Shown here: positions 1 to 64,000 of the stretch, in pieces
Layout of the letters: every line of letters begins with the position of its first letter
How positions within the stretch are numbered: the stretch's first letter is position 1
NCBI GenBank assembly: GCA_014380365.1
Contig: JACMJZ010000025.1
Coordinates: 310,001 to 374,000, forward strand
Origin: Pyrinomonadaceae bacterium
GTDB taxonomy: Bacteria > Acidobacteriota > Blastocatellia > Pyrinomonadales > Pyrinomonadaceae
DNA length: 64,000 nt
Direction: 5' to 3'
Notes under the pieces: generated by a model
Told to the model about the DNA's origin: nothing
Databases searched by the model: none
Seen by the model: the letters and a program-made list of their open reading frames with translations, nothing else
Program-made: the position numbers and the translations under genes

Positions 1-132
1 CTCGGCCACATCTCCGCGCCCGGAAAGGCGAAAAATCATTCTAGTCGGCAGGTAAAGATTGTCAAGGCAACGTCACAACACTGATCGAGCAGGCGGGCCA
101 TTGCGGCCATCTCAGCCTGTTGGCGGTAGTAA

Positions 133-162
133 GGCCCGCCCGCTACCGCAGGCGGTTCTGAC
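133..162. repeat. Dispersed palindromic repeat, copy 1 (CCGCCCGCT...GGCGGTTCTGAC type)
   Basis: A GC-rich stretch with the halves CCGCCCGCTAC and GGCGGTTCTGAC lies at the 3' end of the phosphatase gene and touches its stop codon. A closely similar stretch occurs at 41059-41090. The same block also contains an inverted pair GCGGTAG (123-129) and CTACCGC (143-149). Two copies 41 kb apart, both in non-coding DNA, argue for a dispersed repeat and not a gene part. Function unknown; a terminator-like role at a gene end is possible. Confidence 0.6.
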
Positions 163-1139
163 TACGCCCTTTGGATTGCCATCAAGGTCAAATCATCGAA
201 AGGTGCGCGGCCGTTGGCAAAGGTCTTAAGTTCGCTGAGACTGAGGTCAAGTAAAGTGCGTGGCGGGTTGTCTGCTTTCTCCTGTAATAGACTCGAGAGA
301 CGATCAATTCCAAACTCCTGGCCGCTCGAGTCAGAACCTTCAGAAAATCCATCCGTGTAGAGAAAAAGTGAATCGCCTTGCTGCATCTGGAATGAAGTGC
401 AGGAAAAGCTCTCGCTGCAAAACACTCCTATTGGCAAGCCCGTCGCGCTGATGCGCGTGACCGTGCCTTGTTGGACCAACAACGGCGGCAGATGGCCCGC
501 ATTGCAGATTTGCACTTCACCATTTGTGTTTGCTCGGCCGTAAACGAGGGTGGCGTATTGTGTCGGCAGAGTACTCTCGCAAAAAACGCGGCTGGCCCGT
601 TCGACCATCTGTTCGAGCGGCAGGTTGACTGAGATCAACGTACGGAACATCGCGTGCAGGTGTGCCATCAGCATCGAGGCCGCGACGCCTTTCCCGGAAA
701 CGTCCCCAAGCACGAAATGGAAAGAACCATCCTCACCTCTGATCAAGTCGCAATAGTCTCCGCTCACAGCGCCGGCTGGTTGATAGTGGTAGGCGACCTC
801 CCATCCATCAATCCTCTGACTGGGTTGGGGAAGTAATCCATTTTGAATCTTCGCTGCCAATTCCAGGTCTTCTTCGAGTGCGCGTTGCTCGCGCGGAGTT
901 AAATCGCCTAAACAAACGCGTACGAGCGGGTCGGCAAGCAATCGCTCCGGCTCGACCGGGTCATGGCAAACTTCACAAAGACCAAAAACCCCAATGTCCA
1001 TTCGATGTAAGGCAGCGTCCACTTCATGCAACAACCGGGTTAACTCAGCAGGCCGGTGAAAAGCACTGGCGGCGGATTCGAGTTTCTGCCGGCGATCAAT
1101 TAGCTGTTCACGAAGTAGTGGTTCAATAGCCGTAACCAT
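162..1139 (-). CDS. SpoIIE-type PP2C phosphatase with N-terminal DksA-like finger
   Basis: A 325-residue protein with two parts. Residues about 45-85 look like the DksA/TraR zinc finger: G-x-FGLCEVC, then 17 residues, then C-L-G-D. The spacing matches the C-x2-C-x17-C-x2-C family pattern, but the fourth Cys is Asp. Residues about 95-325 form a SpoIIE/RsbU-type PP2C phosphatase, with an AAKIQNGLLP linker, the metal-binding motif LGDVSGKGVAASM, NAGHLPP and LYTDGFSEG. Family members dephosphorylate anti-anti-sigma factors in partner-switching pathways. No anti-sigma partner is encoded nearby, so the target is unknown. The finger may serve as a sensor or protein contact; that is inference. The start is the only Met consistent with the finger domain. 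Confidence 0.85.
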   Translation of the reverse strand: MVTAIEPLLREQLIDRRQKLESAASAFHRPAELTRLLHEVDAALHRMDIGVFGLCEVCHDPVEPERLLADPLVRVCLGDLTPREQRALEEDLELAAKIQNGLLPQPSQRIDGWEVAYHYQPAGAVSGDYCDLIRGEDGSFHFVLGDVSGKGVAASMLMAHLHAMFRTLISVNLPLEQMVERASRVFCESTLPTQYATLVYGRANTNGEVQICNAGHLPPLLVQQGTVTRISATGLPIGVFCSESFSCTSFQMQQGDSLFLYTDGFSEGSDSSGQEFGIDRLSSLLQEKADNPPRTLLDLSLSELKTFANGRAPFDDLTLMAIQRA

Positions 1140-1182
1140 TGTCAGTCCTTCCCTGTATCGAGCGTGCCGCCGCGTCGTTTAT

Positions 1183-1575
1183 CTACGCCACCAGACTCGC
1201 GGGCCTTGGCGCTCTCTGCAATTGCACCGGCAGCTTTGGTGCGCAACAAATCTTCGCCAGGCGAGCACGATCACCTAACATCGCCGAATCGCTCTCAAGC
1301 CATGCCCGAACTTCACGGAAGATGCTGGCGGCGTGCGTGTCTGGAGGTTCTACAAGCCGGTAGTGAATCCACTTTCCGTCTCGCCGAGCCGCAACCACCC
1401 CGGCGCGTCTCAGATAGGCTAAATGCCGCGAGATTTTCGGCTGGTTTATCTTCAAAACTTCCACGAAGAAACAGACGCAAACTTCGTCCTCGCCTATCAG
1501 ATTAATGAGCCGCAAACGCGTGCGATCCGCGAGGGCTTTGAAGAGAAGCGTGCGACTGTATTCTTTGATTCCCAT
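1183..1575 (-). CDS. arsR: ArsR/SmtB-family metalloregulator
   Basis: A 130-residue winged-helix repressor. LFKALADRTRLRLINLI is the typical ArsR opening, followed by the metal-site motif EVCVCFF at the start of the alpha-3 helix (equivalent to ELCVCDL of As(III)-responsive ArsR) and the recognition helix QPKISRHLAYLRRAGVV. It should repress the local arsenic genes and dissociate on As(III) binding. A candidate operator with halves TTCGTA and TACGAA (1595-1616) lies just upstream of its start. arsN1 and arsI lie beyond the mobile element at 4956-6082. Removing the element would place arsR about 150 bp downstream of arsN1 in the same orientation, so the insertion probably split an ars operon. 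Confidence 0.9.
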   Translation of the reverse strand: MGIKEYSRTLLFKALADRTRLRLINLIGEDEVCVCFFVEVLKINQPKISRHLAYLRRAGVVAARRDGKWIHYRLVEPPDTHAASIFREVRAWLESDSAMLGDRARLAKICCAPKLPVQLQRAPRPASLVA

Positions 1576-1594
1576 TGTGTGATTTGCTTACTAA

Positions 1595-1616
1595 TTCGTA
1601 GGTTAGTTATTACGAA
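1595..1616. promoter_or_regulatory. Candidate ArsR operator upstream of arsR
   Basis: Inverted halves TTCGTA (1595-1600) and TACGAA (1611-1616) are separated by 10 bp and lie 20 bp upstream of the arsR start. The half-site resembles the CATTCG/CGAATG palindrome in front of arsI. Autoregulation by ArsR is inferred from position and similarity only. Confidence 0.45.
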
Positions 1617-1653
1617 GTTGACGCAGTCAGAGTTCCTTTTTCATGCCTAATTT

Positions 1654-1685
1654 GGGCAATAATATACTTGACGAATCATGGCGTC
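1654..1685 (+). repeat. Left terminal inverted repeat of the IS1595-type element
   Basis: 32 bp beginning GGGCAATAATATACTTGACG. It matches the inverted right end with three mismatches, at positions 4, 26 and 28. It contains a TTGACG hexamer that could act as a -35 box reading inward. Confidence 0.88.
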
Positions 1686-1756
1686 GGGTAGATTATACAC
1701 CTGTCCGCGCTTTGCGGGCTTTATTCCCTTTCTCCGACAAGTCGAAGTGGATCGTT

Positions 1757-2599
1757 ATGATCTGGGGCTACATGGACGAAACCGGCCACTCTAAGGACGA
1801 GAGGCAGCGGTTCAACGGCATGGCAGGTTTGATAGCTCCCGCCGACCATTGGGAACAATTCGAGCGTGACTGGAAAAGGACGCTCAGAAAAGCTCACGTT
1901 CCCTACTTTCACATGAAAGACTTTGAGCATTCTGAGAAAGCAGCTCAGTCAACAAAATCAAAAAATCCTTTCAAGGGATGGAAGCCCGCAGACAAAGAGC
2001 GGCTATTTGCCAAACTCTTGAAGCACATGCAAGACGCGCACGCCTTTCCTCTGGGCGCGAGCCTGTGCATGGATGATTTCAGGCGCTTAACTCCTGCACA
2101 GCAAGCAATGTTTGACGATCCGTATTACATGGGTTTCTGTTCGACGCTGGCATACGCGAGCGGTTTCCTTGATAAAGTTGGAGCTGCATCGACTGAGCGA
2201 GCAGCGATCATATTCGACAATCAAGTGGAGTTTAGACACCGGGCTCTGGAGTTTTTTGAGAAAGCCTATAACCAGGAATCTTTTATTAAGCGACGAATCA
2301 ACTCTCCCAACTTTGGTGACATGAGAGAGGTGGTCCCGCTTCAAGCTGCCGACATTGTGGCCTACGAGCTATACAAGGAACATGACAGGCGACTGTATAG
2401 ACCGGACGATCCGATTCGCAACGGCTATCATGTGTTATTGGGGATGGGCCAGACTCTTGGGTTCCCGCCGCTGTTTAGATTTCGGAGCGCGAAGGATTTA
2501 CATGAAGATGTTAAGGCTATCGAAGCCGAGCACAGAAGAATTGCATATTGGAGGAAGCGCAAGGCCGCGAAAAGCAAACAGAGTGAAGGCAGCGGTTAG
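1757..2599 (+). CDS. DUF3800 domain protein (passenger gene of the IS)
   Basis: A 280-residue protein. The opening WGYMDETGHS is the DUF3800 signature (Y-x-DE-[ST]-G near the N-terminus). Further family-like acidic stretches are IIFDNQVE in the middle and LQAADIVAYELY near the C-terminus. These spaced Asp/Glu residues suggest a metal-dependent fold, but no activity is established for the family and I assign none. I chose the ATG at 1757 because an upstream in-frame ATG at 1643 would lie outside the mobile element and in its target DNA. The gene is the leftmost cargo and is transcribed inward from the left end. The C-terminal 25 residues are very basic. Confidence 0.8.
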   Translation: MIWGYMDETGHSKDERQRFNGMAGLIAPADHWEQFERDWKRTLRKAHVPYFHMKDFEHSEKAAQSTKSKNPFKGWKPADKERLFAKLLKHMQDAHAFPLGASLCMDDFRRLTPAQQAMFDDPYYMGFCSTLAYASGFLDKVGAASTERAAIIFDNQVEFRHRALEFFEKAYNQESFIKRRINSPNFGDMREVVPLQAADIVAYELYKEHDRRLYRPDDPIRNGYHVLLGMGQTLGFPPLFRFRSAKDLHEDVKAIEAEHRRIAYWRKRKAAKSKQSEGSG

Positions 2600-2872
2600 C
2601 GTCCTCACCCCGACAACCGCTGCCCTCTACAGGGAGCGCAGGCGTTTGGCAACGTGCCCACCGTATTGCTCGTTGCCACTGGGAGCCGCGCTCACCTATG
2701 TTAAGATCAAAAGGAACTATGAAATATCTGCGAGGTAAAACTGGCTAATGCCGCCCGCCCTGATGCAAGGCGTCAGGGTGACTCGAACGGCAAGGCCGAG
2801 CTTAGTACTATTTAGTAGATTTGACAAGTTAAGTTGCGCCTCATCGCGCGCCTCATTGGAAGGGAAAAAGTG

Positions 2873-3124
2873 ATGGGGCGCTCGTATCGCTCCCGGCCTA
2901 AGAAGCTGGGCGGCAAGCTGCGTTTGATTAGAATGAACCTGGGGCTAACGCAGGAAGAGATGGTCGCAAAGTTAGCGGTCAAGGATGAGCCGCTTTATTC
3001 GGCGAGCATATCGCAGTATGAAGCGGGAAAACGCGAGCCGCCATTGTTGGTGTTGTTGCGATACGCGAGGCTTGCGGGTGTGGCCGTGGATGTTTTGATT
3101 GACGATAAGCTGAAACTTCCGTAA
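2873..3124 (+). CDS. XRE-family helix-turn-helix regulator (passenger gene)
   Basis: An 83-residue protein made of a single Cro/C1-type HTH: KLRLIRMNLGLTQEEMVAKL, then SASISQYEAGKREPPL, then LLRYARLAGVAVDVLID. It should bind DNA, probably near its own promoter; target unknown. The start at 2873 follows a GGAAGGGA ribosome-binding stretch, and a longer in-frame start at 2834 is less likely. Its stop codon touches the next reading frame, and the cargo genes appear co-directional, so it may regulate the passenger module. The 273 bp before it hold no gene that I can recognise. Confidence 0.8.
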   Translation: MGRSYRSRPKKLGGKLRLIRMNLGLTQEEMVAKLAVKDEPLYSASISQYEAGKREPPLLVLLRYARLAGVAVDVLIDDKLKLP

Positions 3125-3198
3125 TGGCTTTTGCTTTCAAGTTAAACCTGAGCATGTCGTCTGACTCGTCTGGACGGCCAACGCAAGGAGCGCCTTCA

Positions 3199-3675
3199 AT
3201 GAACGACTGGATCAACAAAGAACTCCAAGGGTTCGCGGAAATGGAGAAGGAGAAGCAGCGGCAGGAAAGTCGCCGGACCCTGATTACCAGCCAATCATCC
3301 CGGTTGTGGGGCGATCTCAAGTTTGCGATTCAATCCTCAGTTCAGCAACTCAACCAAACCCCTGAACTGAGAAAGAGAGTAGGGGAGCTGAAGTACCAAG
3401 ATGGGATTGATAGGATCGAAGTAACCAAGCAAACCTTTCCGGCCATCTACCTAACGATCACAAATCACAGCCGCGATTTTGGGATAGAGCGATTGGTTAG
3501 AGCGAACGTGGCAAATCCACAAGACGACAAGTCACGAGAAACCCTAGACCTTGAGCTTGATTCGAATGATCACATATTCATGATAAACAAGGCGGGCAAG
3601 CCGTTAACCGTTGATGACGCGGTTCACTACCTGTTTGCGCCATTCCTGCATCCTGAATTGTTAGGTGTGGAGTAG
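3199..3675 (+). CDS. Unknown passenger protein of the IS element
   Basis: 158 residues, not recognised. The N-terminal part is strongly charged and helical (MNDWINKELQGFAEMEKEK). The C-terminal half looks mixed alpha/beta, with a DLELDSNDHIFMIN strand-like stretch. The start at 3199 has an excellent ribosome-binding site, AAGGAG at 3185-3190 with 8 bases between. The frame is open back to 3124, but those upstream codons lack a comparable site. It lies between the XRE gene and the 64-residue ORF, all inside the element's ends, so it is probably cargo that moves with the element. Confidence 0.65.
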   Translation: MNDWINKELQGFAEMEKEKQRQESRRTLITSQSSRLWGDLKFAIQSSVQQLNQTPELRKRVGELKYQDGIDRIEVTKQTFPAIYLTITNHSRDFGIERLVRANVANPQDDKSRETLDLELDSNDHIFMINKAGKPLTVDDAVHYLFAPFLHPELLGVE

Positions 3676-3680
3676 AGACT

Positions 3681-3875
3681 ATGAAACAGAAATCCTCGGC
3701 AGAGTTTGAGAACTTCGACAACGTAATGGGCGGGCTCTTAGCCGTTCCTTACTCTGAGTTAAAAAAGAAACTGGAAGCGGAAAAGCGAGATAAGGCCAAA
3801 CACAAAAAGAAGCGGGCTACTTCGCCCGCCTCTTCCGTCCGCGCTTCTTCAAGTTCAAAGAAGCGAGTTGCTTAG
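3681..3875 (+). CDS. Small Lys-rich passenger protein
   Basis: 64 residues. The first 36 look ordered (SAEFENFDNVMGGLLAVPYS) and are followed by ELKKKLEAEKRDKAKHKKKR, a very basic charged tail, and then a Ser-rich end. It begins 5 bases after the previous stop, so it is likely translated together with that gene. It converges with the transposase gene, overlapping its end by 4 bp. No function is assigned. The basic tail would suit nucleic-acid or protein binding, which is inference only. Confidence 0.6.
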   Translation: MKQKSSAEFENFDNVMGGLLAVPYSELKKKLEAEKRDKAKHKKKRATSPASSVRASSSSKKRVA

Positions 3876-4831
3876 TGCGACGTACCCCCTTCGGCAAGCG
3901 GCTTGCCGGTGAGTTCGGCATAAGTCAGACGCTTGCCTGTGATTTGCTCCATTGCTCGCTGAAACCTTTCGCTGTCGTTGCCTTTGCGACTGTTGAAACG
4001 AAACGACTGCTCATCCAAATACCGGAATAGATGAAACGGCTCAACACAAACATAAGTCCCGCTGATCGTTCTCTTGAGCAGACTCCAAAAGTTTTCGATC
4101 CCGTTGGTGTGAATCTGCCCGTCAACATATCGCTCCGCATGATTGATTACGTTGTGAACGTATTCGGCTTCCAGTTGGCTATAAGAGGCAAGCGCGTCAC
4201 TGTAGACGGTAGAACCTCCCTCTACATGCTTGCTCACTTCGCTGTGAAGCGACTTGCGGCGCACGTTGGGCACTACCATCGTGCGGACTTCCCCGTGACG
4301 TTCCAGAAGGCCCATGACCGCAACCTTGCCAGCACCGCCCGTACCGTGAATCCTGCGAGCGCGGACGCCCTTGTGCATGTTGCGCGCCTTGCCGCCGATG
4401 AAAGTTTCGTCAACCTCGACGTGACCGCTCATCTTTTTCAGAAACGATCCGCTTTGCATGGCAAGCCGGATACGGTGCTCCATAAACCAAGCGGTCTTTT
4501 GCGTGACACCCAACGCCCGCGAAATCTCGTAAGAGCTAATCCCGTTTTTGCAGTTGACGATCATCCAGACCGCTGCGAGCCACTTATCCAAGCCCAGCGG
4601 GGAATCCTCAAATATGGTTCCTACCTTTGCGGAGAACTGGCGTTGCTTGTGGGCGCTCTTACACTGCCATTTGTTTTGCTTCGCAAGGAACGAAACATCA
4701 TCGCGGCCACAAGTCGGACAGGTGACGCCATCCGGCCAACGGCGAGCGACCAAATAGCTCAGGCAATTCTCAGAGTTCGAGAAGTAAATGATTGCCTGTT
4801 GCAGCGTCTTGGGTTCGTTGTTGTTTGCCAT
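3872..4831 (-). CDS. IS1595-family (ISXO2-like) transposase
   Basis: 319 residues. An N-terminal zinc ribbon (CPTC at about residues 37-40 with a second Cys near residue 57) precedes an HTH-like part (GISSYEISRALGVTQKTAWF) and the catalytic core. The core shows EVDETFIGGK, VYSDALASY and NGIENFWSLLKR, which give the conserved acidic and IENFW residues of ISXO2-like DDE transposases. The frame is intact and full length, so the element may be active. It reads leftward from the right end. A promoter built partly into the terminal repeat (TTGACG, 17 bp, TAATGT at 4841-4869) would start transcription only a few bases before the ATG. Confidence 0.92.
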   Translation of the reverse strand: MANNNEPKTLQQAIIYFSNSENCLSYLVARRWPDGVTCPTCGRDDVSFLAKQNKWQCKSAHKQRQFSAKVGTIFEDSPLGLDKWLAAVWMIVNCKNGISSYEISRALGVTQKTAWFMEHRIRLAMQSGSFLKKMSGHVEVDETFIGGKARNMHKGVRARRIHGTGGAGKVAVMGLLERHGEVRTMVVPNVRRKSLHSEVSKHVEGGSTVYSDALASYSQLEAEYVHNVINHAERYVDGQIHTNGIENFWSLLKRTISGTYVCVEPFHLFRYLDEQSFRFNSRKGNDSERFQRAMEQITGKRLTYAELTGKPLAEGGTSH

Positions 4832-4840
4832 AGTGAGGGT

Positions 4841-4869
4841 ACATTAGCATGGACGGCTTGATTCGTCAA
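4841..4869 (-). promoter_or_regulatory. Candidate transposase promoter using the terminal repeat
   Basis: On the minus strand, TTGACG (4864-4869) and TAATGT (4841-4846) are separated by exactly 17 bp. The -35 hexamer lies inside the terminal repeat. A start point about 7 bases downstream would give a nearly leaderless message for the ATG at 4831. The -10 match is only 3 of 6, so this is tentative. Confidence 0.4.
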
Positions 4870-4883
4870 GTATATTATTACCC
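4852..4883 (-). repeat. Right terminal inverted repeat of the IS1595-type element
   Basis: 32 bp that, read on the minus strand, begin GGGTAATAATATACTTGACG and match the left end at 29 of 32 positions. TAATTT follows directly, as it precedes the left end, which supports a target-site duplication. Confidence 0.88.
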
Positions 4884-4955
4884 TAATTTGAGCCTCAAAC
4901 AGTGATTCTTTCTATCCGGATCTTGCGGCCAAAACTCCACAGCTTTCAGTCCCGT

Positions 4956-5462
4956 TTAGTCGCTGCCAACCAGATTGCTACGTCTCTCAAGGAGCAGAGT
5001 GTCGTGCCAGATGCCGTTCATTTTGCCGATGCGCTCGCGAGTTCCAACCACGCGAAAACCGCAAGACCTATGCAGTTCCAGGCTGGCAACGTTTTCCGGG
5101 AAAATGCTCGCCTGCAATGTCCAGATGCCATTGCTCTCTGCCTCAACCACCAGCCTTTCCAACAGTGCGCGGCCAACCCCCTTGCCCCGCCAATCGCTGG
5201 AAACATATACGCTGGTTTCAGCTACCCCTGCATAAACAGCGCGCGCGGAACTCGGACCCAGCGCCGCCCACCCGACGACGTCAGCGCCTGAAGTGGCTAC
5301 GAGCCGCGGCGCAGCCAGATGATTACCGTTCCAGCCTTGCCATGAAGGCGCTTCGGTTTCAAAGGTCGCCTGGCCCGTCGCGATTCCATCTCCATAAATC
5401 AAACTCACAGCGTCCCAATCATCAGCGGTGAGCAGCCTGATTTGTAACTCCGTCATTGACAA
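4956..5462 (-). CDS. arsN1: GNAT acetyltransferase, arsinothricin/phosphinothricin type
   Basis: A 168-residue GNAT enzyme of the phosphinothricin/arsinothricin N-acetyltransferase group. It has GIATGQATFET near the N-terminus, VVGWAALGP, the acetyl-CoA loop DWRGKGVGRALLE, and IFPENVASLELHRSCGF. It would acetylate the amino group of arsinothricin or related glutamate analogues using acetyl-CoA in the cytosol. The ars assignment rests on neighbours: it diverges from arsI with a palindromic operator between, and it was upstream of arsR before the mobile element inserted. A general phosphinothricin or methionine-sulfoximine acetyltransferase is the main alternative. Start at 5462 or at the in-frame Met at 5456. 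Confidence 0.8.
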   Translation of the reverse strand: MSMTELQIRLLTADDWDAVSLIYGDGIATGQATFETEAPSWQGWNGNHLAAPRLVATSGADVVGWAALGPSSARAVYAGVAETSVYVSSDWRGKGVGRALLERLVVEAESNGIWTLQASIFPENVASLELHRSCGFRVVGTRERIGKMNGIWHDTLLLERRSNLVGSD

Positions 5463-5485
5463 CCCGGTTGTTGCTCATATACGGC

Positions 5486-5540
5486 TTGACAGATATGACA
5501 AGCCGAGGTAAAGTCCCCATACATTCGTATAAGCGAATGT
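5486..5540 (+). promoter_or_regulatory. arsI promoter and ArsR-type operator
   Basis: TTGACA (5486-5491) is followed after 17 bp by TAAAGT (5509-5514), a good sigma-70-type promoter. Just downstream, at the expected start point, is the perfect palindrome ACATTCGTATAAGCGAATGT (5521-5540, 7-bp arms). This placement is typical for ArsR repression. An AAGGAGG ribosome site (5548-5554) precedes the arsI ATG by 6 bases. The element lies between divergent arsN1 and arsI and could control both. Confidence 0.75.
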
Positions 5541-5560
5541 GAATATAAAGGAGGTTTGAG

Positions 5561-6082
5561 ATGGAAAGCAAGTTACAAGATCCGGTGGTGGCACTGAAGG
5601 CCCACTTGGCGCTCAATGTTCGTAACGTCGTAAGTAGCACAGAGTTTTATCAGAAGATGCTCGGAATTGAACCGAGCAAGGTCCGGCCCGGGTACGCCAA
5701 GTTTGATGTGCAAAACCCGCCTTTGAATTTGACGCTGAACGAGGTCGCATTTAACGAACGAGGCGCGCTTTCTCACCTCGGCATTCAGGTCGCCTCAACC
5801 GGGGACGTGCTGGCGATGCGCGAGAAGTGGGCTGAATCCGGACTCGTGACACGCGACGAGATGCAGACCAATTGCTGCTACGCCACTCAAGACAAAACCT
5901 GGGTGCGTGATCCTGACGGTAACGAATGGGAAGTGTTCGTTGTGTTGCAGGACAATCTTCCGGAAACAGCTCCGTGCGAATGTGGGGATAAGGTTGCCGG
6001 CGCCCACGGCGCGGAAGCAGCGGGATCTATGGCTTCAGCAGGCTCATGTTGTGCCCCGGCGATCGTTGGGATTGAACGCTGA
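5561..6082 (+). CDS. arsI: ArsI-type C-As lyase (VOC-fold dioxygenase)
   Basis: A 173-residue vicinal-oxygen-chelate protein. Conserved residues of ArsI are visible: candidate Fe(II) ligands His15 (LKAHLALNV), His72 (LSHLGIQV) and Glu124 (NEWEVF), and the vicinal Cys105-Cys106 pair (NCCYA) that binds trivalent organoarsenicals. ArsI uses O2 to cleave the C-As bond of methylarsenite and reduced aromatic arsenicals, releasing As(III). The C-terminal tail is Cys-rich (APCECG and GSCCAP) and may bind metal; CadI-like cadmium proteins share the fold and are the alternative. A strong promoter, a palindromic operator and an AAGGAGG site precede it. Confidence 0.88.
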   Translation: MESKLQDPVVALKAHLALNVRNVVSSTEFYQKMLGIEPSKVRPGYAKFDVQNPPLNLTLNEVAFNERGALSHLGIQVASTGDVLAMREKWAESGLVTRDEMQTNCCYATQDKTWVRDPDGNEWEVFVVLQDNLPETAPCECGDKVAGAHGAEAAGSMASAGSCCAPAIVGIER

Positions 6083-6149
6083 AGACCCATCGGGCGAACA
6101 TTGAGAACCCTGTTGAGCACGGGTTGGGAACATTAACGAGCGGAAACTA

Positions 6150-6182
6150 AAAGGTCCGGCGCTCATCGAGGACCGGACCTTT
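6150..6182. terminator. Bidirectional terminator between arsI and the Spy-like gene
   Basis: A perfect 10-bp stem, AAAGGTCCGG (6150-6159) with CCGGACCTTT (6173-6182), and a 13-base loop. It ends in T-rich sequence in both directions and lies between two convergent genes. Confidence 0.75.
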
Positions 6183-6205
6183 GCCTCGTTACTTGTCCCG
6201 AATTG

Positions 6206-6787
6206 TTACTGCGGTTTGTTTCTTAATTCCTGTCGTTCCTTCATCCGCTCCCCGCGTTCCTTCTTTCGCTGTTCGTGTTTTGCTTTCCGCTCCGCCTTCG
6301 CCTCTTCGAGTTTGGCCTTTTGTTCAGCGGTCAAAACTCCGGCCATTTCGGTGCGGGCGCCTTCCATCGAAGCGCGGATCTCCTGATGCAGTGCTTTTGC
6401 GCGTGCCTCATCTTCAGCGGTGAACGTTCCTGCGCTTCTCTTCTCGCGCAGGCGGAACAACTCTTCGCGTTGAACTTTGGTGCTTTCAAGTCGGCGTTGC
6501 ATAATCGCACGACTTTGCTCTTTCTGCGCATCGCTGAGATTCAGCTCGCGACCGAAGTGACCCATTCCCGGTCCCCGGCGACCAATGCCATCGCGGCCTT
6601 TGTGTCGTCGCATTCCCTCACGACCGAGGCGCTCGCGATGCTTTTCTCGTCGCCTCTCCATTCGCTCGCCGCGCAAGGCTCCTTCCGGCGATGGGGGATT
6701 CTGTGGCTGCGGTTCCTGGGCGAAGGCAACCATGCCAAGCGCCAAAATGATTCCGATTACTCCAAGCAAACTTTTTCGTAAAAACAT
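6206..6787 (-). CDS. Spy/CpxP-like periplasmic LTxxQ protein
   Basis: 193 residues starting with a signal peptide (MFLRKSLLGVIGIILALGMV, cleavage likely after AFA). A very basic Arg/Gly/His stretch follows, then a helical region with the Spy/CpxP pattern: NLSDAQKEQSRAIM and VLTAEQKAKLEEAKAE (LTxxQ). Family members are periplasmic chaperones or metal- and envelope-stress sensors. The C-terminus is an almost uninterrupted run of Lys, Arg and Glu. I chose the ATG at 6787 because it starts the signal peptide and has an AAGGAG site about 11 bases upstream. The frame is open further upstream to 7045, but that part is not protein-like. Confidence 0.75.
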   Translation of the reverse strand: MFLRKSLLGVIGIILALGMVAFAQEPQPQNPPSPEGALRGERMERRREKHRERLGREGMRRHKGRDGIGRRGPGMGHFGRELNLSDAQKEQSRAIMQRRLESTKVQREELFRLREKRSAGTFTAEDEARAKALHQEIRASMEGARTEMAGVLTAEQKAKLEEAKAERKAKHEQRKKERGERMKERQELRNKPQ

Positions 6788-7045
6788 GTTCTCTCTAACT
6801 CCTTCAAGCATTTGAATACTGTGTAATTCAGGGGAGTTTCCGTGGTCTCGGGGGGTTAGACGCTGAAACTCGCGAAGAAGTTTGGAAACATTAGAGCATT
6901 GACTCTTGCCGATACAGGAGAGTACTTTACGCGACAAAGAAACCCCTGGGGAAACAAGCGGTCCTTTGGGATAATCCTCTTTTGCCACAGCGCGCTGAGG
7001 TTCTAGTAGTAAAAATCCGAACTGCCACGTTACAATAATCCGCAA

Positions 7046-8965
7046 ATGAACCTTCTTGAGAACGTAAACTCGCCCGCGGACCTAAGACGACTCCCCTTGG
7101 ATGAGTTGCCGAGGGTTGCTGCCGAGATTCGCCAATACATACTGGAAACGATGTCTCGAATTGGCGGCCACACGGGCGCTTCGCTCGGGGCGATCGAGCT
7201 GGCCGTGGCGCTTCATTACGCCTTTGACACGCCCCGCGACCGTTTGGTGTGGGATGTGGGGCATCAAGCTTATGCGCACAAGATTCTGACGGGTCGACGC
7301 GAGCTGCTGCCGACTATCAAACAATACGGCGGCATCAGTGGATTCCTGCGTCGAGACGAGTCGGAGTATGACACGTTCGGCGCCGGCCATGCCTCGACCT
7401 CCTTATCCGCTGCTCTGGGTATGGCGATCGCGCGTGATAAAAAAGGTGAAAACCATCATGTGGTCGCAGTAATTGGTGATGCATCGCTGGCCGGTGGAAT
7501 GGCAATGGAGGCTATCAACCAGGCTGGGCACCTCAAGAGCCGCCTGATCGTAATTCTCAACGACAACGAAATGTCGATTGCTCCTGCGGTGGGCGCGCTA
7601 ACGGGATATCTCAATCGTATTCGTGGAGCTCACGGTTATCACCGATTCAAAGATGAGGTAGAAGAGACCCTGCTCGCAATTCCCTCAGTTGGCGAGCGCC
7701 TGCACCATGCAGCTAAGACCGTGAAAGACGCGATTGCTGCGGCGGTACTGCCGGGCGCACTGATTAACGAACTCGGATTCAAGTATATCGGGTATGTAGA
7801 CGGTCACAATACGCGTTCGCTGGTGGCGGCGTTGCACGAAGCCCAACAGATCAAGGATGGACCGGTAATAGTTCACGCGTTGACGACGAAGGGCAAAGGT
7901 CATCCAACGGCAGAGAAGGATTACTACCGCTGGCATGCGACCGGGCCCTTTGACTTGAAAACAGGTAAAGCTATCAAGGGGAAAGCGAGCGCTCCAACGT
8001 ATACGGCGGTTTTCGGAAACACGTTGACGGAGCTAATGGAAAAGGACGAGAAGATCATCGCCTTGACCGCAGCCATGCCCGATGGCACCGGGATTTGTAC
8101 AGCGCTGGAGAAGTTTCCGGAGCGGTCATTCGATGTGGGCATCGCTGAGCAGCATTGCGTCACTTTTGCCGCCGGAATGTCTTGCGAAGGCCTGAAGCCT
8201 GTTTGCGCCATCTACTCTACATTTTTACAGCGCGGATTCGATCAACTTGTCCACGACGTCTGCATTCAAAACCTCAATGTGAAGTTTGCTCTTGACCGAG
8301 GCGGGGTTGCAGGAGGAGATGGCCCCACGCATCACGGCCTTCTGGACATCGCATATCTTCGCGGCGTTCCCAACCTCGTACTGATGGCGCCGAAAGACGA
8401 GGGCGAAATGCGCGACATGTTGCTGACCATGGTTGAGCATGTGGGACCTGCCGCCATGCGTTACCCGAGAGGCAGCGGCATCGGGGTTGACATCAGCGTG
8501 CCTCCCCAAATCCTCGAGATTGGTAAAGGAGAGATACTGCGCGACGGCGGCGAGATCGCGATCGTGGCTTATGGCTCAATGGTGCATCCCGCGCTGGAAG
8601 CAGCAGAACATCTGGCCAAGGAAAAGATCGAAACTACCGTAGTTAACGCGCGCTTCGTAAAACCGCTCGATGCGCAGTTGCTGCTCGCACTGGCGCAAAC
8701 CAAGCGGCTCATCGTTACCGTTGAAGAAGCGTATCTGGCGGGTGGCTTTGGTTCCGCTATCCTGGAGTTGCTGGAAGAGAACGGACTGCAGGATAAGCTG
8801 CGCGTCGTCAGGATGGGAATTCCGGACCGGCTCGTGACTCACGGTGATCCAAAGTTGTTACTGGCTAAGTATGGCCTCGATGCTGACGGTATATTCACGC
8901 GCGTCAAAGAGAGTATCGACGTGTTGGATGACCGCCGGACTAGGCCGCAAAAGGTCCTACGCTAA
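7046..8965 (+). CDS. dxs: 1-deoxy-D-xylulose-5-phosphate synthase
   Basis: A 639-residue thiamine-diphosphate enzyme that makes DXP from pyruvate and glyceraldehyde 3-phosphate, the first step of the MEP isoprenoid pathway. Visible: WDVGHQAYAHKILTGR, GAGHASTSLSAALG, the ThDP/Mg motif GDASLAGGMAMEA with NDNEMSI, and in the pyrimidine domain DGTGI and FDVGIAEQHCVTFAAG with the conserved Glu. The C-terminal transketolase-like domain ends normally. The length is typical. It stands alone, followed by a strong hairpin terminator. The start lies 8 bases after the previous in-frame stop region, and no clear Shine-Dalgarno is seen. Confidence 0.97.
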   Translation: MNLLENVNSPADLRRLPLDELPRVAAEIRQYILETMSRIGGHTGASLGAIELAVALHYAFDTPRDRLVWDVGHQAYAHKILTGRRELLPTIKQYGGISGFLRRDESEYDTFGAGHASTSLSAALGMAIARDKKGENHHVVAVIGDASLAGGMAMEAINQAGHLKSRLIVILNDNEMSIAPAVGALTGYLNRIRGAHGYHRFKDEVEETLLAIPSVGERLHHAAKTVKDAIAAAVLPGALINELGFKYIGYVDGHNTRSLVAALHEAQQIKDGPVIVHALTTKGKGHPTAEKDYYRWHATGPFDLKTGKAIKGKASAPTYTAVFGNTLTELMEKDEKIIALTAAMPDGTGICTALEKFPERSFDVGIAEQHCVTFAAGMSCEGLKPVCAIYSTFLQRGFDQLVHDVCIQNLNVKFALDRGGVAGGDGPTHHGLLDIAYLRGVPNLVLMAPKDEGEMRDMLLTMVEHVGPAAMRYPRGSGIGVDISVPPQILEIGKGEILRDGGEIAIVAYGSMVHPALEAAEHLAKEKIETTVVNARFVKPLDAQLLLALAQTKRLIVTVEEAYLAGGFGSAILELLEENGLQDKLRVVRMGIPDRLVTHGDPKLLLAKYGLDADGIFTRVKESIDVLDDRRTRPQKVLR

Positions 8966-8990
8966 ATTAGCTCGTTCACTCAGACCAATT

Positions 8991-9030
8991 GGCGCGCCCG
9001 TGCTGTAAATACAGACGGGCGCGTCGTTTT
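8991..9030 (+). terminator. Rho-independent terminator after dxs
   Basis: An 11-bp stem, GGCGCGCCCGT (8991-9001) pairing with ACGGGCGCGTC (9015-9025) with one mismatch, a 13-base loop, and GTTTT directly after. It lies 25 bp past the dxs stop. Confidence 0.85.
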
Positions 9031-9156
9031 AATGCACGATATCGTCGGCTTCTGACGCGCTAATCCTTCGGCGTTGTCACTCTTCCCGCTTTTTCAGGAT
9101 AACTCACCCGCTCATCGCGCTTGTGTCTTGTGGCCTCGATATTGCTAAAGCTTGAA

Positions 9157-9822
9157 ATGGAAGTAAACGATCGACCACTGGAATTCTCAAGACTTATGTC
9201 ATCAACTACGACGGATCAGCAATTCATGGACGCGGAGCCGACGCTTCAGGAGCCTCATTTTGACGAAGAAGCCACCGTGCTTTCTGCTCGACCCGTTGTG
9301 CCGCTGGCAGCGGTTGAGGCGGCGAGAGCCAAAACTTCATTTCCACGTCCATGGCTTCTGGCCTTTGGTTTGGTAGGCGCGCTTGTCGTGGGCATATCCG
9401 CCACTGTGATTTATTACTCCCGCCCCAGCGGAAACGATTCGAACTTGTTTCAGGATACGGAGATTGCCGCGGGCGTTGAGGGAAAGTCCACCGAGCCTGC
9501 CAATGGATTTGGTGGTGCCGCGGCGCCTCGACCAAAAGTGGATATTGACTCACCCGCGCAAGTGAAAAGAGAGACGTTAGGGAACCAAGCCGACAGAGCT
9601 TCGGCAGAAGAAGACAAAAAACCGCGCCCGCGTCTGGTAGCAGTTATTCGAGAAAAGAAAAGTAATAACCACACGGAAGAAGAAGGCCCCGAAGATCGAA
9701 AAGCAGCCCGCAAACAGGCCAGGCAGGAACGTCGCCGTGCTGAGCGCGAGAAACGAGACGGCAAGTCTACTGATGAGCTGCTTCGCATCCGTGACATCTT
9801 CGAGGGTTCGCCAAGACCATAG
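9157..9822 (+). CDS. Single-pass membrane protein of unknown function
   Basis: 221 residues. An acidic N-terminal segment of about 55 residues contains EEATVLSARP. One membrane span (WLLAFGLVGALVVGISATVI) follows, then a low-complexity hydrophilic tail rich in Arg, Lys and Glu ending in EGSPRP. The N-terminus would be cytosolic if the positive-inside rule holds, but both sides are charged. The EEATV stretch resembles the acidic-Thr sites that Ser/Thr kinases phosphorylate for FHA recognition; this is inference. I use the ATG at 9157; a TTG at 9121 and an ATG at 9196 are in frame. No family recognised. Confidence 0.55.
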   Translation: MEVNDRPLEFSRLMSSTTTDQQFMDAEPTLQEPHFDEEATVLSARPVVPLAAVEAARAKTSFPRPWLLAFGLVGALVVGISATVIYYSRPSGNDSNLFQDTEIAAGVEGKSTEPANGFGGAAAPRPKVDIDSPAQVKRETLGNQADRASAEEDKKPRPRLVAVIREKKSNNHTEEEGPEDRKAARKQARQERRRAEREKRDGKSTDELLRIRDIFEGSPRP

Positions 9823-10081
9823 GAACATAGATCGTTCCCAATTCAGTTTCGTCCAGAAAACCGCTAACTTGATCGTGCGCTTTGCGATTGTGTTGTGATG
9901 CTCATCGACTAGCAGAAGCTTGTTGACTGTTTCTTTTCCTGGTGGCATCATTTGGCCGCACGCAATTAGAGATGGTTTCCGATTCGCAAGTCGCTTGCCC
10001 CGTTAGCAACTCTCTCACATTAGCGAAATCCCGACTTCATTATGACGGTTAATACTGCGCGTAACGGCGCGAGGTTTCTCT

Positions 10082-10345
10082 ATGAAGAAGCAGATGTTTC
10101 GTGAACGGGAGTGCGTTCATCGAGAAGATGGCCCGGAAGGAGACTTCTACAATGGGGAGTTTTATGTGCAGGCCCTTCAACGACTGCCGATCGAGCAGGC
10201 AATGCAGGTTTCAAAAAAAGTGAGTTCGTTCTTCTGGGTCGATGCCCCGCACATAATGGTGTGGCTCTGCGCGGATTGTGCAACTGAACTCGGTCTCGCG
10301 GATACGCCCCGCGCCTTAACGCAAGCCGCGCGACGACAAGCCTGA
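10082..10345 (+). CDS. Small conserved-looking protein with Cys pairs
   Basis: 87 residues, not recognised. Cys at position 11 (RECVHRED) and the pair WLCADCATELGL near residues 63-66 could form a small metal site. A central FYNGEFYVQALQRLPIEQAM looks like an ordered helix. A GAGGT ribosome-binding stretch lies 6-7 bases before the ATG. It stands alone: 259 bp upstream show no gene, and the 267 bp downstream hold an inverted repeat. Probably a real gene, but nothing can be said about its role. Confidence 0.5.
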   Translation: MKKQMFRERECVHREDGPEGDFYNGEFYVQALQRLPIEQAMQVSKKVSSFFWVDAPHIMVWLCADCATELGLADTPRALTQAARRQA

Positions 10346-10484
10346 GGAGAAGCTTTTCATCTACACGGGTGACATAGTCTTGGGGCGAAAGAGCAGGCAG
10401 GATGCCTGCGCTCCCAGCCGCGTCGAGCGCAAACATCTTGTCTGCTCTTCAACGCGGGAGCTTTCCTGCTGCCACTGCTTAGAT

Positions 10485-10566
10485 TTGACAGGATTAACAA
10501 GATGAACAGGAGAGGGGAACTGTTTGATGTTTTTCCAATCTTGTGAATCTTGTTAATCCTGTCCAG
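10485..10566. repeat. Inverted repeat TGACAGGATTAACAAGAT
   Basis: Arms at 10485-10503 and 10548-10566 (TTGACAGGATTAACAAGAT and its near-perfect inverse) are separated by 44 bp and lie between the 87-residue ORF and tlyA. Repeats of this type occur dispersed in several environmental bacterial genomes. Here it may end transcription or represent a small non-autonomous repeat; its role is unknown. Confidence 0.65.
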
Positions 10567-10612
10567 GTAAAATCTTCAGGACTCGCCGGATTTTGCGTTA
10601 AAGTGAAATTCG

Positions 10613-11389
10613 ATGAAAGGCGAACAACCTCAGTTACAAAAACGCCCTGAGCGAATTGATAAGTTGCTGGTTCAGCTTGGGCTGGCCGACTCTCGGACGA
10701 AAGCGCAAGCCATGGTAATGGCCGGCGTCGTACTCGTTAACGAACAACGCATCAACAAACCTTCAGACCTGGTTGCTGCCGGCGCAGAAATCCGAATCAA
10801 AGGCGGCGACGATCCCGCGTCACGATACGTTGGGCGGGGCGGACTAAAACTTGAATCAGCGCTACGTGAGTTTCAAATCAGAGTAGCGGAGTTGACCTGC
10901 CTCGATGTCGGCGCCTCAACCGGCGGATTCACCGATTGCCTGTTACAACACGGAGCCCGCAAGGTCATCGCGATCGATGTCGGTCACAACCAGATTGACT
11001 GGCGCCTCAGAACCGACCCTCGCGTCGAAGTTAGAGAAGGGGTCAATGCCCGTTACCTCAAACAAGATGACTTCGAAACCAGATTCGACGTCGTCGTCAT
11101 GGATGTCTCTTTTATCTCAGCAACCAAAATAATGCCCGCGCTCGTACCATTGCTCACCGACGCGGGCCGTTTAATCACACTCATCAAGCCTCAGTTTGAA
11201 GTGGGGCGGGGGGAAGTAGGCAAGGGCGGCATCGTTCGCGATCTGCAACAGCGCGCGCGCGTCGTTGGTGAAGTAAACAGTGCCGCCCAGGAGCTTGGAC
11301 TTGATGTCAAAGGCGTCATCGAATCTCCAATTCACGGTGCAGACGGCAACGTAGAGTTTCTCGCGCTTTATGAAAAGACGGGGCAGTAG
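10613..11389 (+). CDS. tlyA: TlyA-family rRNA 2'-O-methyltransferase
   Basis: 258 residues. An S4 RNA-binding domain (RIDKLLVQLGLADSRTKAQAM, about residues 13-75) precedes an FtsJ-type methyltransferase domain: the SAM loop CLDVGASTGGFTDCLL, IDVGHNQIDWRLR, VVMDVSFIS and TLIKPQFEVGRGEVGKGGIV. TlyA methylates cytidine 2'-OH groups of 16S and 23S rRNA in mycobacteria; other homologues may act only on one subunit. It is followed by nadK in the same direction. The stop codon TAG (11387-11389) lies inside the left arm of a long palindromic repeat. Confidence 0.93.
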   Translation: MKGEQPQLQKRPERIDKLLVQLGLADSRTKAQAMVMAGVVLVNEQRINKPSDLVAAGAEIRIKGGDDPASRYVGRGGLKLESALREFQIRVAELTCLDVGASTGGFTDCLLQHGARKVIAIDVGHNQIDWRLRTDPRVEVREGVNARYLKQDDFETRFDVVVMDVSFISATKIMPALVPLLTDAGRLITLIKPQFEVGRGEVGKGGIVRDLQQRARVVGEVNSAAQELGLDVKGVIESPIHGADGNVEFLALYEKTGQ

Positions 11390-11454
11390 CCCGACCGTTA
11401 GGAAGGGCGCCCGGTCGCATTGAACGCCCTCCCTAACCGTCGGGCTACTGCCCC
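11380..11454. repeat. Palindromic repeat of the GCCCGACCGT/GGGAGGGC type, copy 1
   Basis: 29-bp arms at 11380-11408 and 11426-11454 match at 27 positions and have a 17-bp loop. The outer tips are GGGGCAGTAGCCCGAC. The left arm supplies the last codon and stop of tlyA. Related copies occur at 15354-15440 and, as one arm, at 18012-18032. A transcript would fold into a very stable hairpin between tlyA and nadK. Confidence 0.8.
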
Positions 11455-11553
11455 ACATGCCGAAGGCCGTTGCTCCTCAGTCAATGTTGCAGTTAACATG
11501 CGACGGTCTTTTCATCCATCCCCCAGTAAGTCGATTCAAATTATTGCTCCAAG

Positions 11554-12438
11554 ATGACGAGCTCCTCAATTAAGCGTATTGGCATTGTGCTGAAGCCGAG
11601 TCAGCCGGACGCGCTAAACACCATGTGCGAGCTTGCGGCCTGGCTTACCGAGCGGGACATCGCCCTCCTGGGCGGCCCGGAAATCGAGCGCGAGCGAATT
11701 GAACAGAAAACCGGATGTGCGGTTGAGCAAGTCAAACCGGAAGAGTTGGCCGCCAGCGTTGACTTAGTACTCGTGTTGGGCGGGGACGGCACAATGATCG
11801 CCGCCGCCCGGATGATGGGCGAGACGGAAGTGCCGGTGCTCGGCGTTAACTACGGGGGCCTCGGTTACCTGGCGGAGTTTCGCATAGAGGAACTGTACAC
11901 AGCGCTGGAATCGATTCTGGCCGGCAATTATCGTTTGGACCGGCGCGTGATGCTGGACGTCGAACTCCAGCGTGGCGAGGAGCAGGTAACGCGCAATCGC
12001 GTGCTCAACGACATCGTCATCAATAAGTCGGCCCTCGCACGCATCATCGAAATCGAAGCTTATCTCAACCGGCAGTTTGTTAACTCATTCCGCGCTGACG
12101 GACTTATCGTCTCCACGCCGACGGGTTCGACTGCCTACAATCTCTCGGCTGGCGGTCCGGTGATCTTTCCGTCGATGAACGCTGTCGTGATCACCCCGAT
12201 CTGCCCGTTCACCCTTTCGAACCGGCCAATAGTTGTGCCTGACGATGCTGTTATCGAACTCTGTTTGAAAACTGAGCGGGAGGATGTGGCGTTAACTCTC
12301 GATGGTCAGGTTGGGTTTCCGTTGGAGGTGGAGGACCGTGTACTAATTCGCAAGAGCCAGACGACCTTCAACATTGTGCAGCCTACTAACAGAAACTATT
12401 TCGAAGTGTTGCGAGACAAACTGCGCTGGGGAAGATAG
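11554..12438 (+). CDS. nadK: NAD kinase
   Basis: A 294-residue ATP-NAD kinase that phosphorylates NAD to NADP. Visible: VLVLGGDGTMIAAARM (GGDGT motif), LGVNYGGLGYLAEF, the NE/D substrate motif LNDIVINK, FRADGLIVSTPTGSTAYNLSAGG, and CPFTLSNRPIVVP. The length is normal for the bacterial family. It follows tlyA, an arrangement shared with many bacteria where tlyA and nadK are close neighbours. Downstream lie heptamer and 21-bp tandem repeats. Confidence 0.96.
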   Translation: MTSSSIKRIGIVLKPSQPDALNTMCELAAWLTERDIALLGGPEIERERIEQKTGCAVEQVKPEELAASVDLVLVLGGDGTMIAAARMMGETEVPVLGVNYGGLGYLAEFRIEELYTALESILAGNYRLDRRVMLDVELQRGEEQVTRNRVLNDIVINKSALARIIEIEAYLNRQFVNSFRADGLIVSTPTGSTAYNLSAGGPVIFPSMNAVVITPICPFTLSNRPIVVPDDAVIELCLKTEREDVALTLDGQVGFPLEVEDRVLIRKSQTTFNIVQPTNRNYFEVLRDKLRWGR

Positions 12439-12452
12439 CCGGAGAAAGTGAT

Positions 12453-12529
12453 GAGTACTGAGTGCTGAGTACTGGGTCCGGAGTTCGGAGTTCGGAGTTC
12501 GGAGTTCGGAGTTCGGAGTTCGGAGTTCC
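12453..12529. repeat. Heptameric tandem repeat
   Basis: Eleven 7-bp units in perfect register: GAGTACT, GAGTGCT, GAGTACT, GGGTCCG, then six GAGTTCG and a final GAGTTCC. It begins 14 bp after the nadK stop. Similar 7-bp repeats with other sequences occur near 28631, 57458, 59111 and 61967. Confidence 0.85.
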
Positions 12530-12562
12530 CAAGACTTGATGCGGAGTGCTCAACGGTCGTTA

Positions 12563-13024
12563 GGGGGAACCCGCAGGTCGATTCAGGGAACCCAAAGGTT
12601 AGCTGGGAGTACCCGTAGGTCGATTAGGGGAACCCAAAGGTTAGTTGGGAGTACCCGTAGGTCGATTAGGGGAACCCAAAGATTGATTAGGAGTACCCAA
12701 AGATTGATTGGGAGTACCCAAAGATTGATTAGGGGAACCCAAAGATTGATTGGGAGTACCCAAAGATTGATTGGGAGTACCCAAAGATTGATTGGGAGCA
12801 CCCAAAGATTGATTGGGGGAACCCAAAGATTGATTGGGGGAACCCAAAGATTGATTGGGAGTACCCAAAGATTGATTGGGGGAACCCAAACTTTGATTGG
12901 GGGAACCCGAAAGTCGATTCAGGGAGCCCAGGAATTGATTAGTAGTACGCAAAAGTTAATTAGGGGAACCCAAGAATAGTCTTTGGGTACCCAAAACTTG
13001 AGACTCAGAACCCTAGACCTTAAA
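12563..13024. repeat. 21-bp tandem repeat array, 22 units
   Basis: Twenty-two consecutive units of exactly 21 bp, the first at 12563 and the last at 13004, with no insertion or deletion. The consensus is GGGAGTACCC or GGGGGAACCC followed by AAAGATTGATT. Each unit is a short imperfect palindrome (TTGGGnnnnCCCAA). The middle units (6-16) are nearly identical and the outer ones diverge, as expected for an array kept uniform by unequal exchange. It ends about 5 bp before the ATG of the symporter gene. A 21-bp period equals two turns of B-DNA. Confidence 0.95.
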
Positions 13025-13028
13025 AAAT

Positions 13029-14498
13029 ATGGCCAATAATCGAAAAGACGAAGGTAAACGGACGATTAGCGCGGATGCGTTTGAGCGGGAGGTTACCACC
13101 GATCTCGACGATGAGACTCCAGATAAGCCGAAGGGCATTGCGCTGCACACGCGCATTCTGATCGGTCTGGCAGTGGGAGTGATTGCCGGTGTTTCGGTCA
13201 ACCTAACATTTGGCGGCGACCATCCGCGCGTGGTTTGGTTTGTCGATCACTTCACGCAGCCTGTCGGCCAGCTGTTTCTGCGTTTGCTGCTGATGATTGT
13301 GGTGCCGCTCGTGTTCTCGTCCCTCGTGGTCGGAGTTGCCGGGATTGGCGATATTCGCAAACTTGGACGCGTGGGCTTGAAGTCGTTTGGGTATTGCCTG
13401 GTGGTTTCAGCCATATCCGTGATCATCGGGTTGACGCTGGCGAACACGATCAGGCCGGGTGAGCGCATTGACCCGGCGACTAAGGCTGCGCTCGAACAGC
13501 GTTACGCTACGGATGCGACGAAGCAGGTGGAGGCGGCGAAAAAGGCGGGCGCTGTTTCAACACCGCTGATGCAAGTGGTGGAAACGCTCGTGCCTTCCAA
13601 CCCGTTCGCAGCGATGTCCGGAGTGCCTTCAAATCCCAGCACTGCTACGTCAGCTGGGACGCCGAACATGCTCCACCTGATGTTCTTCGCTCTGATAATC
13701 GGCATTGCCATTACCCTGATTCCAGTGACTGTCACTGCGCCTTTCCTCCGCGGACTCCAGGCCCTCTACGAAATCACCGCGAAGATCATCGAGATCATCA
13801 TGAAGTTTGCGCCTTACGCAGTGGCCTGTTTGCTCTTTAACAATACCGCCCGATTTGGAATCAACCTGCTGCAGGCGTTGGCGTGGTTCGTCGTCACCGT
13901 GCTGGTGGGGCTGTCGTTGCACATGTTTGGTGTTTATTCGCTTTCCATCTATTTCCTTTCGCGGATGTCGCCGATTGAATTCTTCCGGCGCATCAAGACC
14001 GTGATTCTGACTGCCTTCTCGACCTCGTCTTCAAACGCCACGCTGCCCACCGCGTTGCGGGTTTCCGAAGAGAACCTCGGTGTCCCCCAGGAGATTAATA
14101 GTTTTGTCCTGACCGTGGGAGCAACTGCGAATCAAAACGGCACCGCACTGTATGAAGGAGTGACCGTGCTGTTTCTGGCCCAGCTGGCCGGGGTCGATTT
14201 GTCGCTTGGGCAGCAATTGATGGTTGTTTACCTGGCGATACTCGGCGGCATCGGCACAGCCGGCGTTCCTTCAGGTTCTATTCCTTTCATCATCGGCGTG
14301 CTGGTTACCATTGGAGTTAATCCGGCGTTGATTGCGATTATTCTGGGAGTGGATCGAATCCTCGATATGTGTCGCACAACGCTCAACGTCGTGGGCGATA
14401 TCACGGCTGCGACTTTCGTGGCGCGCTCAGAAGGTTATGAGTTATTGAAGCCGCATGAACCGGCGATTGTGCGGGCCGGCGTTGGCGCGGGGAAGTAG
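13029..14498 (+). CDS. Dicarboxylate/amino acid:cation symporter (SDF family)
   Basis: 489 residues, a GltP/DctA-type inner-membrane symporter with about eight spans and two re-entrant hairpins. Signature segments: SSSNATLPTALRV (HP1), GATANQNGTALYEGV (TM7, equivalent to the NMDGT motif), GGIGTAGVPSGSI (HP2) and DRILDMCRTTLNVVGD (TM8, the Asp and Arg that contact the substrate carboxyl and amino groups). It takes up C4-dicarboxylates, glutamate or aspartate with protons or Na+. The N-terminal 35 residues are hydrophilic. An unusual insertion of about 60 residues (roughly 155-215) between early spans is rich in Ala, Pro and Ser. The 21-bp repeat array occupies its upstream region. Confidence 0.92.
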   Translation: MANNRKDEGKRTISADAFEREVTTDLDDETPDKPKGIALHTRILIGLAVGVIAGVSVNLTFGGDHPRVVWFVDHFTQPVGQLFLRLLLMIVVPLVFSSLVVGVAGIGDIRKLGRVGLKSFGYCLVVSAISVIIGLTLANTIRPGERIDPATKAALEQRYATDATKQVEAAKKAGAVSTPLMQVVETLVPSNPFAAMSGVPSNPSTATSAGTPNMLHLMFFALIIGIAITLIPVTVTAPFLRGLQALYEITAKIIEIIMKFAPYAVACLLFNNTARFGINLLQALAWFVVTVLVGLSLHMFGVYSLSIYFLSRMSPIEFFRRIKTVILTAFSTSSSNATLPTALRVSEENLGVPQEINSFVLTVGATANQNGTALYEGVTVLFLAQLAGVDLSLGQQLMVVYLAILGGIGTAGVPSGSIPFIIGVLVTIGVNPALIAIILGVDRILDMCRTTLNVVGDITAATFVARSEGYELLKPHEPAIVRAGVGAGK

Positions 14499-14557
14499 CC
14501 AGAGGTGCAGAGTTGCGTTAGTCATGTAGATTGCCTTTCTGGACTGGAGATTATTAG

Positions 14558-15316
14558 ATGGTTTTTCCACTTTATGACGACAACAGCGACCGCACGACGA
14601 CGCCGTTTGTTAACTACATTCTGATTGTCATCAACATCCTGGTCTTCGTCTTCCTGCAACAGGTTGGCACAAACGACAAGTTTACCTACGCGTTTTCGAC
14701 CGTGCCGCAGGAGATTGTTACGGGACGTGACCTCACCACACCTGATCGAGTCGTGGAGCATCCAGTCTCGGGCCAGGAACTCTTGATTCCCGGTCTCCAG
14801 CCAACGCCATTTTCCGTCTACATGACTCTGATTTTTTCGATGTTCATGCACGGGGGCATCGCACACATCGCAGGCAACATGCTCTTCCTTTGGATCTTTG
14901 GTGACAACCTCGAACACACGATGGGTCATGTGAGATATGTGATCTTCTATCTCGTCTGTGGCGTCATCGCGTCGCTCGCTCACGTGTTTACCACCGTGGC
15001 CTTTGCCACTGAACAAGGGAGTTTACTAATTCCAAGTCTGGGAGCTTCGGGCGCGATTTCCGGGGTGATGGGCGGTTATCTACTGCTACATCCCAAGCGG
15101 CGCGTGACCGTTATCCTGTTTCGTTTTCTCACTGACGTTCCCGCGTATGTGGCGATCGGGATCTGGTTCGCGTTTCAATTGATCAGCGGGCTGGGAATAT
15201 TGGGTGTCGGATCGCAGCAGGGTGGTGTGGCTTATGCAGCGCACATTGGCGGCTTCATCGCAGGCTTAGTGCTCGTCAAGTTTTTTACGATTGGGCGCGC
15301 GTCTTCCTACGGCTAA
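14558..15316 (+). CDS. Rhomboid-family intramembrane serine protease
   Basis: 252 residues with six or so membrane spans. Catalytic features: the N-terminal loop HIAGNMLFLWIFGDNLE (GN motif with Asn), the nucleophile Ser in LGASGAISGVMG (GASG) and the general base His in AAHIGGFIAGL. It cleaves membrane-spanning substrates within the bilayer; the substrate is unknown. The start follows GGAG (about 12 bases). The loop between spans 1 and 2 is about 65 residues, longer than in GlpG. Nothing nearby points to a specific target. Confidence 0.9.
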   Translation: MVFPLYDDNSDRTTTPFVNYILIVINILVFVFLQQVGTNDKFTYAFSTVPQEIVTGRDLTTPDRVVEHPVSGQELLIPGLQPTPFSVYMTLIFSMFMHGGIAHIAGNMLFLWIFGDNLEHTMGHVRYVIFYLVCGVIASLAHVFTTVAFATEQGSLLIPSLGASGAISGVMGGYLLLHPKRRVTVILFRFLTDVPAYVAIGIWFAFQLISGLGILGVGSQQGGVAYAAHIGGFIAGLVLVKFFTIGRASSYG

Positions 15317-15353
15317 GCCCCGGTTGTCACTCTTAGTGAAACCTTGTTGCTGA

Positions 15354-15440
15354 GGCGGGGCACTAGCCCGACCGTCAGGGAGGGCTCACATCGATGGCAA
15401 AGGAATGGCGAGCCCTCCCTTACAGTCGGGCTAATGCCCC
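15354..15440. repeat. Palindromic repeat of the GCCCGACCGT/GGGAGGGC type, copy 2
   Basis: Arms at about 15354-15386 and 15411-15440, inverted copies with a few mismatches and a 24-bp loop. The core AGCCCGACCGTCAGGGAGGG matches the copies after tlyA and at the end of the MFS gene. It lies between the rhomboid gene and queF. Confidence 0.8.
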
Positions 15441-15496
15441 GATCGTCACTTTTCTGGTTGTTGCTGCGACTGTCACTCTCAAGTAAGCTCGTGAAG

Positions 15497-15919
15497 ATGA
15501 TTAATCGAGAAATAGAACTCGCGCCCGTCAATCAGCAGGGTCTGGACATTCGCGAGACCGCGCGTGAGGAGATGGATCTATATCCGCTGGACACTTTCCC
15601 GTATGAATTTCCCGGCCGCGAAATCAAGATCGATTTTGAAATCACTGAGTTCACGGCCATCTGCCCATTTTCCGATTTTCCTGACTTCGCTACCATTCGT
15701 CTCGAGTATGTTCCCAACGAACGATGTATCGAACTAAAGAGTCTGAAGCTTTATATCAACTCATTTAGAAACGTGAAGATATTTCACGAGCACGTTATCA
15801 ATGTGATCCTGGACGACTTTGTGCGCGCCTGCGATCCACTGAGCGTCGAGATTGAGGGCGACTTCCACGTTCGGGGAAACATCAAGACCGTCGTACGGGC
15901 AAGCTATCAGAAAGAATAG
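15497..15919 (+). CDS. queF: QueF, NADPH-dependent preQ0 reductase
   Basis: 140 residues, the short (type I) QueF. It reduces the nitrile of 7-cyano-7-deazaguanine to preQ1 with NADPH in queuosine synthesis. The catalytic Cys sits in [15 protein letters not shown]. The QueF signature is [17 protein letters not shown], and [12 protein letters not shown] follows. The start is ATG 15497; GTG 15491 is also in frame. The frame stays open further upstream through the palindromic repeat, but those codons read repeat sequence and are not part of the enzyme. The toxin-antitoxin pair follows after 8 bp, although no functional link is implied. Confidence 0.92.
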
Positions 15920-15927
15920 GAGAGGCG

Positions 15928-16161
15928 ATGTCAACAAACAGTGAGCAAATCCTCAAGGAAGCCTTGGCTCTAGGCCCGCAAGAGCGCGCCGAGTTAGTTG
16001 AACAGTTGTTAGCGACATTTCAATCGCCTCGTGATCCCCACATCGATGAGTTGTGGGCGCGCGAAGCCGAGGACCGTCTTGACGCTTTTGATCGAGGCGA
16101 ACTCAAGTCTGTTCCAGCGGAGGAAGTGTTTAGCAGAATCAAACAGCGACGCGCGAAATGA
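15928..16161 (+). CDS. Addiction-module antitoxin-type protein
   Basis: A 77-residue protein of the putative addiction-module component family. KEALALGPQERAELVEQLL is the family's helical start, and the acidic middle (DPHIDELWAREAEDRLDAFDRGELKSVPAEEVFSRI) is typical of these antitoxins. It would bind and neutralise the toxin encoded next. Its stop overlaps the toxin ATG (ATGA, 16158-16161), so translation is probably coupled. An AGGAG-like site lies before its ATG. Confidence 0.85.
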   Translation: MSTNSEQILKEALALGPQERAELVEQLLATFQSPRDPHIDELWAREAEDRLDAFDRGELKSVPAEEVFSRIKQRRAK

Positions 16162-16454
16162 AGATACGCTTTCTTGACCCGGCTCAGTCCGAATTTGACG
16201 ACGCGATAGACTATTATGACGAACGACGTGCCGGATTGGGCTTCGAGTTCGCGGAAGAAGTTGAGCAAGCATTGGAACGTATCGTTCACTATCCTGACGC
16301 CTGGTCGCCACTTTCATCGCGCGTGCGCCGTTGCGTCATCAATCGATTTCCTTACAGTGTCATATACGAAGTTCGATCCGAGATCATAATTGTTGTGGCG
16401 ATTCAACATCATCATCAAGAGCCAGAAAGCTGGCGATCCAGAGTTATCGTGTAG
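16158..16454 (+). CDS. RelE/ParE-superfamily toxin
   Basis: 98 residues. KIRFLDPAQSEFDDAIDYYDERRAGLGFEF is the usual ParE/RelE N-terminal helical hairpin, and RRCVINRFPYSVIYEV followed by a strand IIIVVAIQHHHQEPESW makes the beta-sheet core. ParE-type members poison gyrase and RelE-type members cut mRNA; the sequence alone does not decide between them. Paired with the antitoxin gene, with a 4-bp overlap. Confidence 0.87.
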   Translation: MKIRFLDPAQSEFDDAIDYYDERRAGLGFEFAEEVEQALERIVHYPDAWSPLSSRVRRCVINRFPYSVIYEVRSEIIIVVAIQHHHQEPESWRSRVIV

Positions 16455-16474
16455 TCGTACCTTTACCCTTGCTC

Positions 16475-16699
16475 ATGAGCTTCACCACAATCTTCATCAT
16501 CGGCGGCGTGGTCTTGCTGGCAATTCTTTTCCTGATTGCCCGGCTTGCGGTGCGCTGGGCGATTCGCGCGGCGATAGTTGGTGTAATTGTTATCGCACTT
16601 CTCGGCGGCGGCGTATTTTGGTGGTGGACTACGCGTCTGGCGCCCAAGCCTCCGCAAAAACAGCGCGCCGCGCCCACTCGGCGCACCCCTTCCAACTAA
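16475..16699 (+). CDS. Small membrane protein, unknown
   Basis: 74 residues. Two hydrophobic segments (TTIFIIGGVVLLAILFLIA and AAIVGVIVIALLGGGVFWWW) are separated by a short basic turn (RLAVRWAIR), with a Pro/Arg-rich soluble tail. This topology would put both ends on the same side. It begins 20 bp after the toxin gene and ends 10 bp before the MFS gene. No family recognised; it could also be a chance frame in a GC-rich gap, so confidence is moderate. Confidence 0.5.
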   Translation: MSFTTIFIIGGVVLLAILFLIARLAVRWAIRAAIVGVIVIALLGGGVFWWWTTRLAPKPPQKQRAAPTRRTPSN

Positions 16700-16709
16700 T
16701 GGCTGCATC

Positions 16710-18044
16710 ATGGGTGAAACCGATACCGACGCCGCCGACCAATTCGATGCGCGCATAAGTCCCGAGAAACTTGATGAAGGATCTCCCGGACTCTGGCGCC
16801 GGTATCGCCGGCTGCCGCGCAACGTCTTCGCCATCAGCCTCGTTAGTCTTCTAAACGACGTCTCGAGCGAAATCATCTACCCGCTGCTGCCGGTTTTTCT
16901 CAGCATAACTCTGGGTGTTTCCCCAAGAATTCTCGGAACGATCGAAGGCGCGGCTGAATCGGCCTCCAGCTTCCTCAAACTGTTTGCCGGACACTTCAGC
17001 GATCGCGCCGGCAAACGGAAGGGACTGGTTGTTTTTGGTTACGCGCTTTCCAGTGTGATACGGCCGTTGTTGGCGCTGGCGTCGACCTGGTATCAGGTGC
17101 TGGGCATTCGTCTGACTGACCGCGTGGGTAAGGGCATCCGTAGCGCGCCGCGGGACGCAATGATTGCTGATGCAGTAAGAATCGAAGAGCGCGGGTTGGC
17201 CTTTGGGTTTCACCGGGCGATGGATCATAGCGGCGCAGTAATCGGCCCTTTGATTGGCTATGTTTTGTTACTGCTGTTCGCAGCGGACCGCAACGCGCCC
17301 ACTGCCGGCGACTTCCAGAGTATTTTTCTGCTGGCTTCAATACCAGCACTCGCGGCTGTGCTGGTAGTTGTGTTCTTCGTCCGCGAATCAAAAAAACCAA
17401 CGATCCAGACCCCTGCGCCTGACACGACCGTTGCCCCGCCGCTGCGACTCTCTCTCCGGGGCTTTGACAGTAACTTCAAACGCTTCCTGCCAATCGTTGC
17501 CTTATTTACTCTTTCGAATTCCTCCGATTTTTTCCTAATACTGCGGGCGAGTGATGCTGGAGTATCCATTGCCAGCATTCCGTTGCTTTGGGCCGGACTC
17601 CATGTAACTAAGGTCTTGAGTTCAATCTTTGGTGGCGACCTGTCGGACCGGCTTGGCCGCAGACGGCTAATTGTTTCGGGTTGGATCCTTTACGCCGCTG
17701 TCTACGCCGGCTTCGCTTTTGTTTCGAATCAAGTTTCCGTCTGGATACTCTTCCTGATCTATGGAATCTATTTTGGTCTCGCGGAAGGCGCGGAGAAGGC
17801 ATTGGTTGCCGACCTGGTGCGGCCGGAACAACGAGGCACCGCCTACGGACTGTATAATCTCGCTTTTGGGATCACTGTGTTCCCAGCGTCACTGCTCATG
17901 GGTGCGGTGTGGGAATGGCGCGGCCCGCAGACGGCGTTTCTACTTAGCGCGGCGCTCGGCGCAACCGCTGCTTTGCTGCTAATGCTCGTAGTGAAACCGA
18001 GTCCAAGCAGAAGCCCGACCGTGAGGGAGGGCCCGGCTTCGTGA
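16710..18044 (+). CDS. MFS transporter
   Basis: A 444-residue, 12-span major facilitator. The loop 2-3 motif is GHFSDRAGKRKGLVVFGYAL, repeated in the second half as GDLSDRLGRRRLIVSGWIL. DRVGKGIRSAPRDAMIAD is typical of a subgroup found widely in bacteria with unknown substrate. The start at ATG 16710 (MGETDTDAAD) is the most sensible, as upstream in-frame codons are not membrane-protein-like. The last residues (SPSRSPTVREGPAS) are encoded by one arm of the dispersed GCCCGACCGT repeat, so the original stop was probably replaced by repeat sequence. Confidence 0.85.
   Translation: MGETDTDAADQFDARISPEKLDEGSPGLWRRYRRLPRNVFAISLVSLLNDVSSEIIYPLLPVFLSITLGVSPRILGTIEGAAESASSFLKLFAGHFSDRAGKRKGLVVFGYALSSVIRPLLALASTWYQVLGIRLTDRVGKGIRSAPRDAMIADAVRIEERGLAFGFHRAMDHSGAVIGPLIGYVLLLLFAADRNAPTAGDFQSIFLLASIPALAAVLVVVFFVRESKKPTIQTPAPDTTVAPPLRLSLRGFDSNFKRFLPIVALFTLSNSSDFFLILRASDAGVSIASIPLLWAGLHVTKVLSSIFGGDLSDRLGRRRLIVSGWILYAAVYAGFAFVSNQVSVWILFLIYGIYFGLAEGAEKALVADLVRPEQRGTAYGLYNLAFGITVFPASLLMGAVWEWRGPQTAFLLSAALGATAALLLMLVVKPSPSRSPTVREGPAS
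18012..18032. repeat. GCCCGACCGT/GGGAGGGC repeat, single arm inside a gene end
   Basis: One arm of the repeat family seen at 11380 and 15354 lies inside the last codons of the MFS gene. A short GGGC/GCCC hairpin follows up to the stop. It shows that this repeat can alter C-termini. Confidence 0.7.
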
Positions 18045-18122
18045 GCCCTTGCTAACGCGCGGGTTTCCGCTATGAGTCGTTGCGCGCGGGCTTCCGCCAG
18101 AAACTGTCAGCCAAACTACTAA

Positions 18123-19904
18123 ATGAATTATCAGATAATCAAAACAGCGGAAGCGCTCCGCAAAGCAGTGGAATCCTTGTCCAACCATCAGGTCTTAGGA
18201 CTCGACACCGAAACTACCGAGCTTGATCCTTACGTCGGCCGGCTGCGCTTGATCCAACTCGCCACCCCGAATGGCGTTCACATCATCGACCTCGATGCTT
18301 TCAGCGGCAGTAACGGCGATCTGCGCGAATCAAACGCACTCGCCCCACTGCGCGATCTGCTTTCGGCACCGCGTCCGATCAAGATCGCGCATAACGCAAA
18401 GTTTGACGCGAAGTTTATCAAGCACCATCTGGGCACGGAACTGAATGGGGTCTTCGATACGCTGCTCGCCAGCCAGTTGATCGGAGCGGGTGATATCGAA
18501 GAACGCCATGGCCTCGACACGGTAGCTTCGCGTTATCTGAACGAATCGGTTGATAAAACCGAGCGGCTCAGCAACTGGAACTTTGAGCTTTCCGAAGCGC
18601 AGCTCGAATATGCCGCCCGGGACGCGGCTATCCTGATCCCACTCCGCGAGAAGTTGTTTGAGCGTTTGAAATCCGATTCGCTAATGGACGTCGCTCGCCT
18701 CGAATTCGACTGCATCATGGTCGTGGCTGAGATGGAGTTAACGGGCTTTTACATGCACAAGGATCGCTGGCTCGAGCAGTTGGCGATTGTTGACAAGAGG
18801 CGAAACCAGCTCGCCGAGGAGTTGCAGAGTGTACTCGCGGAAGAGTCTTCGCAAGGAACGCTTTTCGGTGGGCCGCAGCGTGACGACATCAATCTGGATT
18901 CGCACCAGCAGTTGACGAAAGCGCTGGTGCGACTGGGTATCACAGTTCCCGATTCCACGCGAAACTGGAAACTTCAGCCGCTCGCCGCCGAGTATCCAGT
19001 TATCGGAACGCTGTTGGAATACCGCACCGTGCAAAAAGCTCTGACGAGTTACGGTCAGAACATGATTGATTTGATCAACCCCACGACGAACCGATTGCAT
19101 GCCGACTTCCGACAGATTGGCGCTCCGACCGGACGTTTCTCGTGTACGAACCCAAACATTCAGCAGGTGCCGCACGCGGTTGAGTATCGTCGCTGCTTCA
19201 GCGGATATCCGGCAGGCAGGAAGTTGATCATCGCCGACTATTCGCAGATTGAGTTGCGTATTCTGGCGGAGTTCTCCGGTGATCGTGCCTTCATCAATGC
19301 GTTCAAGTCTGGCGCGGACCTGCACAAGGTCACGGCTGCGGAAGTCTTCGGCGTCAGCGTGGATCAGGTGACGCGGGAACAGCGAGATTTTGCCAAGCGC
19401 CTGAACTTCGGGGTGGTCTACGGCATTGGCGCTCAAAGGTTCTCAATCATGACGGGTCTGGGCGTTCCGGAAGCGGAGAACGTCTTGCGCAAATACTTCG
19501 CCACGTATCGGGGTCTCGATACTTATCTTCACGAAGCCGCTGACCGCGCCGTGCGCGAGCGTCAGGCAAGAACGGGCTCCGGGCGGCTAGTCCGTTTTCG
19601 CTATGACGAACAGGATCGTCAGCAGATTTCAATGACGAAGCGCAACGGCAAGAACACGCCTATCCAGGGAACCAGCGCTGACATACTGAAGCGTGCGCTC
19701 CGCCTCCTGAAAGATGAGTTGAGGGACACGAACGCGCAGATCGTTAACATCATTCATGACGAGGTTGTCGTGGAGGCCGATGCCGGCGAGGCCCAGGATG
19801 TAGCGGAGAAAGTCGAAAGGGCGATGCGCGTTGCGGGTGAGGAATACGTCAAGACCGTGCCGGTAAAAGTGGAAACTGAAATCGCGGACGAGTGGGTGAA
19901 GTAG
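18123..19904 (+). CDS. Klenow-like family-A DNA polymerase with 3'-5' exonuclease
   Basis: 593 residues. Residues about 1-190 are a DnaQ-like/PolA 3'-5' exonuclease domain with LDTETTELDP (Asp28 and Glu30), NAKFDAKFI and YAARDAAIL. Residues about 200-593 are the family-A polymerase: motif A IIADYSQIELRIL (near residue 370), motif B KRLNFGVVYGIG with RDFAKR, and motif C NIIHDEVVVEA (near 545). The N-terminal 5' nuclease of PolA is absent, so the whole chain resembles the Klenow fragment in content and size. It could act in repair or replace the polymerase part of PolI. The residues for both activities look present. Confidence 0.93.
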   Translation: MNYQIIKTAEALRKAVESLSNHQVLGLDTETTELDPYVGRLRLIQLATPNGVHIIDLDAFSGSNGDLRESNALAPLRDLLSAPRPIKIAHNAKFDAKFIKHHLGTELNGVFDTLLASQLIGAGDIEERHGLDTVASRYLNESVDKTERLSNWNFELSEAQLEYAARDAAILIPLREKLFERLKSDSLMDVARLEFDCIMVVAEMELTGFYMHKDRWLEQLAIVDKRRNQLAEELQSVLAEESSQGTLFGGPQRDDINLDSHQQLTKALVRLGITVPDSTRNWKLQPLAAEYPVIGTLLEYRTVQKALTSYGQNMIDLINPTTNRLHADFRQIGAPTGRFSCTNPNIQQVPHAVEYRRCFSGYPAGRKLIIADYSQIELRILAEFSGDRAFINAFKSGADLHKVTAAEVFGVSVDQVTREQRDFAKRLNFGVVYGIGAQRFSIMTGLGVPEAENVLRKYFATYRGLDTYLHEAADRAVRERQARTGSGRLVRFRYDEQDRQQISMTKRNGKNTPIQGTSADILKRALRLLKDELRDTNAQIVNIIHDEVVVEADAGEAQDVAEKVERAMRVAGEEYVKTVPVKVETEIADEWVK

Positions 19905-19975
19905 GCAAGGATGAAGGAAAAGCGGCTCTGCCGCTGTGGTCGCGAACACTTGGGTTGTGACAAATCCGACGCGCT

Positions 19976-21514
19976 TCAGGTGCCCTGCTTTCGGCGCCAC
20001 AAGAAGTAAACAGGGATGCCCGTTATGACGAGCAGGTAACCAATTCCTGACGTCGAAGGCGCGAGATAAGCCAGGTCGAGGACAATCAGCACCGCCAGGA
20101 AAATATAGACGAGCGGCACAAGCGGATATCCAAAGGTACGATAGGGCCGTTCGATCTCCGGAGCTTTTCGTCTCATCACAATCACCGCCCCCACCATCAA
20201 GGCATAAAAGATCAAGTCGACTGAAATGATGTATTCGAGCAACTGTGTGTAGACGTTGCCGTAGACCAGTGCACCCGTCTCCGGGTTAGTTGTAATTGTT
20301 CGCGGCAAGGTTAAGAGCGCGGCCCATATGCCCTGAAGAACAAGCGCCACCGCCGGAACGTGATGGCGATTCAGTGCGCCCACGCGTTGGAAGAAGAGAT
20401 TGTCGCGGGCCATTGCGTAGTAAACGCGCGCGCCGGCCAGAATCAAACCGTTATTGCAGCCAAACGTCGAGATCATAATGGCGATCGCCATCAGGACGGT
20501 TCCGCGCGGACCGAAGATGGCTTGCATCGTCGCCGTCGCGACGCGGTTCTGTGGCGCGTTCTGAATTCCGGCAAGCGGCAAGGTAACGATGTAAGCGAGG
20601 TTTGCCAGCAGGTAAAGCGCGACCACCAACCCGCAACCGATTAAAAGCGCGCGTGGTAAGTTGCGGCCCGGGTCGCGAACTTCGCCGCCGGTGAACGTTA
20701 CATTGTTCCAGGCCGATTGCGCGAATAATGGGCCAACCATCGCTTTTCCCAGGAGCAGTACCAGGGCCAGGCCCATCAACCCACTCGCGCCGGCATCGAA
20801 GCCGAGTTGAGACACCGCCGGCTTCCAGCCATTGTCCCAGGGAGTCCACCACGACGAAGTATAGGCCGCGCTGCCGTCGTTCCAACCGAGCGCCAGGCCA
20901 AGCACGATCAACCCGAGCAGCGCTGCGGTCTTCGTAAACGTGAAAGTGTTTTGAATAACCCTACCGGTTCTCAGGCCGCGAGTGTTTGTCAGCGTCAGGA
21001 ACAGAATCATCCCGAGCGCCAGGAGCTGTTGAGTTGACAAGCTCAGCGCGTAGCCGTTGAAGGCAACTGAACCTATCTTGAACGGGTTGAAGATCGCGAT
21101 GGGCGCAATCAAATACCTGTCGGCGGCAACTGTATCGGTGAGTACGCCGGTGAAGTTTGCAAACGCGACTGCGACCGCGGCAATCGTTCCAGTTTGGATG
21201 ATGAGAAACAGCGACCAGCCGAACAGGAAACCGACGGAGGGACTGTAAGCTTCGCGCAGAAAAACATACTGTCCGCCAGCGCGCGGCCACATCGCCGCCA
21301 ACTCGGCGCAACAAAGCGCACCGGTGATGGTGAGCAGTCCGGCAAGTCCCCAGGCCACCAACAACCATCCCGGCGATCCCACCAACCGCGAAGATTCCGC
21401 TGAGACAAGAAAAATTCCTGAGCCAATCATCGAGCCGACGACAATCATCGTGGCATCGAGCAGGCCGAACCCGCGTACAAGTTTTGGAGAAGAGTTGTTA
21501 GCCGCTTCACTCAT
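19976..21514 (-). CDS. APC-family amino acid permease
   Basis: 512 residues, about twelve spans. The first span has the APC signature MIVVGSMIGSGIFLV. CAELAAMWPRAGGQYVFLREA is the conserved loop after span 3, and GLAGLLTITGAL, TKTAALLGLI and ARVYYAMARD are also typical. It would import amino acids or exchange them. I chose Met at 21514 (MSEAANNSSPKLVRGFGLLD); an in-frame Met at 21577 adds 21 hydrophilic residues. Substrate not predictable. It converges with the polymerase gene, with a small AGCGG/CCGCT hairpin in the gap. Confidence 0.88.
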   Translation of the reverse strand: MSEAANNSSPKLVRGFGLLDATMIVVGSMIGSGIFLVSAESSRLVGSPGWLLVAWGLAGLLTITGALCCAELAAMWPRAGGQYVFLREAYSPSVGFLFGWSLFLIIQTGTIAAVAVAFANFTGVLTDTVAADRYLIAPIAIFNPFKIGSVAFNGYALSLSTQQLLALGMILFLTLTNTRGLRTGRVIQNTFTFTKTAALLGLIVLGLALGWNDGSAAYTSSWWTPWDNGWKPAVSQLGFDAGASGLMGLALVLLLGKAMVGPLFAQSAWNNVTFTGGEVRDPGRNLPRALLIGCGLVVALYLLANLAYIVTLPLAGIQNAPQNRVATATMQAIFGPRGTVLMAIAIMISTFGCNNGLILAGARVYYAMARDNLFFQRVGALNRHHVPAVALVLQGIWAALLTLPRTITTNPETGALVYGNVYTQLLEYIISVDLIFYALMVGAVIVMRRKAPEIERPYRTFGYPLVPLVYIFLAVLIVLDLAYLAPSTSGIGYLLVITGIPVYFLWRRKQGT

Positions 21515-21607
21515 GAGTGCGCGAGGGTATAGTTGCCGAGAGGGTTTAATGTCAAGGAGGATTTGCGGGGACACCAAGCGCCAACGCGGGAACTAAGGGC
21601 CTAACGG

Positions 21608-22051
21608 CTATTCATTTCTTAAGCCGCGAACAAGCATCCACACGCCGAAACTGAAGACGACCGCAAGAAAGGTGAACTTGAGCACCAGCCAAAACTTCCA
21701 TTGACCGACGGTATTACTGCCCGCACCTTTTATTCGTTTGACTTCCGGCTTTTCTGGCAGGTACTCCACTTCAAGAAGGTTAGGTATTTCGTGCAACGTG
21801 TCGAACCCTCTATGAACGGTGCCGTGTGTTCCATCTCTCATGCGATAGCCATACTCGCCAGCTGCGCCCCTACGACCAGACCGCACAACGACAAGCGTTG
21901 CGGGAACTACTTGCGCGTGATCAATCAACGCCCGTTCGTCAATAGCGTCCTGCCAGAAAAACAGGGCTAACAGAGGACACCCCACAATGCCGATTAGACC
22001 CGGAGGTACGGTCTTCCGTCGTAGGAGTCGAATAAGCTGACTTAGAATCAC
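21608..22051 (-). CDS. DUF3592-like membrane protein
   Basis: 147 residues with an N-terminal span (PPGLIGIVGCPLLALFFW), an extracytoplasmic beta-rich middle (AQVVPATLVVVRSGRRG, then LLEVEYLPEKPEVKRIKG) and a C-terminal span (FWLVLKFTFLAVVFSFGVWML). The order and the EVEYLPEKP motif fit DUF3592-type proteins of unknown function. The gap to the permease is short and the direction is the same. Confidence 0.6.
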   Translation of the reverse strand: MILSQLIRLLRRKTVPPGLIGIVGCPLLALFFWQDAIDERALIDHAQVVPATLVVVRSGRRGAAGEYGYRMRDGTHGTVHRGFDTLHEIPNLLEVEYLPEKPEVKRIKGAGSNTVGQWKFWLVLKFTFLAVVFSFGVWMLVRGLRNE

Positions 22052-22530
22052 GGCGGCCGTAGGCTAAGTCGCCCGCCCAACGTATGTCAACCAACTGAAA
22101 TCAGCACTACAGAATTGCAGCACTACCTAATCTCTTTAAGCCTTTACTTTTCAGCTCACACTTGAGTAGGATGTCCCCGTTGATAAGGGCTAGGCACACG
22201 AATTCAGTTGCCGTTAGCTAAGGCATTCGCAAGCCGCCCGCTGAATGATGGGCAAGCCGCCGCCGTTGAGCGGCCGCTGTTTATACTTTTGAGCCGTCGC
22301 TGTTGATGCTTTTAGCCTGCCGCAAACGGGCCCGCCGTGTCCTTATTGCAAATTAGCCGTCCGCTTTTGGTTTCGGAACATTTCCCTTGTTCTTCGGCCA
22401 GACGTGGACGGCTTTTTACTTGGTTTGCAATACTACAGAAGCGCGGTCGATGGAACGCCTGCATGCCACTGCGCGCAAATGTTTTCATCCACCTCACACA
22501 TGGGACCCGCTATCTGGAATCCTGGTGGAA
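22052..22530. other. Gene-free stretch of about 480 bp
   Basis: I see no convincing gene here on either strand. An inverted pair ATTGCAAA...AGCCGTCC (22345-22361) and GGACGGC...TTTGCAAT (22406-22431) could form a structure, and GC-rich direct repeats (AAGCCGCC) occur near 22230-22260. Function unknown. Confidence 0.4.
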
Positions 22531-22803
22531 TCAAGCCACTTCCTTCTCGTATCGAATCACCGGAACGCTCATTGTTCGTCGTTTAGGAGTCCGCCTCAAG
22601 TTGCCGATGAGCGTCGCGAGTTCACGACCAACGTCGGCCTTGACGATCTTCTCCCCGCATTGAGGACAGACGCCGGCGGGTACAGATTCAATCACTATCA
22701 GCTTTCCCTTCAACCAGAAGTCCTGACTGACCCTCTTGGCCTCCATCTGCTCGCCGCAGATGTGGCATTTGCCGTAATCATAAGTGGCTTTGTTGGTACT
22801 CAT
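22531..22803 (-). CDS. YgiT-type zinc finger protein (antitoxin-like)
   Basis: 90 residues. Two CxxC knuckles, CHIC at residues 13-16 and CPQC near 46-49, form the YgiT/MqsA N-terminal zinc-binding unit, with VIESVPAGVCPQCGEKIV as the family core. The HTH part of MqsA is missing. Proteins of this type usually pair with a small DUF4258 or RelE-like partner, as here: the DUF4258 gene ends 4 bp upstream in the same operon. Probable antitoxin or regulator of that partner. Confidence 0.85.
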   Translation of the reverse strand: MSTNKATYDYGKCHICGEQMEAKRVSQDFWLKGKLIVIESVPAGVCPQCGEKIVKADVGRELATLIGNLRRTPKRRTMSVPVIRYEKEVA

Positions 22804-22807
22804 GTCT

Positions 22808-23086
22808 TTACTCTATCGCGTAGGTGGTTATAAACAGAAGTTTGCCAGTCTCTTTCAGTCGACAGATTACCGCAACCTCACGTCCGTCAGTTGCAGCGCC
22901 GACTATCTCATAACGAATGCCCCGCGGGTCGCGTTTGAACCTTCGCCGGATGCGGCCCGTTGCGACTACTCTTTCGATGTCGGCAAAGAGTAAGTCATCA
23001 TTTGCCATTTCTTCAAAGAAATGCGGGATCGCAAACTCATATTCACCATCCAACACTTTCTTTTTTATGACATCAATGATAGCCAC
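22808..23086 (-). CDS. DUF4258 protein, probable toxin partner
   Basis: 92 residues with a GTG start preceded by AGAGGA. The sequence EFAIPHFFEEMANDDLLFADIERVVATGRI and DPRGIRYEIVG, then VAVICRLKETGKLLFITTYAIE, fits DUF4258, a small fold related to RelE/BrnT-like toxins. The C-terminal strand FITTYAIE is typical. It is the first gene of a two-gene operon with the YgiT-finger gene. A toxin role is inferred from this arrangement and has not been shown here. Confidence 0.8.
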   Translation of the reverse strand: MAIIDVIKKKVLDGEYEFAIPHFFEEMANDDLLFADIERVVATGRIRRRFKRDPRGIRYEIVGAATDGREVAVICRLKETGKLLFITTYAIE

Positions 23087-23244
23087 AGTCGATTTTCCTC
23101 TCGATCTGTTTAATGAATCTTAGCACCGGCATGATAATGAGAAAAACCTCTGCTTGACAGTGCGCGCTACGCTCAATAGTCTTGCCTGCTTGGATTCTGC
23201 GACGGTTTTTATTCAATAACACTGATGAGGGAAAGACGAATTAC

Positions 23245-24582
23245 ATGATCAAGGAACAGATTCTCGAGTTAATTAAGACGAAGCAGGCGCGCGTCGGCGT
23301 GGTGGGACTGGGTTACGTCGGTCTGCCGTTGCTGACGGAATTTGCGCGCGCGGGCTACGACGCTATCGGCTTTGAAGTTGACGCGAAGAAGGCCGATCAG
23401 ATCAACGCTGGTGTGTCCTACATCGGCGATGTCGATTCGGCGGTCATGAAGAAGCTGGTCGAGAACAAGCGGTTGCGCGCGACGATAGATTTTGACCATT
23501 TAGCTAATTGCGATGCAATCATCATTTGCGTGCCGACGCCGCTCAGGAAAACTAAGGAGCCGGATGTTTCCTACATACTGGCGGCGGCAGAGGAGATCAA
23601 GCAGCGGCTGCGCCAGGGACAGTTGATCATCCTGGAGTCAACCACCTATCCGGGTACGACTGACGAAGTCTTGTTGCCAATGTTTGAGTCGACCGGCCTC
23701 AAGCTTGACGAAGATTTCCTGTTGGCGTTTTCACCGGAACGCGTTGACCCCGGCAACCCGAAGTTTCAAACGCACAACATTCCCAAGGTGGTCGGTGGTG
23801 TCACGCCCAATTCAACGGAGGTGGCGGCCTATCTCTATTCACAAATCGTGCGCGAGGTGCACGCAGTTAGCTCGGCGCGCGTCGCGGAAACTGCCAAACT
23901 GCTGGAGAACACATTTCGCGCAGTGAATATTGGCATGGCCAACGAGATGGCCCGGCTTTGCTACGCGCTGAACATTGATACCTGGGAAGTGATTCGCGCG
24001 GCGGCAACGAAGCCGTTTGGGTTCATGGCTTTTTATCCTGGCCCCGGCATTGGCGGCCATTGCATTCCGCTCGACCCGCATTATTTGTCGTGGAAGGCGC
24101 GCCAGCATGGGTTCGATTCGCGCTTCATTGGTCTGGCGGAAGAGGTGAACTCGCGCATGCCGGATCACGTGGTGCAGTTGGTTTCGGATGGATTGAACGA
24201 CGAAAGCAAATCGATGAAGGGTTCGCGAATTTTGTTACTGGGAGTTGCGTATAAGAAGGATATTGACGACGTACGCGAAAGTCCGGCGCTTTCGATCATC
24301 GATCGGCTGCGGGCGAAAGGCGCCAACGTCAGTTATCACGATCCATTCGTTAAGGAAGTGCGTTTCGACGACGCGCACACTGAAGGTGGCGGAGAACCGC
24401 TCGAGTCAGTGCCATTGACCGACGATGAGTTGCGCCAGACTGACTGCGTCGTAATCGTCGCAAACCACACGGGGACCGACTACCAGCGGGTCTGTCAGAT
24501 AAGTTCCTTGATTGTTGATACGCGGAATGCGCTCAATGGCGATTTGAGACGGGGCAGCACCGCGCGGATCATTCGGTTGTAG
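23245..24582 (+). CDS. UDP-sugar 6-dehydrogenase (WecC/WbpA/Ugd type)
   Basis: 445 residues. The NAD-binding motif VGVVGLGYVGLPLL is at the N-terminus, and the catalytic Cys273 is in GIGGHCIPLDPHYLSW. The C-terminal domain (LLLGVAYKKDIDDVRESPAL) is complete. It oxidises a UDP-hexose or UDP-N-acetylhexosamine to the uronic acid with 2 NAD. The family branch with GIGGHC and VRESPAL acts mostly on UDP-GlcNAc or UDP-ManNAc. The nearby wecB homologue makes UDP-ManNAc, so a UDP-ManNAcA route is plausible. Start at ATG 23245; an upstream in-frame start would add unrelated residues. Confidence 0.9.
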   Translation: MIKEQILELIKTKQARVGVVGLGYVGLPLLTEFARAGYDAIGFEVDAKKADQINAGVSYIGDVDSAVMKKLVENKRLRATIDFDHLANCDAIIICVPTPLRKTKEPDVSYILAAAEEIKQRLRQGQLIILESTTYPGTTDEVLLPMFESTGLKLDEDFLLAFSPERVDPGNPKFQTHNIPKVVGGVTPNSTEVAAYLYSQIVREVHAVSSARVAETAKLLENTFRAVNIGMANEMARLCYALNIDTWEVIRAAATKPFGFMAFYPGPGIGGHCIPLDPHYLSWKARQHGFDSRFIGLAEEVNSRMPDHVVQLVSDGLNDESKSMKGSRILLLGVAYKKDIDDVRESPALSIIDRLRAKGANVSYHDPFVKEVRFDDAHTEGGGEPLESVPLTDDELRQTDCVVIVANHTGTDYQRVCQISSLIVDTRNALNGDLRRGSTARIIRL

Positions 24583-24596
24583 CTCAACTTCTGGAG

Positions 24597-24777
24597 GTGA
24601 AGTATGGGCGGATTGTTTTTTTGGTCGAAAACGCACCCGAGGGTGGATACACGGCACGTGCGCTCAGCGAGTCAATCTCACTGAGGCCGAGGATCTCACC
24701 AGTCTGCGCAATCAGGTGAAGGATGCAGTTGGTTGTCATTTTGAGGATGGACATTATCCCAGGGTAATCGATTTCAT
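24597..24777 (+). pseudogene. Frameshifted HicB-like (DUF1902-type) small protein gene
   Basis: From the GTG at 24597 the frame reads KYGRIVFLVENAPEGGYTAR and then ALSESIS. Further on, the sequence is in the +1 frame and reads TEAEDLTSLRNQVKDAVGCH followed by FEDGHYPRVIDF. Joined, they give the normal pattern of the small HicB-like family (G-G-Y-T-A-R-A-L then FTEAD-L). A single base is missing near 24678, where ATC TTC ACT would be expected and ATC TCACT is found. After that the second frame stays open to 24883 but is no longer family-like. So this is a decayed gene, or one with a sequencing error. Confidence 0.65.
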
Positions 24778-24857
24778 TTTGTGGCTTGAAAGGTCCTGCC
24801 GCTTAAACGGCGATCTAAAACGGCAGTCCGTAACCTTTAAGATACTCAATTGTCGTA

Positions 24858-25238
24858 ATGAAAAAGAAGCGTACAAAGAATAGGGCAAAAAGATTAGCCC
24901 GCGCTTTAGGCGCATGTAAGCGATGCGCACCATTGATTGCTCGCATAGGTCATGTTCAAGATCGCCTTGGTATTTGGAAGTCGCCATGTCCAGGATGCGG
25001 CCGTGATCTTCTGTTCGACAACGATAAGCACGGGGCAGACATAGATCTGCTAGTCCTATATATGCGCGTCTTATCTCCGACGGGGGATATATGTATGCAT
25101 TCATTCACTATTAAAGCTGACGGTGAAATAACAAGAGACGATCCTCCATGTGATTGCGGCAAGCCTCGGGTAACACTCGAACTGAATATCACAAAGGATG
25201 TGCCCTCATCAGGTGAAACTTCTTCAAGCCCAGCATGA
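24858..25238 (+). CDS. Hypothetical protein with several Cys pairs
   Basis: 126 residues, not recognised. A very basic start (KKKRTKNRAKRLARAL) is followed by possible zinc knuckles CKRC (about 20-23), CPGC (about 44-47) and CDC (about 97-99). The middle part (DLLVLYMRVLSPTGDICMHSF) looks folded. No clear ribosome-binding site precedes the ATG, and it overlaps the open tail of the upstream pseudogene. Moderate doubt whether it is expressed. Confidence 0.4.
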   Translation: MKKKRTKNRAKRLARALGACKRCAPLIARIGHVQDRLGIWKSPCPGCGRDLLFDNDKHGADIDLLVLYMRVLSPTGDICMHSFTIKADGEITRDDPPCDCGKPRVTLELNITKDVPSSGETSSSPA

Positions 25239-25307
25239 AATGTAAACGAGGACCTAAGAGATAGCACCGAAGAAGGTTCTAACAAGATTCTTGGGTGTCG
25301 TGGTGAA

Positions 25308-26399
25308 ATGCTGAAAGTAATCAATGTCGTCGGCGCGCGGCCAAACTTCATGAAGATCGCGCCAATTGTCGAAGCGATGCGGCGGCGCGAGCGAGAGTTT
25401 GCGCCGCTTGTCGTTCATACGGGCCAACACTACGACGCGGCAATGTCTGAAGCTTTCTTTCGCGACCTGGAATTGCCCGAGCCCGACGTCTATCTCGGTG
25501 TGGGCGCTGCTTCACACGCGGCGCAAACCGCCGCGGTCATGGAACGCTTCGAACCTGTCTTGCTTCAGGAAAAACCTGATTGGGTAATCGTTGTCGGCGA
25601 CGTGAATTCAACGCTCGGCTGCGCACTTGTTTGTTCCAAGCTCGGCGTGAAGGTGGCGCACGTGGAAGCGGGACTGCGCAGTCGCGACCGTACGATGCCG
25701 GAAGAAATCAATCGTCTCCTGACCGATCAGATCGCCGATTTACTTCTTACGCCTTCCGATGACGCCGACAAAAACCTGCTTGCCGAAGGAATTCCGCCGG
25801 AACGAATTCGACTGGTGGGCAACGTGATGATTGATTCACTCCTGAAGCATCTCCCACGAGCGAATCAAGCGACGATTAGAAAAGATCTTCGTCTAAAGGA
25901 GAAAGAGTATGCAGTGCTCACGCTGCATCGTCCTGCAAACGTCGATAATCCGGATATTTTCGCGCGCATCCTCAGCGCGCTGGAAACGATCGGACAGCGT
26001 CTGCCCATAGTTTTTCCTGTCCACCCGCGTACTCGAAGGACGATCTCTGAGTTGGGTTTTGCCGAGCGCGTGGCGGAATCAAAGAATCTGCGGCTGATAG
26101 ATCCGCTGGGTTATCTCGATTTTCTTCAGCTCTACAGCGGCGCATCCCTCGTGCTAACCGATTCAGGCGGCATCCAGGAGGAAACCACGGTGCTGGGCAT
26201 TCCCTGTCTGACGTTAAGGGAAAACACCGAGCGCCCAATTACCGTCACCCTCGGCACGAATAAGATTGTCGGCACCGACCCGGCAAAAATTGTTCGCGAA
26301 GCGATAGCAGCTCTGGATGAAAAATCGAAGGAGCCACATCGCATTCCTCCGCTTTGGGATGGCCATGCGGCGGTGCGGATTCTTGATGCCTTGGTCTAA
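25308..26399 (+). CDS. wecB: UDP-N-acetylglucosamine 2-epimerase, non-hydrolysing
   Basis: 363 residues. It interconverts UDP-GlcNAc and UDP-ManNAc. Family landmarks: GARPNFMKIAPIVEAM, HTGQHYDAAMSEAFF, VVGDVNSTLGCALV, KVAHVEAGLRSRDRTMPEE, LTLHRPANVDN, HPRTRRTI and TDSGGIQEETTVLGIPCLTL. The length is normal. Its stop is 2 bp from the heparinase-family start. With the UDP-sugar dehydrogenase upstream it could deliver UDP-ManNAc or UDP-ManNAcA to the polysaccharide pathway. The dehydrogenase-epimerase pairing is typical of enterobacterial-common-antigen-like and capsule loci. Confidence 0.95.
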   Translation: MLKVINVVGARPNFMKIAPIVEAMRRREREFAPLVVHTGQHYDAAMSEAFFRDLELPEPDVYLGVGAASHAAQTAAVMERFEPVLLQEKPDWVIVVGDVNSTLGCALVCSKLGVKVAHVEAGLRSRDRTMPEEINRLLTDQIADLLLTPSDDADKNLLAEGIPPERIRLVGNVMIDSLLKHLPRANQATIRKDLRLKEKEYAVLTLHRPANVDNPDIFARILSALETIGQRLPIVFPVHPRTRRTISELGFAERVAESKNLRLIDPLGYLDFLQLYSGASLVLTDSGGIQEETTVLGIPCLTLRENTERPITVTLGTNKIVGTDPAKIVREAIAALDEKSKEPHRIPPLWDGHAAVRILDALV

Positions 26400-26401
26400 T
26401 C

Positions 26402-28669
26402 ATGATGGGTGAACCGACCAAACCAGAAGACGGTTACCTTGATGGCAAAGCTGAGTCTAAGTCGATAGCTGGCGCCCCAACCCCCGGCTCCACCCAGCCA
26501 TCCTATGCGTCCCGGCTTTCATTTCTCGCTTCCGGAATTCGCAGCGTGTTTCGCGGAGAGATCAGCGCCAGTGCCGCCGCGCGCGAACTTATCCGCCGCG
26601 GGCGAGTTATCGTCACCCGGCGGAGCGAGCGCCGAATGCTCAATGAGCTTGACTCGCAAGCTGTAGAATTGCTGCCTCAGTTTCAAACGCTTTCCGCCGC
26701 GGAACTGCTAAGTCATTTTCGTGAACGAAGCGCTCCTGCGTTTTTGCCTGGAGTCGAACTCGACTCGACGGCCAGGCTTCAACAACAACTCTTTCCAGAC
26801 GAAACCCGGTCCTTGTTTGACACCGCTCGGTTGATTGCGCGCGGACATCGCTGGCCGCTGCTCGGTTTCGGTGAGCAGGACTTTGGTCAGGCAATAAACT
26901 GGAATCGCGATCCGCTTTCAGGAAGGCTCTGGCCGCTCGATTATCATGCCACCATTTCCCTCTGGCATGGCGATGGTTCCGATATCCGGGTGTTGTGGGA
27001 ACTCAATCGCCTGGGCCACTTGATAACCCTTGGCCGCGCCTATGCGCTCACCAAAGACGAAAAGTTTGCCGAAGAGTTTTTTAGTCAAGTCGAAAGCTGG
27101 CGGGAAGAGAATCCCGTCGGCCGCGGGGCGAATTGGGCGTGCGCAATGGAAGTTGCGTTGCGGGCCATGAACTTGTTGGCAGCATACTCGCTCTTCCGCA
27201 AGTCTCCAGGTCTTTCCGTAGCACGACTGTTCAGCTTGCTCACGATGTTTGACCAGCATGGCCGCCACATTCAACGTAATCTTGAGTTTTCAAACATCTC
27301 AACCAGCAATCACTATCTATCAGACGTCGTGGGGTTGTTATGGCTCGGGATCATGCTGCCCGAGTTGAGTGCGGCCGAGGAATGGCGGCGCTGGGCCATC
27401 GCGGAAATGCTGCGCGAGATGGACAAACAAATCCTGCCGGATGGTGCCGACTACGAGGCGTCCACCGGCTACCACCGTTTCGTGCTCGAGTTGTTTCTCT
27501 ATTCGTTCATTCTTTGTGACGCCAACGATATTGCGATCGAGGAGAAGTACTGGCAGAAGCTGCGCGCGATGTTTGTCTATGTCCGGGGAACGCTGCGGCC
27601 GGACGGTCGCGCGCCTTTGATTGGTGACACCGATGGCGGACAAGTTTTGCCGATTGTGAGTCGCACCGCGGACGATCATGCGTACCTGCTGGCTTTTGGC
27701 GCGGTGATCTTTGAGGACGCCAGTTTCAAACTTCCGGGCTTGCAGGCGACTGAAGAAATATTGTGGGCGCTCGGTGAGGATGGAGTGCGTAACTACGAAA
27801 GCCTATCCGTTTCCAATGAGCCAGTCCGGTCACAGGCTTTTCCTGACGCCGGAACCTACCTGCTCCGCGATGATGACAAGTATCTGTTGTTCAATCTGAG
27901 CGGCGCGGGCGGAAAGCGCCGAGGTTCTCACGGCCACAATGACGCTCTAAGCATAGAAGTCTCGGCCGGCGGCCGAGCGTTCATCGTCGATCCGGGCAGC
28001 TACGTTTACACCGCAGACCTACACCAGCGGCATCTTTTTCGTTCAACCGCCCACCATTCCACAATTCAGATCGACGCCGTCGACCAGAACACAACGAATG
28101 AACTGGCTCCGTTTGTAATCGGCGATGAGGCCCACCCGCGTTTGCTCGACTGGCAAACTACGCCGGAGCGCGATTATGTGCGAGCCGAGCATGCGGGCTA
28201 CGCGCGCCTCGGCCAATCGGTAACACACCGGCGGAGCGTCACGTTCGACAAAGCCGCCGGTTGGTGGCTCGTTGAAGACAAGATTCTTGGGACGGGTGAA
28301 CACACGATCGCGGTGCGGTTTCACTTCGACGCCGGACTCGATGTCGAAGCGCGCCATGAAAAGAGTGCAGATGGCAGCGGTCAGAGTATGGTGGTGGCGT
28401 GCGATAAGATGGCGGATGAAATGAGCGAGAATGCGGCGAGGCTTTTCGTCTGCGCGCTCGACTCGCAACAGCAGCCGCAATTGGAGCAACAGTTTACTTC
28501 GAAGCATTATGGCTCGAAGTTGCCATCAGTTTCCGCGTGCTGGTCAGTCACGGCGAGCCTGCCTTGCAAGTTCCGGTGGGCGATTGTGGCGGTGGGCGTG
28601 GGCGAAAGCGTAGAGGAGCGATTAAAGGTTGTCCAAAGTCCAAAGTCTACCTGTCCGCTAACAGGTTAG
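26402..28669 (+). CDS. Heparinase II/III-family protein
   Basis: 755 residues. An N-terminal alpha-toroid region (about residues 100-420; NWNRDPLSGRLWPLDYH, ISTSNHYLSDVVGLLWLG, GADYEASTGYHRFVLE) is followed by the heparinase II/III C-terminal sheet (GSHGHNDALSIEV, FIVDPGSYVYTAD, FRSTAHHSTIQID). Secreted homologues are polysaccharide lyases that cut uronic-acid glycosides. No clear signal peptide is seen here, so a role in polymer maturation or turnover within the locus is inferred. Such proteins recur next to asparagine-synthase-type genes in exopolysaccharide loci, as here. Likely translated together with wecB. Start at 26402 or 26405. Confidence 0.85.
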   Translation: MMGEPTKPEDGYLDGKAESKSIAGAPTPGSTQPSYASRLSFLASGIRSVFRGEISASAAARELIRRGRVIVTRRSERRMLNELDSQAVELLPQFQTLSAAELLSHFRERSAPAFLPGVELDSTARLQQQLFPDETRSLFDTARLIARGHRWPLLGFGEQDFGQAINWNRDPLSGRLWPLDYHATISLWHGDGSDIRVLWELNRLGHLITLGRAYALTKDEKFAEEFFSQVESWREENPVGRGANWACAMEVALRAMNLLAAYSLFRKSPGLSVARLFSLLTMFDQHGRHIQRNLEFSNISTSNHYLSDVVGLLWLGIMLPELSAAEEWRRWAIAEMLREMDKQILPDGADYEASTGYHRFVLELFLYSFILCDANDIAIEEKYWQKLRAMFVYVRGTLRPDGRAPLIGDTDGGQVLPIVSRTADDHAYLLAFGAVIFEDASFKLPGLQATEEILWALGEDGVRNYESLSVSNEPVRSQAFPDAGTYLLRDDDKYLLFNLSGAGGKRRGSHGHNDALSIEVSAGGRAFIVDPGSYVYTADLHQRHLFRSTAHHSTIQIDAVDQNTTNELAPFVIGDEAHPRLLDWQTTPERDYVRAEHAGYARLGQSVTHRRSVTFDKAAGWWLVEDKILGTGEHTIAVRFHFDAGLDVEARHEKSADGSGQSMVVACDKMADEMSENAARLFVCALDSQQQPQLEQQFTSKHYGSKLPSVSACWSVTASLPCKFRWAIVAVGVGESVEERLKVVQSPKSTCPLTG

Positions 28670-28722
28670 ACTTGGACTTTAGACGGAAGACTTTGGACTT
28701 TGGACCTTGGACTTTGGACTAA
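28631..28722. repeat. Heptamer and inverted repeat, GTCCAAA/TTTGGAC
   Basis: Tandem GTCCAAA units at 28631-28647 are mirrored by TTTGGAC units at 28689-28720. The gap between the heparinase and asnB genes can therefore fold into a hairpin. The 17-bp arms pair perfectly. Confidence 0.8.
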
Positions 28723-28726
28723 ACCG

Positions 28727-30661
28727 ATGTGTGGCATCTGCGGAATCTGGGAGTATGGCGCAACTGACGGGCGGGTTGAACTATCGCTCGTGGCCGCGAT
28801 GCGCGATGAGATGCTGCACCGCGGCCCCGATGATTCGGGCGAACTGAGTTTTGACGACGGCCGCGGCGGATTTGGTTTTCGCCGGCTATCGATAGTTGAT
28901 CTCTCGCCGGCTGGGCATCAGCCGATGCGCGGTTGCACCGATCGCGTCTGGTTGGTTTTCAATGGCGAGATTTACAATCACGCTGAGCTGCGCGAAGGCC
29001 TCGAGAAGCGGGGGCACGTTTATTCGTCGCGCACAGACTCCGAAACCATCCTTCACCTGTATGAAGAACAGGGCCTGGATTTCGTTAACGAGATTGAAGG
29101 CGACTACGCGATCTGCTTGTGGGAAGCCGCGCGCGAACGTCTGGTCCTGGTCCGCGACCGCATCGGCGTCAAACCGCTCTACTACCATCACCAAAACGGC
29201 CGTTTCATTTTCGCGTCTGAGATTAAGGCGATACTTAAACACCCCGCCGTCACAGCTGAGCTTGATGAAGAATCGCTCTACGACTACCTGACATTTCTGA
29301 CGACGCCCGCTCCGCGCACGCTTTTCAGCGGCATCCAGAAACTTCCCGCCGGTCACATGCTGGCCATTGATCGAAATGGCAAGATCGACGTGAAACAATA
29401 CTGGGACGCCTTGCCACCGGAAAACCAGCCGGCGATGACCGACCGCAGTCCCGAAGAACACCAGCGAGAGATACTCCGGCTCCTCCGAGATTCAATTCGC
29501 AAGCGAATGATGTCGGATGTCCCCTTCGGTGTATTTCTTTCCGGCGGAGTTGATTCATCGGCCAACGTGGCCTTGATGGCGGAGCTGATGTCGCAGCCGG
29601 TGCGAACGTTCACCGTCGGTTTCAAGGACAATCAGGACCTCAACGAATTGGATTCGGCGCGGGCGATTGCGAAACGTTTCGGCACTGACCATCACGAAGT
29701 GATCATCGGCCGCGAAGACATGGAAAAGTTTCTTCCTGATCTGATTTTTCATCAGGACGAACCGCTAGCCGATCCGGTCTGCGTTCCGCTCTATCACGTC
29801 TCCAAGCTCGCGCGGGAAACGGGGACGATCGTCGTGCAGACGGGCGAAGGCTCGGATGAGATTTTTGCGGGCTACGATTGGTTTGGTAAATACGCGCGCA
29901 TCAATGAACGGTTTTGGCGTCATGCCGAAAACCTCCCGGCCGCAGTGCGACGTATGGGGGCCGGCTTGGCCGGGCCGTTGATGGAGAGAACGCTAAACAA
30001 GCGTACCGCGGGCGAGATTGTGCGCAGGCTCGGCGCGGGGGAGGCGCTCTTCTGGGGCGGCGCGGTGGTTTACGACGAAGCGCTTAAGCTTCGTGTCTTC
30101 TCCGAGGAATTCAACGCGCGCGCGAATGGCCAGTCGTCCTACAGCATCGTCAGCGAGTATCTCGATCATGTAGCCGAGGTTCGGCCCGACTCGGATTTTG
30201 CCGCGCGGATGTCCTACCTCGAACTGAAGCTGCGGTTGCCCGAACTATTACTGATGCGGGTGGATAAGATGACGATGGCGACTTCGGTCGAGGCGCGCGT
30301 TCCGTTTCTCGATCACCATCTGGTCGAGTACGCGATGGGCCTGCCGGTGGATCTGAAGATTAAAGGAACGAGCGGCAAGCATATTCTGAAACAGGCCCTG
30401 GAACAGGTTCTACCGCACGAACTGCTTTACAGCCGGAAGCGCGGGTTTGGCGCGCCGATTCGCGAATGGTTTCGCGGCCCCGGCGGCGAGATGCTCAGCG
30501 GCATGATAATGAATTCCTCAATGCGGCGCCGCGATCTGTTTGATTACACGTTTATTGCGCGGCTGATGGATGAACACCGGAGCGGCAAACGCGATTGGAG
30601 TTTTCACCTGTGGGCGCTGCTAAACGTGAGCCTCTGGTACGAACGCTGGATTGATGCCTGA
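28727..30661 (+). CDS. asnB: Asparagine synthase-type amidotransferase 1
   Basis: 644 residues. The true start gives MCGICGIWEYG, exposing Cys2 as the glutaminase nucleophile after Met removal. Class II amidotransferase residues 1-220 include HRGPDDSG, FNGEIYNH and ASEIKAIL. The synthetase domain has the PP-loop FLSGGVDSS. Classical AsnB makes asparagine from aspartate and glutamine. Homologues inside polysaccharide loci often amidate uronic acids or other carboxyl groups, and with a heparinase-family gene upstream this is the likelier role here. A paralogue lies at 53656. Its stop codon is two bases before a palindromic repeat at a convergent junction. Confidence 0.9.
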   Translation: MCGICGIWEYGATDGRVELSLVAAMRDEMLHRGPDDSGELSFDDGRGGFGFRRLSIVDLSPAGHQPMRGCTDRVWLVFNGEIYNHAELREGLEKRGHVYSSRTDSETILHLYEEQGLDFVNEIEGDYAICLWEAARERLVLVRDRIGVKPLYYHHQNGRFIFASEIKAILKHPAVTAELDEESLYDYLTFLTTPAPRTLFSGIQKLPAGHMLAIDRNGKIDVKQYWDALPPENQPAMTDRSPEEHQREILRLLRDSIRKRMMSDVPFGVFLSGGVDSSANVALMAELMSQPVRTFTVGFKDNQDLNELDSARAIAKRFGTDHHEVIIGREDMEKFLPDLIFHQDEPLADPVCVPLYHVSKLARETGTIVVQTGEGSDEIFAGYDWFGKYARINERFWRHAENLPAAVRRMGAGLAGPLMERTLNKRTAGEIVRRLGAGEALFWGGAVVYDEALKLRVFSEEFNARANGQSSYSIVSEYLDHVAEVRPDSDFAARMSYLELKLRLPELLLMRVDKMTMATSVEARVPFLDHHLVEYAMGLPVDLKIKGTSGKHILKQALEQVLPHELLYSRKRGFGAPIREWFRGPGGEMLSGMIMNSSMRRRDLFDYTFIARLMDEHRSGKRDWSFHLWALLNVSLWYERWIDA

Positions 30662-30663
30662 TG

Positions 30664-30745
30664 TAACGCAAACTGTTAGTTTGCGAAAGGCACGTCGGCG
30701 CTCCCTTGAGTTTCAGCCTAATACGCAAACTAACAGTTTGCGTTA
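30664..30745. repeat. Paired CGCAAACT/AGTTTGCG palindromes at a convergent junction
   Basis: Two inverted copies, at 30664-30685 and 30723-30745, each a perfect CGCAAACT-GTT-AGTTTGCG hairpin with TAA at the outer edge. They lie between asnB (+) and the SDR gene (-). The stop codon of the SDR gene (30730-30732) lies inside the second copy, which also encodes its last residues (RNANC). A matching pair is found at 42000-42081. Confidence 0.9.
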
Positions 30746-31659
30746 CGCCAGCCGGCGACGCAGCTTGCCAACCCCTCAGCCAAAGGTCTTGGGTTCCAAT
30801 CGGGCAGAAGCGCGCGGAGCGCCGAACTATCCGCTTGCCAACGTTCGGGATCGCCGGCGCGTTCAACACCTCGACAACGAATCTCCTTCGCTGGCGCAAC
30901 CATTCTTCCCAACTGTTCCGCCAGATCGAGCACACTCGTTTCGACGCCGCTGCCAACATTCAGGACCTCAAAATGCCCGCATGGTCTTTCGCGAAACTGG
31001 CTTTCGCCAAGCGAAATCATTGCGCCGGCCATGTCTTGTGCATGCAAATAATCCCTTGTCTCCCTGCCCGTTCCCTGTAGCCAAACCACTTCGTGCTCAC
31101 CAGTAAACTGTCGATACAGTTCCCAGATGAGCAAGCGTCTTTGCTGTTCGCCAAACAACGAAAACAGCCGGCACACGACGATGCGTAGGCCAAAGCAGGT
31201 GGCATACTCGCGTCCCAAAAGTTCGCACGCAGCCTTATGAAACCCGTAAGGAGAGATCGGTTGAATTTCAGCCTTCTCACTAACCGGCAAATTCGCAACT
31301 TGTCCGTAGACTGCGCCGCTTGACGGAAATAGAATCAGCGGGTTTGTGCCCGAACGACGAATGCCGTCCAGAAGGTTAGCCCAGCTCAGCATCGAAGCAC
31401 GGAGGTCATCGAGTGGCGCCGCGAACGAAGCGCCTACCGAAGCGGTGCCGGCGGCGTGAACAACAACGTCCGGCGCGAACTTGCGAACAACCGGATCGAG
31501 ATCGGCGCTTACCACGTCGGCAGCTACGTAATCTCCGGTCCAGCCAGTATCAGCTTGCGTTGCCCGGCTGATGCCGAGCACTTGATGGCCCACCAGCATG
31601 CCCTCGCGTCCCACGCTGCCGCCTACAAACCCTCGGCTTCCTGTGATTAGCAGTTTCAC
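30730..31659 (-). CDS. NAD-dependent epimerase/dehydratase (extended SDR)
   Basis: 309 residues. The Rossmann motif TGSRGFVG is at the N-terminus, VVVHAAGTASVG and LFPSSGAVYG follow, and the active-site YGFHK (Tyr-x3-Lys) is intact. The best fit is a nucleotide-sugar 4-reductase/epimerase such as those acting on GDP-4-keto-6-deoxymannose or UDP-glucose, but the substrate is not certain. It is cotranslated with the GT2-GT4 gene upstream (ATGA overlap 31656-31659). Its C-terminus ends inside a palindromic repeat, which supplies the stop codon. Confidence 0.88.
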   Translation of the reverse strand: MKLLITGSRGFVGGSVGREGMLVGHQVLGISRATQADTGWTGDYVAADVVSADLDPVVRKFAPDVVVHAAGTASVGASFAAPLDDLRASMLSWANLLDGIRRSGTNPLILFPSSGAVYGQVANLPVSEKAEIQPISPYGFHKAACELLGREYATCFGLRIVVCRLFSLFGEQQRRLLIWELYRQFTGEHEVVWLQGTGRETRDYLHAQDMAGAMISLGESQFRERPCGHFEVLNVGSGVETSVLDLAEQLGRMVAPAKEIRCRGVERAGDPERWQADSSALRALLPDWNPRPLAEGLASCVAGWRNANC

Positions 31660-33917
31660 TTTTGACGTCTCACGCGGGCAGTTTCGCTGATTGAGTTGTT
31701 AATCGTCTCCCCAATCACAGCTGGCGTAAAGTTTTCCTCGACGTGGCGATGGCTATTGCCGGCTAACTTTTCCCACAGTTCTGCTTCGGAATACAGCTGC
31801 ACGATGGACGCGGCAAAATCTTCGGGTGCGTCGGCGATCATCGCGCTGAATGCGTGTCGCAGGCCAAAGCCTTCCGCTCCGATCGAGGTGACCACAACCG
31901 GCAATGCATATGACATTGCTTCGCCCACCTTTCCCTTGACGCCCGCGCCGAAACGCAGGGGAGCAATGAACACTCGGCAACTGTGCCATAGCGGTTCAAG
32001 GTCCGGGAGATAACCCGTTACATTCACGCGGTCTGAAGCATAAGCCAAAACTTCGGGCGGAGCATTATCGCCCACGATAAAGATGTGCGCATCAGGAAGA
32101 GACCTTTCCAAGAGAGGGAAAATTTCGCGCATAAAGAAATGGACCCCATCACGGTTTGGCGTATGGGCGAAGTTCCCGACAAAGAGTAGGTGACGTCGAT
32201 CCGCAAACGACTTGCCGCGACCGTGCAAAGCGTGAATTGTAGGAATTACCTCGAACCGCTTGCCGCCCACTTCACTCTCCATCACCCGCCTGTCTTCGGA
32301 GGAGTTGCACCAGATAAGATCGCTGGCCTGGGCCAATCGCGTTTCCAGGTCGCGGTAATGGAGCGCGGCCCGCTTCGTCTCTTTGTCGGTCGAGATCGCA
32401 GATTCGCGATCCAGGCGGATGAAATGGGCGTCGACCATGTCAAAGACCACCGCCACGCTTTGGTTGACGCGGCGAATGCGCGAAATCATTGCTTCGGCGA
32501 TTGTCGGCCGGCTTACGATCGCCGCTCGCACATCCCTGGTTTTTAGCAAACGCCGGTAGTCGACAGCATTGGCCGTTTCAATTCCTTCCTTCCAGAGGGC
32601 CTGCTCATATTCAATACCCCGAGGCCGATTAAAGGGGACAAACACTACGTGATAACGCCGCCGTAGCGCCTTCAGAATCATAAACATTCGCGCACTGCCG
32701 GCATCGCGGTCCGGACTCGGAATCCGCTCGTCAAACACGAGAATGGTTGGACCAAGTTTCTTGTGGACTGCTTTGTCAACTCGCTTCAAGTCTCTTGGAA
32801 AATGATCTTGCTCAAGCACGTCGCGCCACTTATCGAAGAACTTTGCGCGATTTACGATCTGGTACTGCTTCATGTCACGGTTAACATCTCTCCCTGCGGT
32901 GGCTCCTTCGTAGTGTACGACCCGTGACATTGGCTGATAGATAACTTTGAAGCCGAGCGACCGCACGCCGAAACAGAGATCAACATCTTCGTAGTAAGCC
33001 GGTGCGTAACGACGATCGAACCCGCCCAGCTCCTGGAAAAGATTAGAACTGATAAGCAGCGACGCAGCGGAGCAGTAGTCAACTTCGCGGGCGAAATTGA
33101 AGCGCAGGTCATCAGGAGAGCCGCCCCAGCCATAGTGATGCGCTTCGCCCCTCTGCCAGACAATGCTGCCGGCTTCCTGAATCGAGCCATCGGGATAAAG
33201 AAACATCGAACCAACTGCGCCAACCCCGGGATCTCTCTCAATAGTTTCCAATAGCTGCTGGAGCCAGCCTGACAAAACTTCCGTGTCGTTGTTTAGAAAG
33301 ACCAGATACTTTCCGCGCGCCGCGGCTGCACCCTGATTGCATGCGTCAACAAAACCACGGTTTTCTTCGTTTCGGATCACGCGGACAAAATTGCTGAAAC
33401 GTGATAGCAGCCGAGGCGTTTCGTCAGTAGAGGCGTTGTCTACGACGATTACTTCATTCTCTTCGAAGTCGATCTCCCCCAGCAGCGAGCGCAGACATCG
33501 AAAGGTGAACTCGGATTTATTGAAGACGGGAATGATGATTGAGGTTTTGATGACTACGGAGTCGCGCGCGGCTGCTGCTTGATGCAAAGCCGGATGATCC
33601 TCGAAGGCATGGAAATCAATTGCCGCGAGAGTGGGCGTTTCCAGAGAGTGAACTTTGGATTTCCGGCCCTGGATCCGGCGAAGGAAACTCACTAACCTGT
33701 CTAGCGTTCTTGACGAAGACGCATACAGCCCTCGCAGAAATAGTTTAGAGGAAAGCGACAGATTGTCCTGAAGGGTTTTTTTTAGGCGGCGCAATGGAGT
33801 TTCAGCCCTGCGTTTTCTTGTCTGACTCTGAGATTTGCCACTGCAGGAGCGGAGCAACAAGGCCGACGCGTTTATGCCTTTCGGCCAACGTGTCGTCTGC
33901 GGATTCGAAGACGTCAA
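31656..33917 (-). CDS. GT2-GT4 bidomain glycosyltransferase
   Basis: 753 residues, two glycosyltransferases in one chain. Residues about 125-360 are GT2 (SIIIPVFNKSEFTFRCLRSL, VVDNASTDETP, FLNNDTEVLSGWL, YYEDVDLCFGVR). Residues about 390-753 are GT4 (ILVFDERIPSPDRDAGSARM, LLFVGNFAHTPNRDGVHFF, APLRFGAGVKGKVGEAMSYALPVV). It would add two successive sugars to a lipid-linked glycan. The first 120 residues are basic and linker-like. With the given ATG it overlaps wzt by 116 bp. That is large, so a GTG or other start downstream is possible, although no later ATG precedes the GT2 domain. Confidence 0.85.
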   Translation of the reverse strand: MTSSNPQTTRWPKGINASALLLRSCSGKSQSQTRKRRAETPLRRLKKTLQDNLSLSSKLFLRGLYASSSRTLDRLVSFLRRIQGRKSKVHSLETPTLAAIDFHAFEDHPALHQAAAARDSVVIKTSIIIPVFNKSEFTFRCLRSLLGEIDFEENEVIVVDNASTDETPRLLSRFSNFVRVIRNEENRGFVDACNQGAAAARGKYLVFLNNDTEVLSGWLQQLLETIERDPGVGAVGSMFLYPDGSIQEAGSIVWQRGEAHHYGWGGSPDDLRFNFAREVDYCSAASLLISSNLFQELGGFDRRYAPAYYEDVDLCFGVRSLGFKVIYQPMSRVVHYEGATAGRDVNRDMKQYQIVNRAKFFDKWRDVLEQDHFPRDLKRVDKAVHKKLGPTILVFDERIPSPDRDAGSARMFMILKALRRRYHVVFVPFNRPRGIEYEQALWKEGIETANAVDYRRLLKTRDVRAAIVSRPTIAEAMISRIRRVNQSVAVVFDMVDAHFIRLDRESAISTDKETKRAALHYRDLETRLAQASDLIWCNSSEDRRVMESEVGGKRFEVIPTIHALHGRGKSFADRRHLLFVGNFAHTPNRDGVHFFMREIFPLLERSLPDAHIFIVGDNAPPEVLAYASDRVNVTGYLPDLEPLWHSCRVFIAPLRFGAGVKGKVGEAMSYALPVVVTSIGAEGFGLRHAFSAMIADAPEDFAASIVQLYSEAELWEKLAGNSHRHVEENFTPAVIGETINNSISETARVRRQK

Positions 33918-35070
33918 AATTCAGGACATCATTCTCCGCGAAGATAACCCGCTCATTCTTTATGTCGGCCCCCACAGTTCCATAGTATGAACCCGCCTTG
34001 AGGAGGCCACCCGAGACAACCACTTCGCTGCGAAACCTGCCCACCCTGCGATTGGCGGCCTCATCAGTGATCACATCGTAGTCAGAAGTGGTGAAGACTA
34101 TGTCCCCCCGCGCATTCCTAATCACAATGAAAAAGCGCGAACCTGCCAGGAGCTTTCTGTTCTCGTACTCGAAGAGAATAGAAAAAGGCTCGCGGCAGTC
34201 GATTGCGCTGGTGCGGATTCCCCGCTGCTCGACTCCGGCGCTATGTAACTGAATCTCTTTGCTTTCATCCTGAGGTAAGTCAACCCACGTGACCGGCGAA
34301 TAGAGCTTGTTCGTGCTGTTCAGATAGTGGGCGGTTACATCCCGTGTCGGTCCCTCCATAACGAGCGAACCCTCGTGCAAAAGAATTGCCCGTCGGCAAA
34401 GTGAATTAACCGCGCTCAGGTCGTGGCTGACAAAGAGCACCGTGCGACCGTGCCTGGCGACTTCGTTCATCTTTCCCAGACACTTCTTTTGGAAAGCAAT
34501 ATCTCCCACCGCCAACACTTCATCGATGATCAGGATTTCCGGTTCGAGGTGCGCGGCGACAGCAAAAGCCAGCCGAACTGTCATACCGGATGAGTAATGC
34601 TTCACTGGCGTGTCGAGAAACTGCTCAGTTTCAGCAAAGGCGACGATCTCATCAAACTTACTCTCGATTTCGCTCTTACTCATGCCGAGAATCGCGCCGT
34701 TGAGAAAAATGTTTTCTCGCCCGGTGAGTTCTGAATGAAAACCAGTGCCCACCTCCAGCAGACTTCCTACTCGTCCACTCAAAGTGAACCGGCCGGTGGT
34801 GGGTTTAGTTATGCGCGAGAGGATCTTCAGGAGAGTCGATTTGCCGGAGCCATTGCGCCCTATGATTCCTACGACTTCGCCCTGCGTCACCTCAAAGCTG
34901 ACGTTGCTCAACGCCCAGATTGACGGGTGCGGGACGCGTGCGCCCCCGCGAAGTCGGCGGACGGAAGCGCTGGCCCGCGCGGCCAGATCGTCGCGCAAGC
35001 TCGTGTGGGTTCGGCTGGCGCCGATAACGTAACGCTTGCCCAATCCCTCCGCCTTAATAATCGGTTCCAT
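33802..35070 (-). CDS. wzt: ABC exporter ATP-binding protein with Wzt-like C-terminal domain
   Basis: 422 residues. The nucleotide-binding part (about 1-245) has Walker A GIIGRNGSGKSTLLK, signature HYSSGMTVRLAFA, Walker B ILIIDEVLAVGD and the switch His in VLFVSHDLS. Residues about 265-415 form the carbohydrate-binding Wzt C-terminal domain (HSAGVEQRGIRTSAI, PFSILFEYEN, VGRFRSEVVV). It powers export of undecaprenyl-linked O-antigen or teichoic-acid-like polymer and may recognise a chain-terminal modification. It lies 3 bp from wzm. Terminal methyl groups are a common export signal for such proteins, and methyltransferases are encoded nearby. Confidence 0.93.
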   Translation of the reverse strand: MEPIIKAEGLGKRYVIGASRTHTSLRDDLAARASASVRRLRGGARVPHPSIWALSNVSFEVTQGEVVGIIGRNGSGKSTLLKILSRITKPTTGRFTLSGRVGSLLEVGTGFHSELTGRENIFLNGAILGMSKSEIESKFDEIVAFAETEQFLDTPVKHYSSGMTVRLAFAVAAHLEPEILIIDEVLAVGDIAFQKKCLGKMNEVARHGRTVLFVSHDLSAVNSLCRRAILLHEGSLVMEGPTRDVTAHYLNSTNKLYSPVTWVDLPQDESKEIQLHSAGVEQRGIRTSAIDCREPFSILFEYENRKLLAGSRFFIVIRNARGDIVFTTSDYDVITDEAANRRVGRFRSEVVVSGGLLKAGSYYGTVGADIKNERVIFAENDVLNFDVFESADDTLAERHKRVGLVAPLLQWQISESDKKTQG

Positions 35071-35073
35071 GTT

Positions 35074-35925
35074 CTAAATAACGTCCGCGAAACTATCTTC
35101 CGCGCGCCTGAAGTAAAAAACCGAAATCACGGTGATAAGAATCGAAACTGCGCCTGAGACGCCGATCGCGACCCAGTCAAAAGGGCGGCCAAACAAGGAG
35201 GAGCGCACGCCTTCGATGATCCCCGTCATTGGGTTTAGCATACTCACCCACTTCCACTCAGCAGGCACGAGACTTAAGGGATAAATCACGGGTGATGCAA
35301 ACAACCAGAGCTGGACCATGAATGGAAGAGCGTAACGTATATCGCGGTATCTCACATTAAGAGTTGCCATCAGGATGCCCACGCCGAAAGCAAGCAGGGT
35401 AGCCCAGGCGATGAACGCCGGCAGGAGCACAATCTGCCAGGAGATAGCAATGCGGTAATAGATCAGTAGAGGAATTAACAAGACGAAAGCAATTGCCAGG
35501 TCAACCAGGCCGGCCATGACGGGAGCGGCAGGAATGATCAGGCGCGGAAAGTAAATCTTGGTAACCAGTCCGGCGTTGCCCACCAGACTGTTGGCGCTAT
35601 TGCTGATTGCATTCGCGAAAAAGGTCCAGGGAAGCAATCCGGCGTAGGCGAAGAGGGGATAGGGAATATTGTCAGATGGAATACGGGCTAGCCGCGCAAA
35701 GATGAGCGTGAACAAAAGCATGGCGAAGAGTGGTTGAATAATCGCCCACGCTGCACCGAGGAGTGTTTGTTTGTAACGAAGTTTGACGTCGCGCCAGGTG
35801 AGGAAATATAGCAACTCTCGATAGCGCCAGAGCTCGGCGAAACCTAACTCGAAAACCTTCGTTTCAGCGTCAACTACAATTCGGTGCTGTAAAGCCGTTT
35901 CAAGTCGGTCAGAAGATGGCCTCAT
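35074..35925 (-). CDS. wzm: ABC-2-type polysaccharide export permease
   Basis: A 283-residue, six-span Wzm permease. YFLTWRDVKLRYKQTLLGAAWAI is the conserved amphipathic start, and LLPWTFFANAI, YPLSLVPAEWKW and NPMTGIIEG are the family loops. It forms the membrane channel with the Wzt protein. It is the first gene of the leftward operon wzm-wzt-GT2/GT4-SDR, divergent from the methyltransferase gene at 36144. The 218-bp gap between them should hold both promoters. Confidence 0.93.
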   Translation of the reverse strand: MRPSSDRLETALQHRIVVDAETKVFELGFAELWRYRELLYFLTWRDVKLRYKQTLLGAAWAIIQPLFAMLLFTLIFARLARIPSDNIPYPLFAYAGLLPWTFFANAISNSANSLVGNAGLVTKIYFPRLIIPAAPVMAGLVDLAIAFVLLIPLLIYYRIAISWQIVLLPAFIAWATLLAFGVGILMATLNVRYRDIRYALPFMVQLWLFASPVIYPLSLVPAEWKWVSMLNPMTGIIEGVRSSLFGRPFDWVAIGVSGAVSILITVISVFYFRRAEDSFADVI

Positions 35926-36143
35926 CGACGCCGCCCTCGGACAATATCTGATTGCCGTCGTGAGTGAATTGCAGGTTTCATTGGCGGTTCACTGGTTTGG
36001 CGACTTTGCCCGTTCCGGGCGACAAATTGGCAGCGGTTTCCCGAACTGTTGTTTACTGATGCTTGGGGCGCAAAAGCGCAGTCTAGTCAGCAGGATAAAC
36101 CACGTCAAGCAGGTTATGGTATTGTTCGAGACCAACCGCGAGC

Positions 36144-36917
36144 ATGATCTACAACATGGACAACAAAACTATTGAGGCCGACGCTTACGACACAGACAAG
36201 GCGGAGCACCCGCACTATCTGCGAAGTTACGAACAGTATTTTAGACCGCTGCTCGACAAAGAAATAAGGCTACTCGAGCTCGGCATCTACCGAGGTGGCT
36301 CGCTACTGCTGTGGCGAGATTATTTTCAAAAAGGATTGATCGTCGGCCTCGACTTACAGCCCGTCACAGTTGACGACGCGAGCGGACGCATCCGCGTTTA
36401 CCAGGGCATGCAACAGGATACAGCGTTGCTGGATCGCATTGCCCGAGAGACTGCGCCCGAGGGCTTCGACGTAATCATCGACGACTGTTCTCATATCGGT
36501 GAATTAACCCGCATCAGCTTTTGGCATCTGTTTGATCATCACCTAAGAACCGGCGGGCTCTACGTGATTGAAGATTGGAGTACTGGCTACTGGGATTCCT
36601 TTTTCGATGGCGTCGGTTTTAGTTATCAGCCAAACCTGAAGTTCCGTCCCAAACTTTTCCGAATAAGATCAAGTTTGGCTCATCTCCAAAGAAGCGCTCC
36701 CAGGCTGAGAAGCATCCTCCGGCCTTTGAAGCGACTGTTGAATAGAAAGCAGTTTCGCAGCCACGACTATGGCCTGGTAGGTTTCGTCAAGGAACTTGTT
36801 GACGAGTCTGGCATGGCTGACATTACGCGCGAAGATAATGGAAGACCGCCTTATCGACCGTCTAAGTTCAGAGAAATGCGAATCTCACCGGGCCAGGTTT
36901 TTATCGTCAAAGCTTAG
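36144..36917 (+). CDS. Class I SAM-dependent methyltransferase (MycE/ElmM-like)
   Basis: 257 residues. YDTDKAEHPHYLRSYEQYF and LLELGIYRGGSLLLWRDYF are the opening of sugar O-methyltransferases related to MycE and rhamnosyl methyltransferases. VGLDLQPV is the acidic end of the SAM site, and IIDDCSHIGELTRISFWHLF with IEDWSTGYW contains the metal-binding Asp/His residues of that group. It probably methylates a hydroxyl of a sugar residue. Next to the exporter operon, it could provide the chain-end mark read by Wzt. A second in-frame Met (36156) is possible. Confidence 0.82.
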   Translation: MIYNMDNKTIEADAYDTDKAEHPHYLRSYEQYFRPLLDKEIRLLELGIYRGGSLLLWRDYFQKGLIVGLDLQPVTVDDASGRIRVYQGMQQDTALLDRIARETAPEGFDVIIDDCSHIGELTRISFWHLFDHHLRTGGLYVIEDWSTGYWDSFFDGVGFSYQPNLKFRPKLFRIRSSLAHLQRSAPRLRSILRPLKRLLNRKQFRSHDYGLVGFVKELVDESGMADITREDNGRPPYRPSKFREMRISPGQVFIVKA

Positions 36918-37369
36918 CACCTGCCGCTTTAGATTTGTGTCGCACTCTTCGCGATGCGTCGGAACAAGCCTGGCAAGTTGTTCATGGACTGGTCCCAACC
37001 CTCTCTTGACTCACGCCGCAGCGGTCTTGACTTATCACGCTATCGTCTTAACTCATGGCAGAAACACGTGCCGCCTTCAGGCGGGCTAGACTCGTAAACG
37101 AGGCATGCGAGTTTCCCGACAGACGCTTTAGGGGTTGCAGTCCACTAGCACAGTTATCGCAGCTAGGACTGTAAAAACGTCAAGACTTTTTGCATTAGTA
37201 GTGGTATAGTCCCGCCCAAAATCAGGGCATCGGAAGCCACTGTTTTGTAGGGCCCGACCGCCGTTGCTTCGTCCGCTTCAGGGCCCATCGTCTTCCTGAT
37301 ACCCGCGCAACCGTAAACCTGCGTCCCAATCGTCGAAAACAAGCGAACGAAACTGCAAGGAGTTTCCTG
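36918..37369. other. 452-bp leader region before the haem/propeller gene
   Basis: No gene recognised. A weak promoter may lie at 37182-37210 (AAGACT, 17 bp, TATAGT), which would give a leader of about 150 bases. Paired GGGCCC blocks (about 37252 and 37285) could form stems. Just before the start codon, GAAACT (37349-37354) and AGTTTC (37361-37366) form a hairpin around the AAGGAG ribosome site. I compared it with the riboswitch patterns I know and found no match. Confidence 0.35.
37349..37366 (+). promoter_or_regulatory. Hairpin covering the ribosome-binding site
   Basis: GAAACT and AGTTTC pair to form a 6-bp stem with GCAAGG as the loop. The Shine-Dalgarno AAGGAG (37357-37362) lies partly in the loop and partly in the stem, four bases before the ATG. 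It could lower or regulate translation of the large secreted protein. Confidence 0.4.
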
Positions 37370-40300
37370 ATGACAACCTCCAACTCCCGTCAAACTTCCC
37401 GCGTCCTGATCTTAACCACCATCTTGCTGTCGCTGGCGATAGTGTGGCTCGTGAGCGCGCGCGAAATGCAAACGGCGTCGGCGCAGGCAATTGGGGCCAA
37501 CACGTCATTCAGAAATTTTGAAGCGCCTCAGGTGCATCCGCTCGCGCTTACTCCCGACGGCAAGCACCTGCTTGCAGTCAATTCGCCCAACGCGTCGCTT
37601 TCGGTTTTTGAGTTGAGCGGTGGCGCGCCCGTGCTTACTGCCGAGATTCCGGTCGGCCTCCAGCCAGTGAGTGTCGCCGCGCGCACTGATCGCGAGGTGT
37701 GGGTCGTCAATTGGCTGTCAGACTCCGTGAGTATTGTTGACCTGACCACCGGCAATGTCGTGCGGACGATCGATGTCGGCGACGAGCCCACCGATATTCT
37801 CTTCGCCGGCCCAGGTGGTCAGAAAGCTTTTGTATGCGTTTCTGGCGGCGGACGCCAAACGGTTAGCGGAAACTCTGTAACCGGCGCTAACGGGGCCGTT
37901 AAAATTTTCGATACGACAAATCTCGCGGCGGCGCCGCTGGTGATCAATATTTTAGCCAAGCAACCGAGAGCGCTTGCGCGCGACGCTTCCGGCGCACAGG
38001 TTTTCGTATCTGTCTTTGAGTCGGGAAACCAGACAACGATAATCCCGCAACCCATCGTGGCCCAGAACGGCGGACTCCCCGCGCCAAATCCAGACATGCG
38101 GGCCGGGCTCCCCCCGGCGCCGAACACCGGACTCCTCGTTAAGTGGAACGGCTCGGCGTGGGCCGACGAAACCGGAGATACGAAATGGGACCAGTTTGTA
38201 ACCTACAGGCTTGCTGATATCGATCTGATAACGATTGATGCAAACGCTGCGAACCCTGCCATCACAGCACAGACGCGCGGCCTCGGTACGAACCTCGGGA
38301 ACATGACCTTTGACCCGGCCACGGGGCAGCTGTTCGTCGCCAATGTGGATGCAGGTAGTGTGCGACGCTTCGAGCCGAACTTGCGCGGGCGATTCCTATC
38401 GAATCGGGTTTCCATTCTTAACACGATGCCCGGTGGTGCGCCTGCGCTTGTTTCCGTAGCTGACATTAATCAGCATGTTGATCTCAATAATCCAACCGGC
38501 ACAGATGCAGAACGCGGGCAGAGCCTGGCGCTGCCCGCCGACATCACACGCGCTTCAGACGGCACCATTTACCTCGCCGCAACCAGTTCGGCAAAGGTCG
38601 GCTTCCTAAATTCGGCGGGTGCGGTCGTAGGACGCATCGCGGTCGGACAGGGCCCGACTGGCCTGGCCCTGGATGAAGCGCGCCAGCGGCTTTACGTTCT
38701 CAATCGCTTTGATCAAACCGTCAGCGTCGTAGATACCGGAACGAAGGCGCAGTTGGCGCAGGTCGGCATCGGGGTCAATCCCGAGCCGCCGTCGGTGCGC
38801 AATGGCCGTCGTTTTCTTTACGACGCAACGACATTCTCGGCCCACGGCACCGTTTCATGCGCGAGTTGTCATCCGAGCGGACACCGCGATGGGCTCGCCT
38901 GGGATTTGGGGGAACCGGCCGGCGACATGGTCACCATTGGCAACTTTACCCATCACCCAATGAAGGGACCGATGATGACGCAGAGCCTTCGCGGACTTCT
39001 GCAAACGCCACCGCTTCACTGGAGAGCCGACCGGCGCAACATCTCAGAGTTTAATATCGCGTTCCCGGGAATATTGGGGAGCAACCGCCTGCTGACAACT
39101 GACGAGATAAACGCTTTCGCAACGTTTGTGGAAACTTTGACCTATCCGCCAAACCCGAACCAGAACCTCGACCGTACATTCCCAAATCCTGCGACGGGCC
39201 CTAACGCGGATACGGGTATGTTGCGCTTTCGCAGTTTTCGAGCCATGCCAAGGATTCTTCTCGGGGGTGCAGATAATTGCAACGCCTGCCATACCTCGTT
39301 TAGCGGAATCCCCAACGGATTTGTCACCGGTACCAGCCGGCTCGTTTTTGCCGGCACGATCCTGTCGGAACCGCAAGCGTTCAAAGCACCGCAACTACGG
39401 GGTATCTATCAAAAGGTTGGCTTGCAGAAGCCTCCGCCCGGCCAACCCCGCGCTGAACAGATCACCGGCTTTGGCTTTATGCACGATGGCACAATCGACA
39501 CGCTGTTGAACTTTATGAAGCAACCTGATTTCATCGGCTTCACGAGTGATGACCAGCGGCGCGACATCGAGGCGTTTTTGGTGTCATTTGATTCCGTCAT
39601 GGCGCCCGCTGTCGGTCTACAGGTGACCGTTAACGCTGAGAACAAGAATTCGCCCGAGGTGCTTCAGCGAGTAAATCTGCTCATCCAGCAGGCCCAGCCG
39701 GTACCCATCCCATTTAGCATTTTTCCTTCAGCCCCGAGCTGCGACCTCGTCGTGCGCGGGATCTATGACGGCGCGCCGCGTGCTTTCCTGCAACTCGGGA
39801 ACGGAATTTTTCAGCCCGATAGCGGCTCTGAAGCCCACCTGACCCTGCAACAACTTCTTGCCTCCGTGGGTGATGGCACTGAATTGACGTTCACGGGGGT
39901 GCCCGAAGGTGAAGGACGTCGCTATTCCATCGATCGAAACAGCGACGGTATTCTTAACGACGATGAGGCTCGTACGACGGTACAACTTAGCGGACGCGTG
40001 GTTGACGCTGCCGGCAACGGCATCGGCGGAGTCACCGTTTCGCTTTCAGGCAAGCAATCAGCATCGGCCGTTACCGACGCTTCGGGTAACTATGACTTCA
40101 ACTTCATCTCGACCACCGGAGTGCACACTCTCACTCCGCAACACGCTGGTCTGACGTTCGCACCGCACAATCGCTCCTTCACTAACCCAACCTGGAACCA
40201 GTCGGCCACGTTCGTTACTTCTCCTACAGTTAACCTTTCCGACGTTTCGCCGTACTTTGTCGCGCAGCATTACGCCGACTTCTTAAATCGAACTCCCGAC

Positions 40301-41011
40301 ACAAGCGGCTTGCAGTTTTGGACCGATCAGATCGAGAGTTGCGGTGCTGATGCCGATTGTCGCAGACTTCGTCGCGACAATGTCTCTGGAGCTTTCTTCC
40401 TGTCGGTCGAATTCAGGGAGACAGGCTACCTCGTCTATCGCAGTTACAAAGCTTCGTTCGGCGACCTGCCGGGCAAGCCCGTGGCGCTAAACTTTCAGCA
40501 GTTAATGACCGACACCGAGCGTCTCGGTCGCAACGTGATCGTGAACGTGGGTAACTGGCAGCAACAGATCGACACCAATAAGCAAGCCTTCTTCGCAGGT
40601 TGGGTGCAGCGTGCAGATTTTGTCGCGCGCTACCCGGCATCAATGAGCCCGGCAGCCTTCGTAGAGTCGCTCAATGCCAATACCGGCGGCTCGCTCAACG
40701 CTTCAGAACGCGATGCTCTTGTTAGCCAACTCTCGACTAACAATACAGCGGCAGGGCGTGCTCTGGTTGTGCGACAGGTTGTCGAGAACGCTGAATTCTC
40801 GCGCCGTCAGTTTAACCGCGCCTTTGTCCTGATGCAGTATTTCGGTTACCTGCGACGTAACCCGGACGATGCGCCGGAGGCTGGACTCAACTTCGATGGC
40901 TTCAATTTCTGGCTGACGAAGCTTGAGCAGCACAACGGCAACTTCATTAACTCCGAAATGGTGAAAGCGTTCATCACTAGTGGTGAGTATCGCCAACGAT
41001 TTGGCCCGTGA
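37370..41011 (+). CDS. Secreted propeller/c-haem/carboxypeptidase-regulatory/DUF4214 protein
   Basis: 1213 residues. An N-terminal signal anchor (VLILTTILLSLAIVWLVSA) is followed by a YVTN-type beta-propeller (about 45-450; repeats such as VWVVNWLSDSVSIVDLTTGN). Then come two c-type haem sites, CASCH (about 496) and CNACH (about 637), in a di-haem peroxidase-like region with the motif FMHDGTIDTLLNFM. Then a carboxypeptidase-regulatory/SdrD-like beta domain (about 870-945; VQLSGRVVDAAGNGIGG) and a DUF4214 C-terminal part (about 955-1213; ADFLNRTPDTSGLQFW, GYLRRNPDD). It probably performs periplasmic or surface electron transfer. DUF4214 is typically near the C-terminus of adhesion or surface proteins. 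Its position inside a glycan locus is odd. Confidence 0.88.
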   Translation: MTTSNSRQTSRVLILTTILLSLAIVWLVSAREMQTASAQAIGANTSFRNFEAPQVHPLALTPDGKHLLAVNSPNASLSVFELSGGAPVLTAEIPVGLQPVSVAARTDREVWVVNWLSDSVSIVDLTTGNVVRTIDVGDEPTDILFAGPGGQKAFVCVSGGGRQTVSGNSVTGANGAVKIFDTTNLAAAPLVINILAKQPRALARDASGAQVFVSVFESGNQTTIIPQPIVAQNGGLPAPNPDMRAGLPPAPNTGLLVKWNGSAWADETGDTKWDQFVTYRLADIDLITIDANAANPAITAQTRGLGTNLGNMTFDPATGQLFVANVDAGSVRRFEPNLRGRFLSNRVSILNTMPGGAPALVSVADINQHVDLNNPTGTDAERGQSLALPADITRASDGTIYLAATSSAKVGFLNSAGAVVGRIAVGQGPTGLALDEARQRLYVLNRFDQTVSVVDTGTKAQLAQVGIGVNPEPPSVRNGRRFLYDATTFSAHGTVSCASCHPSGHRDGLAWDLGEPAGDMVTIGNFTHHPMKGPMMTQSLRGLLQTPPLHWRADRRNISEFNIAFPGILGSNRLLTTDEINAFATFVETLTYPPNPNQNLDRTFPNPATGPNADTGMLRFRSFRAMPRILLGGADNCNACHTSFSGIPNGFVTGTSRLVFAGTILSEPQAFKAPQLRGIYQKVGLQKPPPGQPRAEQITGFGFMHDGTIDTLLNFMKQPDFIGFTSDDQRRDIEAFLVSFDSVMAPAVGLQVTVNAENKNSPEVLQRVNLLIQQAQPVPIPFSIFPSAPSCDLVVRGIYDGAPRAFLQLGNGIFQPDSGSEAHLTLQQLLASVGDGTELTFTGVPEGEGRRYSIDRNSDGILNDDEARTTVQLSGRVVDAAGNGIGGVTVSLSGKQSASAVTDASGNYDFNFISTTGVHTLTPQHAGLTFAPHNRSFTNPTWNQSATFVTSPTVNLSDVSPYFVAQHYADFLNRTPDTSGLQFWTDQIESCGADADCRRLRRDNVSGAFFLSVEFRETGYLVYRSYKASFGDLPGKPVALNFQQLMTDTERLGRNVIVNVGNWQQQIDTNKQAFFAGWVQRADFVARYPASMSPAAFVESLNANTGGSLNASERDALVSQLSTNNTAAGRALVVRQVVENAEFSRRQFNRAFVLMQYFGYLRRNPDDAPEAGLNFDGFNFWLTKLEQHNGNFINSEMVKAFITSGEYRQRFGP

Positions 41012-41058
41012 GCCTAACCTCGCGTGCTGCAAGTGGGTGGCCGTTTGCCCGGTTAACC

Positions 41059-41090
41059 GGCCGCCCGCTTACTCCGGCGGTTCTGACAAA
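41059..41090. repeat. Dispersed palindromic repeat, copy 2 (CCGCCCGCT...GGCGGTTCTGAC type)
   Basis: GGCCGCCCGCTTACTCCGGC followed by GGTTCTGACAAA matches the copy at 133-162 at most positions. It lies in the gap after the large propeller gene. Confidence 0.6.
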
Positions 41091-41138
41091 TCTTCAACAC
41101 CTGCTATCGTCTTTCCTACCGAAGATCTCGAAGCAAGC

Positions 41139-42002
41139 ATGAAACACGTCAAAGCACTCAAGCGAGTTGTGCCCTCACCGCTCTGGCCCTATCTCGGCGC
41201 AGTTCGTCGTTTCGTGCGCACTATTCCTGCTCGTACCCGGTGGCAAAAGAACAAGCTGCTTTCGAGTCCCACCCTGACTGAGCGTGAACGCAAACTGTTA
41301 AGCAAGGTCAGCAGCCGCATAGACCCCGGCGATGGGATGTACCACGGCGATGGAGAGCACTATTTCAACGTCGGACTCTCAGCGATCCATTGTATTGATG
41401 AGGCGTTGGCGGCGGCGGGATTGAAAGAGGTCAGGACGATTCTCGATTTCCCTTGTGGCAGCGGGCGCGTCATGAGGTTTCTGCGGCAGCGTTTTCCGGA
41501 GGCGAAAATTACTGCCTGCGAGTTGGCGTCGGGTCCGGTGCAGTTTTGCGTGCGGACGTTTGGCGCGGAGCCGGCCTTCTCATCACTAAACCTGGACGAG
41601 GTTTCGCTCGGCAAACAATTCGATCTCATCTGGTGTGGCTCACTCGTGACGCACTTGAACGAGGATGGCATCGCGGCATTGTTTCGGCTCTTTCGTCGCC
41701 ATCTGTCGCCGGGTGGCATGATGATATTCACAACTCACGGCGATTTTGTGGCGCGCAGAATTCCGACGCGAGATTTTGATTACGGATTGACGCCAGAACA
41801 GATCGACAGGATAGGTCAGCACTACCCGAGAGAAGGCTACGGTTTCGAGGATTACCCCGGCGAGAAAGACTACGGAGTTTCGCTTACTTCGCCTGAGTGG
41901 ATCCGCACGCGCATTCGAGAAGTGGGTGACCTGCGCGAGGTCTTCTTCAAGGAACGTGGCTGGGACGATCACCAGGATGTGTTTGGCTTCGTTTCTGAGT
42001 AA
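41139..42002 (+). CDS. Class I SAM-dependent methyltransferase
   Basis: 287 residues. The SAM-binding region is RTILDFPCGSGRVMRFL, with KITACELASGPV, and FDLIWCGSLVTHL follows. LSPGGMMIFTTHGDF is the usual post-motif strand. The acceptor is unknown; in this locus a sugar or a lipid-linked glycan is likely. I chose ATG 41139 (MKHVKALKRV). The stop TAA (42000-42002) is formed by the first bases of a TAACGCAAACT palindrome, at a convergent junction with the GT2 gene. Confidence 0.82.
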   Translation: MKHVKALKRVVPSPLWPYLGAVRRFVRTIPARTRWQKNKLLSSPTLTERERKLLSKVSSRIDPGDGMYHGDGEHYFNVGLSAIHCIDEALAAAGLKEVRTILDFPCGSGRVMRFLRQRFPEAKITACELASGPVQFCVRTFGAEPAFSSLNLDEVSLGKQFDLIWCGSLVTHLNEDGIAALFRLFRRHLSPGGMMIFTTHGDFVARRIPTRDFDYGLTPEQIDRIGQHYPREGYGFEDYPGEKDYGVSLTSPEWIRTRIREVGDLREVFFKERGWDDHQDVFGFVSE

Positions 42003-42081
42003 CGCAAACTTTTAGTTTGCGTGCCGGGTGATCACGCAAGTTGAGAGTTTCACAGCACACGCAAACTAACAGTTTGCGTTA
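42000..42081. repeat. Paired CGCAAACT/AGTTTGCG palindromes, second convergent junction
   Basis: Inverted copies at 42000-42022 and 42059-42081, with the same core as the pair at 30664-30745. Here both flanking genes end inside them. The TAA of the methyltransferase (42000-42002) is the left edge, and the stop of the GT2 gene (TTA on the plus strand, 42079-42081) is the right edge. The spacing between copies (36 bp) is nearly the same as in the first pair (37 bp). Confidence 0.9.
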
Positions 42082-43065
42082 CAGGCTTCCGTAGCGCTCG
42101 TGGGCCTTGCGCTGACGGGAGCTCGCACGCCGGCGCATGACCGAGTTTGGAATCAATAGTCGCAGAAACATTCTGGCAGTGGCGCTTGGTGAATTCGCAC
42201 CACGCAGGTTCCGCATTATTAATCTCAACGCCGCCGACTTCCGCCCAACCCGCAGAAAATCTTCGGCGCGGCGGAATCTCGTCGCGCGTTGTAAGTTTTC
42301 CACCTGCTCGTCGGTTAAACCAAATCTCAATGCCGCCTCGCGCTGCGCCTTCAACTGCTCTTCCAGCATAAGGCTCTGATCCCAACTCACATTAGATCTG
42401 TGGCGCCTCCAGGCTGATAAGACTCGACGGTCGAATGCAAACGGGCCTTCTGCACTCAAGCGCAGATAAAGATCGTAATCCTCCAGGGCCGATGTTTCGT
42501 CCCAGCGCTCCCGCTCGAGAGCTTCGCGACGATAAACAACGGTGGGGCTCATCGGCGCCGTTGTGCGCAGTAGCATTTCGCGCACGTCGCCGTCGAGGTA
42601 ATGGGCCCAGTCGGCGGTGGAGTCAATAATGCGATTCTCGTTGTCAACGTAATAAGCGTGACCGTAGGCGAGTACGGCGTCAGCTCGCGATTCGAGTAGC
42701 TGCACACGCGCATTCAGAAACTCGGGCAGCCACAAGTCGTCAGAACCAAGGTAGGCAAAATATTTTCCACTCGTGCGTTCAAGACCTTCATTCAGGGTTG
42801 CGCACAGTCCGCGATTGCCCCGGGCGACAAGTTCAGCGGGAAAAGGACACTCTTTCAGCGTGCGCTCGATAATCGCGGCTGAACCGTCGTTTGAGCCGTC
42901 GTCAATAACCAGCAACTCCGCGGGCCGCAACGACTGCTTGATAATCGACTGCAGGGTCGCCTCGATAAACGGCGCATGATTGTAAGAGGGAACTACCACC
43001 GAGACGCCCTTCGGGCTATCCGGGATCATTTGTTCGGTCTCTTCCTGCAACTCGGTTGCTATCAT
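42079..43065 (-). CDS. GT2-family glycosyltransferase
   Basis: 328 residues. GT-A fold: VSVVVPSYNHAPFIEATLQSI, the DD motif LLVIDDGSNDGS, NRGLCATLNEGLE, YLGSDDLWLP (the DxD equivalent binding the nucleotide sugar) and WRRHRSNVSWDQ. Its C-terminal 70 residues are helical and basic. Inverting transfer of one sugar in the polysaccharide pathway is expected; donor and acceptor unknown. It is the only leftward gene between 36 and 51 kb. The stop codon lies in a palindromic repeat. Confidence 0.9.
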   Translation of the reverse strand: MIATELQEETEQMIPDSPKGVSVVVPSYNHAPFIEATLQSIIKQSLRPAELLVIDDGSNDGSAAIIERTLKECPFPAELVARGNRGLCATLNEGLERTSGKYFAYLGSDDLWLPEFLNARVQLLESRADAVLAYGHAYYVDNENRIIDSTADWAHYLDGDVREMLLRTTAPMSPTVVYRREALERERWDETSALEDYDLYLRLSAEGPFAFDRRVLSAWRRHRSNVSWDQSLMLEEQLKAQREAALRFGLTDEQVENLQRATRFRRAEDFLRVGRKSAALRLIMRNLRGANSPSATARMFLRLLIPNSVMRRRASSRQRKAHERYGSL

Positions 43066-43240
43066 TTTTTAGTTACTTTACAGTTCTTTGCCGGCAGCCA
43101 GGCAGTTTAGAGTTCAAGCTTTAGCTTGGGGCTTGCCAAAAAGAAAACCTGAAGGTTGAACTCTGAACTTCTTAAGTTTGGCCAAGTCAAGAAAACGCCG
43201 GCGATTGGCGCCACGCAATTTCCCTAACAACCACTGGCAA

Positions 43241-44314
43241 ATGAGCAGGAGAATTATACTCTTTGGGCCACTGCCACCGCCTCATGGTGGCGTCGCCATC
43301 TACATGAACGCGCTGCTGGCGCAGCTTCGTGGTGAAAATATTCGTGTGTGGACTTATACGGGCGGAAAGCCCAAAGATGCCAGCGTCCGTTTTGTGGCCC
43401 ATAGGAGACTGGGAACAATCTGGGCATTGCTTGCTGAAGGGCGAAGCGCGCGCATCCTCGACGCTTCCCACTTTCATCTGGAGTATCCTAATCCACTCCT
43501 GCTGCCAATCTGGTTGCTGCTCAAACGCTTGTTGCATTTCGAGTGGTACAAAAACATTCTCGACGGTTCTTTGCCTAAACGTTACCCGCACTTCGGCAGG
43601 ACGCAGCGCTGGCTGTTTCACCAAGCCGTAAACGCTGTCGACGAATTCGTCGTTGTGAGCGACGACTTACGCCGCTGGTTGCAGGAGGATCTGAAAGTAC
43701 GTCAGCGCGTGATAGTCGTTCCGTGCCTGTTACCGCCAACGACTGAAGTCCCCGACGCCCTATCAAATGAAACCGCCCGGTTGCTTGAACCTTACTTCGC
43801 GCACGACAAGCGAGTCTGCTCCATCGGCGTCTTTTTTCCGAGTTATGGATTTAAGCATGTCGCCGAAGCTGTCGAGGAACTTCGCCAGCGCACCGGAAGA
43901 GACATTGGTTTGTTGCTTCTGGACGGGGGCTTTGTTCGCGACGAAAGCTATCGTGATGAAGTGTTAAAGGACCGCGACTGGATCACGGTATTGGAAGAAG
44001 TGGCGAATTCTGAAATCCACTCTATTCTCAGAACCAGCGATGTATTCGTGCGTGCGTTTGCCGACGAGAGTTATGGCATCTCCCGCATTGAAGCTCTATG
44101 GTGTGGAACTCCCGTAGTGGCGACGCGTGTAGGAGAAACGCGTGGCATGCTGCTTTTTGATTTCGGTGACGTAGAACAACTGTCCAGTCATCTGCAGTCT
44201 GTGTTGCTCCATCCGATCAGGGAAGAAACGAACGAGTGGGCGGCGCACTTCCGGAAGGAAGCAGCGGATAACTTACAGGCCGTCGCGAAAGTGTTGGGCA
44301 TTGAGCTGAAGTAA
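43241..44314 (+). CDS. GT4-type glycosyltransferase
   Basis: 357 residues. The N-terminus IILFGPLPPPHGGVAIYMN is the Gly-rich nucleotide-sugar loop of GT4 enzymes. The C-terminal domain has VCSIGVFFPSYGFKHVAE, LLDGGF and the acidic motif RAFADESYGISRIEALWCGTPVVAT (Ex7E). It is a retaining glycosyltransferase of the cytosolic membrane face. Start at ATG 43241; a longer frame from 43178 adds a basic stretch that is probably not translated. Its stop is 2 bp from the GH2 gene, indicating an operon. Confidence 0.87.
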   Translation: MSRRIILFGPLPPPHGGVAIYMNALLAQLRGENIRVWTYTGGKPKDASVRFVAHRRLGTIWALLAEGRSARILDASHFHLEYPNPLLLPIWLLLKRLLHFEWYKNILDGSLPKRYPHFGRTQRWLFHQAVNAVDEFVVVSDDLRRWLQEDLKVRQRVIVVPCLLPPTTEVPDALSNETARLLEPYFAHDKRVCSIGVFFPSYGFKHVAEAVEELRQRTGRDIGLLLLDGGFVRDESYRDEVLKDRDWITVLEEVANSEIHSILRTSDVFVRAFADESYGISRIEALWCGTPVVATRVGETRGMLLFDFGDVEQLSSHLQSVLLHPIREETNEWAAHFRKEAADNLQAVAKVLGIELK

Positions 44315-44316
44315 GT

Positions 44317-47300
44317 ATGATGAAGGTTATTCGTTCGACAGTGCGGACGGTCCTCCTGGGCGTGGCGGTCTTCCTGCTGGCGCCCGCCTCGTCGTGGGCG
44401 GCCAGGCCGGTGTCGCTGGAGGGGTACTGGAGTTTCGAGATGGACCCGGCGGATGCCGGTGAGCATCAGCAGTGGTTCAATCGAAATTTGCGTAACGGAA
44501 TCAGGCTGCCGGGAATTCTCCAACAATCGCAATTCTATGGTGGTGACAACATCACCACCCAGATCACCACCCGGACACCCTGGGTGCTCACGCTTTACGA
44601 TCGCTTCTGGTATCTACGCGACGATTACAAAGCTTATCTCGAGCCGGGCAAGGTTAAGGTGCCATTCCTGTCTCAGCCGCCACGTCACTACCTCGGAGCG
44701 GCGTGGTATCAGCGCGACATTCACATCAGTCCACAGTTTTTGGGTCGCCGCATTTTATTGATTCTTGAGAGGCCGCACTGGGAAACGACCGTGTGGATCG
44801 ATGGGCAGAAAATGGGCTCCAACAAGAGTTTGGTTGCGCCGCACGTTTATGACATCAGCGCGGCGTCACCCGGCCGGCATCGGCTAACGGTTCGCGTCGA
44901 CAACCGCATGGTCATGCCGTACCGGCCAGACGCCCACAGCGTATCGGATTCGCTCGGAGCCAGTTGGAACGGCATCACTGGCAGGATTGAACTTTCGGAT
45001 ACGGGCCGCATCTGGATTGAAGATGCGCAGGCGTTTCCGAACCTGGAACAGAAATCCATGCTCATCAAGGTTCGGATCGGCAACAACACGGGAAGAAGTG
45101 GAGCGGGAACGCTAACTGCCATCTGGCCTGACATCGGAGTGGTGCCGGTGACCTGGGATGAGTTCGGCGGCACCGCGGAAGTTGAAGTGCCGTTGCGCTT
45201 CGACGCGCCCACCTGGGATGAGTTTTATCCAAAGTTGCAGCTGCTCAGATTGTGGCTAAGAGGGACTGGAGTTGATGAGTACAGCGAGTTGAAAATTGGT
45301 CTGCGTGATTTTCGCGCTGAGGGAAAGGAGTTCCGGCTCAACGGGAAGCCCATCATCTTTCGGGGTACGCACAACGGCGGCGACTTTCCGCTCACCGGTT
45401 ATCCACCCACCGATGTCGCATCCTGGCGCAAGCTCTTTGAGACCTGCCGGAAGTGGGGCTTAAACCACATGCGTTTTCACTCGTGGTGTCCGCCTGAAGC
45501 CGCGTTTGAAGCCGCGGACGAGCTTGGGTTCTACCTGCAGCCCGAGCCGGGCATGTGGAATGAGATCAGCCCCGGCACTCCGATGGAGCGAATGCTCTAT
45601 GAGGAAACGGATCGGATGATCAAGGCTTATGGAAATCATCCTTCGTTCATGCTGTTGTCGGCGAGCCACGAACCGCAAGGCAAATGGAAAGAAGCGTTGT
45701 CGAAATGGGTTGAGCATTATCGCAAGCGAGACTCGCGCCGCCTCTACACGAGCGGGACGGGCCACACCGAAAGAGAAGTGGAAAATCTTACTGAGGCGAC
45801 TGATTACCTCGCGCTTCATCGGGTCGGTTCGAAAATGTTGCGCCGGGAGTCTGGCTGGTTCGGGGGCGACTACGAGCAGTCGCTCGTTGACGTTAACCTG
45901 CCGGTGGTTGCGCACGAGGTAGGCCAGTGGGCCGCCTACCCCGACTACGAGATTATCAAGAAGTTCAAAGGCTACTTGCGACCGGGCAACTTCGAGATCT
46001 TCCACGACTCAATGAAAGAGCATCGCTTGCTTGAGAAAAACCGGGCCTTTACCCACGCCTCCGGCCAGTTTCAAGTCGCCTGTTATAAAGAAGAGATCGA
46101 GGCCAACTTGCGCACCCCGGGACTCGGCGGTTTCCAATTGCTGGACCTCCATGACTACCTGGGGCGAGGCACCGCGCCGGTGGGATTGCTCGACGCATTC
46201 TGGGAACCCAAGAGTTACGTCAGCCCGGAAGGGTTCAAGCGGTTCTGCAACTCGACGGTGCCGCTGGCGCGTTTGCGTCAGCGTGTGTTCACAACCGCCG
46301 ACGCGTTCAACGTCGATGTCGAACTCGCACACTATGGCGCCGAGCCGATTGAGAACGCCTTGGCTGTTTGGAAAATTACTGGTGATGATGAGGTTGTTCC
46401 GCAGGGCGAATGGGAAGCCCGCACCATCCCCATCGGAAAGAACATCCCACTCGGCAAAATCTCCTTCGACCTGTCGAAATTACCTGCGCCCCGAGAATAC
46501 ACGCTGGTCGTTACCGTGGCGCCCGCCTCATTTTTCAGCGCGGTGAATCGCAAGATTGTGCCGGGGCCGAACGTCATTCGCGGAGTCACGTATTTTGAGA
46601 ATCACTGGAACTTCTGGCTCTACCCTCCGAGTGGGGAACTGGGTCCCTCGGTTGAGTGTCCGCCATCACTTCAAGCTGAAGTTCTTACCACGCGTTCCTG
46701 GGAGGAAGCCGAGAAAAAGTTAGCGGCGGGTGGGCGGGTATTGTTCGTGCCGCGCAACTCAGATCTTGATTGGACGAGTCCACCGCTGGACTCCGTGCCC
46801 ATCTTCTGGAACCGGCTGACGAACCCGGCATGGGGCCGCATGTTGGGACTCTGGATTCACAGGCCGCTGGGGGAATCGAAGAGCCACACGCTCGATGGAT
46901 TTCCAACCTCGACGAATTTCGATTGGCAGTGGGCCCAGATAATTCACAATGTCCGCGCGGTGAACCTGGATCGCCTGCCGGTCGAGCTGGAGCCGGTCGT
47001 GTGGGCTATCGACGACTGGAATCGCAATTACAAGCTTGGTGTCATATTCGAAGGCGCAGTCGGCGACGGGCGGTTGCTCGTCTCCGCCTTCGATGTAACC
47101 AACCCAACTGAGTCGAATCCTGTTGCCAAACAACTGCGCAACGCGCTGTTGAGGTACGCGAAGAGCGATTGTTTTCAGCCGAACGTCCCTCTGCGTCCCG
47201 AACAGATGCGCGGCTTGTTCTTTGATACGCGCATTATGAAGAAGCTGGGCGCCGCAGCTGAAGTGGAGGGCGCGTCGGCGAACAATCTCATTGATGGCGA

Positions 47301-47664
47301 CCCGAATACCTTCGTGTTGGCAGGCGATCGGCTGGCAGAGACACGCGAACAGGTGGATATCATGATCCGCTTTCGCGCGCCCGTCGCGATGGCGGGCGTG
47401 GTGCTGATGCCCCGGCAAAGTCATCGTGAGCACGAGGGCGATATACGTGCTTATGCTGTTCAGGTGAGCGATGACGGCAGCGACTGGCGCGATGTGGCGC
47501 GTGGGGAGTTGCTTTCAACTTTTGCGCCGCAGCAGATCGAATTCTCCAGACCTGTCACGGCCCGATACCTTAAGTTCATCTCGCTTTCCGGCTTCGGACC
47601 AGATAAAACTACAGCGCTGGCCGAACTGGCTGTGATGTACGCCGGGCCGAAGCTTGCAGAGTGA
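44317..47664 (+). CDS. Secreted GH2-family glycosidase with C-terminal discoidin-like domain
   Basis: 1115 residues. A signal peptide (TVLLGVAVFLLAPASSWA) leads into a GH2 sugar-binding sandwich (YLGAAWYQRDIHI, RRILLILERPHWETTVWIDG), an Ig-like part, and a TIM barrel (RGTHNGGDFPLTGYPPTDV). The barrel contains the likely acid/base Glu in SASHEPQG and the candidate nucleophile Glu in VVAHEVGQW. The C-terminal 110 residues (AVQVSDDGSDWRDVA, ARYLKFISLSGF) look like an F5/8-type carbohydrate-binding module. It would hydrolyse beta-linked glycosides outside the cytoplasm. Encoded 2 bp after a GT4 gene, so it is co-expressed with synthesis genes and may trim or recycle the polymer. Substrate unknown. 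Confidence 0.85.
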   Translation: MMKVIRSTVRTVLLGVAVFLLAPASSWAARPVSLEGYWSFEMDPADAGEHQQWFNRNLRNGIRLPGILQQSQFYGGDNITTQITTRTPWVLTLYDRFWYLRDDYKAYLEPGKVKVPFLSQPPRHYLGAAWYQRDIHISPQFLGRRILLILERPHWETTVWIDGQKMGSNKSLVAPHVYDISAASPGRHRLTVRVDNRMVMPYRPDAHSVSDSLGASWNGITGRIELSDTGRIWIEDAQAFPNLEQKSMLIKVRIGNNTGRSGAGTLTAIWPDIGVVPVTWDEFGGTAEVEVPLRFDAPTWDEFYPKLQLLRLWLRGTGVDEYSELKIGLRDFRAEGKEFRLNGKPIIFRGTHNGGDFPLTGYPPTDVASWRKLFETCRKWGLNHMRFHSWCPPEAAFEAADELGFYLQPEPGMWNEISPGTPMERMLYEETDRMIKAYGNHPSFMLLSASHEPQGKWKEALSKWVEHYRKRDSRRLYTSGTGHTEREVENLTEATDYLALHRVGSKMLRRESGWFGGDYEQSLVDVNLPVVAHEVGQWAAYPDYEIIKKFKGYLRPGNFEIFHDSMKEHRLLEKNRAFTHASGQFQVACYKEEIEANLRTPGLGGFQLLDLHDYLGRGTAPVGLLDAFWEPKSYVSPEGFKRFCNSTVPLARLRQRVFTTADAFNVDVELAHYGAEPIENALAVWKITGDDEVVPQGEWEARTIPIGKNIPLGKISFDLSKLPAPREYTLVVTVAPASFFSAVNRKIVPGPNVIRGVTYFENHWNFWLYPPSGELGPSVECPPSLQAEVLTTRSWEEAEKKLAAGGRVLFVPRNSDLDWTSPPLDSVPIFWNRLTNPAWGRMLGLWIHRPLGESKSHTLDGFPTSTNFDWQWAQIIHNVRAVNLDRLPVELEPVVWAIDDWNRNYKLGVIFEGAVGDGRLLVSAFDVTNPTESNPVAKQLRNALLRYAKSDCFQPNVPLRPEQMRGLFFDTRIMKKLGAAAEVEGASANNLIDGDPNTFVLAGDRLAETREQVDIMIRFRAPVAMAGVVLMPRQSHREHEGDIRAYAVQVSDDGSDWRDVARGELLSTFAPQQIEFSRPVTARYLKFISLSGFGPDKTTALAELAVMYAGPKLAE

Positions 47665-47691
47665 AACTAAACGACCGATTTTCATCCCCGT

Positions 47692-47771
47692 CCCTTTGGG
47701 AAGGGGAAAGAGGGGAAGGGTCTTAGGCGAGCGTAAAACCCTCTCCCCTTCCCTCTCCCAAAGGGAGAGGG
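47692..47771. repeat. Pyrimidine/purine-asymmetric inverted repeat
   Basis: CCCTTTGGGAAGGGGAAAGA with a G-rich continuation (47692-47721) is mirrored by a C-rich arm at 47738-47771 (ending CCCAAAGGGAGAGGG). The arms are nearly all-purine versus all-pyrimidine, so besides a hairpin they could form unusual DNA. It lies between the GH2 gene and the next GT4 gene. Confidence 0.8.
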
Positions 47772-47792
47772 TAATGCGAGTAGACATTTTTC

Positions 47793-48977
47793 ATGCTGCA
47801 GAACCGTTCGATCATTTGCTTCGGTGGTGAAGACTGGTGGTATCACCATCCGCATTCTAAGAAACACCTGATGCGCCGTTTCGCGCGCGCGGGCAATAAA
47901 GTCATTTTCGTTAACTCTATTTCGATGGGCCTTGCCCCGATCGCGAACAAAGACTTCCTGCCGCGTATCGCGCGCAAGCTACGCAGCTATGCAAAGTTCG
48001 CGCGCCGCACCGCCGAAGGAATCACCGTTGTTTCGCCGGCGGCCCTCCCGTTCTTTGGCAGCAAGCCGGCGCGCTTCGCCAATCGCCATCTGCTGACTAT
48101 GCAGATTGCAGCCCTGGCGAAAAGTCGTGGACTACAAAACCCAATCCTCTGGATCGCAATCCCGACGGCTGCTGAAATGATGGGACGGCTGGATGAGTCG
48201 CTGGTAATCTACCAGGTGTCGGACAAGTATGATTCGAACACGATGGATCATGCGACCGACCCGAAGTTGATTACCGAACTGCATGAAAAGGCGATTGCCG
48301 GCGCCGACATAATTCTCTATTCAGGCCGGAAACTGCTGGCCGAAGCGACACACGGTCGCGAGCGTTCATATCTGTTGGAACAGGCAGTTGACTTCGACCA
48401 CTGGGCGACGGCAGGAGGCGGCGAGTTAACCGTTGCCCCGGAAGTGGAAAGAATTCCTGGGCCACGCATCGGCTACTTTGGCGCGATTGAGCCGTGGCTG
48501 ATCGACCAGGAGTTGATTAAGCGCGCCGCGCGCGAACGGCCGGAGTGGCAGTGGATCTTCATCGGTAATCGCTCGCGCGGACTCGACATTGAGGAACTGC
48601 CCAACACACACTTCATACCGCCCGTCGATTACAATGACCTGCCGCGTTACGCCGCCGGCTTCGACGTATGCGTGCTCCCGTGGGAAACTGAGCAGGCTTT
48701 CACGAGTTATGGTTCGGCAATCAAGGTGCGCGAGTATTTGGCGACTGGCAAGCCGGTGGTGATTGCGGCGTTGCCTGAATACGAATCACTCGGTGACGTG
48801 CTGCGAATCGCACGCAGCCGGGACGACTTTTTCAAGTTGATCGACGATTCTTTGAATGAAACTGACGCGGGCGCGCCGGGTAGGCGACAAGCTGCCGTCA
48901 AAGATGGCACCTGGGACGCCCGGGCGGGGTGGGTCAGTGAACTAATCGAGAAGAAGCTAGCGGACAAAAATAAGTGA
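47793..48977 (+). CDS. GT4-like glycosyltransferase
   Basis: 394 residues. It opens with IICFGGEDWWYHHPHSKKHL, an N-terminal form seen in capsule and exopolysaccharide glycosyltransferases. The C-terminal domain has RIGYFGAIEPWLIDQELI, WQWIFIGNRSRGLDIEEL, YNDLPRYAAGFDVCVLPW and YGSAIKVREYLATGKPVV (the acidic Ex7E region is only loosely kept). Probably adds a sugar in the same pathway. It lies 129 bp after the GH2 gene across a purine-rich inverted repeat. Confidence 0.83.
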   Translation: MLQNRSIICFGGEDWWYHHPHSKKHLMRRFARAGNKVIFVNSISMGLAPIANKDFLPRIARKLRSYAKFARRTAEGITVVSPAALPFFGSKPARFANRHLLTMQIAALAKSRGLQNPILWIAIPTAAEMMGRLDESLVIYQVSDKYDSNTMDHATDPKLITELHEKAIAGADIILYSGRKLLAEATHGRERSYLLEQAVDFDHWATAGGGELTVAPEVERIPGPRIGYFGAIEPWLIDQELIKRAARERPEWQWIFIGNRSRGLDIEELPNTHFIPPVDYNDLPRYAAGFDVCVLPWETEQAFTSYGSAIKVREYLATGKPVVIAALPEYESLGDVLRIARSRDDFFKLIDDSLNETDAGAPGRRQAAVKDGTWDARAGWVSELIEKKLADKNK

Positions 48978-49010
48978 CTACCGACAATGGCGGCGGGTTG
49001 AACCACCCGA

Positions 49011-49236
49011 CGAGCCTGCGGAGCAGGCGTAAGCATAAAGCCCAGGGTGGAGCAAAGCGGAACCCTGGGTGCTGTGCACCAATAATCGGTCAGCCCGCGT
49101 AGCGGGCGTCAGACGCACTGTTACCACCCGAGATCTGTCGCCCGTTTCACGGGCACGGGTGGATTTCCTGGAGTTTACCCATGGTTGCGCTTCGCTCCAC
49201 CCTGGGCTTTATGCTTCCGCCTGCTTCGCAGGCTCG
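49011..49236. repeat. Large 59-bp inverted repeat with inner hairpins
   Basis: Arms at 49011-49069 and 49178-49236 match closely. They include CGAGCCTGCGGAGCAGGCGT with its inverse, and AGCCCAGGGTGG with its inverse CCACCCTGGGCT. Each arm holds its own smaller hairpin (GCCTGC/GCAGGC). The loop contains two further GC-rich hairpins (GCCCGCGTAGCGGGC and CCCGTTTCACGGG). The whole 300-bp gap between the GT4 and bi-domain oxidoreductase genes is therefore a nested foldback. Confidence 0.85.
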
Positions 49237-49278
49237 GTGAATGTTCTTCTCAAAAAACGATTTCGCTACCGTTAACGA

Positions 49279-51444
49279 ATGAAACAGGTTCTGCAAAATC
49301 GAAAGACTGGAAAAGCAGCGGTGATGGATGTGCCGGTGCCTGCTTTGCAGCGCGGACGGATCCTGGTGCGCAGTGTGGCTTCGTTAATCAGCGCGGGTAC
49401 GGAACGAGTGGCCGTGGAGACGGCACGCAAGAGCCTGGTGCAGGAAGCGCGCGAGCGCCCTGACCTGGTGCGGGCCGTGATCGATAAGGCGCGCACCGAA
49501 GGACTGCGATCCACCTGGAGTTCAGTGCGGGAGAAGCTGGCGGCGTCGCAGGCCCTGGGTTACAGCGCGGCAGGGATTGTGATTGAGGTTGGCGAGGAAG
49601 TTACCGGCTTCACGGTCGGCGATCGAGTGGCGTGCGCCGGAGTTGGCTACGCTTCGCACGCCGAAGTGCTGTCTGTCCCGCAAAATCTTTGCGTGCGCCT
49701 GCCGGAAAAGGTCGACTTCGAAGCTGGCGCGTTTGGCACGCTTGGAGCAATCGCTCTGCAGGGCGTGCGCCTGGCTGAGCCGACGTTGGGCGAGTCGGTA
49801 GTTGTGATCGGCCTCGGTTTGGTCGGGCAGTTAGCGGCGCAACTGTTGACGGCAAATGGCTGCCGCGTGTTTGGCATCGACCTGGATCCATCGCGCGTTG
49901 ATCTTGCGCGCCGGGTTGGCGTTGATGCTGGTGGAACGCCAGATTCCGAAATCAAGGATGCAGTGGTGAATTGGACGCGCGGGCGAGGCGCCGATGCAGT
50001 TCTGATTGCGACCGCAACCGAGTCGAACCAGCCGGTGGACTTGGCCGGCGAGATCTCGCGTTTGAAAGGCCGGGTGATCGTGGTTGGGTCGGCGGGTCTG
50101 GAGATTCCGCGGCAGAGTTATTACACGCGCGAACTGTCGCTTCAGCTTTCGATGTCGTATGGCCCCGGGCGCTACGATGCGAATTACGAGGAGCGCGGGC
50201 ACGATTATCCGTTTGGCTATGTACGCTGGACCGAGAGTAGGAATATTGCGGCGTTTCTTGAGCTGTTGGGCCAGCAGCGGATAAGCGTCGGTCCCCTGAT
50301 CAGCCACCGGTTTGAAATTGACGATGCGGAACGAGCCTATCAACTGATTGCCGGCGACGTTGACGAGCCGCATCTCGGCGTCTTGCTTCGTTACGATCCG
50401 GATCGACCGCTGGCTCGCAATGTGGAAATATTTGAAACGCCCAAACTGGGGAAACAAGCCGGGTCGGTGAACGTGGGAGTGATTGGCGCGGGAAACTACG
50501 TCCGCGCGATGTTGTTGCCGCATTTCAAGAGTGAAGGCGCGAATTTGGTTTCCATCGCCACCGCCTCCGGTGTGACCGCCGTCGATGCCGCGAAGAAGTT
50601 TGGTTTTGCGCAGGCAGTTTCCGGGGCAGACGAGATTATCCGGAACCCCGATATCAACCTTCTCGTGATTGGCACTCACAACGATCTGCACGCTGGACTG
50701 GCGACGCAGGCGCTTGAGTTTGGCAAGCATGTGTTTGTCGAAAAACCGTTGGCGCTGAACTATGATGAGTTGGATGAGGTCATCGGAGCTGCCGCGGTTT
50801 CTGAGGGCCGATTAATGGTTGGTTTCAACCGGCGCTTTTCGCCGCTGGCCATCAAAGCCAAAGAATTCTTCGCTGGCAGGCGCGCCCCGCTCTCGATTCT
50901 TTATCGCGTAAACGCGGGGCGAGTTTCGCCAACGGATTGGACCCAGGATCCGCAGGAGGGTGGCGGCCGGATCATCGGCGAGGTGTGTCACTTCGTTGAC
51001 CTGATGCAGTTTTGGACCGGCTCGGTCCCGGTTTCCGTGTTCGCTCAATCAATTTCCGCCAATCGAGTTGATGTTACGAGTGAAGATTCAGTTTTTATCA
51101 CGCTCCGCTTTGCCGACGGCTCGAATGGGTGCATCGCTTATCTGGCGGAAGGCGATAAGGCGTTAGCTAAAGAGCGCGTGGAGATTTTCGGCGACGGCAA
51201 GATTTTCGTACTCGACGATTTTCGCGGCGCGAGCGCTTACCACGATGGCCGTGAAGTGAAGACGCGTGCGGGCGCGCAGGACAAGGGCCAGGCCGCGCAG
51301 GTGCGAGCTGTGTGTGAAGTAGTATTGAAAGGGCTTCCCGCACCGATTGATTTGGAGAGTTTGGCAGCGACTACACACGCCACTTTCGCCATTCGAGAGT
51401 CGCTTCGCACGGGCCAGCCGATGGGAGTGGAATTACCGTCCTAA
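49279..51444 (+). CDS. Bi-domain oxidoreductase (MDR plus Gfo/Idh/MocA)
   Basis: 721 residues in two enzymes. Residues about 1-385 are a medium-chain dehydrogenase/reductase (TERVAVETARKSLVQEARE, GYSAAGIVIEVG, VVVIGLGLVGQLAAQLL) without the usual catalytic zinc Cys/His set. Residues about 398-721 are a Gfo/Idh/MocA NAD-dependent oxidoreductase (VNVGVIGAGNYVRAMLLPHF, HVFVEKPLALNYDELDEV, GEVCHFVDLMQFW). Such fusions are found in polysaccharide loci next to heparinase-like and asparagine-synthase-like genes. A role in making a modified uronic acid or inositol-like sugar is inferred. Substrate unknown. Confidence 0.88.
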   Translation: MKQVLQNRKTGKAAVMDVPVPALQRGRILVRSVASLISAGTERVAVETARKSLVQEARERPDLVRAVIDKARTEGLRSTWSSVREKLAASQALGYSAAGIVIEVGEEVTGFTVGDRVACAGVGYASHAEVLSVPQNLCVRLPEKVDFEAGAFGTLGAIALQGVRLAEPTLGESVVVIGLGLVGQLAAQLLTANGCRVFGIDLDPSRVDLARRVGVDAGGTPDSEIKDAVVNWTRGRGADAVLIATATESNQPVDLAGEISRLKGRVIVVGSAGLEIPRQSYYTRELSLQLSMSYGPGRYDANYEERGHDYPFGYVRWTESRNIAAFLELLGQQRISVGPLISHRFEIDDAERAYQLIAGDVDEPHLGVLLRYDPDRPLARNVEIFETPKLGKQAGSVNVGVIGAGNYVRAMLLPHFKSEGANLVSIATASGVTAVDAAKKFGFAQAVSGADEIIRNPDINLLVIGTHNDLHAGLATQALEFGKHVFVEKPLALNYDELDEVIGAAAVSEGRLMVGFNRRFSPLAIKAKEFFAGRRAPLSILYRVNAGRVSPTDWTQDPQEGGGRIIGEVCHFVDLMQFWTGSVPVSVFAQSISANRVDVTSEDSVFITLRFADGSNGCIAYLAEGDKALAKERVEIFGDGKIFVLDDFRGASAYHDGREVKTRAGAQDKGQAAQVRAVCEVVLKGLPAPIDLESLAATTHATFAIRESLRTGQPMGVELPS

Positions 51445-51564
51445 CTGGGACCGCGGGCGCCCTCGCCCGCATCAAGCAACGAATTCAATCTAACTGACAA
51501 TTGAATCTAAAGTCCGCGCTGCGTGGCATTCCGGGAAGGCGGGCGAGGGCGCCCGCTGTCCCAG
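51445..51564. repeat. Inverted repeat GGGCGCCCTCGCCCGC at a convergent junction
   Basis: Arms at 51445-51470 and 51539-51564 (CGGGCGCCCTCGCCCGC and its inverse) lie between the bi-domain oxidoreductase (+) and the GT39-like gene (-). The inner part has a second inverted pair, GATTCAATT/AATTGAATC. It probably ends transcription from both sides. Confidence 0.8.
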
Positions 51565-51583
51565 TAGGAGCGGGCCGTTGTTA

Positions 51584-53446
51584 CTACAGAGCGCGAGGTC
51601 GGAATTGGGTGCGAAGTTTTCTCCACAAACCGGCTCCAATCCACGAAAGCGTTACGGCTGAGAACGCGAAGAGGAAATGATAGACGGCAAGAATGTATCG
51701 ATACTCGGTGTGGGTGGCTGACTGCACCGAGAGATAGTAAGCGGGAACGATTAGCAAGATGGCGAGAACATGCCAGCGCCGCTTCATCGCTGTCAGTGCA
51801 ACCCCGATTAACGCCAGCGGCAGCATGACGGCGGTCAGAAATACTTTCTGCATGCCGCGAATCAGGATGCGAGGGTAACGCGTCCACACAAAGGAAGCCG
51901 GCCCAAGCTGGAAAAGTTTGACGGTGCCCAAGTGGATGACTGCCGGCGCGTCCGCACCTTCGTTGGCGAGAATCAGTTGTACGTAGTTATCGTTTCCCGA
52001 AACGAAAGGGAGTTCGACGTTCTGAGTTGGTTGCTTACCACCCGACTTTCCTTCCACAGTGTCAACAATCGTGGCCGCATATACGCCACTCTGGTCTGTA
52101 CTCTCAACGCCTAGCTTTATCCGACCTTGTTCGAGCGTTATGGGAATTCGCCATGAGTAATCCATGTTCTTCTCTAACCGAATTGGCGCGGTGGCAAACT
52201 GTTTCCCATACCTGGAGTCATCGCCGGTGATGATCACAGCTTGGGCGTCGGTTGAGACAATCGCGGTTGCGTTTGGAGACAGAACTGCGCCCGTCGTGAG
52301 CAAATCCGCGGGCGCTTCCGTCCTGAAGGGTTCGGTGGTTTCGGCTAAGGTGAGCGAGTTTGTAACGGGAGGGTCGGCTGAGACGAGGCGCGTCCTCTCT
52401 AGTTTGAGCATGCCGCCCGCGCGACGGACCATGACGCCGAAGAACCAGAGCGGACGAGAGCTAACCATCCCAAACCCGCGCGTGAGACGCATACGCTCGC
52501 GTTTAACTCCATCAGGGCCGAAGAGGGTCTCGCGGTAATCCGGACGGTTAAATGCGTCGGCCTCCTGATGCATGATGCCGAGATCCGTATTCGGCAAGTC
52601 AAACCGCTGTCCCTTGTCGTAGTCAGCGATGCCTTCGAGAAAGGTTTGCCCGGCGCCGAGTGAAACTGGAATGAAGTGGCCAAACACCACGGCGTTTCTG
52701 ATGGTCAACGGAAGAATGATTAGCAAGGCCCCGCAGACGAGGGCGATTGAATAGCGCAGACGTATTTGACGTTCGAACAAGAAGAAAACCAGGGCGGCGA
52801 GAAAAAAGGGAAGCAGCATCGCGTTAGCTCGCAGCCAACAAGAGAGTCCAACCAGCGCGCCTGCTGCTATGATTAAGCCAAGCCGCGGACGTTTGTACGC
52901 CAGGGCAAGACAATAGATTGCCAGCAGGATGGGAAGCACGGCGAGCGTGTCTGGAAGAAGCAGGACGGAGTTCCAGCTAAACTGTGGCGAAAATGCGGAG
53001 AGCAATCCCGCTATGGTCGCTGTGCTCAACGGTAAGAGTTCAGCGATGATTAGAAAAAGCACCACGGCCGCCAGGGCATCGCAAGAGATCTGTACCAGCT
53101 GGATATTCGCATCGGAATGGTTAGTCAGTTTGTAAATCGTAGCTATCAAAATCGAGTAGCCGGGTGGATGACCGAGGTTGTCGGGATTGCTCAACGGCGA
53201 TGAAGAACTGACAAAACCAGACACGCCGCCTTCGGTTAGGAGTTGGGCGACACGTTTGTAGTCGCTCGTGACGGATGATTGAACTTTTCCTGCTTCGAGC
53301 AGGCGCGCGTCTTGCCAGGCCAGGAGTCTTACGCCGAGAGCAGCCAGGAAAATGATGACGCTGATGACGATCAGTCGACGCGTCTTCAAACGCGAACCGT
53401 CTGGAAGATTGTTTGAGTCGTGCGCGGGAGTGGTGTTGGTTTTCAT
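51584..53446 (-). CDS. GT39/ArnT-like membrane glycosyltransferase
   Basis: 620 residues, about 11 spans. After a hydrophilic start, TM1 (LIVISVIIFLAALGVRLLAW) ends in an acidic site: SDYKRVAQLL carries an Asp as in the GT-C loop. HPPGYSILIATIYKLT is the typical GT39 segment. The large extracytoplasmic domain (about 380-540) is beta-rich (WRIPITLEQGRIKLGVEST), with a final span before the C-terminus. It would transfer a sugar from a polyprenyl phosphate on the outer face. Start at ATG 53446; an in-frame Met at 53476 is also possible. Confidence 0.83.
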   Translation of the reverse strand: MKTNTTPAHDSNNLPDGSRLKTRRLIVISVIIFLAALGVRLLAWQDARLLEAGKVQSSVTSDYKRVAQLLTEGGVSGFVSSSSPLSNPDNLGHPPGYSILIATIYKLTNHSDANIQLVQISCDALAAVVLFLIIAELLPLSTATIAGLLSAFSPQFSWNSVLLLPDTLAVLPILLAIYCLALAYKRPRLGLIIAAGALVGLSCWLRANAMLLPFFLAALVFFLFERQIRLRYSIALVCGALLIILPLTIRNAVVFGHFIPVSLGAGQTFLEGIADYDKGQRFDLPNTDLGIMHQEADAFNRPDYRETLFGPDGVKRERMRLTRGFGMVSSRPLWFFGVMVRRAGGMLKLERTRLVSADPPVTNSLTLAETTEPFRTEAPADLLTTGAVLSPNATAIVSTDAQAVIITGDDSRYGKQFATAPIRLEKNMDYSWRIPITLEQGRIKLGVESTDQSGVYAATIVDTVEGKSGGKQPTQNVELPFVSGNDNYVQLILANEGADAPAVIHLGTVKLFQLGPASFVWTRYPRILIRGMQKVFLTAVMLPLALIGVALTAMKRRWHVLAILLIVPAYYLSVQSATHTEYRYILAVYHFLFAFSAVTLSWIGAGLWRKLRTQFRPRAL

Positions 53447-53544
53447 TCGCCGGACCGGTATCGGATGCTCCGGCATTATAGACCATAAGAAAGGAACGCT
53501 TTGTCGTTTCGTCCATAGTGGAGCGTCCTTGGGGTTGAACTAAT

Positions 53545-53639
53545 CTCTGTGCGTCCTCTGTGTTTTCTGTGCCTCTGTGGTGCATCTTATGAGCAATCGT
53601 TCACCACAGAGACGCTGAGGACACAGAGGACGCACAGTG
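53545..53639. repeat. Inverted repeat with arms CTCTGTGCGTCC/GGACGCACAG
   Basis: 38-bp arms at 53545-53582 and 53602-53639 contain tandem-like CACAGAGGAC steps and match closely. They lie in the divergent gap between the GT39 gene and the second asnB. The two promoters must overlap this structure. Confidence 0.8.
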
Positions 53640-53655
53640 AAGAACTGAAATTACT

Positions 53656-55593
53656 ATGTGTGGGATTGCGGGATTAATTTCTACTGAACCGGAGAAGCAC
53701 ATCGCCGGAATGTTGCAGGCCATCGAGCATCGTGGCCGTGACGATGAAGGCGTGTGGACTTCAAACGCGATTGACGAGCGCGACAGGCGCGTATGTCTCG
53801 GTCACCGGCGCCTGGCGATCATCGACACCAGCAGCGCCGGCCATCAACCAATGCTTTCCGCAGACGGCCGCTACCTGATCACCTTCAACGGCGAGATCTA
53901 CAACTATCGCGGGTTGCGTGAGGAGTTGAAGAGCAAGGGTCACGTGTTCAGGACGGCGACTGACACGGAAGTTCTCCTCGCGGCGTTCGCCGAGTGGGGC
54001 AGAGAATCCCTGACGCGGCTCAACGGCATGTTCGCCTTCGCTATCTGGGACAACCGGCAACGAACCCTAACTCTTGCGCGGGATCACGTCGGCATCAAGC
54101 CGCTTTACTATTTCCATCAACCCCCTGGCAACGGTCAGCCGGGTTCATTTATTTTCGCTTCCGAGATCAAAGCCATCCTGGCTACCGGCCTTGTTCCTCG
54201 CGCAATTGATCCGGAAGCTTTGAACCAATTTCTCACATTCCTCTGGGCGCCAGATCCCAACACGTTGTTCCGTGGAATCAAGACTCTTCCGCCGGCCCAC
54301 TTGCTTACGTTTGCAAACGACGGTGTCGCCATCAACGAATGGTGGGACGTTTCTTTTGATCAGATAGAAGAAGGGCGCAGCGAATCGTGGTGGCAGGAAC
54401 GCGTGCTCGAGACGCTCGATCGCACAGTCAACATGGAAATGGTGGCGGACGTGCCGCTCGGGTCGTTCCTTTCCGGTGGCGTCGATTCCTCCGGCATCAC
54501 GGCGATGATGAAACGTCACAGCAATGGTCGGCGCGTTTCCACCTACACAGTTGGCATAGAAGCTGATGACCTTCGCTATGACATCATTCCCGACGACGTG
54601 AAGTGGGCGCGGCGAGTCAATTCGCATTTGGATACTGACTACCACGAGATCATGCTCAACCCTTCGGTGGCGGAGCTGTTGCCAAAGCTGATCTACCATA
54701 TGGATGAGCCGCCCATCGACATGGCCATCCCAAGTTATCTGGTTTCGCAGGCGGCGCGAGAGACGTTAACAGTGATGCTGTCGGGAATGGGCGGCGACGA
54801 AGTGTTTGCGGGTTATCCGCGGCAGCTTGCGATGAAGTTCGCAGCGATGCTCGACCCCGTCCCGTCACTTTTGCGTAGGCCCCTTCTGAAAACGCTGGAA
54901 CACTCTTTACCGGGTGGGTTGCCGGGGCGACTGACCGCTCCGCTACGCAACGCGAAGAAGTTTGCGCGGAGCGCAGGTTTGGATTTTGAAGAGCGTTACC
55001 TGGGCTATGGCACTTACTTCACAGACGCAGCGAAGCAGCAACTCTTCTCGGACGATCTGCGTGACGCCACGGCGAACCTGGATGCTTACTCTGCTCATCG
55101 CAGGTACTTTGAGCGGGTGCGAAATGCTGCGCCATTAAACCGTTTGCTCTATGTCGATCTAAAAACATTCCTGCCCTGTTTGAATCTGATTACTACCGAC
55201 AAGACTTCGATGGCAGCTAATCTCGAAGTCAGGGTGCCGTTTCTCAATCGCGAGATGATTGAGATGGCGGCGAGGATGCCGCCAGAGTTCAAGTTGCGTG
55301 GTTTCAAACGCAAGTACATTCTCAAGCGTGCGCTCGAGAAGGTGTTGCCACATGACGCGATCTGGCGCAAAAAGGCCGGCTTCGGGGCACCAATTCGTTC
55401 CTGGCTGCGAGGCCCACTTCGCCCCATGATTGATGAACTGCTTTCGGCGGAGACTATCAAGAGGCGTGGACTGTTTCGGGCAGAGGAAGTGAAAAGAATT
55501 ATCGATGCTAATCTCTCCGGCCGCGAAGACTACAATCTTCAGGTTTTTCAGTTACTGAATCTTGAACTGTGGCAGCGCCAGTTTATCGACTGA
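53656..55593 (+). CDS. asnB: Asparagine synthase-type amidotransferase 2
   Basis: 645 residues. The MCGIAGLIST start gives the glutaminase Cys2; HRGRDDEGVW, FNGEIYNYRG and the PP-loop FLSGGVDSSG show both halves intact. Compared with the first paralogue at 28727, the HRGR (instead of HRGP) and other differences suggest an older duplication or a different acceptor. Role as for the first: amidation of a carboxyl group in glycan synthesis or plain asparagine synthesis. It ends the polysaccharide locus and is followed by a cloverleaf-like repeat. Confidence 0.9.
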   Translation: MCGIAGLISTEPEKHIAGMLQAIEHRGRDDEGVWTSNAIDERDRRVCLGHRRLAIIDTSSAGHQPMLSADGRYLITFNGEIYNYRGLREELKSKGHVFRTATDTEVLLAAFAEWGRESLTRLNGMFAFAIWDNRQRTLTLARDHVGIKPLYYFHQPPGNGQPGSFIFASEIKAILATGLVPRAIDPEALNQFLTFLWAPDPNTLFRGIKTLPPAHLLTFANDGVAINEWWDVSFDQIEEGRSESWWQERVLETLDRTVNMEMVADVPLGSFLSGGVDSSGITAMMKRHSNGRRVSTYTVGIEADDLRYDIIPDDVKWARRVNSHLDTDYHEIMLNPSVAELLPKLIYHMDEPPIDMAIPSYLVSQAARETLTVMLSGMGGDEVFAGYPRQLAMKFAAMLDPVPSLLRRPLLKTLEHSLPGGLPGRLTAPLRNAKKFARSAGLDFEERYLGYGTYFTDAAKQQLFSDDLRDATANLDAYSAHRRYFERVRNAAPLNRLLYVDLKTFLPCLNLITTDKTSMAANLEVRVPFLNREMIEMAARMPPEFKLRGFKRKYILKRALEKVLPHDAIWRKKAGFGAPIRSWLRGPLRPMIDELLSAETIKRRGLFRAEEVKRIIDANLSGREDYNLQVFQLLNLELWQRQFID

Positions 55594-55594
55594 C

Positions 55595-55642
55595 GTGGCA
55601 CGGGCATCCTGCCCGTGATCATGCGCAAGATGCGCATGCCAC
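55595..55642. repeat. Nested cloverleaf-like repeat
   Basis: Outer stem GTGGCA/TGCCAC encloses two perfect hairpins, CGGGCA-TCC-TGCCCG and ATGCGCA-AGA-TGCGCAT. The unit starts 2 bases after the asnB stop. It may act as a terminator and resembles dispersed repeats in other genomes. Confidence 0.85.
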
Positions 55643-55754
55643 AATATTGACATCACGATACACCGGTTCTATTCTGGTTGGGCCCTGGCTATGGGCCGGG
55701 TGTCCTCAGACAGCGCACCGACCGTCCCGACTTTAGAACGCTTCCCAGGTAAGA

Positions 55755-56201
55755 ATGGTCCCGGAAAAGAACTCGACATCTGAATTGGAAAATGTAATTC
55801 CTCAAACTCAGGAAACTGTGCCGGTGCGTGTGTTGCTGGCGGAGGACGATCGCGCGTTGCGACGCTTTCTGGAAGTCGTTCTCGAGCGCGCGGGCTACAA
55901 AGTGATTCCGGCTGCGGATGGTCTCGAAGCAATGAAGCTGGCGCTCTCGGCCCGGATAGATATTGTCGTGACGGATGCGACGATGCCCAATCTGAGCGGC
56001 CACGAGTTTTGCCGCTTTCTTAGAAACAGTCAGACGCTTGCACATCTACCCGTTATCCTGTTGAGCGCACAGGAAAGAAAAGACCCGAATGAGAATGCGG
56101 AACAGGTAGACGCTTTCCTGGCCAAGCCTGTTTCGGGCGAAGATCTCGTCGCGTGTATTGAACAACTGCTGGCCCGGAGGGAAGTGGTTAAGGAACTCTG
56201 A
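55755..56201 (+). CDS. Single-domain response regulator
   Basis: 148 residues. A 20-residue disordered N-terminus precedes a receiver domain: VLLAEDDRALRRF (acidic pair), phospho-Asp in IVVTDATMPNLSGHEF, Ser in VILLSAQE, and Lys in FLAKPVSGEDL. No output domain is present, so it acts through protein contacts, as CheY or SpoIIA-pathway regulators do. No histidine kinase is nearby. Confidence 0.92.
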   Translation: MVPEKNSTSELENVIPQTQETVPVRVLLAEDDRALRRFLEVVLERAGYKVIPAADGLEAMKLALSARIDIVVTDATMPNLSGHEFCRFLRNSQTLAHLPVILLSAQERKDPNENAEQVDAFLAKPVSGEDLVACIEQLLARREVVKEL

Positions 56202-56211
56202 TTTTGACTTT

Positions 56212-56306
56212 GCGTCCTTTGCATAACCTTCGCGCGCTTTGCGGTAAAAACAAAACCTAAACCGCAAAGCGCGCAGAGTGCTCGCAAAGAAACGCAAAGG
56301 TCGTCA
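56212..56306. repeat. Long imperfect inverted repeat between convergent genes
   Basis: The inner perfect stem GCGCGCTTTGCGGT (56232-56245) pairs with ACCGCAAAGCGCGC (56261-56274). Outer arms continue with GACTTTGCGT and ACGCAAAGGTC. It lies between the response regulator (+) and ald (-), reaching the ald stop codon region. Confidence 0.85.
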
Positions 56307-57440
56307 TCCGGCAGAGGCGCTGTTGACTTCGACTAACGCGTCGATGCTGGTGTATGCCAGACCCTGGGATTCGGCCACTGCCTGATAGGTGCAGTGACCA
56401 GCGTAAGTGTTAACCCCTTCTTTCAAGCCAGTGTCGGTACGGATGGCTTCGAAGAAGCCTTTGTTTGCCAACTTCAGCGCATAAGGCAGCGTGGCATTGG
56501 TGAGTGCGAAAGTGGATGTCCGAGGCACGGCCCCGGGCATGTTGGCAACGCAGTAGTGCAGCACACCCTCGACGTAGTAGGTGGGATCAGAGTGCGTAGT
56601 TGGATGCGTGGTCTCGATGCAGCCACCCTGGTCTACGGCGACATCAACTATCACCGCACCGTTCGGCACGTCCTTGAGCATGTTCCTTTTTACCAGCATC
56701 GGCGCGGCAGCGCCGGGAACCAACACCGCGCCCACGATTAGATCGGCGGTCGAGATGGCGTCGTGAATCATGTAGGCGCTGGAAGCCAGGGTTGAAATCT
56801 TGGAAAGAAAAATATCGTCAAGCTCGCGCAGGCGGTCGAGGTTGTTGTCGATAATCGTGACGTAAGCTCCCATGCCGACGGCAATCTTCGCTGCGTTGGT
56901 GCCGACAACTCCGCCCCCGATGATCACAACCCGCGCGGCAGGCACTCCCGGAACGCCGCCCAACAGAATGCCGCGGCCACCAGCCATTTTCTCGAGGTAA
57001 TGCGCGCCCACCTGAATCGCCATTCGTCCGGCTACTTCCGACATTGGCGTCAGCAGAGGAAGGCTGCCGCGGCGATCCGTGATTGTTTCGTAGGCAATGC
57101 CAGTGACTTTGCGTTTGAGAAGTTCGTCGGTGAGCTTCCGGTCAGGTGCGAGATGCAGGTATGTAAACAGTAACTGACCTTCGCGCATGCGGGGATACTC
57201 CGGCGCGATTGGCTCTTTGACCTTGACGATCATTTCCGCTTCAGCCCACACATCATCCGCCGAATCGATAATTTGCGCGCCGGCTTTTTCGTAAAGCGCG
57301 TCTCCGAAACCTGAGCCCTCGCCCGCGCTCTTTTCAACAATTACTTGGTGCGCGGCGTCAGACAGCGCACGCACGCCGGCGGGCGTTAGTCCCACCCGGT
57401 ACTCGTTGTCTTTGATCTCTTTTGGCAAGCCGACAATCAC
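56304..57440 (-). CDS. ald: Alanine dehydrogenase
   Basis: 378 residues. It oxidises L-alanine to pyruvate and ammonia with NAD. Landmarks: [19 protein letters not shown] (Arg and Lys of the pyruvate site), KVKEPI with Lys, LFTYLHLAP with the catalytic His, [19 protein letters not shown] (NAD fold) and [19 protein letters not shown] with the Asp base. The length is standard. The start lies close to the heptamer inverted repeat that separates it from the aldehyde dehydrogenase gene. Confidence 0.96.
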
Positions 57441-57457
57441 GATTAGCCCTCCGATCA

Positions 57458-57542
57458 GATGTTAGATGTTTGATGCTAGATTCTAGAAAGCGACCGCGCG
57501 CTCAGTGGACGGCTAGCATCCAGCATCCAGCTTCTGACATCT
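57458..57542. repeat. Heptamer-based inverted repeat ahead of ald
   Basis: AGATGTTAGATGTTTGATGC (57458-57477) has 7-bp steps and is mirrored by GCATCCAGCATCCAG and TGACATCT at 57516-57542. The 7-bp step AGATGTT is also found at 61967. It lies between two co-directional minus-strand genes. Confidence 0.7.
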
Positions 57543-57550
57543 ATTTGCTT

Positions 57551-59104
57551 TCAACTATCGATCTGTGCGCGTTGGAGCTTGCCACTGTAATCGACGTAGA
57601 TGGATTTCCATTCCGTAAAAATATCCAACACCTGGGTGCCCGCTTCGCGATGGCCGTTGCCGGTTGCCTTAGTGCCGCCAAACGGCAGATGTACTTCAGC
57701 GCCGATGGTCGAAGCGTTGACGTAGAAGATGCCGGTATACATGTCAGCCATGGCGCGGAAGGCGCGATTGACGTCACTGGTATAGATTGACGCGGACAGA
57801 CCATAGCGCACGCCATTCGCGATTTCCACCGCTTCGTCCAAAGACTTAGTTGGGATTACAGCAGTGACCGGCCCAAAGATTTCCTCCTGGGCGATGCGCA
57901 TGTCGGGCGCCACATCGGTGAAGACGGTCGGCTCGATGTAATAGCCACGCGCGTACTCGCCTTTGGTCAAATGTTTACCGCCCGCAGCCAGGGTCGCACC
58001 GTCTTCGTTTTGTCCAATGTCGATGTAACCCATGATCTTCCTAACCGCATCAGCGTTGATAACCGGACCCACGTCAGTTTTCGCAGCGGCGCCATTACCC
58101 ACGCGCAACGCACGGGTTCGCTCCACCAGCTTATTGGAAAACTGTTTGTAGACTTTTTTGTGGACTACGATTCGAGATGAGGCTGTGCAACGCTGTCCGG
58201 AAGTGCCGAATGCGCCCCAGAGTGCGCCTTCAATCGCGAGATCGATGTCGGCGTCCTCCATGACGATGATTACGTTCTTACCGCCCATTTCGAGCGAGCA
58301 GATCGCGTTGCGTTCGGCGCAGGCCGAGGCGACGATGCGACCCGTCTCGGTAGAACCGGTAAACGAGATCAGGCGTAGCGACGGATGATTCGTAATTGCG
58401 GCTCCGGCATTCTCGCCGTAGCCCGTTACCAGATTCACAACACCCGGCGGGATGCCGGCTTCTTCGCAGGCCTGAACCAGGTTGTAAGTCGAAAGCGGCG
58501 TATCTTCGGCTGGTTTGATTACCAGGGTGTTACCGCAAACAAGCGCAGGAATCATTTTCCACGATGGAATCGCCATGGGAAAATTCCACGGTGTGATCAA
58601 ACCGCAAAGGCCGACTGGCTGACGGACGCACATGGCAAACTTGTCGGGCATCTCCGCCGGAGTTGTAAACCCATGCAGACGGCGTCCTTCGCCGGCAGTG
58701 TAGTAGGTGCAGTCGATAGCTTCCTGAACATCGCCACCAGCTTCGGTCAACACCTTACCCATCTCGCGCGTCATGTCGGCCGTGTATTTTTCTTTGTTGC
58801 GGATGAGAATCTCACCCAGCCGGAACAGAATCTCGGCCCGCCGCGGCGCGGGAGTGTTACGCCAGCCGTCAAACGCACCCTGCGCGGCATTGACTGCGGC
58901 GTTTACGTCGGCACTGGTCGAGAGTGGAAAACGGCCGATTACATCCTCGGTATCGGCGGGGTTGATGTTTTCAAACACCTCGCCTGATTCACTCGGAATC
59001 CACTTGCCGCCGATGTAGTTGTGGTAGGTTTTGACCGCCGCGCGGGTTGTGCGCTGGACACGCCTTAAACTGTTTTTTGCGAGAGCTTTTTTTGCTTGAG
59101 CCAT
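57551..59104 (-). CDS. NAD(P)-dependent aldehyde dehydrogenase
   Basis: 517 residues. After a basic N-terminus of about 25 residues, the ALDH fold has [20 protein letters not shown] (oxyanion Asn and Lys), [12 protein letters not shown] (cofactor loop), [11 protein letters not shown] (general-base Glu) and [13 protein letters not shown] (catalytic Cys). The pattern resembles 2,5-dioxovalerate/aldehyde dehydrogenases such as KGSADH and GucD. The exact substrate is unknown. The ATG has no good ribosome-binding site, so an internal start is possible. Confidence 0.9.
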
Positions 59105-59110
59105 TTTTTA

Positions 59111-59175
59111 AGTTTCGAGTTTCGAGTTTCGAGTTTCGAGTTTTCAACTTGAAACCCGGAACTCGAAACCCGAAA
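59111..59175. repeat. AGTTTCG heptamer array and inverse
   Basis: Four perfect AGTTTCG units (59111-59138) are followed by inverse pieces (CGAAACCCGAAACT near 59165). It lies between the ALDH start and the protease stop, both on the minus strand, so it forms part of the ALDH promoter region. Confidence 0.8.
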
Positions 59176-59181
59176 CTGATT

Positions 59182-60783
59182 TCATTGGTAAGTAAACTGC
59201 ACAATCCTCGTAATTACACGTTTGAGAGATCCGGAGTAAGTAGCGATATGAAGTACGACGGGATCGCCGGGTTTGAGACCGGCGAGAACGCGCTGGAAAT
59301 CCGCGAGCGTAGAAACCGGCACGCGGTTCAGGCGCGTGATTACGTCACCTTCGCCGAGGGCCTGCATTCCGTTGGGCAGTCGCACCTCCGCCGCGAGTCC
59401 GTTAGGATCTACATCCTTGACATAGAGACCGCGCACGCCGGTTAGGCGTTTTTCAGTGCTGAGCTGTTGGGTAAGCTCGGCCAGAGTAATACCTAGCTGT
59501 AAGCCGTTTCCTTTCGGATCGGGTTCCTTGGCTCTGGGTGGCGCGGGTTCTTCTGAGTCTTCCTGTTGGGGAATTGGCGGACGTTCGCCCAGCACCACAT
59601 TCGCGGTATGCTTTTCCAGCTTACCGTCGCGGTCGCGAAGAAAAGTGAAAGCGGCCGATTGGCCAATCGGACTGCCGGCAACTTTCTGGATCAAATCCTG
59701 CGCGCTGGCCACCGGTTGACCGTTGAATTCCGTGATGATGTCGTTCGTCTCCAGGCCTGCCTTCGCAGCCGGAGTAGGTTGGCCATCCTTGTTCTGGTAA
59801 ACGTCCATGATGATGGCGCCCTTTGCTTCGGGTAAGCCATAGACACGGGCATACTCTTCTTTAACCGAGTCGAGCGTGACGCCCAGATAACCCCTGCGAA
59901 CTTTTCCCTGCGAGACGATTTGACGGTAGACGAAACTCGCTTCCGAAGCCGGAAGAGCGAAGCCGATACCGTTGTAGTCTCCGGTGGAAGTGGCTATCTG
60001 AGAGTTGATTCCGATCACTTCGCCGCGCATGTTCACTAGAGGCCCACCGCTATTCCCACGATTGATCGCGGCATCGGTTTGGAGGAAGCGCTGGAAAGGC
60101 GTGAAATAAGGCGTCTCCCGTTCCTTCTTGGAGATGATGCCGGCGGTCACCGTCTGGTCGAGACCAAAAGGCGAACCCATCGCCAGTACCCAGTCGCCTA
60201 CTTGTGTTGCGTTCGAGTCGCCGAGGGTGACGGTCGGCAGATCACGTCCGGCCTCGATCTTAATGACCGCTACGTCTGTTTCATCGTCGATTCCAATCAC
60301 CCGGCCACGGAATTTTTCACCAGACTGCAGGCCCACAATAATCCGTTGCGAGCCTTGTACTACGTGCTCGTTTGTCAGGATGTAGCCTTTGGCATTAACA
60401 ATGAAACCACTGCCTACACCGCGATCCGGGCGTCGCGACTGACGACGAAACATCTCGAACAGAGGATTGCTGGACTGGTCCTCTTTGTCGTCAGGGTCCT
60501 TCGCTGCCAGCACCGGACTCGGCGCGATCGTTTCAATATTTACGACCGCCGGCTCAACTCGTCGCGCAATCTCCGCAAACGATGCGGAGAGCGCTTCGGG
60601 AGCTCGGGCAATCTGCACTTCATTTTGCGCCACAGTTGGCCGTCCCGAGAGCATCGCGCCAACTCCGATGCCTGCCAGCAGGCAGGCAGCTCCCAGCGCT
60701 ATGATCCAGACGCGGAGTTTCCGCAAAATGGCCCGTTCATCAATAGTGGAAGGGTTCTTGGATAGCTCGAACATAAACACCAC
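59182..60783 (-). CDS. Do-type (DegP/DegQ/HtrA) periplasmic serine protease
   Basis: 533 residues. An N-terminal membrane anchor (LRVWIIALGAACLLAGIGVG), then a trypsin-like domain with the triad His in TNEHVVQG, Asp in DETDVAVIK, and Ser in GNSGGPLVN, and VGSGFIVNAKG. Two PDZ domains follow: about 300-400 (GYLGVTLDSV, GLETNDIITEFNG) and about 440-525 (LGITLAELTQQL, LGEGDVITRLNRVPVS). It degrades or refolds damaged envelope proteins. The linker between PDZ domains is Pro/Glu-rich. Start at 60783 or the Met at 60774. Confidence 0.93.
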   Translation of the reverse strand: MVFMFELSKNPSTIDERAILRKLRVWIIALGAACLLAGIGVGAMLSGRPTVAQNEVQIARAPEALSASFAEIARRVEPAVVNIETIAPSPVLAAKDPDDKEDQSSNPLFEMFRRQSRRPDRGVGSGFIVNAKGYILTNEHVVQGSQRIIVGLQSGEKFRGRVIGIDDETDVAVIKIEAGRDLPTVTLGDSNATQVGDWVLAMGSPFGLDQTVTAGIISKKERETPYFTPFQRFLQTDAAINRGNSGGPLVNMRGEVIGINSQIATSTGDYNGIGFALPASEASFVYRQIVSQGKVRRGYLGVTLDSVKEEYARVYGLPEAKGAIIMDVYQNKDGQPTPAAKAGLETNDIITEFNGQPVASAQDLIQKVAGSPIGQSAAFTFLRDRDGKLEKHTANVVLGERPPIPQQEDSEEPAPPRAKEPDPKGNGLQLGITLAELTQQLSTEKRLTGVRGLYVKDVDPNGLAAEVRLPNGMQALGEGDVITRLNRVPVSTLADFQRVLAGLKPGDPVVLHIATYSGSLKRVITRIVQFTYQ

Positions 60784-61000
60784 CTTCAGGAAAACTAAGT
60801 AGTTGCACTCCCAATCTGGCCACTAAAAAGAAGCGAGAATCGGGGCGCAAAGGGAAGGGCTGAAGTATAACGAAACGTCCGGCCCGGGGCAAAAGACAGG
60901 CAGGAGCAGTCGGCAAATCCACCAGCAGGCAGTTGAAAATCGGTTCCCAGGCTGCTATCCGTGTTCCTGCCGACTGCTGCGGCCGTCTGCCGACTACATT

Positions 61001-61960
61001 TCACGGCCGGAGGAACACCTTCAAGACGCCCTTCTTGCCCGCCCGCTCCATCGCATGGACGCCTTTGTCGAGCGAATACTCTTCGCTGATTAAACTGTCA
61101 ATATCAATCGCGCCCTTCTTCAGTAGATCAAGCGCGGGCTGAAAGCGGCCGCAGCGTGAACCCACAATTGAGATCTCATCAACCACCAGCCGAACCTGAT
61201 CAATTGACGCCGGATCTGCCCCAGCGAAAGTTGACTTCAACACCAGCGTTCCGCGAGGCCGCAGTAGCTCCATGGCCGTGGCGAAGCCGGAAGCCGAGCC
61301 TGAGGCTTCCACCACGACATCAAATTCTCGCCTTCGCTTGGCTGCTTCGCGCGGTAGGGATGTTTCAATTCCACGCCGCTCTGCAATCCGTAGTTTCTCC
61401 GCGTGCTTGCCAACTACGAAAACCGGCGCTCCGCTCAAGGCAATCACTTGCGCGCAGAGCAGGCCCAATTTTCCGTCGCCAATGACAGCAACTCGACTGT
61501 TTTTGTTTATCTTCACACGCTCAAGGATGCCGCAGGCGGCGGCGAGCGGTTCGGTGAAAACAGCATGCTCGTCCTCAATCAAATCCGGCACTGCGATGAG
61601 GTTTGCTAGAGGCAGTCGCAAAAACTCGGCATGAGCGCCGTCTCTGCCGAGGATTCCCAGAACAGTTCGGTTGGGACAGTGGCGGGGATCATCAGCCTTA
61701 CATAGATCACATTTTCCGCATCCGGCATTGATCTCACCCACGACGCGCTGACCCAACATCGCGTCTCCGGGAGATTCCTCAACCACACCCACGAATTCGT
61801 GACCGATAGTCCCTTTGAATCCAGCATAGCCGCCTGCGATCTCCAGATCCGTATTGCAAATACCCGAGAGGTGAACGCGTACCAATGCCTCCTCGCCGCA
61901 CGTTGGCTTCTCGATCTCGCGAAGCCGAAGTTTCTTTCGTTCAACTCTAAGGGCTTTCAT
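61001..61960 (-). CDS. Zinc-dependent medium-chain alcohol dehydrogenase
   Basis: 319 residues. Catalytic Zn residues: SGICNTDLEIAGGY (Cys) and IGHEFVGVV (His, Glu). The structural Zn lobe has GCGKCDLCKADDPRHC (four Cys). The cofactor site is RVAVIGDGKLGLLCAQV. It is slightly short for the family (usually about 340-350) but ends in a typical HAMERAGKKGVLKVFL. It oxidises a secondary alcohol or polyol; L-threonine or sorbitol dehydrogenase-like enzymes are the nearest types. Confidence 0.9.
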   Translation of the reverse strand: MKALRVERKKLRLREIEKPTCGEEALVRVHLSGICNTDLEIAGGYAGFKGTIGHEFVGVVEESPGDAMLGQRVVGEINAGCGKCDLCKADDPRHCPNRTVLGILGRDGAHAEFLRLPLANLIAVPDLIEDEHAVFTEPLAAACGILERVKINKNSRVAVIGDGKLGLLCAQVIALSGAPVFVVGKHAEKLRIAERRGIETSLPREAAKRRREFDVVVEASGSASGFATAMELLRPRGTLVLKSTFAGADPASIDQVRLVVDEISIVGSRCGRFQPALDLLKKGAIDIDSLISEEYSLDKGVHAMERAGKKGVLKVFLRP

Positions 61961-61966
61961 AAAGCA

Positions 61967-62080
61967 GATGTTAGATGATAGATGTCAGATGTTGGACGGG
62001 AAGCTGGAATGAATTAATGGAGTCGACCGCGCATGTTCCGGATGTTCTAACTAACATCTAGCATCCAGCATCTGACATCT
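61967..62080. repeat. AGATGTT-type heptamers in inverted orientation
   Basis: AGATGTTAGATGATAGATGT (61967-61986) and more 7-bp steps are mirrored by ACATCTAGCATCCAGCATCT (62052-62071) and then GACATCT. The block resembles the one at 57458-57542. It lies between two minus-strand genes. Confidence 0.7.
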
Positions 62081-62083
62081 GCG

Positions 62084-62611
62084 TCAAAAGCTTCTGGCGC
62101 GGGTGTAGACGTTCTGCGAAGTGAGCTCGACGGTTTGTTTGCGTCCGCCGACGCTGATAGGCAGACGCCATTCCAATTCTTCTTCGCCTTCCAGCCGAGC
62201 GTGCACCCACCAGTTTCCTGCGCTGACCACAACCAATCCCTGTCCTTGTTTGTCCAACCTCGTGGTAATAGTTCGACGACCTCCCATGCGTTCACTTAGA
62301 AAGTCGTCGAAGCGTTTACCTGCGCGGCGCTCAGTAAAATATTCGTGCCGCACTGCCACGACATCGACAGGATAAAGTTCCACCGGGATGTCCAGTGCTC
62401 CAGTTCCCATCGCGCCAGACTGGCGAAGTACAATCTGTAATGCTGTGTCGCCGTTTGTGGCTTGCGACGCGTCAGCTGGTTGGTGCGGCAACGCGCTGTA
62501 GACCCACCAACCTGCTGCGAAGAGCGCGACGATCAATCCCGCGCGAAGCAGTAGAGTCAGGAGACGATAGAAATTACTGGTAGACTTCACGGCGATAATC
62601 AGTACCGACAT
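62084..62611 (-). CDS. Membrane-anchored protein, unknown
   Basis: 175 residues. One N-terminal span (LLTLLLRAGLIVALFAAGWWVY), then about 135 extracytoplasmic residues with beta character (TALQIVLRQSG, DIPVELYPVDVVAV, GLVVVSAGNWWVHARLEG, LEWRLPISVGG). It does not match a family I know. The C-terminal part, with strands and WWVHARLEG, might be a ligand-binding sandwich. Confidence 0.55.
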   Translation of the reverse strand: MSVLIIAVKSTSNFYRLLTLLLRAGLIVALFAAGWWVYSALPHQPADASQATNGDTALQIVLRQSGAMGTGALDIPVELYPVDVVAVRHEYFTERRAGKRFDDFLSERMGGRRTITTRLDKQGQGLVVVSAGNWWVHARLEGEEELEWRLPISVGGRKQTVELTSQNVYTRARSF

Positions 62612-62811
62612 TCCCGTCTGTCTGGCACAGACGAACCGAACAGGTTGGAACTAATGATACCGAAGCCAAGATATTTTTGGTATGCGCGAGCGTTACATTG
62701 GCGAATCTGAAGTTTGCTAATGCCTCTCGTCATGAGTTGAAAGCTTAGGGAATGAGAAGTAAGCTCGGAGACGTAAACTGTAAGCGAACAGCGGACGGTA
62801 GTGAGGAACTG

Positions 62812-64000
62812 GTGGACATAACTCTCGACAAATTCCGTGATGAGTGCGGCGTCTTCGGCATTTACGGCCATGCTGACGCAGCTCGCCTAACTTATCTTGG
62901 GCTCTATGCGCTACAGCATCGCGGTCAGGAATCCTGTGGCATTGTTTCGTCGAACGGAGCGGAGCTGCGTCAGGAACGCGCGATGGGCCACGTCGCAGAT
63001 GCGTTCGATCAATCGACGTTGGATCGTTTGACTGGCGCCAACGCGATCGGCCACGTTCGTTATTCGACGGCCGGAGAAGTTTCTATTCGCGAGGCCCAGC
63101 CTTTTCTGGTTACCTGTCAGCACGGTCAAATCGCCGTTTGCCACAACGGCAACCTGCCTTTCGCACGTGAGGAGCGACGCAGACTCGAACAGGAAGGCGC
63201 AATTTTTTCCGCGACTTCAGACACGGAAGTGATTCTCCACGGCGTCGCGAGATCGAAAGCAGCGTCTGTGCGAGAGGCGATACCCGAAGTTTTGCGCGAC
63301 ACGGAAGGCGCGTTTTCCATGCTGTTTCTGACGCCCCGGGAGCTGATAGCCATTCGCGACCCACGCGGCTTTCGACCCCTTGCATTGGGCCGCCTGGGAG
63401 ATGCCTGGGTAGTCGCCTCAGAAACTTGCGCGTTTGATCTAATCGATGCGCAGTACGTGCGCGACGTCGAGCCAGGCGAGATGATCGTGATCGACGGCGA
63501 TGGTTTGCGTTCATCGCATCCACTGGAGAAACAAAAATCCTCGATGTGCTTGTTTGAGCACGTGTATTTCGCCCGGCCGGATTCGCTTATCTACGGCCAT
63601 TCGGTAAATGAATCGCGGCACAAGATGGGCAAACGCCTGGCCATCGAGCAACCTACGGATGCAGACCTGGTCGTGCCCGTGCCTGACTCCGGGACCGTCG
63701 CAGCCATCGGATATTCGGCGCAGAGCGGGATTAGTTTTCGTTTTGGTTTAGTACGCAATCATTACGTGGGCCGCACGTTCATCGAGCCGCGACAGTCGAT
63801 CCGCTCATTCGGCGTCCGCATCAAACTGAATCCCGTTCGTCACCTGATCGAAGGCAAACGAGTAGTGTTAATTGACGACTCGATTGTGCGTGGGACGACT
63901 TCAAAAAAGATTGTGAGGATGGTGCGCGAAGCGGGCGCTAAAGAGATCCACTTGCGCATCAGTTGCCCGCCGACGATCAGTCCCTGCTACTACGGGATCG
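62812..64000 (+). CDS. purF: Amidophosphoribosyltransferase, 3' end beyond the window
   Basis: 396 codons are visible before the window ends. DECGVFGIYGH exposes the Ntn nucleophile Cys after propeptide removal. LQHRGQESCGIV, GHVRYSTAGE, VCHNGNLPF and SDTEVILHGVA form the glutaminase. CLFEHVYFARPDSLIYG and the PRPP loop VVLIDDSIVRGTTSKKIV form the transferase. It catalyses the first step of purine synthesis. The GTG at 62812 gives an 11-residue propeptide, like the Bacillus enzyme, and is preceded by GAGGA; an in-frame ATG at 62752 would give 31 residues. Likely start of a pur gene group continuing to the right. Confidence 0.93.
   Translation, partial: MDITLDKFRDECGVFGIYGHADAARLTYLGLYALQHRGQESCGIVSSNGAELRQERAMGHVADAFDQSTLDRLTGANAIGHVRYSTAGEVSIREAQPFLVTCQHGQIAVCHNGNLPFAREERRRLEQEGAIFSATSDTEVILHGVARSKAASVREAIPEVLRDTEGAFSMLFLTPRELIAIRDPRGFRPLALGRLGDAWVVASETCAFDLIDAQYVRDVEPGEMIVIDGDGLRSSHPLEKQKSSMCLFEHVYFARPDSLIYGHSVNESRHKMGKRLAIEQPTDADLVVPVPDSGTVAAIGYSAQSGISFRFGLVRNHYVGRTFIEPRQSIRSFGVRIKLNPVRHLIEGKRVVLIDDSIVRGTTSKKIVRMVREAGAKEIHLRISCPPTISPCYYGI

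Follow-up and report, generated by a model that had tools for sequence, protein, structure and literature searches.

Between the genes for an NAD kinase (nadK) and a sodium:dicarboxylate symporter (SDF), both on the plus strand, the genome of a Pyrinomonadaceae bacterium carries a spacer with tandem units of 21 bp. This locus raises the question of what holds the unit length at 21 bp while the sequence of the units changes. It was studied within a window of 64,000 nucleotides, the whole stretch of DNA analysed here (C34:310001-374000; the genome comprises 4.98 Mb in 34 contigs), and its features are collected in Table 1.

Table 1. Features of the nadK-symporter region, in window coordinates
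Feature	Position	Strand	Remarks
nadK, NAD kinase	11554..12438	+	PF01513/PF20143
7-bp repeats: GAGTACT-type, then CGGAGTT x7 (12479-12528)	12453..12528	.	judged a separate class
two degenerate 21-bp units, same register	12521..12562	.	identical to majority unit at 13/21 (unit at 12521) and 11/21 (unit at 12542) positions
QRLIGST frame	12536..12979	+	147 aa, TTG start; judged spurious
21-bp tandem array, 22 units	12563..13024	.	register unbroken
sodium:dicarboxylate symporter (SDF)	13029..14498	+	PF00375; start agrees with orthologues

Register and reading frames of the window array

At lags 21, 42 and 63, self-match of the array amounted to 0.74, 0.80 and 0.77, respectively, while every other lag among 5-69 gave at most 0.45. 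Because the best 462-bp stretch elsewhere in the window reached 0.36 at lag 21, the array was not attributed to chance. A register test of 24 units (12521-13024) yielded zero shifts. The exact register over 462 bp described in an initial annotation of this DNA was thereby confirmed, and it even extends through the two worn units upstream, of which the unit at 12521 overlaps the CGGAGTT array. The same annotation had spoken of 22 perfect units. This holds for their spacing, which is exact, and not for their sequence, as agreement with the majority unit, GGGGGAACCCAAAGATTGATT, ranges from 9 to 21 of the 21 positions in units 1-22. The array was also correctly placed next to a transporter start codon, since 4 bp separate its end from the symporter ATG.

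A frame encoding 7-residue repeats of the QRLIGST type is open over 147 aa, and the opposite strand of the array holds two more open ORFs (72 and 103 aa). Translation of such a repeat protein would account for the register, as a unit length divisible by three protects a frame, and the synonymous share of substitutions in the QRLIGST frame was indeed 0.41, against 0.24 expected. However, a similar excess (0.36 against 0.23) was found in the +1 frame, even though that frame has stops in 15 of 20 units. The QRLIGST frame itself closes inside unit 20, as had been noted, while the register runs on beyond it. Because all six frames are stopped in 12 of 21 arrays of the class described below, the window array among them, the register of the class is not coding, in agreement with the view initially taken of this array. 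Across units and arrays, no frame was conserved in the manner of a coding-repeat protein, and we give a protein of QRLIGST-type repeats almost no weight.

Judged by its symporter, the genome has its nearest named relatives in Pyrinomonadaceae and other Acidobacteria MAGs, and the symporter or a distant homologue was present in 16/16 genus genomes, source genome included. Inspection by eye of the readable gaps after nadK in the genus genomes revealed no 21-bp array. Among 80 named loci, 26 have nadK with its full C-terminus upstream, and none of these 26 has a 21-bp array in the gap, the length of which varied between 9 and 653 bp. Where the relatives' gaps gave lag-21 values of 0.40-0.48, lag-7 values were always higher, and these gaps contain heptamer hairpins as well as, in two cases (L079 and L096), an S23 gene. 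GTTTCAA arms enclose the S23 gene in the gap of L079, and its ~93% identical sisters L078 and L137 have GTGACAA hairpins instead. Such differing heptamer elements among close sisters speak for rapid turnover of the nadK-symporter gap.

Elsewhere in the window, the peptide SPTVREG was observed in small ORFs or ORF ends at 11171-11458, at 15313-15919 and at the end of an ORF at 18044, and was followed by LTVGL at two of these three places.

The 21-bp arrays and the sp and sp2 genes

A search of the source genome for the unit, as proposed in the initial annotation, returned a single other place (C1:34146-34237, 72% identity over 92 bp). This match falls within a 21-bp array of 10.6 copies, which lies ahead of a gene of a protein family here named sp. 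In addition, CCCGAAAGTCGATT of the window array reappears in an array of another genus (G134:C99). A loose pattern search for GNNNACCC, required three times at 21-bp steps in 60 family genomes, was positive in 9/60 genomes; the reversed control gave 4 hits in 3 genomes. Among the loci fetched from this search, clear 21-bp arrays were found at G134:C2, G104:C18 and G116:C127, and 3-4 copies at G090:C1, G046:C23 and in G128; three further fetched loci (L310, L311 and L312) showed no array by TRF. More 21-bp arrays are present in G134 and G104.

The array on C1 and those at G104:C124 and G134:C33 are each located near an sp gene. A search with the protein was positive in 10/41 family genomes and gave five matches in the source genome. 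For each testable gene, the 700 bp upstream were scored for a 21-bp array, defined by lag 21 being the best of lags 12-35 and reaching at least 0.5. All 17 testable sp genes, one of them cyanobacterial, passed, compared with 2/272 mechanical ORFs of at least 150 aa from a genome sample. Fourteen of the 17 came from the protein search without reference to arrays (Fisher p 6e-22), the other three (L328, L332 and L320) having been met through their arrays. From the search set of 20 sp loci, 15 were tested; L331 was excluded for having only 123 bp upstream. Four partial or broken sp matches (L336, L341, L342 and L343), left out of the 17, had no array, and no locus was available for another four matches. 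In the source genome, the tested copies L328, L338, L344 and L347 all have arrays, while the fifth copy is without a locus. Unit sequences differ from one sp copy to the next, and the best-repeated stretch stops 25-448 bp ahead of the sp protein match. The cyanobacterial sp gene, one of the 14 that came from the protein search, belongs to a Kovacikia minuta plasmid; its array, ~150 bp upstream, comprises 11.7 units whose sequence is again different.

The sp proteins have a length of ~120-150 aa, with one long helix and a basic tail. An AlphaFold model (pLDDT 79, pTM 0.47) placed helices at residues 9-24 and 36-89, followed by a low-confidence basic tail. No known DNA-binding fold was found in this model, which, as a prediction, would be compatible with DNA binding as well as with its absence. 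Comparison of the sp profile with solved chains returned mostly coiled-coil stretches (best E 0.00016), which were taken as unspecific. No sp family was found in Pfam (E up to 0.01) or NCBIfam (E up to 1), and the best PHROGs match was no better than E 0.016.

In random samples, period 21 accounted for 2/20 rows (period 10-60, spanning at least 100 bp) and is hence not dominant. One 21-bp array from these samples (L205) precedes an unrelated gene, named sp2, that has no match in Pfam (E up to 0.1). The array test used for sp was passed by 9/14 testable sp2 loci, a 15th locus having no upstream sequence. Lag 21 was the best in 11/14 loci found by protein, with best lags of 17, 12 and 33 in the remaining three (L362, L357 and L358, respectively).

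No sp or sp2 gene was found in the window, where the best hit had an E value of 0.055 at 33.4 kb, and the window array does not lie within 700 bp upstream of such a gene. The array was therefore called an orphan, and it was assigned provisionally to the class, from geometry and unit likeness only. Its initial interpretation as a promoter tuner for the symporter was not supported, since the gap is free of arrays in the relatives read and the regular downstream genes are sp and sp2.

Spacing and sequence were compared over 19 arrays with 238 units, in which at least 522 distinct substitutions and 1189 mismatches were accompanied by 0 register shifts; the limits of these arrays came from TRF at period 21, a procedure that favours indel-free spans, and L338 and L340, with a best period of 42 bp, were left out. 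In simulations, a single indel of 1-3 nt was detected in 161-171/200 cases (80-86% power), with false shifts in 0/600. At one indel per 50 substitutions, ~8 would have been detected, and the probability of finding none is 0.0002. A lenient TRF setting inserted gaps freely and was unusable as an indel test. These results support that, in the class, spacing is constrained and sequence is not.

A 21-bp unit in this spacer could also have arisen and been homogenised through slippage or unequal exchange, leaving an unbound array with decaying edges. The homogeneous core and worn edges of the window array, the array-free gap in the relatives read and the occurrence of some 21-bp arrays beside ordinary genes are consistent with such a neutral minisatellite. 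Yet the zero register shifts across 19 arrays, the single period common to arrays of unrelated sequence and the arrays at all 17 testable sp genes argue against this explanation, which we regard as unlikely.

A role at the RNA level was considered quite improbable. Within a nadK-symporter transcript, the array would form serial hairpins that pause, process or stabilise the mRNA. This would be in line with the folding energy of the window array (z -5.57 against 100 shuffles, a value overstated because shuffling destroys the repeat) and with the significant dyads in 8/26 array consensi, one of which has 10/10 pairs. The other 18 arrays, however, have no significant dyad. They include the window array (6/10 pairs, p 0.217), in which GGGnnnnCCC, the palindrome pointed out initially, occurs in 12/22 units. 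With significant dyads in 8/26 arrays, the palindrome was dropped as a general rule of the arrays. RNA folding, moreover, does not need exactly 21 bp. A search of the whole window against Rfam at gathering scores gave zero matches.

Heptamer repeats and S23 genes

In 453,606 bases of the source genome, 58/122 TRF rows have a period that is a multiple of 7, and 21 is the third multiple in this repeat census. The unit might therefore be three heptamers, forming part of an S23/IVS-like element in the gap. The CGGAGTT array adjacent to the 21-bp units shares their mod-7 register, for which a heptad origin was favoured early, and the relatives' gaps contain the heptamer hairpins and S23 genes mentioned above. 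Over 21 arrays, the mean match was nevertheless 0.263 at lag 7, compared with 0.264 at lag 6 and 0.248 at lag 8, and in the window array the lag-7 match was 0.20. Lags 7 and 14 were at background on average, with a single-array peak of 0.38 (L322; 0.36 at lag 7), and 21 is therefore not three heptads. Pairing of the gap ends scored 19, within the range of 300 shuffles (mean 13, maximum 22). The heptad origin was dropped after the lag test and is now considered highly improbable; given the background-level match at lag 7 within the 21-bp array, the 7-bp neighbour was judged to be a separate repeat class.

Away from rRNA annotation, S23 genes (PF05635) had inverted, mostly heptameric arms at 66/83 loci (sets L144-L181, L262-L291 and L292-L307, plus contigs of the source genome). 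In the source genome, all nine S23 matches, located on C1, C7, C8, C12, C15, C20 and C23, have inverted arms, mostly 7-bp repeats and each with its own heptamer. Their arm scores were 36-49, against a maximum of 29 among 150 random flank pairs. With 29 further loci of the class included, arms at score 30 were found in 35/38 loci; at the same score, controls gave 9/200 for mispaired arms (one as high as 158) and 2/38 for direct comparison. S23 loci from other genomes had arms at score 30 in 20/29 testable cases (loci were available for 30/38 matches, one being dropped for a short flank), and 11/16 plasmid loci had arms (16 of 27 hits tested, mostly cyanobacterial). The 83 loci tested come from Acidobacteriota, Verrucomicrobia MAGs, Cyanobacteriota, Gemmatimonadota and an Azospirillum plasmid. 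The heptamer sequence changes from one S23 locus to another, and the best lag was 7 or 14 in 54/66 positive loci and 8, 9, 13 or 15 in the others.

Heptamer density was high in nine S23-rich genomes and low in eight S23-free genomes (Mann-Whitney p 0.006), the exceptions being S23-rich G063, with none in 46 kb, and S23-free G049, with 6.2 per 100 kb. Reverse transcriptase was rejected as a partner of the S23 elements, as RVT_1 is absent from S23-rich G051 and G063 and occurs four times in S23-free G047 and six times in S23-free G049. A search by eye for element ends or target duplications gave no clear result.

Among the plasmid loci with arms are S23 genes lying between cas6 and cas4 and others lying between nrdB and nrdA. 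Within CRISPR-cas runs of cyanobacterial plasmids (L292, L296 and L303), the order cas6/S23/cas4 was observed twice and cas10/S23/cmr3 once; S23 genes inside cas runs may be mistaken for CRISPR accessory genes. Heptamer hairpins occur in the window also without an S23 gene (GTCCAAA/TTTGGAC and AGTTTCG/CGAAACT, at 28631-28720 and 59111-59177). Among paired arms with periods of 7, 8, 14 or 21 in samples of 17 genomes, the 5' arm had more G than C in 29/40 cases, fewer in 7 and equal numbers in 4.

The intervening sequence (IVS) of Coxiella 23S rRNA is described, in a passage of PMC4990558, as carrying heptameric repeats ahead of S23p and a terminal stem of 28 bp. For Xanthomonas campestris, part of PMC4692102 reports 186 repeat patterns and 70 cases of two convergent GGGAATC sites close together. 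By analogy with these parts and this arrangement, the S23 loci with arms look like IVS-type elements outside rRNA genes. In titles and abstract openings of open-licence PMC articles, no link between heptamers and S23 outside rRNA genes was found. For 7-bp repeats, polymerase slippage and possible translational regulation are named in passages of PMC4692102 and PMC4679880. The heptamer-S23/IVS link provides a testable explanation for the abundance of 7-bp repeats in certain bacterial genomes.

A putative phased scaffold and its comparison with known systems

Conserved spacing, drifting letters and a small-protein gene downstream would be expected of a phased scaffold to which protein binds cooperatively. 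B-DNA has ~10.5 bp per turn, and 21 bp thus correspond to two turns. The reading that we favour, with about even confidence, is that the window array belongs, as an orphan, to a class of 21-bp register arrays serving as phased protein-binding scaffolds. A phased protein-binding array had been proposed at the outset; the locked spacing and free sequence that it predicts were found at the level of the class, and binding itself, helical phasing as the reason for 21 bp and any function at this site are what we infer.

In the proposed mechanism, unit sequence would drift freely while repeat length is held at 21 bp, in arrays usually placed upstream of a gene for a small protein, sp or sp2. The product of the gene next to the array, as the simplest candidate, would attach to a single side of the helix, with a protomer or a dimer on each unit. 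The loaded protein may then build a cooperative filament or wrapped complex, which would control its own promoter or organise DNA, as ParR does on parC. The orphan array in the window would either be bound in trans, there being five sp matches in the genome, or be a displaced relic, and any effect on the symporter would be incidental.

Somewhat more tentatively, we propose a device present in at least two phyla, in which a small, helical, basic-tailed protein is paired with its own upstream array of 6-18 units. With 21-bp spacing fixed and unit sequence set per copy, such pairs would be insulated from one another and would recognise DNA through its phase no less than through its letters; orphan arrays would be trans sites or relics. 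Titles and abstract openings of open-licence PMC articles yielded no 21-bp arrays before genes like sp or sp2. If correct, the proposal would provide a natural case of conserved spacing without conserved sequence, in which the selection of DNA by a protein through helical phase could be studied directly, and two unannotated protein families would gain a genomic signature.

Three known systems were compared with the window array. Heptameric simple sequence repeats (SSRs), including the cyanobacterial STRR, are likewise intergenic tandem repeats of a preferred unit length, and they are abundant in the source genome, also directly beside the array. The array differs from them in its 21-bp unit without an internal 7-bp period, whereas its neighbour at 12479-12528 does have that period. 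Examples of intergenic heptameric SSRs are GGGAATC in Xanthomonas and TAACTGA in Beggiatoaceae, as given in passages of PMC4692102 and PMC4679880. The S23p/IVS elements resemble the locus in that the nadK-symporter gap of two relatives carries S23 genes between heptamer arms; the window array, by contrast, has no S23 gene and no clearly paired arms, and none of the nine S23 matches of the source genome is on its contig.

The third system is parC of type II plasmid partition, in which, according to part of PMC5016525, tandem repeats lie upstream of the operon and one ParR dimer binds per iteron. In the predicted, mostly helical sp model, no ribbon-helix-helix was recognised. Unlike in parC, unit sequence varies between sp copies and several arrays occur per genome, also on chromosomal contigs and in some cases as orphans. 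Beside the window array, the neighbours are nadK and the SDF symporter, and a motor or Rep gene is absent. What the sp arrays share with ParR-parC and iteron arrays is their layout, direct tandem repeats upstream of a small-protein gene.
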